Positions 1-64,000 of a DNA stretch of 64,000 nt are shown here, piece after piece. The notes beneath the pieces were generated by a model. That model had not been told where the DNA came from. It saw only the letters and a program-made list of their open reading frames with translations, and searched no databases. Position numbers and translations under genes: made by a program. Origin of the DNA: Epinephelus fuscoguttatus (Eukaryota; Chordata; Actinopteri; Perciformes; Serranidae); the NCBI RefSeq assembly GCF_011397635.1, contig NC_064769.1, positions 13,099,207-13,163,206 on the forward strand, read 5' to 3'. The first letter of the stretch is position 1; the number at the start of each line of letters is the position of its first letter.

Positions 1-170
1 GGGATTAACACTGGGTCACCAATCTCATATTTAGCATTAGCATGTGTAAAAAATAAATATTACCCAATTCAGATACATGCTTGGGGCCAAATAAATGACA
101 AGTCCAAGCACAGCTATGGATACTATTAGCTAAAGCTGAGCTAGTAAATGTGGCTGTGTGAGGTATTGTT

Positions 171-885
171 CAGGGGGCCTGCTTTTCAAAGGAATTAAAG
201 TGAAAAACAAATATCACCCAATAATCTGAAACACATTATTCAGCAATATTTCCTAATGGTAGTGTTGGTTACTTCTCACTGAGGAATCATAGTTGGGACA
301 GATGACCCACTGGGTCCCAAAAACAGGAGAAATACTTACTTAAGTACTGTTCTTCAGTACAACTTTGAGGTGCTACAATTTATGTTTTTTCATGCTGTCA
401 CTCCACTACATTTATTTGCTATACCCACCACTTTGATGTTACATACAAAACATATGATCACTTTATATAATATGATTCACTATGTAAGATTAAAGGCCTT
501 GCATACCACAGGGTTGTTTTAATCCACACTCAAAGCCACATTTTTGGAGACATTACAAGAAGTTTCTATTCATTCATCAGACTTCATTGTAACTGCATGG
601 AAAAATCCTCACTGGTTTAATTTCCCCTCCCTGAACAGATTGGACACCTGACACTCCTTTTCCAGTCTTAATACATGAGCAAATACTACATAGGATGTAA
701 TAAGAATCTGATTTTTTTTAATGACAAGAAAAGACATTAGAGTTTTCTTAAGTGAATCTATTGTCACAGCCAGAACCGCTCAGTGAGAAGTAAAACATCG
801 ATCAGGGAAATGTTGCTGAATAATCTGCTACAGATCATTAAATAATATTTAATTCTCATCGTAATTCCTTTGAAAAACAGCCTCT
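171..885. repeat. Non-autonomous DNA element with long inverted ends
   Basis: The left part (about 171-300) reappears as an imperfect reverse complement at about 770-885. Shared blocks are TTTTCAAAGGAATTA, TATTCAGCAATATTTCC and ACTTCTCACTGAG. This is the layout of a MITE with inverted ends over 70 bp long. The middle holds a piece of another fish repeat (about 328-440). Exact ends and target duplication were not resolved. Confidence 0.55.
328..440 (+). repeat. Fragment of a 'tACTyaAGTACtgT' fish repeat
   Basis: Contains the phrases ACTTAAGTACTGTTCTTCAG and CTCCACTACATTTATTTG, typical of a very common teleost interspersed repeat. Relatives lie at about 33530-33660, 57455-57540 and 62880-63000. 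It sits inside the inverted-end element around it, so it may be a nested insertion. Confidence 0.5.
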
Positions 886-2699
886 CTCTGTGTTGTATAA
901 TTTTTCCTGCGCAGCAGCTATGCTCAAAACTGTCTGTGTCCTGAAAACCTCTCAGCCTTAAGTGTTAAGCCTGAAGGGTGAAGGAACAGATGGGCATGGT
1001 GAGGCTGAGGGGGTCACAAAACTCTTAGTCCCATATGTCCTCCTCCTCCAGTTCCCACCATCTAATGCTTTAAGCCTGCGGTGCCACACAAAGAGCCTTT
1101 AACAATGCTCTGCCATCAGTGCAGGTCAAACTACTGCCATCAGATCCCTTCATTCACAAATAACAGACCTATAACTTTAAACTACAAAACTATTTCATAC
1201 ACAATGTGAAGAAAGTAGTACACTGTTTGATTTTCTTGAAAAATGAATTCCTTTCTGTCCTTATGTTCACAAGTCACATTGCCTGCTATTAAAATGCCAC
1301 ATGTTAAAAATTAAATATTTTGTGGCAGCTAACAGTTATTCTAATTATTGAATTTCTTTCAGAATTATCGTTTACTCTATTAAATGTTTTTAAAAAGTAG
1401 TGAAATAATACCCATCACAACTCTCCACTGCCCAAGGAGACATGTTCAAGTGTCTTGCTTTGTTTGACTAAAAGTAAAAAACCCAAACATGTTAACTTTA
1501 CAGTGATATATGACAAAGTAAAGAAGCAAATCCTCTTATTTGAGAAGCTATAACCAAAAAAATTATTCTGCTTTTTTCACTATTTTTACTTGAGGAAAAA
1601 CAGCAAATAATCATTCATCAAAATAGTTGACTAATTTATTATTCTATTAGGGTCTAAATATTTTTAACATTTGCTCATTAGAGCTTTAACTTCCCACAAC
1701 AGAAATGATCAAGATCTATGAAAGAAGAAAGTTATGGTATTTATGTTGTGCTCACTGGTAATTAGAGGGAGACACATGCATTATTTTGTTGGTGTAAGGC
1801 CCTCTGGTGGCGGCTGAAGCAGCCATTAACAAGCACGCTGTCAGTCTGAATAAACCCAGAACAGCACTTGTACAACACAGAATCTAAAGCTGCATCATTC
1901 AGACTAAAAAGACATCTGCAAGAGGAAGGATACTTATTTCTGGCTTTTGAGAGTGAGCCAGCACACTCGCTGCTCTGTGAGGCCACCACTGGCCTGTAAA
2001 AATTAGCATACAGCTGATGTTCTGGACCCGAGGGGTGAAAAGAGCTGGCTGAAGAGCTTTGGTTTGCAAGAGGAGGGCCCCGCAGACTGCATTGCTCCAC
2101 ACCCTCATTGTCCTCTTCATGTGAACTCCATATGTCCCCCTAGCGGCAGGTGTCATGGTGTGACCCCTGACCCCGCATGCCACTTTTGTGGGTGACGGTG
2201 AAGTTGTATTGTTCACGGCGAGGCAGTTGTCTAGACTGTTTGGCCCCAGGATAAAAGACAACAATGAGACGTGTCGTTAAGTATTATACCTATGATGGCA
2301 GTTATTCTCACTCGCACACACAGGAATTTAGATGTGTGAAACACTTTTTGATTGACAAGACTTTGTGCTGCCATTGTTATATTTATAATTTGAGGCAGAT
2401 TTTAAAGGACATTGTTTGCATAAGTTGAATTAAAGTTGTCTGAGAGGATGAAAAATATGACAAATGTCATTGTCTTCAGTCCCAATCATACAACATTTGA
2501 CGTGCTAATTTGGCAACACAAATTCATCAGACTAAAATAAAACAAGAAAATCTTCCAATTTAGTTTTCCTTTCCTTAGCTTGACATTAGACATTTGACAT
2601 GCCAACAGTCACAGCACATGAACAAAGACAACACAGACTGCTTGTAAAATGACTCAGCGTTCTCTAAAGGCGAGGAAATAAACTGCTGTACAACAGGGT
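886..2699. other. Non-coding DNA, nothing recognised
   Basis: AT-rich sequence. Open frames on the minus strand around 1762-2264 are short, use no recognisable domain and have no convincing splice context. I see no RNA gene or clear repeat. Confidence 0.5.
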
Positions 2700-5600
2700 C
2701 ATTAAATAACGCTCTATTTATTTAGTTTTAAAATAGTTTCTTTTTGTTCTACAGACATAATTTCAAGGAAGTCAAGGACTTGCAGAAGCAACAAAATAAA
2801 CACCTTTTTTGTTAATTTAAAATACTGACAGTAAAATGAAAACAATAATAAACAGAAGAGCAAAGCTAAATTACTGGTAATGAGGATAATATCTGACTTG
2901 AGGTTAAAGATGTGACCAAACATGCTATGTGCAACCATAATCGAGCATCTCTGCCCTTATTTTCTACCAAACCTCTATCACTAATGACATGAGTCTCACT
3001 AACATGTCATAATAACTCTAAAGAACAATAGCAAAATGGGTTTTGCAAGCAGAAGTGGTCTGGTAAAAAGAATTGTCGTTACAGTGGTAGCTGCATATAG
3101 TGGAAAGAACTGGCCGAAGGAAAGACAAAAATATCACATTATACTAAACTGTATCTTGAGTTTGAGACAGAATTCAAGTCACCTCATTTCACAACAAATG
3201 CATTGACTTCCAAATTAAAAGATTTAGACTTACAGAGCAAATTAAAAAGAAAGACTGGAAGCAAATTTAAAATCCATAAAACAAAACTTCAAACATTAAT
3301 CCCATTTAGACTTTGGTTTAGTTCCTTATATTTAGGATTTTCCCTTCCCTTCTGTGACCAGCAGAAGTCAAATAATTTGATTCTACAATTCTCAAGCATC
3401 ACTTAGAAAAGTAGATGTTATTCAATATTAAATAAAATAAATCGTACGTGTTAAAACAGTGTGTGAAGTGGGATCATTGATAAAAAATTTACCAGCTTGG
3501 CTGCAGTACTGCATGGAGACAGAAATAAGACCACAGGGAAAGAGAGCAAGCAGGCCCTGAGGATCAGGGTTAAAAACAGTTCATACAGTAAAAGTTTCTT
3601 CTACAAACGCCCCAAACATGTGGGTACAAACTCAACACCACGTATACTTTATGTGTGTGTGCTAAATTCACATCTATTATTAAAATATTTATTGTCGAGA
3701 TAGCAAAATCCACTGCTTTGTAAGGTAAAAGAATAAGCTTTATACAATTCTAAAAGAAAATAGTGCACATTTCAAGGCATTCAGGCCATCTTGCTTTGCA
3801 GTATTCAATGGAAGATACATTTCTTCAGTTGTTATAAAGGGGTCCCCAGAGGTTTAAAGGTGTTTGCATCCACTCAGGAAAAAGCATGCAAACAATAAGT
3901 GCAGCCAGTCAGCACTGCAGGGTCATACATTCACTGATAACTACGTCACTTGGGACACTCACTCTGTAGCAACACAGCAGACTCTGTGGCTTCAAACATA
4001 AAATGTGTCTTAATAAAACCATACATATTTTGTATTGCCAACACGCCATCACATACAGTAGTGCTGTGGTGGAAATGAGTCGTATTTTGTAGTGTGTTTG
4101 TATTTTTCAACCAGAGTCAGAGTTTAACCTGTGGTTTTCTGTATGTTTACATTTAAGGAAAAAAATATTGTAATATGGTAGTGACAGAAACAAAGCTGTG
4201 ATTAAATAAAAAGACATTTTGGGAAATATGCTTATTCGCTTTTTGATAGAGAATTAACGCTAGATGAGAAGGTTGGTACCACTCATGTCTACCCAAAGCA
4301 GCAGGTTATCTTAGCTTAGCACAAAGACTGGAGACAGGGTAACAGCTAGCCTCGCTCTGTCTTACTATTTCTAAAAATAGTAAGACACGTCTGTCATGTA
4401 ACACCCCAAAAACAGTGAAATGTAATTTTTACAGTTCAGTTTCTGTGTGGAATAAACAAACGAGATATAAAGTGTTAATTAGTGAGCTTTAGAGATGCTG
4501 GTAGCAGGGGTTTGCTATCTTTGAAGAGAGCCACGCTAGCGGTTTCCCCCTGTTCCCAGTCTTTGTGCTAAACTAAGCTAAGCTAAGCTAACCTGCTTCT
4601 GGCTGTAGCTTTATATTTAAGGAGAGATATAAAGGTGATATCACTCTTCCCTTCTAAAGGCTGCTGCACACCAAGTCCATATTTTTCATGCAAAATTGTC
4701 GCAGTTTTAAAAATAAATACGACCTCACATTGTGTCACTCATGTTTGTACACAGACTGAAATTTTCGTCTGTCATTTATGCATGTTTTCGCATCGGTGAA
4801 AAACCTTTAGAGAGTTTAACGAAGACGCAGTGAAGAAAACGAGAGAGGAATGGGGTGCACAGTATCATTTCACAACTCAGATAGCCTACTTTCAACAGGT
4901 CAAACAGTAATATACAGGTGGACAATGATGACGAGGAGGAGGAGGGGGATGTTGATCGCACACAGACAGACTGAGTGATGGCGTGGAGACAGTGAGGACA
5001 TTCTTATGTTGCCAATTTTGGCAACGAATAAAACAATAAATCATGTTGAACTCAATGTGCAAGGTCTCTCCGCATTACATTTTCTCTGTATGACGGAATT
5101 AAAAAAACATATGAAAAAAGCAGACTTGGTGTGCAAAGGCTTTAACTCTCAGGAAGAATGCAAATAAGTGTAATCCCAAAATGTCAAACTGTTGTAAAAT
5201 AAACCAAAACCCTCCTCGGCAGCACCAGAGCACAGGCTGTACCCATGCCGGACAGAGTGTAGAGAAGCAAAGCCATCGATGCAAACTGAACTAAATGTGA
5301 AACCAGTGGTGAGACTCTTGAAAACAAAATTGACCCTAGACCACTACTAAACGAACTCTGTGGTCTACTGTACATCTTAAAGTGTACCAGCTGCCGTTCA
5401 TGCCTCGACTGCAGGTGACTACATGTAAAAATGCCGGATCTGAAAATATGCCGTTCAGAGTCTGTAGTGAAGCAGGTCAACAGCCTGTCGTGATACTGAC
5501 CTGCTCTCAAGCAGCAACTTGATGTTTTCACTATACAGCTTGCAAGCACACAACACAAAATGACAACCTATATCCGTTGTCAAGGGGAAACTGAGGTATT

Positions 5601-5932
5601 AAATGAAGGTAGGATATTGCTATCATTAACAGATAAATCACTCTCGCATACATTTCCACCTGCACTTGAAGTGCTGTGCCATTTTATTACAACTAAATTC
5701 AGAACTGACAAGCCAAGATGAGGGAATCACGTCAGTAGAATGGCTTTGATACATGATTGTTTGACAGTAAGTTAAAAAACAAAAACAGTGCTCTGGAGCA
5801 GGAAGAGTCCAGGAGCGGTTACAGGCGAGGCCGCAACTATAGGAAGGATTTCAGCCGTAACATGGAGGCAAGGCAAGAGGGATGAGGAGGAGTGAGGGGG
5901 CAGAGATAAGGAGTCTTCAGTGTACGGGTTGT
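2700..5932 (-). other. Probable 3' UTR and downstream flank of ark2n
   Basis: This lies directly 3' of the ark2n stop codon on the minus strand. No coding exon was recognised in it. Several reverse-strand AATAAA candidates exist, for example TTTATT on the plus strand near 2717, but I cannot tell which is used. A MITE fragment is embedded at 4214-4655. Confidence 0.4.
4214..4655. repeat. Teleost MITE of the 'acattttgggaaat...gctaagctaagct' family
   Basis: Begins ACATTTTGGGAAATATGCTT and contains the arms TTAGCTTAGCACAAAGACTGG and the reverse-type TTTGTGCTAAACTAAGC at about 4560, a pattern seen many times in fish genomes. The right end looks truncated. A partner copy is present at about 54110-54353. 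Confidence 0.7.
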
Positions 5933-8900
5933 TTAAAGTAGGTATTTTTGTCCGGTGTCCTCGTCCAGTGTGAGGTCCACCACTTCGGGTGGGGACACCC
6001 AGTTGGGCTGAGGGGAAACAGTAGTCCAGAGCTGTGGTTGATTTGTGCTGTTTAACTGCTCCACTGAGTTCTCCTTCCAGGTGGACAGACTCTTTATCAC
6101 CCCTCCACATGGGTGGGCGCATCTGGATTTAGAAACAAATCATTTTTAATATTTTAATTCAGCTGTAAAACCAGAAGTAATAATAAAATTCAAAAGATAC
6201 AGTTTCTCAAAGTCTTTACCGTGCTTTCTCTTGCACTCCGACTATTTCTACCTCGCTGTCAGAGGAAGCAATGTTAATCTGGCCCTTGTTGTGTTGAGAA
6301 CTTTCCTTGTGCGACAGCTCTGCCTCCGCGTTGCCTGAAACAAATCAGAGGAACAGAGTCACACATTGTGAGGAGGACCAGAGCAGTAGAGAGCTTCAGG
6401 CCTTGCTGACACATAAAGGCTGCAGCTGCTTTGACACAGACAAGAACAAAACAATGATGAATCTGACACTTGTGTTTAAAAAAGCTGACTGGATAGCATG
6501 GAGTGACACATTGGACAAAACATAAATTGTGGACTTTAGATTCATGTTTTGACAATGCCTGCTAGTCAGTCACGAAAGGTCATCTTTTTTGTTTTGAAGC
6601 AAGGCAGAGAGTTTTTACAGCACCCAATGCAAGCCAGTAGTGTGTGGGATGAAGGCAGTAGTATTTCAAAAGCACCTTGCTGAGATTAAAAAGACCGTTT
6701 CCCCCACATAGCACGCTGCACCCATGCCTCTAAATGTCCTGTCTTCACTGAGAGGAGTGGAAATTATCAGTTTGGATTCAGCGGGTTTGTAACTGACCTG
6801 AGATAGAGCACAGAGCTCTTATACACCCAGAGTGAGCTGCCATATCCTGGCCTCTGTGTGTTTTTAGCTCATGCTTTATCACCGTGGGCCGGACTGTCTC
6901 CACACTCATACTCTCCTGGTTAGAATCAGTGTCTGAAATATCATAGTGACCCACTACTGGAAGCCCGTCTGCAGAAAACAAAGAGAACACTTCATTATTC
7001 AAATCATGCTTTGGAACTGTAGGACTGCTTGGAAAAGAGACAGGACACTGCATCCACAGTCTGGCTGACTGCAGCATCGAAAATATACACAAGGAAACAT
7101 CCGATTTTCCCCAAAACCAAAAATAAAATGAAATATTTAGGCTCATTCAATTTGATAGCACTAGTTCTGCTGTGAAACATCAACACTTACAGAAACGTCC
7201 CACTGTGAATAAAGTTATCATCACTTTTCAAAGCCACACCAGTGAGGCCTTTATAAGAGTAAATAAATAAGCTTTTAGCAGCAGCATGTTTTTCCCTCTT
7301 TCCATTTATTGCTTTTAAAATAACAGCCATTCACATAAAAACTACACTAGAATACAGTCATTACAAAACACTTCAAAATTATCTTATTCCGTGACTGAAA
7401 TGCAGTGGGATAATAAAAGCCAAACAAGAATAACTCAGTGGAAGAGCGGAAACATGTATGTTTGTTCTACCCTGTAAAAGGAGTCCCTGGGAGAGACGCA
7501 CACACACAGCTATCATCCAGACGTGTCTGTGGGTGTGTGTGTGAGGGGGTTCGTCTGGACAGCATGTACTATGAGAGAACACTGCCTATGAATAGCTGAT
7601 TGGGCTGAAACAGGCAGGTACCAGGGTTACCAGACAACCCCGAGGACTTGCCAATGTAAAGGCCATGTTATTAAAGATAGAAAAGGACTGATGTAAACCA
7701 GGAGAGTCTCTTTGGTAAACAATGGACTGTCCTTAGTGTTGGTTATAATGCACACAGTTTGTGACTGTATGCATAAGGCTCCCTTTACCATGTCGACAAA
7801 ACAGTTGATTTAAAGGTAATTCATGAACAAAAGCAGAACAGCAGTTGTTGGATCCATTTAAACCCAAATGTAAGTAAGAATGCACCGTGAACTGAAAACA
7901 CCAATATTCACACAATTTGAAACAAAATCTTTAGGCCAAGAGAAAACAACTAAATAGATAAAATGATCTGTCAGTCACCATTTATCAGCATAAGCAAAGC
8001 TATACCTTGCACACATGCTGCTAATGAAACTAATTTGGCCTTGCACATTCTATATACTAATATAAACACATGCAAACAGGTGGGGAAACGATGCCTCCAG
8101 CATTACGTTCTGTAAAACCGACAGTCAGAGGGCTACATATACACATACAGAAAATGTAACACTTTTTTTTTCAAACATCCTAACTATAAATATGATTAGG
8201 CCAAAGATTCCTTCATCAGTGTCTGTGATGGATAGACAGTGGTAGCAGTGTTAAAAACTCTGACACCATGGTCCTCTACATCAGTAAAAGTAGTTTGAGA
8301 AGTGTTGAGGAGGAGTGTTTCCACCTCAAAGACCACAGGATCTGAACCAGAGAAGGCCACTTGATCACTCGGATCAGTCCATTTTTAAGAAATCAGTAAA
8401 CATTGCCATGCACCATACTGCAGCTGTATTACTGCTGTATACTTGTTAGTTTGATGCCTGGGTTTTTTAGTTTAAAGTCGAGCTGCGGGACATGTGGCCC
8501 CTTTGTGGAGACACAGGCCAAGCTGGAGGACCAGTGCAAATAAAAAGTTAACTAGGCAAATATTAAACGAGTGAGCATTTGAGGCTCTTGACATTGCAGC
8601 TGATAGCCGCAACATAGGAGCCTTATGCCTTATCTAATGTCCATAATCTATACATAGGCTACTAAAAATAAACATTGGGAGTTATTCCCCCCTCACTAGT
8701 TTCTTGTTACTGCACAAAGGCAGCGATAGCAGCAAATGTAACAGAAAGGCAAACATTACAAAATGTAAACACATCTAATCTAATTACGTCATAGGGTTTT
8801 TAAAAAGCAAGGAATCCGTGTGTGTTAGTATATTGTGTTTATATTTATAGGCAAATCTATATTGTTATGTAAATGTGTTGATGTTAGTAAAGCTATACCA

Positions 8901-9148
8901 CCAAAATAAAGGTTGTCACAAGATTTTAAGAGTCCTGAACCACTTACAAGCAAAGTGCAAACATAGTTCGGGAGAAAGGATAGTGTGTTGAACCTAAAGG
9001 AATAGTACTGTGATGCTCTAGTTATCATTCCCAGCGTGAATTCAGAATGACAAGGCACATGCTATTAAGCAGCAGCACCCCACTTAGCATTGTCATGATG
9101 GCTGCCCAGGTGCTGTAATGCAGAGTCTGTATGAATGACATAATCGGC

Positions 9149-9196
<48 letters not shown>

Positions 9197-12100
9197 AGCT
9201 GGTACACTAAAACAAACAAGCCATACGATAAGCAATACAATAAGAGCCCTGACTCAACAGTCTATTGAGATATGCCCCGTGTCCGTGTCAACAGACGCTG
9301 CAGAAATCAAACAGGTGAGTTGAATTATTCTGAATGTCAAATCTCACAGTGATTCAGTGCCAGCAGATGCACCGGGCCTCAGGTTTGCACACAGTCAAGT
9401 TCAAATCACCAGCTCAGGCCCAGCTGCTGTTGATGATGTATCCGTTTAGTGACCTCGCATCATTTACCTGTTAATACCCACTGCCATGCTTTCTGCATCA
9501 ACTAGTTCTACACTTGGTAAGATCACGGCCAGTAGAAGTGAAATCTAAACATTCAAGAGACCAGGGTCTGGAACGCCTAGATTTCCATTCTGAGTGACCA
9601 CTTCAGGTAGGATGTTGTTGTTGTTCATAGGGGTGGAGGTGAGACTGTTGTTCTCCCGTGCCAACATGTAGGCGGCCATAGTCTCTGCAGACTCTGATGA
9701 TGGCAAAAAGGAGCTGGGTGGGGACGGGCGTGCCCCCTGGGAGGGATGCTGCCCCTCTACGGCATCACTTGAGCGTTTGGACGAGTCGTTGTCCGAGTCG
9801 AGGTGTGCGAGCTTTTCCATCCAGATGCGGAAGCGCTCCTCAGTCTGGCGCTGCATCACGGCAAATCGCGTCATGGCCTCCTCCAGAACGCTGCCGATGC
9901 CGTTCCTGTCCCACGAACTGGTGTCCAGCAGCCCATGAATCTGGGCGCCCACTCTGGATCTCTCCGATGCACGTCTGAAGCCAGCTTTAAAGACATTGAG
10001 GCCAAGCCATAAGAAAATACAGTAGCACTTTCATGCTTCGGAGGTGGACTTTTGTATTAAAGAGAAAAATGACAGTTTGTTTTTGGTTACGTGCAGATCA
10101 ACTCTTTCATGCTGATGGACTACATCATGCAGTTGAAGCACTCAAATCTGTGTGCGGGATGTAAAAATGGTTGAAAACATTTCATGTAGTACGGATCCCT
10201 AAAGGAAAATAACTGCTAGATGTCTCAGGCGACTCATTCAGTGACCGTTTGGAAAATGTGTTAACTGGAGAGACTTTGAGGTTAGAAACACCCATTGGAG
10301 GGAAAGTCATTACAAACCTATCATGAAGGGCAACGTACATGTCTAACAATATTTTCTTTGAAATAAATATGCGTCATGGTATATGCCAAAATAGGCTCCT
10401 TGTAAAACACCTCTATGGTGCTCCTGACAAAAATCTAAGAATAGATAAACTAGTTCCAGTGTGGAAACACAGTAAGTGACCTAAACGATCATTTGACACC
10501 CCACCAGCTAAATTCTGAAGTTCACAGAAAAGAAAAACTGCCTACCAGAGCAAACACAAAAAGTTTTGTTCTAGGAAATGCAATCACAGTGAAAAGATCA
10601 GCCTAAAGTTAACAAAGTGACTTCAACAGCAGCAGCAAGCCTTTGAATATCACCAAGTTAGTAACTACTTACTCAACTCACCCGAGAGATTTCTACAGCC
10701 ATCAGGAAACATTAGATTAACTAAAGGAACAAGCACAGGGCCAATAATGTCAGTGTTTACTTGTATTAGACACTTCTGTGCCTGAGTTAAGCTTTCAGCA
10801 TACAGACATCCTCAGTCAGAGCTGTATGCCTTAGTGTTTTCTGGACACAAGAGTTAAGTGACTTGTCAAGGTGCCACAGCACCCATTATAGAGAAGAGAA
10901 CCACCTGTCGGCAATTCTAAAAAGCTTCCTGTGTAGAGTGACAAGTACGATAGACCTAAGGAATATTCAAAAGCAGCAGGAAAGCAGGATATAGGCTACT
11001 AAATGTCTAGTAGTCTTTGGGTGCTATAGATATAAATCTTTTAACTTGACTCTTGAGCATTCTAATAAAATGGCACATAAAATATGACTTTGAGTCTATA
11101 TTCCTACCAGCACACCAACACTGAGCAGAAACTGCAGAGTCCTGCAACTCAGACTAACACAGTGTGATCATACACCATTCATTGTCTATTTACAGCAAAG
11201 GCTGAGGATATAAATGGCTCACTTGTTGAATTGCAGAGCTTGTAATATAGGTTAGATTAACACAACTCCGTTTGTATCGTTACATGAGTTGAAGAATGTC
11301 CACTAGACTTCCACAGCATGCAAACGATGAGACAAAGCTCCAACTAAACATGTACTGTATTACTACAAGTGACTGGACACAGGCCCTCCTAAACACACAA
11401 TCTAAGTATCTAAAAACAGGGTGAATGAAGACAGATGATGAGTGAGAAAATAACCAAAGAAAAAAGAGAACGTGATGATCAAACAAACACAAACAAAGCA
11501 GTGCTTGTACTGATCTGATATTCCAAAGTCTTTGTACAGCCCTACATGTTCTTACTATGTGTGGCAAGTGTACAATTTGGTTGGGTTGCCTGAAAGTTTT
11601 AAGTTTTGCAGACAGCCTCTACTTGTCAAGTGCTCTATGGTTGAGTCTGATGGCTAGTCATCTTTGGTAGTCATACACTGCAGGCCTATGTTTTTCTGTT
11701 GCTATGTGAGACAGTGTTTTACATGGGTTATCTAAGTGGCTGCTACTATCACCCTGTACTGCTACACAGTGGTAGTAGTATTGTGCTATAGGCATGTGTT
11801 GTGAACATTGGATGTTACCTGAAATATCTGTCTTGATTGTCTTGCTACCTCCTGAAGTGTCATCGTCGTCGTCCTCAGAGGAGCTGGTGCTGGAGTCACA
11901 TGTGAGCTCGCTGTCACTCGTACTGCTGTCCTGCAGCAGGTTATATTTCTTCCGTGCTGCCGCCTCCCGTTTTTGCCTCAGCAAACGCATCCGCTCCTTG
12001 TGTTTCTGGCTCCGGTGACCTTTCACTTTTGCCAGCTTGCCATTGGTTTGTTTCTCCTGCCCTCCAGCTGCTACCAAGGTGGGCTGACAGCGGTTTTTCT

Positions 12101-12656
12101 TTGCAGCCATTGCATTGGGCGGCATCTCACTCTCCGATCGTGACCGCCGAGATTTTCTGCCCCCTGTAGCGTTGGCAGATGATTGCCTTCCTGCTGCCTG
12201 CCCAGGATCATTTGAAGCTTCCATGTTGCCATCTTCCTCCTTTCCTGTGGGAGGAGCAGCACCTTCTTCCCCTGAGGAGAGTGTGTCTGAGTCAGCAAGG
12301 TGGCCACTGGATGATGGGGAAAGCATGCAGGGGTTTGAGGAGTCACTCTCATAGATATGACGAGATACAGGCTTGTCACTCCCTGTAGAGGCATGCTGGG
12401 ACTCTGGGGAGTCTCGGCGGAGCTCCTTCATCAGGCATGGCATGGAGAGGAGACTCTGCTCGCCCTCTGTATTCAAGGGACTGTCTGCCTCCTTCTCCCT
12501 CGGTGGTGAGCTGGTACTGGTGGTGGTCTCTGTTTTCAGATGCTCATCCTGCTCTCCCTGAGCAGAGCCTGTAGCTGATTGTGCTTCATCAAGGCACTCC
12601 GGGGGGTACTCAGCATACACTAATTCCTCTGCCTTCTCTGAGTCAGCCATCTTCAT
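5933..12656 (-). CDS. ark2n: ARK2N (C18orf25/ARKL1), Arkadia N-terminal-like protein
   Basis: Four coding exons join in frame to 437 residues: 12656-11819, 6968-6798, 6334-6220 and 6122-5933. Internal phases are 1, 1 and 2, and every junction is GT-AG. The protein matches vertebrate C18orf25/ARKL1, a relative of the N-terminal half of the ubiquitin ligase Arkadia (RNF111) without its RING domain. Visible landmarks are the serine-rich [16 protein letters not shown] block, the basic [17 protein letters not shown] helix, and an acidic Ser/Asp tract. The C-terminal exons carry two SUMO-interacting motifs, VEIVGV and VVDLTLDED, as in Arkadia. The start is placed at MKM because the human protein begins MKM and an upstream in-frame ATG (12689) lacks family support. 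A non-coding first exon probably ends at 13623. It is divergent from atp5fa1. The family is linked to SUMO recognition and casein kinase 2 binding; the role in fish is inferred. Confidence 0.92.
9152..9194. repeat. (TG)n microsatellite
   Basis: A near-perfect run of TG dinucleotides about 43 bp long in the large ark2n intron. Likely to vary in length between individuals. Confidence 0.95.
9545..9984 (-). CDS. Possible alternative last coding exon of ark2n
   Basis: An open frame runs from a possible acceptor (TCTTTAAAG, exon from 9984) to a TAG at 9545. It lies inside the ark2n intron on the same strand. Its phase (1) equals that of the donor at 11819, so splicing would give a 425-residue form ending in this exon. 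The encoded 146 residues include a charged helical stretch ([20 protein letters not shown] then [15 protein letters not shown]) and a low-complexity Ser/Asn tail. I do not recognise it as a named domain. The composition and the helix look like real coding sequence, not chance. The acceptor has only a modest pyrimidine tract. It could instead belong to a separate small gene. Confidence 0.5.
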
Positions 12657-13923
12657 GCTAGTTGAGCCCAGAGCCCAAAGGTCCAACAAACATGGACCAA
12701 TGTGCCTGGACAGGAGCTCACCTGCTGGAAGAAAAACACATCACTAATTCCATTTCACAGGCTTAGTCTGTGCATCAGTGCAAAAGGGCTGGGTATCTGA
12801 CAGCATAGGCAATAACTAAAGGCAATTTTACACACTGTGGAAATTCAGTAATATTATTATAGTGGCATCAAAATGAAATATTTCTCATTAAACATATGTT
12901 AGCTCTCCTGTTCAATTTTACTGGTTTACAACAGTAGCATGTTCAAGGTACTTTTCCTCCTTCAATGATAAAAATGCAGCTTTAAACTTATTCTGTACAT
13001 TTTGTACTGGATTAACATGTTGCATAACCACTGACTGTTCACATACCAAAAACAACAAATAATCTAATGTAATTTTTAGCAGCAATTTGGCCATAAATTC
13101 CCACTACCGATATAACTGGTAAGAAATTTACGTTAGTTAGCTTATGAGTGCGATGAACGCTACTTTTACTTGGGTTTTGGTGTTACCTTAACGTTACGTC
13201 TCAGACTTCTGTCTGAAAATGATTTCTTCAATGTCTATTAAACCTCCTCAGCCACATTACACCAAGACTGCGTCCAGTGAAACATTTACTGGCGGTTTGA
13301 GTTAATGGCTTTAGTTAGTTTGGTCTGTAGCTAGCTGAAGCTAGCACAGGCTCGGATCCAGACACTACTTTTAGCTGCGTAGTGAAGCTAACCTCGGTCA
13401 TAACCTTACACTCCGCAAACTTGGCGAGAACAAGACCACAAGTCATAGGAAAATGTTCCGGTTGCAGGACAGCTGCCTCACAAGATCCTATAAATGGAAG
13501 CAGTATCTACCCATCCAGAGGCGTAACAGACAGGATAATGTCAGCAGCTACGGGCTAACGTTATCTCAGTCGAGGCGGTAGCCAACTAGCATTTAAAATC
13601 GGCTGCGCTCTGCACAACTTACCGCGGTGTTAGTTATATTCCTCTTTTCCCAGTGTCAGACTTTTCAACATCTTCGGTAATTTGTAGCGTCTTTGATTTA
13701 CGATGCATAAACGATGCACTGCTAGATATACTTTACTACTTTACAACTTGGAAGTATTTGAACGTGTTTTGGCGCAGTGCGCTCGCACCTTCGCGAGCCC
13801 TGTTAGCCTTTAGCGGTTAGCTGTATGTTTATTTTAAAATGTCTCCATCAGCCGTCCGTCTTTCACAAAGCTACATGCGCCACTTCCGGTCTCATCCACT
13901 CAGTCGAGCGCCCCTGTGGGCCG
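12657..13923 (-). promoter_or_regulatory. ark2n 5' UTR, first intron and promoter region
   Basis: The coding exon extends upstream to an acceptor near 12726-12721. A donor (CCGCG then GTAAGT on the minus strand) ends a probable non-coding first exon at 13623. Above it lies a GC-richer segment with an ETS-type ACTTCCGG at 13882-13889, a typical element of TATA-less housekeeping promoters. Exact transcription start is not visible. Confidence 0.5.
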
Positions 13924-15060
13924 GATATTAGTACTACAGGAGGGCCAAATACGGCATGACGAGCATGGACAGAGGGACAGAGCAATAGTTTGGATGTAAA
14001 GCAGGGTCCCCACAGAAATGCCACGGTAATTTCCCCCACATAACAGTAATAACTCTGAGAAAAGGTCACTTAACTTAAGTATATATATCTTATGCTACCG
14101 TATTTTTCGACTCCATTATCTTTCAGAGGTAAATATACCTTTTACCCAATGCAAGGTCTTCTAGCAAAGCTGGAAGCTTATTAGCAATGAAAATTACCCT
14201 CAGAAAATCAAGTATTAACAAGGTCTGAATAGCATATCAGTTTTTCAACAACAACAACAACAACAACAACAACAAAAAATACCAATAGTCATCTCAGGAG
14301 ACTTGCCAGTGGTCCATGACTCCTCCTGACAAGCTATTTTGGAACTCTAAATTTAAGAATATTAAATTGAAATCTGTCTGGAATTTCTACAAGAAATGTT
14401 GTGTCACCAACAAAATCAGAGAAGTCTCGTTAAAATCATACATCTGATTCAGAGATGATGTTGATGGAAATGTATGTTTTGTAATTATGATAGTGAAACT
14501 CACTTATTTTATTGATGTCTATGTGTAAAATGATTTTGGATAGATTTAAAACATTTCTGTAAGACGTTGACTGGTTCAAGCATAAACATATATACAGGTT
14601 CAAGTATTTATTTCGAACAAAAGACATTTTTTTATAATAAAAAAAGATTCTGAACCTCTTTATTTTGTTTTTTATAAAAAATTAAATTCACAAATGCAAA
14701 TGAACTAAAACGATACCCCACATAAAACAACTGAAAATATAAATAAGACAGTGTATTGAAACATCATATAAATTGAAGAATATTAAAGCAATGAAAACAA
14801 CAGAATTTTGTAAAGCCTTAAATGTTTTTTCTTTAGTGTCTTTGTTGCTATTTTGTTTGTTTTGTCCTTTAAAAAAAAATGTATGAGTATATTTCTTTAA
14901 GACATGGATTGAGTATGAAAAAAATGTCATAGTGGTTTCCGTTGAAATATAGGTTAAAATATAAACATTAATAAACTATTTTTTAAAAGTCAAAGTATTT
15001 GTCATTTTTTACTAAAAGTAAATGTTATTTTAAAAACTGAAGATAAAAAGAGAAACAAAG
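13924..15060. other. AT-rich spacer between ark2n and atp5fa1 promoters
   Basis: Very AT-rich DNA with a (CAA)n run at 14246-14274. No coding exon recognised. It separates the two divergent promoters, so they do not share one core promoter. Confidence 0.6.
14246..14274. repeat. (CAA)n microsatellite
   Basis: About nine CAA units followed by an A run. Confidence 0.95.
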
Positions 15061-15070
15061 TTTATTTTGA

Positions 15071-15100
15071 AGTACTTCCGGGTCACCGTGACCTTTCTAC
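15071..15100 (+). promoter_or_regulatory. ETS site next to a perfect nuclear-receptor palindrome
   Basis: ACTTCCGG (15074-15081) overlaps by one base a perfect inverted repeat GGTCACCGTGACC (15081-15093), about 80-100 bp upstream of the atp5fa1 start codon. ETS/GABPA (NRF-2) sites are known in promoters of oxidative-phosphorylation genes. GGTCAnnnTGACC is the classical oestrogen-response palindrome and also offers half-sites for oestrogen-related receptors. The continuation TGACCTTT also fits an ERR-like half-site. Binding is inferred. Confidence 0.6.
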
Positions 15101-15171
15101 AAAGCGGTTGCCGTGTCCGCCATCCTTCTCTCTCCGCTCCGGGAGCAGGATAGACCCCGCAGGACACCAAC

Positions 15172-19880
<4,709 letters not shown>

Positions 19881-20002
19881 AGTGATGCTTTCTGATCTGG
19901 TTGTTTTCGTGTTCACATAGTGCAGCGTGAGTTATACTTTCTATGAACTTAAAAAAAAAAAGTGGCACTTGAACTTTAATGTACAGATAACTCTTAACAG
20001 AG

Positions 20003-20008
20003 AATAAA
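20003..20008 (+). promoter_or_regulatory. Polyadenylation signal of atp5fa1
   Basis: AATAAA 123 bp after the TAA stop, followed by a T-rich, G/T-rich stretch. It gives a short 3' UTR of about 140-160 bp, usual for this gene. Confidence 0.75.
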
Positions 20009-20333
20009 ATATTCCAACGAGTTGACTTGATTGCTTGTTTTTGTTATTGGGGCACTGTTGTTGGGTCACTTTCTGTTTTAATATCTTGATGGAACACACT
20101 TTGAAGTTTCCTACTATAACACTGAAACCAGTGCTGATATGGTGCACAGCCATACCTGTGAACTATTCTTTCAAAATCCTGCATCTTAGTTATTGAGCAA
20201 AACAATGGGGAGCAGATGATGGTGTGCTCCAACAACAAATCCAAAGAATTGTCTCAGCATTATTTTTTTTATAACACAAGGGCCAAATCAATTCGGTGAC
20301 CACTTACTTGACCAACAAAGGGCAATCTATTCC

Positions 20334-20990
20334 ACCAGTTCTCAACCTAGGGGCCCAACTGCCACTAGGGGTCGCCAAAGCTTCACAGGGAGTTGCAAGG
20401 CCTCCTTGATTTAAAATGGTATAAGAAAACTTTTAGAAGAATAAACAGTAGGCCTATATCTCAGGATTTCATTTATTTCTGTGAACAACATTAAATGAAA
20501 TTCCAAATAGGTTTAGATTATAATTCAAGGTATAAATTTAAAAGTAATCTCACGGGATAAGGGCACAGTGAAGACCTGAAGATGCTATAACATGTTATAT
20601 TTAGAGCCTTAATTCTCTGCTGAACAGCCTTGTCCTGCATTAGAAAAGTACGCAGTTAAAACAACCAAAAAGCTAGAACCATAGCCAAGTGACAGGGAAA
20701 GGAAATACTGAATTTGTCCGAAGAGAGGCCTATGAAGTATGTCTGATAATTAAAAATTCAAAAATAAATGCATGAGTATTGTATGAAAATTAAAAAAAAA
20801 AGTTAGTCTTACACAACTTGCGTCACTAGTTTGTTTAATTGTACAGTTTATTTGTTGCTCTCTACTGTTATTGTTATGCATTAAATATAATATGAAGTAT
20901 TCTGAGAGTATGTCACTTAGTTTGGGGCCATATGTTTATTCAATGATATAAAAGTGATCACATAAGTAAAAAGGTTGGGAGCCAGTGGTT
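20334..20990. repeat. hAT-like MITE
   Basis: The left end reads CAGTTCTCAACCTAGGGG and the right end AAGGTTGGGAGCCAGTGG, close inverted repeats of the CAGTGGTTCTCAACCT type found on vertebrate hAT (Charlie-like) non-autonomous elements. The 8-bp target duplication is not clear. The inside is AT-rich with no open frame. Confidence 0.65.
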
Positions 20991-21873
20991 TATTCTATAT
21001 CCAGCTGGAGCCACAGTGCTTTCTTCACTTCTAGTTTATTTATGACAAGCACTGAATCAGTGTATCTCTCTTAATTCACCGCTATGTAGTCTAAGCCTGC
21101 AGCTAAGGCTCAGTATCATCAGTAATCTCCTGCATCTCTATTTGCGCTGGGGGAAAATTGTAACATGAAACCCACAAACACTAAAACTATCATGCCCTCT
21201 GCTGGTGAAGAAGCACATGGTAGATGTCCAAATTGAAAAATCCTATTAAGATTTATTTGTAATTTAAAAATATGTTTGATAAGGTTGGACAGGCCAGTAC
21301 AAACAAAATTAATCTTGCTCAAACCCCATAAATGTTATTCCCCCCCCCCCCCCCCCCCCATACTGATTACTACTACTTTTAATATGTCTACAAATTTCAA
21401 TTTTCTTGTGTGACAATAATTCATTTTAATGGAAAGATAACCAAGAGGCACTTAACTAAATTATAAATTAGACTTTATTATTCACAGTGAATCAAAACAT
21501 TTAAATCAAGCAGCAGTGAATGTTAATCAATGTGAATGTTTATGAAATCCAGAACTGGCTGAACAGCCTCCGTTGACATGAAACAGTGACTATAATTTAG
21601 ATGAACATAAGTGAAGAAGTGCATATTATATATTTCATGATGGCATAAGTGAAGGTGCACAGTAAATATTTCACAATTTGAACAAGTTCAGTGGCAGAGT
21701 GCACTTGTATAAAAAAAATTGAGTGAATTTAAACTAGTGATCATTAGTGAGACAAACTAAATAAATGACAACTCTGTGTCTTTCCAAAAAGTAAAACATA
21801 CACATATAATTTAAATTAAATAAATAAGTAATAAAAATAAATAAACATTAAAACCACTGACAGCTGGAACATG
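20991..21873 (-). other. Probable 3' UTR and downstream flank of the hwa-like gene
   Basis: AT-rich DNA 3' of the hwa-like stop codon. A reverse-strand AATAAA (TTTATT on plus at 21474-21479) about 400 bp after the stop is the best polyadenylation candidate. The C homopolymer at 21339-21359 lies beyond it. The gene is tail-to-tail with atp5fa1. Confidence 0.45.
21339..21359. repeat. Poly-C run
   Basis: Twenty-one consecutive C bases on the plus strand between atp5fa1 and hwa. Such runs can form i-motif or G-quadruplex structures and are prone to length errors in assemblies. Confidence 0.95.
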
Positions 21874-24834
21874 TCACACCCAGTACTGTTTGGTGTGCAC
21901 TGCAGGTCTGTGGTGTTTATGTTTGGGCACATTATTCTGCTTGACATAGCAGGGGTCATAATAATCCCACTCCAGGGCTGAAGTCAGAACACCGTTGGAC
22001 AGACCGTCACTGTCCGACAGAATCCGCAGGGAGACACCTGAAAAGAAAAATAAATGACATTTCCATTCATTTAAACCAACAAAAGATGACCCATTAAGAG
22101 AAGTTTTTTCCTCATACTGTTCCCCTAGTCTACTTGTCTTGATGCAGTGGTAGTATTAGTTATTGATGACAGTCATATTGATTACAGTGCAGCTGAAGGA
22201 GACCAAAGCGTACCTGCACTTGCACCAAAATCGCTGTCAAGTCCAGGACCCACTGCAGATGTGTTCAGGCAGGACGCCTCTAAGGGTGGATTGATGCACT
22301 CACACTCTGTGTGTACTTTGTCAAACACGTGCACCGCAGCACCTGGGTTCACGTCTGTCAGCATATCATAAGTGCTGCTGCGACGAAGATGGCCCACATG
22401 TTCTGTCTCCTGCTGAGAACAGAGGAAAGAAATACAGACTTCACTCTTTGAATAGGAGTTTCTGCTTCATACTGGATGTTGGATCTTAGATCAGGGTTCC
22501 CACACATTTTCATGGACAAAATTTCCAAACTTTTCCATGACTTTTCAAGGATCCATAATGTAGCATTTTCTGTTTCTTGCGTCACTTGCCCAGCATTTTA
22601 GAAACATACCAGATTCAAACTCTATTCAAACATAATTTCAGCTAGCTGGCATACAGGAAGGGAGAGATGAACCCAGGGAGAAAATGACAAAATGTATGCA
22701 ATGGTAAACAAAGCATCACAGATTGACACATACAGTATTAGAGCTATGTTATGTCCAAAGCTACAGAAAATTAATTTCCCCTTATGTTACATTACATTGA
22801 AGGTAATCCATAGAAGATTATTGTAACGATTTCATTAAACAACAAAATTCCATGCCTTTTCCAAAACTTTCAATAAATTAGACCCATTCAATGACTTTCC
22901 CAGGCCTGGAAAATGTGATGACTATGGGAACCCAGCTGGATGGACATGCATTTGTGTTATTTTTAAAGTGATCATCTTACAATTTTGTACAGATTTCTTG
23001 CTCACTACTCTTTGTGCTGATTATTGTAACACGATGTTGCTTTAACCTGTCCTGTTTGTCTGGAATAAACCAAATAAGATGGGTGGGGGAGTTAGTATAA
23101 GCAGTGACAGCCAACAGCAGACCTCCAGAGGCCCTCAAAAATCCCAGACGTTACTGTGTGGCAATTGTGGTAGTTTTATGGACTCTGACTTTGTTTGGTA
23201 ATATAGGAACATGCGGCACTAAAGCAAATATTACCTGACACAATAGGGCCCTAAAAGTGGGTTCTGCTTTATTAGCTGACTTTAAGGCCCGATGACAAAA
23301 TCTACTTGTAACACCTTAACTTTTTTACCTCAAATTTACCTCAAATTACCACACAGGAAACCTGGGGCCAGATATTATTCCAGGAATACTGTAGACAAAA
23401 TACAGAGAAGGAGAGTAAGGGCTCAGTTATGCTCAATATTAGATATGTTTTCTGAGACGAATGAAGCATTCTGTTCGTACTCTGGATTTCTTCATATTCC
23501 GTCAATATTTGCATGTTGTTTTCTGAAGGTTTATGGATACAGATGAAATACAGCAGTACCGCCAGAGATCCCGGGCGCAGTGTAGGTTATTTCAAGCAAG
23601 ATACGACCGTAGCAGACAACGAAAACATTTAAAATTCGGTGAAACAGAACAAATCTGTAATGTAGTGAAAAGAATTCTTCGTCCACATGCCATGATGTAT
23701 AATGGCCTCACAGACCACCATCGTCTACAACAATGCCTCCACTGAAAGGTACAATATTAGACCAGGTCTATCGTCAACAGGAACTTTTGACTCTCACTTC
23801 TAGTGCCATCTATAAGCTGTATTTATGACATCATAAAGGATGCCTGGAAGTGTGAGTGAAGTGATGTTTACAACGTTTGAAAAAGAGGTACATAGTTTAG
23901 TAAGCAAAGGGAGGATAAATGAGCGATAACAGGGTGTTTAAGAGGGGCCCAGTGGCTCATTTTTGCCCTGGGGCCCCAAGGCAAGTTAATCCGGCCATGC
24001 TGTTTGAGTAGAATCACTAGAATTTGGCATCACTGGCCTAAGGCATTGTTAAAATGTGAATATCGGTGTTTGCCTTTAGGATAAGGTGTATGTTTAGGCC
24101 ATGTTTCCTGCAGATGTTGTTGAATTAATATCCACTAATTAGTCAGTCTGCTACTTTATAATAACTTCCCAATGTCTCAGGACTCACTGGGCCCCTGCCT
24201 TATTTAGAGTTATGTACACCCAGAGTGGACCACTCACCGTTGGAGAGTTTGGCGGAACAAGGTTCACCCTGATTTCAGCCTCTGAGTCACTGGACTGCGG
24301 TAAAACTGGTGCGCTTTTACACCATCCCGTTTTACTGATGCTGCATGTCCGTGACCCGGAGGGCAGGTCGAGTCTCGAGGTGAACCCAGCCGCAGAGGGG
24401 GTGGCCCGGATGGTGCTCGGCGCCCTCAGGGACCCTAAGCCGGTGGCGCCATCTGGCCTCAGGAGCCGGTTCCTGTGATCCACCCCGGCCCTCTCCCTGG
24501 ATGAAGCCCTGGAGGAGGTGACAGGATGGGGCAGGACGGGCTCCGATACAGACATGTAAGGTCTCCTCCCGTCCTGCAGCGAGGGGAAAACCACATCGGA
24601 TACTCTTCTGACTCTCTGCAGGGTGGACTGCAAAAGCATCTCCTCTGCGTCCTCTCGCTCCTGCCTGTTGCTCTTCTTCTTTGACAGGATCAGTAACTTG
24701 TAAACCAGGAAGAAACAGTTCAGCAGGAGCAGAATGACCACGCAGGGTATGAGCAAAAGGACCACTAAGGTCAGATTTGTCACAGGGTAACCTTCTGTCA
24801 GGTTTGAAGGTGTGGTCTGACTTGTTTGCGACAT
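21874..24834 (-). CDS. hwa: Huluwa-like single-pass membrane protein
   Basis: Three coding exons: 24834-24238, 22412-22214 and 22037-21874 (319 residues, phases 0 and 1). Residues 1-20 form a short outside tail with two N-glycosylation sequons (NLT at 11 and 20). Residues about 21-45 are a strongly hydrophobic membrane segment, followed by Lys/Arg stop-transfer residues and a long cytoplasmic tail. The tail carries PPNSP (194-198) at the end of exon 1 and LRRSST (208-213) at the start of exon 2. As I recall, these two short motifs define Huluwa, the maternal protein that drives Axin loss and beta-catenin stabilisation on the future dorsal side in zebrafish and Xenopus. Known zebrafish Hwa is of similar size (about 294). 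An upstream in-frame ATG (24999) overlaps a possible acceptor, so MSQ was chosen. The first base of exon 2 could shift by one CAG. Confidence 0.8.
22492..22935. repeat. MITE with CAGGGTTCCCACA ends in hwa intron 1
   Basis: Starts CAGGGTTCCCACACATTTTC and ends in TGGGAACCCAG, imperfect inverted ends. The inside repeats phrases such as TTTTCCATGACTTTTC near the left end and TGACTTTCCCAGGCCTGGAA near the right, a well-known fish hAT-type MITE layout. Confidence 0.7.
22936..24237. other. Rest of hwa intron 1
   Basis: No exon recognised. At about 23935-24000 there is a fragment (GGGGCCCAGTGGCTCATTTT ... GGGGCCCCAAGGC ... TTAATCCGGCCATG) that resembles the ends of the repeat around 31230-33095. 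Short open frames at 23292-23745 lack coding character. Confidence 0.45.
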
Positions 24835-26046
24835 TTCATTCCAGAGGACATGAAGGGTGAATTTTAGAGAATCGCTGATCTCAACTGAGATTGCACGTCG
24901 TCTCTGAACGCACAGGTGGTTTGGTGTGTCAATCAATGTGGACTGTTTGAAAGTATTTTTGATCCAGCAGCAACATGCCAGCCTTCTTCTGAAATGCATG
25001 CAGTCTCCAAGTGGGAACGAAGTGTTTCATCTCTCTTGTCTTCATCATTATAGACTAACGCTGTCAGTGTTAACAAAGCAAAGGCTTGATCTGAGACAAC
25101 TATGCAACCCACTCTCAGTTGGCAGCCACATGAATTACAGATCAACAGGTGTGCCCTATTATGTGCAGGATGCTTGGCGCTGTCATGGCAAAGATTGGCC
25201 GCTAGATGGCAGCACGAGGTGGACTCCTGCTTCACTGCATCTGAAAGTGCTGCAGCGATCATATTCATGCTCTGAACTGTGATTTTATGGACTTCAGTGT
25301 TGCTGAGGACTCTTGTAGTCCACTTATACAGGCACACTGGACATTTGTCACAAAGAAGAGCAGAGAACAGAAGTCAAATTGTGTTTTTTTTTTTTTTTAT
25401 TTATTTTTCATGCTTCCAAACATTTCTATATCAGGTAATAATCATACACCAACTGCTGGCTCCTCACAGAATATATACAATCATTTTCAAATAATTCAAT
25501 AGAACATTTGACAGATGAGTCTCTCTTAGAGACAATATGTTTGCATTTTGTACACAAAGTAGATCCTTGTACACAAGTATATATGCTATTGTAATAAATC
25601 AATGCAAAAGATCGGTCATATGAGCACCATATAACTATAATAAAGTTTTTTCTTCTTCTACCATTCAGGTTTAAGGAAGTCTATACAGACTTGAATAGCA
25701 CACTGATATCCTGCTAAAGGCTTGCAAGTATAACAGTACAGATAACTCTTTTATTCAAGATAAAGGCTATTGAGTCAATGGACGCCCTCAGATACCAAAG
25801 ACCCCATTCATCACTTCTACACTCACTGCTCAGATGGCATCGTAGGTGTTGTGCGTCGTGCCTGCAGAAAGTCACCTCCTCGCTGAACAACAACTCACTT
25901 AAGCGCTGCTTGCCGTTCCCAAACACAATAAGAGGTTGTGATTGGTTGTGATAATTAGCACCTCAGGCAAGGCTGTGTTTGTGAATTGATAACAACATAC
26001 ACACATGGTGAAGCTGTGTCAAATCAGGTCAGTGAATGAAAGCAGA
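24835..26046 (-). other. Spacer between hwa and the dnajb5-like gene
   Basis: Holds the hwa 5' UTR and promoter (a possible acceptor TTTCAG at about 24985 suggests a non-coding first exon further up) and the 3' UTR of the dnajb5-like gene. Reverse AATAAA candidates are at about 25750 and 25396-25405. A T-rich run lies at 25383-25400. No other gene seen. Confidence 0.4.
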
Positions 26047-29000
26047 CTAGCACTGAGCCAGGCTGTGCTTGATGATCTCGCGGGACTGCGGTGGGATCCT
26101 GTCAGGGAAGAGCACCTGGAACTCCACCACCAAGTCGCCTCGCTGAGATGGGCTCTTGGGCAGGGGCAGGCCTTCGCCCCTCAGCCGCCGGACAGCGCCT
26201 GGCTTGATAACATCGCTGCATGGTAGAGGCATCATCCGGTTGTCAAGTGTTGGGACATTAACTGTGCAGCCACAGAGAGCCTGGTGAGACAAAAGGAAGA
26301 GAAAAGTTAGTTTTGTTGACTTGTTATATTTAGAGCATGTTTCATAATGCTTCCTGAGTGGCCTTGTTGTGACTGGTGTGAAGCACATTTGGATCATAAG
26401 AAAAAAATCAATTAAATGCCTGATATTTAAATGTGTCAAGTTGCATAACAGATAAATATAGAGTGTCTGTCTTTCAAAAAGCATAAAGATTTTCTGTGTT
26501 ATGCAACAAGCCGGTGTTACAGATGTTATAATCGCTGCCCTATTTGCAGGCACTGTGTGGGAGTTAAATGCTTCAGTGACTGAAGGGAGCCATAGGAAGA
26601 TGGAGGGGGCTCTTTGAAATGCCACTCTCTGTGACTGCTACCCTGCTAATCTGTGCGTGGGTTGGTAGAAGTGAGAGCCAGAGACGGAGCCTGCCAAAAA
26701 AGCGGCCTCTCTGCCTGCCATGTAGAGGCAGAGGAGTCTGCGGCACACATCGTAGCTGAGAGAAGCAGAGTGAAGTGTGATTCGTGGGGGCAGTCAGCAC
26801 TGTGGCTAAATTTAGCTCCTGCTCTCTCTCGCTCTGCAGGGGCCGATGAGGTAACGAAGGCGTTGGCAGACTGCTGCTGCTGTTCTGTTAGCGGGGGTCT
26901 GTCAGCCCATTGTAAGCTGGGGGCTCAGATGCCCGCAGCAGAACAACGTGTTCTGTCCTGACACTAAAATCAAAAATATCACCTTCTCTGGATTTGGCAG
27001 AGATCGAACATTCTGTCTTATTGATGCCCTTCTGTAATCAATTGTTTTTGGTATTTCAGAAGATGCATCATTCTACGGTTACATAAAGGATAAGAAGTGG
27101 TGGATGGATGAACGCCTTTCTCTGAGTAGGTGTGAGGTGTTGGCAATTACATAGTATATCTACTTATAAACCTGTGACGTGTTTCATAATAAATTTAGGT
27201 GTGATGGCCTCAGTAGGAGTCAAACACCAGACCTTTGAGCCTGACATCAGTGCACTGAACTCACCTCCTTGAGGGTGATCTGGGCCGTGAAGACGATGTT
27301 GGAGCCTTCTCTCTTGTACTGCGAGTGCTCCTGGTCCCTGAGAATGAAGGTGATGTCTGCGGGGGTGTTGTTGGGCGTCTCGTCTCCCTCCCTGGGGAAG
27401 GTGATCTTGGTCCCCGCTTTCCAGCCCTTCTTCACCACCACATTTAGCACTTTCTCCTCGGTTCGCACGCTGCGGCCGTCAGGGTTGAGGCGGCTGCGGG
27501 TGATCTTCACGTGCTTCGTGCAGCCTTGCATCACCTCCTCTAGGGTCACCAGCAGATCGTGCACCACCTCGTCGCCCTGCAGCCGCCGCTGGCCCCTTCG
27601 CAGCCCACCCTCGCCGCCGGAGAACCCGCCCACGTGGCTGAAGGGGAACCTTCTAAAGGGGTTGAAGAGGTCATCTTCGGCGTCGTTGTCGTTGCTGAAG
27701 AAGATGTCGAAGTGGTCGGAGCCGTGGAAGAAGGAGGAGAAGGTGGCGTGGGGGTCAGTGTGGAAGTTATTGCGAAACACGCTGCCTTGGCCGGCCATTG
27801 ACATTCCATTTTTAAGACCTAAAAACACAGACAGAAACAGAAAAAGTTAATTTAAATTCATTAAAACCCGCAGCTTTACACAGTGATTCATTCTTATTCT
27901 AATATTGGTGCTTGTTTCATGCAAAGTCTGCCTCTCTCTCCAGAAGGTTTCCCAAACATCTGCTATTTAGGAGTTTTCAGGAAAACTCTAAGGTTGCTGA
28001 ATAATTCATCAGCCCTGCAGCTGTCTATGCTGCACATATTTAGCAGCTTTAATAAGTGTGGAAGTGTTTCAGTCATGATCCTCCCACTGCACATCAGTAT
28101 TTAGCCTTAATGAAGACATGAATAGTCAATGCACCCACCTGTGCGACAGTAATTAACCAGATGTCAGTCACAGTTTGCGCCATTTAACTCCTGTCATTAA
28201 AATCTCACCTTCTTCTCCAAACTGGTCGTAGATGCTTCTCTTTTTGGGGTCGGTCAGGATCTCGTAGGCCTCTGCGATCTCTTTGAACTTGTCCTCTGCG
28301 TCCGCATCGCTGTTCTTGTCTGGGTGGAACTTGAGAGCCATCTTCCTGTAGGCCTTCTTGATCTCGTCTTCGTTGGAATCAGGGGAGACACCCAGGACTT
28401 TGTAGAAGTCCTTGCCTGTGGGTTTGATGGCCAGGCAGGGCGTGTCCTGCTCGGACTTGGTGCCTTCCTGTGGACACAAGGACAGTCAGACATTAGATCA
28501 TTTACTTATCATATCTCCACTCCAAAAAAAAAAAAACCTCTTCAAAGAATGCACTTTTTATGAACTCGAATGGTGCATGCTGCAAGAAGGCTGATGATGA
28601 ATAAGTCATGAGGGTGTAAATTTAAATATTTATCCACCACACTACACTACAAAGCAGGAAGGTTCATGTATTGGACATGCTCCACACTAGCTGCTGCACA
28701 TATCTATTAATATGCAAGAAAATTACCCCTCCAGCAAAGACACTCTCTGGGAAAACACCCTTATCTCTGTGTTGCTGTGCAGCTGCATATCCATAGATTT
28801 TACAGGCTGGTGCACAATTCAACGTGAGAGAGAGTGAGAGAGAGAGAGAGTGAGAGGAGGGGAGTCGTGAGGGGCAAAAGATTTCCCCCAACGACCGAGA
28901 TGCTCTGCAGCGATTGGCTGAGCGTGAATCGGCGACTATTGCATTTTGAATGGATCCACAGCAACAGACATAAAGTCAGTGATACTGAGGGATGTCCACT

Positions 29001-29281
29001 ACATGAAAGATTTTTTAAAACCAAATATTTTCTAATATAATGCAGGTCTACACTGTATGAAATTTAATAATTCTAGCAGTGTATTTAACATACTATCATT
29101 TGAATATCTGATGACTTACTTAGTGAAAAGACAAACATTTTAAAAAAAATACATTAATAAAAAAGGTACTCACCGCTGATGATGATGAGCCTGAGCTGTC
29201 ACCTCTGTGCATAACCCGCACTTTGCACTTGACATTGACATTTTTGTGCTTCACACCGAACTGAGTCCAGATGAGAACCAT
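26047..29281 (-). CDS. dnajb5: DnaJ (HSP40) subfamily B co-chaperone, DNAJB5-like
   Basis: Four coding exons: 29281-29174, 28467-28209, 27818-27265 and 26280-26047, giving 384 residues. A J domain spans about 54-124 with the HPD triplet at 84-86 that stimulates Hsp70 ATPase. A Gly/Phe-rich linker with an acidic, FF-containing stretch follows, then the two C-terminal substrate-binding domains. There are no CxxCxGxG zinc repeats, so it is class B (type II). The C-terminal block [11 protein letters not shown]...RLRGEGLP is closest to DNAJB5 among the B1/B4/B5 group. A 50-residue N-terminal extension encoded mostly by a separate exon precedes the J domain; most B-type members start directly with it, though longer DNAJB5 isoforms exist. 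Function is cytosolic or nuclear folding with Hsp70. The exact paralogue name is less sure than the family. Confidence 0.88.
28468..29173 (-). other. dnajb5-like intron 1
   Basis: Contains a GA-rich low-complexity run at about 28826-28860. If a second promoter lies here it could give a form that begins near the J domain, but I see no proof. Confidence 0.4.
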
Positions 29282-29620
29282 GATGGCTGGTAAAAAGTAG
29301 TTTGCTTTAGGGCTACAAGTGTCGCTGTCCAGGTGCTGAAACCGCGCCGGTTTGTCGAGCTACTGCTTCGTCCTGTCTGAGCTCTCCTCGGCTCTCTGTT
29401 AAATACCACCGCGGCAGCTCCGTTACTATCCACTCACCCACCCACGCAGCGGTGAGCGAGCTTTCCCCGGATCCGCCCATTTCCTCACGCGCGGCAGGGG
29501 ATGCCGGTGTCCTCAGATTGCACGGTGCAACGCCATTGGTGCTCGGGCGATGATCACGCGGATGTTGCAGCCTCCTTCTCCATCTCTAGACTTGCTTCCG
29601 GAGTTCTTGAAAGCAGAGCC
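29282..29620 (-). promoter_or_regulatory. Promoter region of the dnajb5-like gene
   Basis: GC-richer DNA directly upstream of the first coding exon, with CpG dinucleotides and CCACCGCGGCAGCTCCG-like stretches. A TTCTTGAA dyad (29604-29611) fits two of the three units expected of a heat-shock element; alone it is weak evidence of heat-shock control. Confidence 0.4.
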
Positions 29621-30303
29621 GAGCAGACAGTCACGACTCAGTACAGAGAGTGCTTTTTTTTCTCTCTCTGTCTCTTCACAGACTGAACAGAACAACCAGA
29701 CATGCAGTTAAAACATCCTGCTGTCTGCCCAGACTCAGTCCAGACAGTCACCTGCTCACTGATGGAGCCCCTGTCCTCAGATGACTTTTTATGTCCATTT
29801 TGTCTGAGCCCACGCGTCTGAAATATTAATGCTATATAATTTTGCTGTGGGTGACAGGATGCAGATGATTGAACAAATGTCTCTCATTTTAGTGGGGTAT
29901 TTCAGGACAGCTATTTTAAGTAACCAATAGATCTGCAGTGACACAAACACTCTCATGCGAAGGACCAGGTTTAGTCATGAGGTTGACACAATGAAACGAA
30001 CGCCTATACAGCTTAATGCAAATAAATTAAAAATAGCACCAGCAGTGCTGGAGGGAGTGGGCTATTCAGATCTTTTATTTAAAAGATTATAAGGTGAAGT
30101 CCTGCATCCAAAAAGCACTGTAGCCTAATATAATCCACAAAAAGTACTTGATCAATCAAAAGTAGGCAGGGAAATGGCCCTGTAACTGTAATCATCACAT
30201 ATGACATTATCAGATTGTTATTAAGGATGCATTGGTCCCCTTGGGTATGTGCCCCACAACTGTAGCCTACTCATCCACCTGTGCCATGTTGCACCCCTCC
30301 CTC
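29621..30303. other. Spacer, nothing recognised
   Basis: No coding exon, RNA gene or clear repeat seen between the dnajb5-like promoter and the MITE at 30304. Confidence 0.5.
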
Positions 30304-30501
30304 CACTGGTGTAGTAGAGGACATAGGCAGGTATACAGGGTATAGCCACCTTTTTTTTTTTGGCTGTTACCAGTATACCCACCTATCAGCCAAAAAGCCA
30401 TTGGAAAATATAGAAGAGTATAGACCTGCCTACTTCCTCCTCTGTAACCTCCCCATCTACCCAGTAGAACACTCACCTCATCAACTACCACTACGCCACT
30501 G
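30304..30501. repeat. Short MITE with CAsTGGyGTAGTrG ends
   Basis: Left end CACTGGTGTAGTAGAGG and right end CTACCACTACGCCACTG are imperfect inverted repeats. Subterminal blocks GGCAGGTATA and GTATAGACCTGCC are also inverted. Length about 198 bp. Confidence 0.6.
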
Positions 30502-30599
30502 CCTCCATCTGACAACATTTCCTAATAAAAAGAAAAGAAAGTGCATGTTAGAGTAGTTTGAGGGATACTTTAGTTAAGGATTTAGCAGCCTAATTCGGG

Positions 30600-31143
30600 A
30601 GTTAGGCAGTCAAGCATCAAATCTCGCGCGTAACCGCGAGATTCAGGATGACCCACAGGATCAAAGGTCAAGGGTGAACCGTGCAGCGCAAAGGAACTAG
30701 CGTTAGCCAGCAGTAATGTATAGTTGGCGACCATGGATATAAGATAGTGGCTTTAAGTGAAAGAACATTAAACCGACAAAAAATTAAGATGGCCGACGCC
30801 CGGCTTGGAACTGAACTGGAGGAAGACCCGTTGTGTTAGGAGGAGGGAGCGAACTCACGAGAGGAGGCCGAGTTGTAACGTTAGCCCTGCGGCTGGAGCA
30901 TCGCCTTGCATCGCTGTCCGGGGGATAGGTTGATACTGTCAGTGGACCACGACTTCAACCCCCAAAATGATCTACGAAGTGAGAGAAAATTCACCGTCAA
31001 TCTTGAGGGACGTCTTCACTGAGCGGCGTTTATCCATGCGCCGTCCAGTTGGAGCAGCTGGCATTAGAAAGGGACCTCATACCCGAATGAAGGCGGGACA
31101 GGGTCCTGAGGAAAGACGCATCACCTGCAGCTCTTCTGATTGG
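30600..31143 (+). other. Promoter-like segment with candidate first exon
   Basis: CpG content rises here well above the surroundings. Visible elements are inverted TCTCGCG/CGCGAGA half-sites (about 30621-30641) and a YY1-type AAGATGGCCGAC (about 30787) whose ATG opens a 16-codon frame. A 58-codon frame starts at 30967 (MIYEVRENSPSILRDVF...) and runs into a good donor, GATTG then GTGAGT, at about 31141. I do not recognise the peptide. No downstream exon was found on the plus strand before 43 kb. It may be the first exon of a long non-coding RNA, of a gene with a distant body, or a relic. Confidence 0.4.
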
Positions 31144-31229
31144 TGAGTCCAGGGCTGTAGCTGCTACAGTTCACACACTTTTGTACTGGCGGTAAAGTCT
31201 GTCGCGCTAAAACACTAGATTTGGCTGCC

Positions 31230-33095
31230 ATATGATCACCATGAGAAAATGGGGCCCTGGGCAAAATTATGCAAAGGGCCCCACCACCTCGCTTGCATAG
31301 AAGAAAGAAATGCAGACTTACGGCCGGGCTCCACTGGGCACGTCAGCGGCGCGACACGTCTGCAGCGCGAATCTCGTAGCAGCTCGCCCCCCTGTTAATC
31401 AGTAGGGACTTTAAGTAGCGGCGGATTTTGCCACGGCTACGGCTCCCGGAAATAGATCTGCGCTCTGCTGATCGAGACTTAAGCCGTAGTGCCGGTTGCC
31501 TGCCGTAGCCCGCTGACTCACTACGAGAAAACAAAGCATCTCAAGTAGTCGCTACAATGCGTGGTTAAATGGTTTTCATTATATTTCTGAAATGAAATGT
31601 GTTCTACAATTGATAGTGACACACTATATATTATATGTGTCAGCGATCCTTTCCCACAGACGCAGGATACTATGTATATTTCACTGTATAAAAACCATAG
31701 TGAATTATTTTCTGCTATAGGCTATATTCTCCCCTCATCCTTGCATTGCATATGGTAGCCTATATAATTTCTCAGTATACTCTATAAATACTATGTACAT
31801 TAGTCTTTATTCCATTCCTTCATGCCAGCCTCTTTAGGAGCATACATAAGCCCTCCATCCCTCCCACGACACTTCTCTGATCACAGATGAACTTGTCTGG
31901 AATCCCGAGCACATCTGCCAACACTGGAAGGTCACACTTTCTCACTCTGAACTCCGCCAGACATTCATCCTCCTCCATTTCATCCAGGTGAAAACGCGCA
32001 TATAGTGTTGATATGGTAAATCTAAGTTCTTAGATTTGTTCACGTCATATTATAACAAAAACTCTTCCTCTGATATTAACTTGTCATCTAATGCATAGAG
32101 CAACTCCTCTCTGGCCCTTTTGAAAGACATTTTGACCGAACTGAGATAGCTCACTTGAGCTGTGTTTTTACCCTCACCCCTGTCACGTGGTGTGTGATCA
32201 GCTGTTCCGACCTGACAGCTACTGCAGCAACCTGCTTAATGACTACTGTGGATTTGACGGCTACGGTACCAGCGCCAGGAGAGATTTATTTCCGGGAGCC
32301 GTAGCCGTGGCAAAATCTGCCATTGCTTAAAGTCCCTAATTACAGCCGGCAACGGGAGCGGTGCGACAACTCTCTATTTTACGCAGCTCTAATATTTTTT
32401 CGCGCTAGCTCCCCTACTCGACCCTCCAGCAGATAAAAACTACATGAAATAGTGTGCTAAACGAGCACAATGTGTTTTTAAATGAATAAACCATTATCAG
32501 AGGTGATATGTGATGATTTTTTTTCATGCATTTACCCATGTTTATCCGTGACATTGTGTAAATGTCCGTGGTGGACATTTGAAAGCGAGTAGATCACAAA
32601 TAGTACAGTAAACTTGTAGATAACTCAAATATATGTAACAACTTAGGTGGAAAATGCTTTAGCATTTCATGCAGCCTACATGCAGCCTCTCGGCTCGGCA
32701 AACGGTAAACAACCCCGCTGGCTTCTCTACGTGTCGCTTCCGTACGCAGTCAGTGGAGCCCAAATGAATACGCCGCGACGCTACGCTGACATGACACTTA
32801 CGTTTGCAGCCGGTGAAGCCCAGCCGTTAGTGGTGGTTTTTCCACTTCTTATAGTCATTATGCATGTTTTTGTGGTTGTTTTGTGCATTTAGTGTCTTTG
32901 TGGTTGTTTTGGGCCTTTTTTTGTAGTTATGCTGTGTCTCTTTGCAGTTCCTTTGCATCTTATGTGGTCATTTTGAATCTCTTCATGATCGTTACGTGTC
33001 TCTTTGAGTTACATTTTTGTAGAAAAGGGCCATGGGAGGCCCTGACATTTTGGGCCCCTGGGCCTGTGCCCGATAGGCCAGTACATTAATCCACC
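31230..33095. mobile_element. Outer repeat interrupted by the Harbinger-like element
   Basis: The left flank (ATGGGGCCCTGGGCAAAATT ... GGGCCCCACC) and the right flank (a degenerate tandem array with TTTGTGGTTGTTTTG units, then GGGCCCCTGGGCCTGTGCCC and TTAATCCACC) look like two halves of one fish repeat split by the 31321-32826 insertion. The same unit type appears reversed at about 46770-46900. Boundaries are approximate. Confidence 0.45.
31321..32826. mobile_element. Non-autonomous PIF/Harbinger-like DNA transposon
   Basis: Ends are CGGCCGGGCTCCACTGG and the reverse complement CGGCTGGGCTTCACCGG, 14 of 17 matching. Both ends are flanked by TTA (31318-31320 and 32827-32829), the 3-bp target duplication usual for PIF/Harbinger. 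An inner inverted pair (about 31400-31455 against 32285-32345, sharing GGATTTTGCCACGGCTACGG-like text) shows long subterminal repeats. No transposase frame is visible, so it is non-autonomous, 1506 bp long. Confidence 0.75.
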
Positions 33096-33660
33096 TATGA
33101 TGGCAGTTGTTTTAAGTAGGCTACCTCACATCTCAGTATTTTAGTCCAGTGGCCCCCAACCTAAGGATTGGGCCCCCTTCAAGATAAATCTGACAGTTGT
33201 TGAGATAAATGAAGTTGTTTGAAAGAATTAGTTTAGTGTAGTTTATTAGGATCCCTAATAGCTACATCATTGCAGCAGCTATCCTTGGTGTCTAGAATGA
33301 CAAAACAAAAAACAAAGTCCTGCTTTACCATTTGAAAGGGAGGAATTTTCATTTTGGTGGAACTGCTATCAACTTATATCTGAATTGTGTCAAGGGACCC
33401 CAACTACTGTTTTTCTAAGAGGGTCACAAGCCAAAAATGTTGGGAAGGTTTAATCTTCAACAACACAGATTATTTTATAAGCTCAATATGTGATTTTTAG
33501 TGTTAAATCTTACTCTTGACAGTAACTAACAACTGTATCTGTCAGATAAATGTTGTGGCGTAAAATATACAATATTACCCTCTGAAATGTGTAGTAGAAG
33601 TACGAAGTAACATAACAAACTTCTGTACAGTTACTTTCCACCACTGAGTAGCACAGGAAA
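33096..33660. repeat. hAT-like and 'AGTACTT' repeat fragments
   Basis: Around 33148 the text CCAGTGGCCCCCAACCTAAG resembles a hAT-type end; GGGTCACAAGCCAAAAATG and TTTTATAAGCTCAATATG further on recur at about 57620-57700. At 33530-33660 a reversed copy of the 'CTCAAGTACT' repeat ends in GTTACTTTCCACCACTGAG. Confidence 0.5.
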
Positions 33661-34544
33661 AGATGAGTTAAGATCTTTTTTTGAGGCCCCTGTTTTGTTG
33701 TAGTGTTGTATTGGATTGCATTGTATTCTAGGGGTGGGGGAGAAGAAAATGTGCTTGTTATTCAACAGAATTCAAAACAAAAGTGCAGCCAATTATAACC
33801 CTAAACAAATACCACTGATTGACACTCCGAATGTGTTAAGGTTTATTTTCTGAAGCTGGAAATTATTTGGACTCAAACTGTTCTGTTAATGGAGTTTTGC
33901 TGGAAAGTTCAATGCGCTTTACAGAGGCTGTATTTATTGAATGGTTTCTGTATCCATTATGTTGTGCAGGTGTGCATGTAAATGTGTCCACCCCCGCAGT
34001 TCCGCATAGCAATTATGTATAGTGTTACAGACAATAGATGCGAACCAATGCAAATGAGCCATTTAATATCCAACAGCTGTGGAAGAAAATGGCAGCTTAC
34101 AGTTATGTAATTGAAATGTGTTAAAAACCTTGTGTTGTTTGGTGAGTGTTCACATATCTTGCTCCTGCGAAAGATTCAAGATATCACCTTAAAATCATGT
34201 TGACTGCCTGAAGGATGCTGATTGCCTTGCCAGAAACAGTAATTGATGTGGAAGAATTTGTACCGTCAATCTTCGTTTTGATAAAAAGTACAAATAAACT
34301 CAAAGAGACTGAGTTCCTGTTACTTGAAAATATAAGTTTTATGACAACATAAATCTGATATCAGAGAAGCCTTTGGCACAGCACATGTGCACGGACAGAG
34401 ATAGAACTCAAAGCACAGAGCAATCATTTCAGCCTTGTACAGTTTCCATCCCACATCATTCAATCAAGGTGGACCTTTTATCTTTCAGACAGCTCAGGAG
34501 CCTCTCAACCAAGTGGCAACCTCAGGGGCTAAAAAAAAAAGAAG
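33661..34544. other. Spacer, nothing recognised
   Basis: AT-rich. No supported exon or repeat boundaries. Confidence 0.5.
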
Positions 34545-35250
34545 CCAACACGTTAAGTGCTGAAAACTGCAGTTCCACTAATGGCCACTTGAGACCTGCT
34601 CTAAGAGCGAGTCAGTTCTCATAGACCCCCATAATTTCAATATTCATGACAACTGTACTGGGATGGGTTTTTATATAACTCAAACAAATGCAATATCCTG
34701 AGGTAAGAAGCTAACATAAACAAACCAACATCGCCACCACAATGAGGCTGTAAAGCCGCGTTTGGTGTGATGAATTTCTGTAGTCTCATTTAGCCACTTG
34801 TTAGCAACCGCCTTTAACGACACGAAAAAGCTTCAGAATTCACGAGTAGTTTATTTACTGACATGTTTTCTGTTGTAGAACAGAACATGTAAGTCTCTTC
34901 AGCTTGTGTTAACCAGATACCTTATTTTTAGCCATCTAATCAAAAACTAATTTAAAAAAATCCATTGACTTTGAGACGAGGAGACAGGGAGTGCTAAAAT
35001 GCTAACTCATTTCTGGGTTTTAGGACTTACACAGTTTTAAAACCATAGTCATGCTAACCAAGCTTTATAGCAGCTAGCATCAACATTATCTCCACCCTCT
35101 TGTCCAGATATGGTCACTTCTGGCTCCGAAAATCCAAGATGGCGATGGCCAAAATGCCAAACATGAGGCTTCAAAACAGGAGTCCACAACCAATAGGTGA
35201 CATCGTCCATCCGACTATGTCCATTATTTTATACAATCTACGCTCTCAAC
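34545..35250. repeat. Teleost interspersed repeat, about 0.7 kb
   Basis: Starts near AATGGCCACTTGAGACCTGC, contains CATGACAACTGTACTGGGATG and ends with AGGCTTCAAAACAGGAGTCC, CAATAGGTGACATCGTCC and TATGTCCATTATTTTATAC. This ordered set of phrases is a common interspersed repeat in fish. Its class is uncertain; I see no open frame in it. Confidence 0.6.
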
Positions 35251-35837
35251 ACAAAACATGCCAAGTGCTAAGGGCACTGATGCGTCACAAGTTAACTACA
35301 TATCCATACACAAATGAAAGATTTATGAGACACAGAATACACTATTTCTTTATGATCATTCTAGAGTCTGATGAGTCCATAATAAGGGATTGTACAAAAA
35401 TGATTAAAACAAAACCCTTCTCTCAGTAACTTGGCGCTGTTAGAAATATGTGCATGGAACAATAATCTTTACACAGCCCAAGTCACACATCAGAAGTGGA
35501 ATTATTCCCCAGATTCCTCAAAACACAACAAATGTGTTGTCTGTTGGCAGAACACTCAAGCTGCTTGCTATCGCTGAACCAACAGCTATCAAATGAACAC
35601 TTAGTACTAGCTCACTCATTAGCAGAACAGGTTTGATTGTGCTAAACATGCGTTATATCATTGGATACATTAACTCTACATGATACATTTAAGTTCATCA
35701 CGGTTCTGGTAGATGCAGAATAAAGCAAAGATGACTGTTGGGTATTGAAGAAATGACACAGTGTATATAGATAACGTTTAATTCCTGTTAATTATACAGA
35801 TTGTTTTACAAGCAGTTGTGCAGTATAATTATAGTTA
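35251..35837. other. Spacer, nothing recognised
   Basis: AT-rich sequence with no supported exon or repeat boundaries. Confidence 0.45.
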
Positions 35838-37055
35838 TACCCGTTTTTCCACCAAAATCCGTGTGTATATGTGTGTTTTGGTTTTTTTTTAACAAAATCT
35901 CGCTAAAAATAGACAACAGACACCTTTCCCTTTGTCAGTAGACCATAGCCGTGCAGACAAGTATGGCTCTCTCGTTGTTTTCCTGGTGTGTCACGATTAG
36001 TAACAGCAGAAAGCTGCCTGGAGTCCAGTAAAAAGGGTGGTTACTTCTTTTTCATATCTGTCATACCATGTCATGCCAATCTCTCTTTCAAACTTGGTGC
36101 TGACCAATGTGCAATGATGTTCGAGCACTACTCAGATGGAGATGGGTAGAATTTGTGGCTGAGAGGTTACCAACAGAGGAGATATGCTTCATAGCATTGC
36201 TCTGAAATGGGGGCTAAAACTAGCATCTTGATCTGGAAGTCCAACACTTTCTCGTTCTCATCCCAACTCATCACAAATCACCGCTTGGTCAGGGGACTTT
36301 CATGTCTACATATGACATGATAGGTGTAATCATGTGTCTGCTGTTGATGTTCTGGGACACTGTGTGAATTTACACTTGTTACATGCGTTGTGTCTTCTCA
36401 AAATACTCTAAGGGGGTGTAGAGTTTGTTCTCATTAGATATATAAAATCTTTTTCAAAGTAAAGTTACAATGTTGGTAAAACACCTTGTATTTATGTTTA
36501 TTTCCTTGTGCAACAAACACACATGGTAAGATTTAGAAAAAAATATGATTTAGCTCAACATTCGTACGGAAAGCGAACACCAGACTCCTGGGTGAAAGTC
36601 CAGTTTTGTTGGACCCATCCACTACCCTTCCTGCCAGCAATATAGGGACTTTCCAGCTCCTTTAGTTGTGTTGATATCTTGCGATTTTTCAAACTGACAC
36701 TGTCCTGTGGTGTTAATAATTGATGCACCACTTGTGGCGGTATGATATCCAGCGGTATGATACGTACCATGCCTCATTATACCGTTGCGAAAGATGCCTT
36801 TTTGTGTTGGTGTCTGATGCTGAAATCACTGACAAAGCAGTAGTATCTGATGAGTTGGGAATAAGAACAGGCTGGGAAGCCACATTTCCATCCCTGCTGA
36901 TCGGAGTCAATTGGTGCTAGAGCCGATAAATACCTGACTACTGCAGAGTCATTTGTCCCGCAAGCAAATGTCAATTGTAACCTTTCCCGCTACAGACAAA
37001 AGCTAGATGTCAGTGAGTCTTAATAGGTTTTTGTCCAGTGGGAAAAAGGGCTTTA
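35838..37055. repeat. Possible MITE-bounded repeat block
   Basis: The left edge TACCCGTTTTTCCACCA and right edge TGTCCAGTGGGAAAAAGGGC are rough inverted repeats, as in fish elements starting 'GTTTTTCCACTGG'. Inside, the stretch at about 36560-36720 shares text with the reversed segment near 44880-45060 (TTGGACCCATCCACT, ATAGGGACTTTCCAGCTCC). Confidence 0.4.
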
Positions 37056-38164
37056 GATAGTTGGCCTTTAAAATGCACCTTTCAGTAAAACCCACAAGAA
37101 AAAGATGAAATTAAAAAAATCTTCGCCTTATTAATTCTGTACAGTCCCTAACCAGGAAGATCCTTTAAAGACAAGAGAGGAAACTGGGGATGATGTTTAA
37201 GATGAATAGAATAAGATATTTAAAAATATCTCACAGTCCCACATAATGTTGTTGACTCACAAACCATCACCACATGAAGGCCACTCTTGATGAAATGCAG
37301 CAAGTCATCTGCTTGAATGCGCTTTTACAGTCATTGAAAAGGAGCCAGTATTTCTATTTAGAGATTATACTACAAGATTACGACACAGAGTCAACTCTTC
37401 AGCCAGCAGTGCAGCCATGGATATGGAAATCAGTGTCACGGGGAGCATACATACATGGCAGTGCTTCCTCCTCTGTAATGCTTCATACATCCAATGGGGG
37501 ATGGAGTTTCCTGGGGATTCTCCTTTCGTCTTACAGGAAACGGCAGACAAATTTGGTCTGAACATGGTGTGCCAGGAGCGTCATGCACCAGATAGCAGCT
37601 CTTACATACTATTCACAGATTGAGCGAGATAGAGTGAATCACAACAGCCTCTTTCACAGCATTCATTCTTTCCTGCCCACGGGAACAGTCTGACTGTGTT
37701 CAGCCTGTTTTTCACACATTCACTCTGTCTCTCTCATAAACACATACAACGTCGCCTGTCAGTCTCCGAGAAATGAATGCTAATTAAAGTGCCAAGCTGC
37801 ACCGACACTGTTATTGTTAGGCGGCGAGAAGGTGGACAGCTTACATGCAGCCCAGTGTTCTTGTGGTGTTGTTTGGTCTTCTCACATGCTCAGTAGTAAC
37901 TTCATTGAACAGCCATTGTCTCAGCTTTTGTTCGTGCCCCCGGATTTTAACTAGAGGGTTAAATATGTGTCATTTTTTGTAATCAAATATGTATTGTTTT
38001 ATAACTGAAAATAAAATGAAACTCTAGTCAGTAGACTGTTCCCTTTTTGTCTGCTTTTACCAATGCATACTATGCCCATATAAGCTTGCACTAACATTTT
38101 GTAGGGGAGTTGTGAATCAGTACATGCAGACTCACCTCCATGGTATTCATGCATGCCAACTCTT
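37056..38164. other. Spacer, nothing recognised
   Basis: Short overlapping open frames around 37274-37623 have no recognised domain. No RNA gene or clear element seen. Confidence 0.5.
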
Positions 38165-38977
38165 AAAGCTGTAGTTGGGAACTTTTAGAAAAATAACTGT
38201 CATATTTGCTGAAACGGTCATTGTGTCTACACAGAAGCAGGTTAGATGACGAAGAAAAAATCATGCTCCTCTCCCCCCCTCGTATTGTACCTTTCCACAC
38301 CTTAACAAAAACAACTAATCAGAGCTGCGGACTGTCTAACGCAGCTGTCAATCATGTCAATCACTGCTCATGAACTGCAGCCAAACTGTCAAACTAGGCA
38401 GCGATTATCAAATATGAATCTTGTTTCTGTAATTGCACTGTCTATTTTTTTTTGCCTTAGATGTTTTTTCAGAAACATCTTTTAGTGTACTGTTAAAATG
38501 TAAAAAGAGAGAGAGCTGGTCTGGCTGCTGGGTCAGACACTTTCTCATTTTACAGCTAAACAGTACACTAAAACATGTCTCTGAAAACATGTGAGGTGAG
38601 AAATAGGCAATGTAGTAACAGAATCCAAATTCATATTTGCTTAACGCTGCCTAGTTTGACTCACAGTTCACGAGCAGTGATTGACAAGATTGACAGCTGC
38701 GTTAGAGGCTCTTTGGCTCGGATTGGTTGTTGATGATTCTAGCGATTGCCATTAGAAGCAATAGGAGGAGGAGGAGGAACATGATTTTTTTTTACTCCTC
38801 TTTTAGAATATATTGATAGTTTCTGTTTCTGTGTCTGGGATGTACTCCACCTCCCGCCCAATGTCAGCTGGGATAGGCTCCAGCCCCCCGCGACCCCTAA
38901 CAGCATAAGCAGTTACGGAAATGACAGTTTAAACAAATCGGACAAAAAGTTATTTCATAATAGTTAACAATTGTAGC
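38165..38977. repeat. Fold-back DNA element with very long inverted arms
   Basis: The left half (TTAAAGCTGTAGTTGGGAAC ... AAAAAATCATG ... AGCTGTCAATCATGTCAATC ... AACTAGGCAGCG ... ATGAATC) is matched in reverse by the right half (ATTCATATTTGC ... CTGCCTAGTTTGAC ... GATTGACAGCTGCG ... AACATGATTTTTT ... TGTAGCTTTAAG). Almost the entire 0.8 kb could form a hairpin. A LINE/SINE tail is inserted at 38835-38935. A partial relative is at 58130-58330. Confidence 0.75.
38835..38935 (+). mobile_element. Fish LINE/SINE 3' tail fragment
   Basis: Contains CTGGGATAGGCTCCAGCCCC then CCGCGACCCCTAACAGCATAA, the 3' part of a very common fish retroposon, here inside the fold-back element. A fuller copy is at 45255-45493. 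Confidence 0.7.
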
Positions 38978-39099
38978 TTTAAGTAAAAGAAATGAGCAAA
39001 TAAATAAAAGCAGAATTACCCCCCAGCAAGATCCAGAGTATTAGAGCTGTAGCCATGATTTTCAGAGGGCCAATTTCTCCCAAGCAGACACCCCACCCA

Positions 39100-39139
39100 T
39101 TTTTTAATATATGGACTTATGAGTCCATATATTAAAAAA
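39100..39139. repeat. Perfect 18-bp hairpin palindrome
   Basis: Arms TTTTTTAATATATGGACT and AGTCCATATATTAAAAAA with a 4-base loop TATG. No function assigned. Confidence 0.85.
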
Positions 39140-39186
39140 CAATTACTGGATTGATAGCCATGAAAATTGTAGCAGATATTCATGGC

Positions 39187-39279
39187 CCCCCAGGGACAGT
39201 ATTGTAGTATTGTATTGTAGACCAAATGAGTACTACAATACTGTCCCTGGGGGACAGTATTGTAGTACTCATTTGGTCT
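39187..39279. repeat. Overlapping inverted repeats, 28-bp perfect arms
   Basis: 39219-39246 is the exact reverse complement of 39252-39279 with a 5-base spacer. The segment 39187-39209 also pairs with 39231-39253, so the central part can pair with either side. It looks like a short inverted triplication around GGACAGTATTGTAGTACTC. Confidence 0.85.
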
Positions 39280-39815
39280 TGATTGATTGGTTTTAGTCTA
39301 GAGATCTGTCCCAAGACCACTTTTTGAAGGTCTCTGTCTCAGACTTGACTGCATTTTTACTCAGCCTTGTCTCGGTCGTAGACAAAGAGGACTCTGGATT
39401 TCATTTTTAAGACCAGTCAAGACCACAACTATGTGGATCTCACTAAATTGCCTGTGCAAAAACAAGCGTTGAATAAAGATGGATACGCTGATTTCAGATC
39501 CTTAGGGTTTGTTTCTATTTGTTTGCTCATATAAAACAAAGGACAATTCTAGCACATAGAATTCACCTGTAAAATGCCTTTTGATTATTTTATCAAGACA
39601 TATCTCATGGTACACTTATTCACACATATATTCATCATATGGCAATAAAGGAGATGAATAAAGAGGCTTCATTTGTTTTCTGTGGGTGTTTCTATGCATG
39701 TGGAGCATTCAGCTCAATTTGAGGAGTGCCTTCATGTTCCATGTTTATCATAAGTGTGTCATGTTGTGTGGGACTCACACTGATCTGGTCTTGGTTTAGG
39801 TGGTCTTGACTACAG
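39280..39815. repeat. Repeat rich in 'GGTCTTGACT' and 'AAGACCAGTCAAGACC'
   Basis: Phrases such as CAGACTTGACTGCATTTTTA, AAGACCAGTCAAGACCACAA and GGTGGTCTTGACTACAGCAC recur in fish genomes as an interspersed repeat. Class and exact ends are not clear. Confidence 0.4.
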
Positions 39816-40424
39816 CACTGAGGGGGAATGCAAATGTCTGGACTTCACTGCACTTGCAGACTCTTGGACCCATAGAAGTCTACACATGCTGAGAGCTGTC
39901 CAAATCCACAACTCATCCAGTCCACAAGGGGCTTTCTGAGACTTCACCAAACTTCACTGATTGAATTACCCACAAATCAGTGTGATACAGACATGATGTT
40001 GTAGTTTCTCCAACTGTGGACCCAAAAAACCCAAAAAACCCAAAACGTATTATGAATGTGTAAAACAATTAGTGTTAAAATGCTAGTTGAATCATGTAAG
40101 TCACAAATAATGTTCGACTACATTATTATACAGAAATATTCAGAAGTATAGACTACATTTTTATCATTGCAGTTAACCCTATAAATCAGTGTCGTGTAAT
40201 GCCAAATATATACAGGTTAGGAAAACTGTCTGAATGATTGTCTCAGGTAAAACAATCCTCAGCCTTGGGTTTCATGTGAGGAGTATGACAATCACATAAG
40301 GCCAATACTGCAGCCATCACTATGTTTATGATTGTAGTTGCCTTGAGGCCTGTCTATTAGCGGCTTTTATAGCCTCGCAGCCTCGCGAGGCTTCTTTTTT
40401 TAGGCTTCTTTGCCTTAGTTTGAC
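39816..40424. other. Spacer, nothing recognised
   Basis: No exon or defined repeat. A C/G patch AGCCTCGCAGCCTCGCGAGGC lies at about 40372. Confidence 0.5.
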
Positions 40425-40557
40425 AGGACAGCTTTAAGCGTGAAAGGGGGAGAGAGACAAAGGGTCACAGGTTGGAGCCGAGCCCACAGCCGCTGCGACA
40501 GTGACATTGCCCTTGTACTTGGGATGCCCACTTTACCCACTGAGCTACTGGGCACCC
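40425..40557 (-). mobile_element. tRNA-derived SINE head
   Basis: On the minus strand the sequence begins GGGTGCCCAGTAGCTCAGTG and continues GGTAAAGTGGGC. TAGCTCAGTGGG is a good tRNA box A, and GGCTCGGCTCC about 40 bp on is a decayed box B. The order matches the head of common fish tRNA-SINEs. It is not an intact tRNA gene: no anticodon arm folds. Confidence 0.65.
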
Positions 40558-43253
40558 CACACTCTCGCAAAATTGATGTGATGATGGTGAACACGTCACA
40601 GTGCAAACGACTGAAGTCTGTGAGGGCTCATTCCACAATACTCTTAATGTTGTTCACATTTCATTTATTCAGTAAACTTCTCAGTTGTATTTTCTGTACG
40701 TTTCATTTCTCAACACGAAGGTCTAAATGCTGTTTCCACCCTTGCCAAGACTAAAGCTCTGGTGAAAAGATTCTCAGTCCTTCATCATTTATTTATTTTG
40801 TTTTTGTTGGCCTAAAACTAGTCAAATTTACTGAGTCTTAAACTACTCAAATCATCCAAACGAACACCCACTGCGAGGACTGGCCAAATGATGGATGTCC
40901 AATTTATTCCAACCTTGCCTAACAACAAGTTCTACAACTCTGTCGACAACAACAAATCTATGTTGATGGATGGTGAAAGAAATTGGTTGTTTGGTGTGCA
41001 ACCTTCTCTTATAGGGCATGAGTTAACACCATGATGACACTCATCATTTATTATAGGTTTAATGGCAGAATAAGAACTCACTCTGGGTTGCGACAAACCC
41101 CAGATTTCCAGAAAAGCATACAGAGAACATAACATAGGTGTCCTCGATTGTATTACTGTATTATTATTTATTGTTACAACTACTTAAAATTGACTGACAA
41201 CTGCTACATTTCACTGAAAACATTTTTCATTATTGAATGTGACAAATCAATTGAATTCAGTATTAAAAGTTTATAGTTTTTGGACAGAACGCAGTGATGT
41301 AACTGCTATTGATGACCATCTGCACAGATCCATGTGGCGGAAATGATGCACATCTGCAGAAAATGTTCTACATGTTCAATTAGACATCACTCAAACTAAC
41401 ATTACAGGCAGAATGGCGACCAGGCAAAATAATGAGGTGCAGATATATTTCGACAAAATAAACAAAATGAATGTGCAGTGTGAGCTATATAAAGTCAAAT
41501 TCTTGATCATAGCTAGTTTCTACTGTCTGTGCAGAGCAGAGAGGTAGACTAACCCCAACACACATCCAAATTATTATTATGATTTAATGTGAGTTCCTGA
41601 TTATGGAAATTACTCCAAATGCCAATCCCACCCACCACACCATTAGTATGTAGACATTTGGTCCACTTCCCCGGCTCTTGTGCCAATTATGCTGTCATTA
41701 TTGTCATTCTGTTGGTACTAACCCAGTTTTAATTACGCTTATGAAATACTTGGCCTACTTTTCTTAAAAGATAGACACAGGAGTAGACAAACAGCCAGTA
41801 CAGAGACACAGGCACTGGCATACTATATATGCAGGTGTATGTGTGAACATTCTCAGGTTCAGCCCCGTTTGTCTCTCCTTTGTTCTGTTGTGTGGGAGCA
41901 GTGGGTGCCGCCTGTAGGGGACTCTGCAAGGTGAATCACGCTGCTGTGAGCACACAGCACTGGCACAGAGAAAGTGACACAGGGCAACACTTGTTCTGTC
42001 CTTCAAAGGTCGCCGGATGAATCAACGTTATGTAAAAGGCCACTGAAAATCCACTTACTAAGGTCACTCTTATACAAAGGTTGATAAGAAGGAACATACA
42101 GGCAGCATTGAGGAAAGTTTCCTTCTGTAATACCCTCAGAATATTAAGTAGAAATGGTTTATTTGACAAGATGTTGGGGTCCAACAGGGCAGAGAGGAAA
42201 AAAATAAGCACATAAGACATTCAAGAAAAAAAAAAAACTGTAATAACAGCTCATGTTTTATCACCAGTCAAGAAAATGAGATGTTCTCATTTTCGACTTG
42301 TTCCCCTCTCCCTCGTCTCGCACCTTCTCCCCCGATGTACTGTCGCTCCCACACATGTCTGGGAGTGTGACTGTTATGTGTAGCACTGGCTAGACTAGAG
42401 CCATGTGCCTCGGTACAGCAGATACAGACACAGACAGAAATAAATACACAAAAAGATTTACTCATAAATGTAAATATAAATGCAGACCCAGACAGAGCTC
42501 GGTGTACCTTTTATTAGCTGACAACTCGGCAGCTGCTTTTTGAAGGGATCAAAATCTTGTTGCTGGAGGAAAAAGGAAGAAGGGTTGTCCTCAAAAGAAC
42601 TTATGAGGAAACACAATAGCAGAGTGCATTTAAGGACAGCGGGGAGGAAGCAGATAAGCACAAAGGAGAGGAAAGAAACCAACATAGAGGTAAAGAGAAA
42701 TGATAAGGGGACAGATTGGAGTACAGAAAGGAGTGATGGATAGTGGCTGGCAGAGAAAAGGGTGTTTTTGCTGGGGGAGCACTTTATGAAATCTCCCCTA
42801 CAGCTCACTGTCTGCACTGATGAAATGCTCTGCTGCATTTTAAATCGACTCAAAGCATCCATTGAAACTGTGCTGCTGAGAAGGGAGGAGAGTCTGTCAC
42901 TCTTTGCTTTGTAATGACTGTTAAAAAGAATAACACCACAAGGCTACATTTAGTTGATATAGATGTTATACATAATCACATTCGTGCAGTCAAATCTGCT
43001 CAATATTTTCCACAGTGTTAGTACATGCAACAACAGTGGGTCTGTCTTTCCTTGGAAAGTGCTGCCCTCTGCTGTGTAGAGCGCTGCATGAGAAAATATT
43101 TGCCATCTAGATGATATTACTCACCCCAATGCCAGCCATTTTATATAACACATATTGTTATGTAAGGAAGAAATGCCAAAACTGTACATTACCACCATTC
43201 CTTTTCCATTTCCTACAATTTAATTATCATAACTTGTAGAGCATCGCCTCTAA
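40558..43253. other. Gene-poor flank 3' of slc14a2
   Basis: Contains the slc14a2 3' UTR at its right edge. No further gene was recognised. The minus-strand open frames around 41729-42862 show no domain and no consistent splice structure. Confidence 0.45.
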
Positions 43254-46200
43254 TCACACAGATTCACTGCAGTCCTTGTCCACGACCAACTGGACATTTG
43301 GCTGTCCATTCCCTTTCAGCGTGGCCTCTTCTTGGCTGCAGCTCTGCTGACTGCGCCGAGCTTTCTCTGAGGCCTTTAATTGTCTCTGGTAGTGTCGGTT
43401 TTCCTCGGGGTAGGAGACCACAGACAGAGGCAGTCTGCAGATGGCTGGGATCTCAGAGGAAATGAGGAGGAAGATGAGAGTCGACAGGCAGAAAGGCCAT
43501 GTGCAGGCTGGTAATGCGAGCTGAAAGGGGATGTCATAGGAGAGGGGAGCATGACACATGTTGTGAAAGACATTTGGGTGTCCAGATTATGGTTATAGAA
43601 TGTGATTTGGGAGGAACTTACCACGGACATCAGTTTTGAGATCGCTGCCGTCATGTATGCGCAGAAAAGTGCTAGAAGAAAACACAGTAATGAAAATCAT
43701 TTTCTGTGTGGCTACCTGAAGGAGGATAGTGATCATGCTCTTTGCTGATCTTACCACATATTACAGCCATTAGATGGGTTTGCCATGTTAGGACATAGAA
43801 GACTCCCCCAGTGGCAATGCAGGATAGGGCGCTGTTGTATCCCCACAGCCCAGAGTAAATGTCCTTGTGAGGCGCTGCAAGAGCAAATCCTGTACCACAC
43901 AATAGAGACAAGCTCAGTATTCACCATGAAATTCAATATTAAACAGCAAACAATTGCACAAATGTCAGATCTGAAAACTGCGTCAACAACATACACAGGC
44001 TGTACAGCATTATTTGAGAAAACATGCCATGGTTCATTCACCATAATGCCATGGTGCCCTTTGAAAAAGCCAGAGCTCCCGCTGTAGCCTCTCAGCAGAC
44101 ATTATGCATATTTTTATGCAGATGGGAGAATCTCTTTACCAGACAGCATGCCAGCAGCAGAGCCCCACATGGCATGAAAACAGATAGTTGGTGAGGAAAG
44201 CAGCAGGGCCAGAAGGATGAGACCTCCTGTCCAAGGACTGTCGCAGCCATACACCTGGCCCACACCAACTGGCACTGACAGGAAGAGCTGCAAATGGAAA
44301 GCCTCCATTTACTTACTTTTATAAAAAACAATAATGTATGCAGTAAAGCCACTCTTATCATTAAGACGGTTGATTTTTAAAGAGCTACTGGACCAATAAT
44401 ATTACTGTTATACTTGAGATATATTGAGGCTGTCCATGGTGTTATTAGGACGGCGCAGATGGTGATTTGACTGAAAATCCACCTGAAATTGCACAAGAAA
44501 AGATTACATTATCATATGTAGCTAATCATTGTGTATGTGCGTCATTGTTTGTATAGCAGGGCTATACTGTACCTCTGGGAAGTAAGGGTGATTGGCTCCT
44601 GTAGCTGCAACATGTAGACACACCAAAATGTTAAAGGGCAGGGTGAATATAGGGAGGTCCCATTTGCTGGAAACTGAGGACAAAGCACTGGAGACCACCG
44701 GGCTGTGAACAGAGGAAATGGTTACCTGATTGGACGGAAAGGCAAACTAGAACATACTGACATTATGGTACCCTCGCCTATGTTATTTATGTTTTCCTTA
44801 AGGATGGAACTGTATGTACAAAGTTGAACGTTTGTACAGCCTAATTTAACTCTGTGAATTACTGTTTCAACCAGCCCACTCCCAATGCGTCAAATGGCGC
44901 CCAGCACCGACACAAAGAATCATGTTTTTAAGTTTATAATGCCAGTGGATGACATCAGTTTAAAACACTGCCAGTAACAACGTAATGTAAGAAGCTGAAA
45001 AGACCCTATAGGGCGGGTGGGAGGGACAGTGGATGGGTCCAATAACCATTAGGTAACGTTAACCATGTGATGCTAACATTTAGCCCTGTAACAAGCTTAG
45101 TCTCACAACTGTCCTTGGTATGGAGTTCATACTCCCACAACAGCAGCTATGACCCGTACAGTCTGTGGTAAAATTGGTGTATTTGGCAGTTCAGCATGCT
45201 GAGATGCCAATAAAGTACTCTGCTTGTATCAGCATTTATTTATTAAATGATATGAAGCGGGTTTTCTCCGGGTACTCCGGCTTCCTCCCACAGTCCAAAG
45301 ACATGCAAGTTAATTGGTGATTCTAACTTGTCCATAGGTGTGAGTGTTAATGGTTGTCTGTCTCTATGTGTCAGCCCTGCGAAAGTCTGGCGACCTGTCC
45401 AGGGTGTACCCCACCTCTCGCCCAATGTACAGCTGGGATAGGCTCCAGCCCCCCCGCGACCCTCAAGAGGATAAGCAATTACAAAATGGATGGATGATAT
45501 GCAGTGGAAACTAGCAAATTTGTTAGCAGATGATAACGAGGACCAAGAAAAAGAGAGACATTTTTTAATTATAGCTTTTTGTGGAACAATGGCTTCTACT
45601 TCTCTCCTGAGGTGTGTGTGTGAAGTCTGAACCAGCAGTGGTGGGATGGTGATTTGAACGGCCTCACTGAAACAGATTTCATCAAAAAATTTGTAAATTT
45701 CAAGGACTACTTTTAATTACATATGTCAGTTCCTCTCCACAAGACTCTCTTGGCAGGACACTCGGTGCAGAATTGTGATAAATGAACGTGGCCAAAATGT
45801 CTGGATTTTCAGGGTTCTTGTTTTAAAATACAAAAATCAGACAGTGTTTTCCACCTACTCACAGAGTTGGATGTTTGCTGGCTAGAAATGAGAGTCTGCT
45901 ATTGAGTTGAAAAGTGTGTGCAATCAAACAAATCGAATCAAGTTTAGGAGAACACTTACCACAACATGGACATGAACACATTTGGCAATAACAGCCACCA
46001 GTACCAGCTTCCTTTGGTGGAGAAAACAGCCATCAATATGCCAACCAGGGTTCCATTGTAGCCATATAAACCCGCTGATACGGCTTTCCTGCGGAGAATG
46101 TGACAGATGTGTAAAACACATTAAAATGAGAAACACACTGTGAAAATAGCACAGTGTGAAAACTAAAGAAAGTGTAGCCCCGGGGAGTTTAAGTGGAAGA

Positions 46201-46719
46201 GACAGCGATAACGACTTAATGTCAGGATGAAAATGTTTGTTTTTTTTAACGATGAAGTGTAACAAACATATGGAGATGTAATCTGACCTGTTTTGTCCCA
46301 GCAAGAGCGCAGACACTGTGGACACAAAGGTACCCAGCAGGCCGTTCAGAGCCCACCAAGGGTCCTGCAGGAAGAGGCCGGCCGTGATGAGGAGCCCACT
46401 GACAGGGTTGTTGACGAACATGACCTGGGACACCCCTCGGGAAATCCAGTCCACTAGCTGGATTGCCAAAACCTGTCCTGTCAGAGATTGATAGTGATGT
46501 CATTTGTCATCACCTGAAGTACATTACAAAAGGCTTAAACTGAACCTATATTAAATTCTTAAGCACATTCACTCAAAGTGTAGCTGACATGACCGCTCAT
46601 CACCTACTTTTAACCCAGTCTGCACAGAGATGCATGTCCCCGGTGAAAAGCCCGAAAGCTCTGACGAGGATGGAGCGAGCTAGAGATTCTTCATGTGAAG
46701 GCTGGTTGCTGTTGTCCAT
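43254..46719 (-). CDS. slc14a2: Urea transporter, SLC14 family
   Basis: Nine coding exons: 46719-46608, 46477-46288, 46088-45960, 44702-44573, 44482-44414, 44287-44140, 43889-43755, 43671-43622 and 43520-43254. They join in frame to 409 residues, near the usual length of a single-unit SLC14 protein. The fold is an inverted duplication forming a channel for facilitated urea diffusion across the plasma membrane; the protein works as a trimer. Visible landmarks are NNPVSG at 60-65, the selectivity box [10 protein letters not shown] around 159-168, the second-half entry [18 protein letters not shown], and [20 protein letters not shown] near the C terminus. The first exon starts MDNSNQPS, giving a short cytoplasmic N terminus. 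Synteny with atp5fa1 and ark2n agrees with SLC14A1/A2 on human chromosome 18. The A1/A2 choice is by convention in fish. No defect seen. Confidence 0.9.
44880..45060. repeat. Repeat segment shared with 36560-36720
   Basis: GGACAGTGGATGGGTCCAA and the flanking CCTATAGGG appear in reverse at about 36630. The two stretches are diverged copies of one interspersed repeat in opposite orientation. Confidence 0.5.
45255..45493 (+). mobile_element. Fish LINE/SINE retroposon 3' region
   Basis: Contains GGGTTTTCTCCGGGTACTCC, CCCACAGTCCAAAGACATGC, CTGGGATAGGCTCCAGCCCC and a GGATAAGC...ATGGATGGATG tail. This is the abundant fish retroposon end often assigned to L2-type LINEs and the SINEs that share their tail. 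ATGATATG at 45247-45254 and 45494-45501 is a perfect 8-bp direct repeat and a likely target duplication. Confidence 0.7.
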
Positions 46720-47414
46720 ACTTGCTGTCAGTAGAGTTTATTGAAATTTTAGTACAACAATTTGTACAAAACAGGCTTTTAGTAAACTACAAAAAAGACA
46801 CAAAATTGCCCCAAAGAGACACAAAACAAACACCAAGAGACACAAAAGCACCAAAAGATGCAAAACGACTACAAAGAGACGCGAAACCACCACAAAGTCT
46901 GTGTGTCTCACTCCTGTGTTGGAGAGGTGATGGGCCCTTCTGCATATCTGTGTCCAGGAGCCCATTCATTCATATTTTGCCCATGAATATACTATATACA
47001 GTACTGTATCTGGCCACTGTTGAGATTGAAATGTTGTCAGTCGGTCCTTCACTCTGGTCCAGACTGCAAGATCTCAACAGCTTTTGGATGTATTGCCAAT
47101 AAATTTGAAACATATTGTGACCCCTGCCAAGCTTTGACATAACTACAACTCAACAAAGCCAGCAGTTGGTGCCATAACAGGCTGGTTTATTACGCTCAGG
47201 GTCACTGCTATTAATTCTATAAAGGAAGTTTAAAGTGGAGGCATCTTGCTGCAGGAGTGTGGTGCACCAATCAGAAGGCTGATGCACTGGAAGTATACTG
47301 GCAGTGGATAACCAAACACCACATACACAAGATAAACCCTTTTTTCCCCAACAAAAAAACACACCAACTACACATATTAATCTCATTCTAACCACAGGTT
47401 AACACAGCTTGATA
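46720..47414. other. slc14a2 upstream flank
   Basis: Includes a degenerate tandem array at about 46770-46900 with units like CAAAAGACACAAA / CTACAAAGAGACGCGAAACC. This is the reverse complement of the TTTGTGGT/TTTTGTGTCT array at 32840-33010. A promoter was not resolved. Confidence 0.5.
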
Positions 47415-47737
47415 TTAAGGTCCAGTGTGGATTTAGGGGCATTTATTGGTAGAATTGGTATATAATATTCTTAGCTATGTTTTCAGTAGTTTATAATCAC
47501 CTGAAAAAAGGAATCATTGTGTTTTCATAACCTTAGAATGAGCCTCTTCCACGGAGTCCTCCATGTTATTCTACAGTAGCCCAGAATGAACAAATCAAAC
47601 ACCGGCTCTTGATAGGGCCAGTGTTTCCTCTGACATTTTTGTGTTTCAAATAGGCCATCACAGTTCCCCCACATGCTTGGCACATGGGCGAAGTTTCAGT
47701 TTTAGATGCCACTAAATCACACAAACTGGACCTTTAA
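47415..47737. repeat. TTAA-flanked MITE, copy 1
   Basis: Begins TTAAGGTCCAGTGTGG and ends ACACAAACTGGACCTTTAA, inverted ends with TTAA at both edges, as for piggyBac-like non-autonomous elements. About 320 bp, no frame. Confidence 0.7.
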
Positions 47738-47845
47738 AAAGGAATACTTTGTCACTGCCAGTACTCCAGGACTGTTATGACCCTTTACAAAGGAAACAAC
47801 AATTTCTTGGCAGACCCACCATTCTGCAATAAAAACCTGTAATAA

Positions 47846-48190
47846 ATACCTCTAGTTTGTGGGATTTAGTGGCATCTAGCAGTGAGTTGCAACATTGCAA
47901 CCAACTGAAACTTCGCCTGTGTGCCAAGCGTGTAGGAGAACTATGGTAGCCAACGTGAAAGCATGAATGGCCCCATATAGAGCCATTGTTTGTTTTTTCT
48001 GCTGTGGGCTAATGAAGGACCAACAAACTCTGTGGAAGAGGACTTACTTCGTATGTAGCTCATTTGTAGGTAACAAAAACACAATGATTCTTTATTTAAG
48101 GTGATTATACAATAATGAAAACATAGTCATGAATGTTAGAGTCCATTTCTGCTAATATATCCCCCTAAATCCTACACACTGGACCATTAA
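47846..48190. repeat. TTAA-type MITE, copy 2, reverse orientation
   Basis: Ends TCCTACACACTGGACCATTAA, and its inside (CAACTGAAACTTCGCCTGTG, TGTGGAAGAGGACTTACTTC, AACACAATGATTC) is the reverse complement of text in copy 1. The left end is diverged, so its start is approximate. Confidence 0.65.
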
Positions 48191-51100
48191 CAATCAAATA
48201 ATCCTATTTAGAATACAATATAAGTTTGTTTGTCATAACAAAGAAGCATATGGATGGGAGCAGGAATGAAGCTGACACACCTGTGCTTCATGAGCCCCTT
48301 AACAGTTCAGGTGCTTTCACCTTAATTGGCCAAATTATGCCTGGGTGTTAGTGTGCCCCTACTCCAATCTAGTCATGGTCCCCAGAGGATGAATCTTAAT
48401 AACTCTGATGACCCTCTGACTTTTCATCTTATAGGGAGCCAGGTGAACCAATTTTCATTTTTCTAATTCACAATGAAAATAAATTGATTCACACTGGTAA
48501 TTTCTTTTTGTACTATGAATGCAAAAAATGGGCCAGAGTGCATTAAAAAAAATCAGCGAAGGATCCTCTTGAATGCCCGACAGAAGCTAAGCCCAGAATG
48601 TGCTCAAATCCTAGAAACTGGCCTCTGGCTTGATGTCATTTTGCAAAAGTGGACCCCGGGCACAGGGTTAGTTAAGTTAAGTATCCCTGGTCTTGTTTTC
48701 ACTTATCCTGTGACATATCTCAGTATATTTATCTATTGAACAGATTGGCAATTAATTTTGTAAACACTCATGATGCACAGAGACTTTATCCTTTATCTTT
48801 GGTGATCCCCAGACATTGGTGGTTTTAGTAAAATGTCTCAACAAATGTATGGATGATTCATCTGGCAAAGTACAGCTTTGCCTTGGCTGAAGACTCTCAG
48901 TCTTATTCTGCCTCTAAGCTTCTACAGTCCACGTGTTCATTAGACTTAAAATATTAATTTAGACCTTGATATTGTCAGATATCGACATCCACCCTTCCCC
49001 TGTAACTCAGAAATAGACAAGTCAACGGCTTTCTGCCCACAAACTAAATGTGAACATGATTCCCTTCGCTCCCTGGGGTGGAAACAATTCCGACAGAGAA
49101 GTGTGAGCTAAAATCTAAACTTCACTGCCAGTTTGCCACGTCGTTTTCTATTCTTTTTATTTTCAGATTTTTTTTTGAAGAAGTGATCAAAGCAGATTTC
49201 CCAAAGAGCTTCCCACTGTTACCGTCAACATCCGCAGTCACAGTTCTCTGCATGAAAGCCTGGGTGTGTTTCTGTTGTTGAGTGAACGGTGAACCTCTTG
49301 ATCTTTCAGCTCTGTCTGCAGCCTCTTTTCTTCTGTGCCACAATACTTCTTAAGAATCAACAAATATGGAAGCAGCTGAACACAACTCTGCACTAACTTT
49401 TGTGATTCAATGTTGGATCGAATACAAAACAATCAGTATATTACCTTGTACGTGTCCAGAGGTAGCTCAGACCATGATACTGCTATCTTCGAGCCATCAT
49501 ATTGTTATGGCTTTGCAAATCGTGATTGCTTGATTATTGTCTTGTTTTGTGCTGTTTCCTTTCTTTGTGCATTTTTGATAGCACCCTTGGGAGTTGCTTT
49601 TTTCTCACTCAGTGCTGGGGATTGCTGCTGTGGCGCACAAACTGTGTACACACACACACTCACTGCCTCTTGAATACCAGGGTCAGTGTTTATTCATTAG
49701 GATAAAAATAGCTTGTTGACTGGCAGTAGTGCCCCCAGATATGGCTGGCCAGATGGGGCTTCTAAAGATCTTGGGATGGCAACCATAACTGAATGTCACG
49801 AATTTGATTATGCTGTTGTAGTACATAGGGAAGTTAAAACTATGTCAATATGAGAGTTCAGGAATCACATACTGATACATTTTTGTTCCTTATTTTCCAT
49901 GTAATAATATTGATTATTTGTTGTGCATAGACTAACACCGGCACAGTTAACATTTTGAGTCCCACAACAATCCTGTCTTTATGTGTTATGTATCAGTACA
50001 TGTCTTAGGTGATTCATTGTTCAAATAAGCTGGGTGTCCTTTTCTTAAAAAAGACAAATATACAGCTTTCCTTTGAAGGAGTACATTTATAGTAAGGAAC
50101 AAAATATTTACTGGAAACAAGCCTTCTCTAGTGTAGGGGAGATTCATGGCTACCCACAAAACCCATTTTCATTCAGATACCTTGAGGTGAGAGTTCAAGG
50201 GCCATGCCAGTTGTTCCTTTGCCAAAATTTAGCCCCCTTCCTGATAAGCTATGCTAACTTGGTTAGATGCCTTAAAATCATACACATTACGCGTCTTTAA
50301 CCGCCTGGAAAACGTGAGGTCAGGCGCTGGACATTACTTTTGTGCCTTTTTTGAGCCATCTTCCAAGAGCGCAGCGGCAGGTTGCGTCTGAGGTTGCTAA
50401 GCAACCTTTACAAGCACCGTATCAAAGCATATTTATCTTAAATCCTGAGTGAAGAGCTGATCCTTTTCCAGACGCTGTTTATAAGTATATGGGTATATCA
50501 TCCGTGGGACAGATGTCAAGCTCTGGCAGCCTAACTTCTCCTCCATATTTATCAGACTGATATTTACAGAAGAAGAGAAAGATAATTGTTGGCTGTGATT
50601 AGCTGTTCCTTGTAACACGACGTGCGGTTCATGCTGCTGCCTTCCAAAAGTTGAACTCGGTTTGTTTCAAAGTGTAGCCATCGCTCCCTGAAAAATGGGC
50701 ACTCAGGAACACGTGCACACTGCTCTGGCATCGCTCTGGCATTTGAGCGTGCCTGCCATGCGTCTACATTGAAAACAATAAACTTGAGGGTGCAAAAAAA
50801 CTAGTGTAGTTTCACAAGATTGCACTACCTTTGCACTGGCTTAAAAATCACGCCATAGCCCCTTAAAGACATTAAAGTCTGTCTCAAATTATCTTAGCTA
50901 GGAGGAACCAGTTGGGAGAGCTAGTAATGGGTGCAGCAATTGTATTGGGGAACCAGGCCCTCCCACCCTCCCCCTCTTGGAGGCACCGCTGTTGGGTGGT
51001 GGCAGCATCTTGTCTAATTTTATGTAAATCAGTTTTTTCAAAGGCTACCTAAACTCTACAGTGATTAACCAACATAAAACAGTGAATCTAGCTATTCAGC

Positions 51101-53110
51101 CAATCAACCAATAAATCAACCAGTCAATAGATAGAGATAAATAGTCTTGTCTCAGACAAGCTGCAAAAATCTAGTGGTCTTGGCTGATGTAGTAATTTCT
51201 GATTCATTACCAATCAATAAATATTTCCAACATACAATCAAGTAGTAAAGAGTGGGCATACATTGTGCCGTTATTGAATTTCCATTTCCATCTTATTATT
51301 TCTTGTTAATACAATGGCACTTTCAGTAAAATGAAGCTGCACTTTATCCAAGTTGAGTCATTTAACCTCTTATGTAAGAGAAATTAAAGGATTTTTTTCT
51401 TACCTCTGTGAGGTGAAGATGAATCACAGCTCTGTTATCTACCAGCTGAGTTAATGAAGGCGCACATACTTGATTAAAGAAAACCCAGATATAAAGGAAT
51501 CTGCATGATGTTCCGTAGCCTCTTCATGTCTATATTAAAGCTTCAAACTCTCTTCATCCTTGTCTCTTCTCCAGGGGACCTCCTGCCCTGAGCAAGGACC
51601 AAAGTCTCTCTATTCATCTCAGCAGCTAATCAGGGAGAAGAATGTTCTTATTAGGAAAGTATTTCCTGCTCAGGCAAAACAGTGGCCTTTGTTTCTTTAT
51701 CACCTTCTGAGTAAAAGGGGAATGTGCCAAACTCATGAGGGGATAAGTTATGAAAGGTATGCACAGTCTCAAAATCTGAGGAAAAATAAAATAAATCCTG
51801 ATATCACCTTTTAATTAAACATGAACATGAATTTCAATAAAGTTTAAAGCCCTTTATTTTAACCAGGTTCATGACTACATAGATATGAAATGATCAAGAT
51901 GCCAAGGACCAAGTGATGGAAAGAGAAAATATGGTTACACTGAGCTTTAAGTTAATTTTCTATAAGGCACAGTCTGGAATTTTAATCATACAAAATATGG
52001 TCTGATCATCTTCTCTCCACAAAAGGAGCACAAATAAACATGATTGTTAAACAAATACAGACAGTTTATGATCAAAATGTAGAAAAAGGTCAGTAGAGGT
52101 TGATCCAAAATGAGAACTTCCCATGCGGTTGTTTGAACTGGAATAGATTTAAGCTAAAATCTCCACTGTATGGGAGCAAAATACTGTTCTTATAATGATG
52201 ATCCTTATATTTTGAAAATACATGGAACTTAATGGAAACTGTTCATTATTAAAGTGGAAATAAACATGTCTTTTTGCTTCTACTTAATATAAAGTAAATG
52301 TTGATTGCACAGTGTAGTGGCCATAGAATAATGAGATCATCTGCATGTACATTGGTTCCTTATAGGCCGCGCTTTCATTTTGCAATTCTATCTGCCACCA
52401 GGTGCGAAAATGAAGGCTCAAGAGTGCAAAGCAAGTGCGTCAACCACTGCGCAAACAAAACAGGAAGAGGATAGCACTTTTGTTTCCCTGGTAGCTACCT
52501 GTAGTTACAAAACAGGATCAGTCTATGATCAGTTACTATACCCAGAAGTGAAAATGGCGAACGGTGGTTACTGTGGAAACTCCACCTGGGAAAAGAAAAG
52601 GAGCCCCGTTGCTAGGCCCTGAGGAAAACAGAAAGTGATTTGGTTATCTATGTGACAGCAGCACTAACAAAAATACCACTTGGAGACGTCAGGAGACGTC
52701 GAAAACTTGTCTGTTTCCACTTTAACCGTATGATATGTTGCATTATATTATCTTATGTTACATGTTCTTGTGTTGTGTTTCTTTCCTTATAATGTGATGT
52801 TGTATCACGTTCAGTAAGAATCATCATAACTTATAATATTCAGCATGGCACATTCGGCTGGAGTCTTTCAGAGATGATTAAACAGGAGGACACAGATAGA
52901 AAAGAAAACAGACATGATAATATGCACATACAGTACAAAGATTGTGTGGTTTTATATGCACTAAAACTGTACACATCAGTACACAAACAGACAGACACAC
53001 ACAAACACTCACACACATACACATACACACACAGACACTCGCTTACACATTCACACATTCCCACACAGAAGCAGTCTTTAGAGATCTGGTGTCATATTTT
53101 TGTCTCGACT
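48191..53110. other. Spacer between slc14a2 and thbs3
   Basis: No gene recognised. Degenerate fish-repeat phrases occur at 48376-48450 (GGTCCCCAGAGGATGAATC) and 48796-48850 (GGTGATCCCCAGACATTGG). Two GGAGACGTC units lie 10 bp apart at 52682-52700. CA-rich low complexity is at 52980-53070. The 80-codon frame at 52380-52622 has no family match I know. The last few hundred bases before 53110 are the probable thbs3 3' UTR. Confidence 0.45.
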
Positions 53111-63386
<10,276 letters not shown>

Positions 63387-64000
63387 CTGCAGGAAGAAAG
63401 GAGGACAGGAGCTCTGTTGAAGCTGCAAAATGTATGTGGTTCTCACAGGGCTTCTCCCTGAAAGCTTTTAGGTTTGATGACACTTTTGCTCATGCAAAAA
63501 AGAGAATGCTGAAGGGGCCAGTCCTTATAAAAAGGGGTCAGTGCAAACGCGAGAAGACAGACAGGCAAACACACACGCACTCACACACATCCTTATACTT
63601 CTATCCTCTCAAGGATCTCATTAACAGTAATGCCTTGACTTTAACTGAATTCCCAAACTTATACCTTTACTTGTGGCTTTTACTCCTGAACCCCATTATA
63701 CCATATTAGCTTCTGTGAGTTGCATTTTATTCCCTCTCTGTCTCACCTCATATCCTGTCACCTCTTTGCTGCCTACCTTTGAATAAATGCCCCAAAATAA
63801 TTTAAAACACAGCATCCAGAATAAATAGTACTAACCGCTGCCTACACAGTGGCAGAGCATCTGTATGGAAATACAGAACAAAACAAAAGCTCAGGCTCAC
63901 ACTTACCTCATGGTCATTAAACAAAATTTGTAAATTACCCACCCTTCCATTAAATGGCTAGTTATCATCTTTTAGGCATTAAGTTGGGGGAATACACAAC
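63387..64000 (-). other. thbs3 intron running off the window
   Basis: No exon recognised upstream of 63386 on the minus strand. Only a short CA-rich stretch near 63560-63590. Confidence 0.5.

Follow-up and report, generated by a model that had tools for sequence, protein, structure and literature searches.

Which gene occupies positions 24834 to 21874 on the minus strand of the analysed window (the whole stretch of 64,000 nucleotides, C18:13099207-13163206 of the host genome), and what could its product do in the embryo? The motifs of the translated protein, its anatomy and one short published peptide indicate that this gene is very probably the animal's huluwa (hwa), with its frame intact. 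Hwa is the maternal dorsal determinant in zebrafish and Xenopus; the huluwa product, supplied by the egg, sets where the embryo's back forms. A huluwa gene as such is expected in fish. The interest of the locus lies in the residues that may hold tankyrase, in the role that UUCAC may have in placing the mRNA, and in a Cdk16 preference that is perhaps specific to zebrafish.

Spliced translation joins three minus-strand exons into a product of 319 amino acids with no internal stop, and retranslation reproduced both the coordinates and the 319-residue product given in the original prediction. Exon 1 (24238..24834, 597 nt) encodes residues 1-199, which comprise the outside tail, the membrane segment and the cytoplasmic tail as far as PPNSPT. 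Exon 2 (22214..22412, 199 nt) encodes residues 200-265 and base 1 of codon 266, and exon 3 (21874..22037, 164 nt including the stop) carries the C-terminus, which ends in KQYWV (residues 315-319). The two introns are bounded by GT-AG, and their acceptors are rich in pyrimidines. Intron 1 (22413..24237, minus strand, 1825 bp) runs from the donor ACG/GTGAGT to the acceptor CTGTTCTCAG/CAG (the slash marks the exon border), which forms a CAGCAG (NAGNAG) tandem. It separates the two signature motifs, with PPNSP in exon 1 and RRSST in exon 2, in agreement with the earlier statement that both flank this junction across a 1.8-kb intron.

Eight ORFs from neighbouring genes served to train a codon score, which was compared among the six frames of each exon. 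The annotated frame scored 0.144 in exon 2 and 0.148 in exon 3, the other five frames being negative in each, and the GC-rich exon 1 gave no discrimination (0.167 in frame vs 0.183 and 0.188 in two others). Since the annotated frame scores best in exon 3, the C-terminal exon looks coding. A reading of the terminal KQYWV as a PDZ ligand was not adopted; all that favours it is a loose likeness to DSWV (ARVC, CTND2; in a passage of PMC3276551), and it remains a lead.

The position of the start codon is tentative, and so is the length of the outside tail that depends on it. Upstream of the proposed start, the frame continues open to an in-frame ATG at -165 (55 codons earlier), and retention of intron 2 would stop the product at 275 residues. 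Both observations would suit a huluwa with another N- or C-terminus, arising from the upstream start or from an alternative last exon, to which we give a small chance. At the N-terminal end, the zebrafish construct GST-Hwa(deltaN46) (in a passage of PMC11576741) suggests a short N-terminal part, and we infer that this agrees in approximate size with the short outside tail and membrane segment found here. At the C-terminal end, exon 3 scores best as coding sequence in the annotated frame, its acceptor is rich in pyrimidines, and an AATAAA begins at nt 395 past the stop. An upstream reading frame of 17 codons (24798..24851, minus strand), in a different frame, overlaps the proposed hwa start codon and might damp hwa translation, only if the transcript reaches it. 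This small frame has a second possible start at -5.

The encoded protein has the anatomy that had been ascribed to it: a short sequon-bearing outside tail, one membrane segment and a long cytoplasmic tail with PPNSP and LRRSST were all found in the translation. Sequons (NLT) occur at 11 and 20, and a third (NTS) at 249 in the tail. The single hydrophobic segment reaches a top 19-residue Kyte-Doolittle mean of 3.1 (window start 23). A second hydrophobic segment was not found, with no 19-residue window above 1.0 on this scale starting outside residues 6-54. Hydropathy, together with helix pLDDT block means of 90-97 over residues 21-50, places the transmembrane segment at about residues 21-48 (24691..24774, minus strand); it is followed by KKK at 52-54 and a long hydrophilic tail. 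AlphaFold2, run on the exon 1 part alone as a single sequence with no alignment, returned a helix over residues 17-82 and, for residues 119-199, a pLDDT below 50 with two short low-confidence strands. A short outside tail, a single pass and a long tail are common to this gene and to zebrafish and Xenopus Huluwa, and, in passages of PMC11576741, Hwa is said to cross the membrane once, with an outside part that is not essential and a large inside part that is disordered.

The conserved motifs of Hwa are PPNSP and RRSST, according to the same passages (PMC11576741). PPNSP was found at residues 194-198 (24241..24255, minus strand), with Ser197 as the equivalent of zebrafish Ser168, and LRRSST at residues 208-213 of the translation (22371..22388, minus strand; RRSST 209-213). 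Each motif, PPN[ST]P and RRSST, occurs once in the six-frame translation of the whole window. Across 60 first-order Markov sequences of window length, the mean counts were 0.017 for PPN[ST]P, 0.18 for RRSST and 0 for VN.VPPN[ST]P. Because the first two means are this low, the presence of PPNSP and RRSST in one spliced frame is not a matter of chance.

The order VNxVPPNSP then RRSST is common to Huluwa and the gene described here, as is an SP site suited to CDK/GSK3-type kinases. The zebrafish Ser168 peptide VNTVPPNSPVLR (in a passage of PMC11576741) and VNLVPPNSPTQE here are identical at 8/12 positions and at 8/9 over the first nine, a comparison limited to one published 12-residue peptide and not extending to full-length Hwa. 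All three residues after PPNSP differ, being TQE here (TET with the alternative acceptor) vs VLR in zebrafish Hwa. The serine of the phospho-site is residue 197 here and 168 in zebrafish, and the distance from this serine to RRSST is 12 residues here vs 18 in zebrafish (RRSST 186-190, derived from 188-SST-190 in a passage of PMC11576741). The PPP(S/T)P motif of LRP5/6 shares with Hwa that a membrane-tethered, phosphorylated proline-rich motif acts on beta-catenin (same source, in part). In contrast to LRP5/6, Hwa has one PPNSP and no large receptor domain, and its reported route is tankyrase and Axin degradation.

The frame that is intact over three exons, the GT-AG sites, the coding bias of exons 2 and 3, the presence of both motifs and the motif cluster 3' of the gene (see below) all speak for a gene in use. 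We therefore consider it very unlikely that huluwa is present here but out of use for axis formation, despite the precedent of another teleost, the annual killifish Nothobranchius furzeri, in which hwa is reportedly truncated, and despite the post-PPNSP residues, including the +4 arginine, that differ from those of zebrafish.

No Pfam family reached its cutoff with the 319-aa product, and no PDB chain matched it at E<=1. The best Pfam match of the whole product was TMEM9 (PF05434) at residues 21-71 (E 0.026, 14.8 bits vs a curated cutoff of 28.6); with residues 1-110 only, it improved to E 0.0038 and 17.6 bits, slightly beating the best of nine block-shuffled copies. The match spans the membrane helix and adjoining downstream residues only, 7/9 shuffled copies had at least one match at E<=10, and E-values of 0.0066 and 0.0067 to unrelated membrane families were among them. 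Since shuffled copies thus reach similar E-values with other membrane families, the match appears to be mostly one of composition, and TMEM9 kinship was set aside. That the gene encodes another single-pass membrane adaptor (e.g., TMEM9- or TMEM154-like) with PPNSP and RRSST by coincidence is hardly credible, as the two Hwa motifs sharing one frame lie far past chance expectation. Because the motifs and the peptide match, Pfam and PDB are blank, and the TMEM9 match is near the level of shuffled copies, we file the gene as huluwa. The original prediction of a Huluwa is hence supported by both published motifs in their order, by the membrane anatomy and by the zebrafish peptide, with no rival family above cutoff. 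Searches for hwa relatives gave 21 pattern matches in viral contigs, none of which was confirmed, and 391 in prokaryote genomes, again with none confirmed, as expected.

Taken together, we consider it highly probable that the locus is explained by huluwa with a vegetal mRNA placed via UUCAC, phosphorylation of Ser197, and recruitment of tankyrase with Axin loss and an effect on beta-catenin. Maternal hwa mRNA would most likely travel to the oocyte's vegetal pole, aided by the UUCAC cluster of its 3' UTR, which proteins of the Igf2bp3/Vg1RBP type may read. After fertilisation, the single-pass Hwa would act where the dorsal side is to form. The Ser197 of PPNSP would be phosphorylated by CDK/GSK3-type kinases, and the Hwa tail would recruit tankyrase, so that Axin is degraded and beta-catenin stabilised; phosphorylation of PPNSP may act on top of tankyrase docking by RLLRPDG/RILSDSDG. 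The vegetal mRNA, the serine phosphorylation and the action through tankyrase, Axin and beta-catenin are carried over by homology from zebrafish and Xenopus. Computed here were the gene structure, the intact frame, the signature motifs, the single place of exons 1 and 3 in the genome, and the UUCAC cluster. Three additions, namely the part given to the UUCAC cluster, the tankyrase motif and the consequence of the lost +4 arginine, are predictions from the sequence. Atlantic halibut has maternal hwa, with levels that are high in unfertilised eggs and during cleavage and that drop after the mid-blastula transition (in a passage of PMC12722812).

The Cdk16 preference of zebrafish Hwa is credited to an arginine at +4 (SPVLR) in the Discussion of PMC11576741. 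This arginine marks a kinase preference, i.e., a zebrafish-type subtype, and is not a mark of the Hwa family. It is absent here: exon 1 ends one codon past PPNSP, the next residues are QE, and the site reads SPTQE, or SPTET with the alternative acceptor, leaving E or T at +4. Therefore, weaker use of Cdk16 is predicted, with kinases of the Cdk2/GSK3 type taking the load. Use of the second AG of the CAGCAG tandem acceptor (22410-22415, minus strand) would drop Gln200, which lies between PPNSPT and RRSST.

It had also been remarked that exon skipping or intron retention would separate the two motifs. Translation bore this out, since skipping of exon 2 and retention of intron 1 each lead to 216 aa in which PPNSP is kept and RRSST is lost. 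These predicted isoforms also keep RLLRPDG and lose RILSDSDG. Zebrafish RRSST mutants retain some activity (in a passage of PMC11576741), and therefore the exon-2-skipped or intron-1-retained isoforms, if made, might be weak and not dead.

The reported activities of Hwa include binding to tankyrase and promotion of Axin degradation, with Ser168 and PPNSP influencing the binding (passages of PMC11576741). We identified a candidate extended tankyrase-binding motif, RLLRPDGAT, at residues 123-131 (24442..24468, minus strand; R1-x5-G7 pattern) and a second one, RILSDSDG, at residues 270-277 (22003..22026, minus strand), from the pattern only. RNF146, a soluble ubiquitin ligase, has the extended motif RSRRPDGQC, which has R1, R4, P5, D6 and G7 in common with RLLRPDGAT and likewise an R-to-G spacing of canonical +1; tankyrase binding through the Hwa motif is a prediction from this pattern. 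Table 3 of PMC10706912 gives the RNF146 motif a score of 0.53. The canonical R-x-x-x-x-G motif is absent from the hwa product, though its loose form appeared in 14,238/20,000 shuffles of the tail. R..RPDG arose in 6/20,000 tail shuffles. One or more strong cores, canonical or extended, turned up in 1922/20,000, so that a single core by itself is weak; at least two distinct [GPASV]DG cores, as with RLLRPDG plus RILSDSDG, were present in 74/20,000. Since the patterns were picked post hoc, with the sequence already seen, the motifs are a lead and not proof.

We propose that RLLRPDG (123-129), perhaps together with RILSDSDG (270-277), may form a docking site for the ankyrin clusters of tankyrase. 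The proposal is a new inference; the literature passages that matched deal with other subjects, and a 2026 review on tankyrase mentions neither 'huluwa' nor 'hwa'. In a more speculative extension, which has a modest chance of being right, Hwa would be a membrane-anchored tankyrase recruiter that works via RNF146-type motifs, with the 216-aa isoforms as a dial for dorsal strength and with the kinase input moved from Cdk16, the latter owing to loss of the +4 arginine where the exons join.

The inferred 3' UTR (21459..21873, minus strand, 415 nt) ends just past the first AATAAA (21479-21474). Its 415 nt contain six TTCAC, all within 241 nt, as well as three TGCAC and 14 CAC. AU-rich motifs, CPE-like motifs and one GCACTT, a miR-430-type match, are also present; being either too frequent or too sparse, they were given no weight. 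In the localisation elements of Vg1 and VegT, UUCAC serves as the Vera/Vg1RBP motif, and Vg1 has four copies of it over about 350 nt (in a passage of PMC1973087). Clustering of UUCAC in the 3' UTR is common to these elements and the hwa flank, which differs from Vg1 in having six copies in 241 nt; there is a single copy of the partner motif VM1 (YYUCU), and localisation is a prediction in the present case. The cluster fits the vegetal position of zebrafish hwa mRNA (in a passage of PMC11576741), and we regard it as a candidate vegetal localisation element of hwa mRNA. As for possible readers, Igf2bp3 binds the vg1 3' UTR and localises vg1 in Xenopus, and in zebrafish it influences the vegetal dazl and wnt8a RNAs (in a passage of PMC8282044). 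Such localisation motifs alone are insufficient for transport, as a passage of PMC5974320 states.

How unusual is the cluster? TTCAC was one of seven motif classes scanned in the flank and was then followed. Dinucleotide shuffles of the 415 nt gave six TTCAC in 0/5000 cases and 14 CAC in 2/5000. On both strands of the 64-kb sequence, 4/2544 windows held six TTCAC; all four overlapped the hwa flank, and the best elsewhere was five. A control not made up of 3' UTRs, 20 x 10 kb stretches (200 kb) from the same genome, gave six TTCAC in 0/15,360 overlapping windows (maximum 5), and the maximum was 3 in the 1157 GC-matched windows. A REPFIND-like cluster P for TTCAC, calculated with our own simple background, was 8e-7; in the SIRF paper, known elements span a range that includes a cluster P of 1e-4. 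With the expectation taken from a Markov model of its own 415 nt, TTCAC had a Poisson P of 0.001, which ranks it third of the 5-mers after TCACT and ATTTA and would fail correction for 1024 words. TCACT, which overlaps TTCAC, has 8 copies and is more enriched, and two of the six TTCAC sit in a repeated decamer, TTCACTTATG. The 415-nt 3' flank of the neighbouring DnaJ-B gene holds three TTCAC.

The host genome searched comprises 1,046,998,120 bases in 26 contigs; its size and the compactness of the genes suggest a fish. Exon 1 and exon 3 had one genomic match each at E<=0.001, and tblastn within the window at E<=1 returned the three hwa exons and one chance match (E 0.98). As far as tested, and judged on exons 1 and 3, hwa is single-copy. 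A repeated or processed copy was considered, and both searches argue against it.

The ATP synthase alpha gene was found on the plus strand of the same window, which agrees with the predicted adjacency to atp5fa1. Its last exon, recognised by eye, ends with a stop at 19880 and it therefore stands tail-to-tail with hwa. Just past the inferred 3' end of hwa, the plus strand has 20 consecutive C (21340-21359). Upstream of hwa and on the same strand, a DnaJ-B type gene (about 26047-28485, minus strand) has J domain and DnaJ_C exons. Neither a tRNA nor an Rfam family at gathering score was found in the window. Pfam further recognised an RNF111_N (Arkadia N-terminus) domain at 11658-12740 on the minus strand; an ORF at 9545-10030 (minus strand), with no Pfam match at E<=0.01, may be a further exon of this gene (9545-12740). 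In human, C18orf25/ARKL1 adjoins ATP5F1A. A thrombospondin/COMP-type gene (minus strand, Pfam) has exons at 59839-60153 and 61955-62350, and, judged by eye, the ORFs around 54.4-55.0 kb and 62.3-63.5 kb resemble further parts of this gene.
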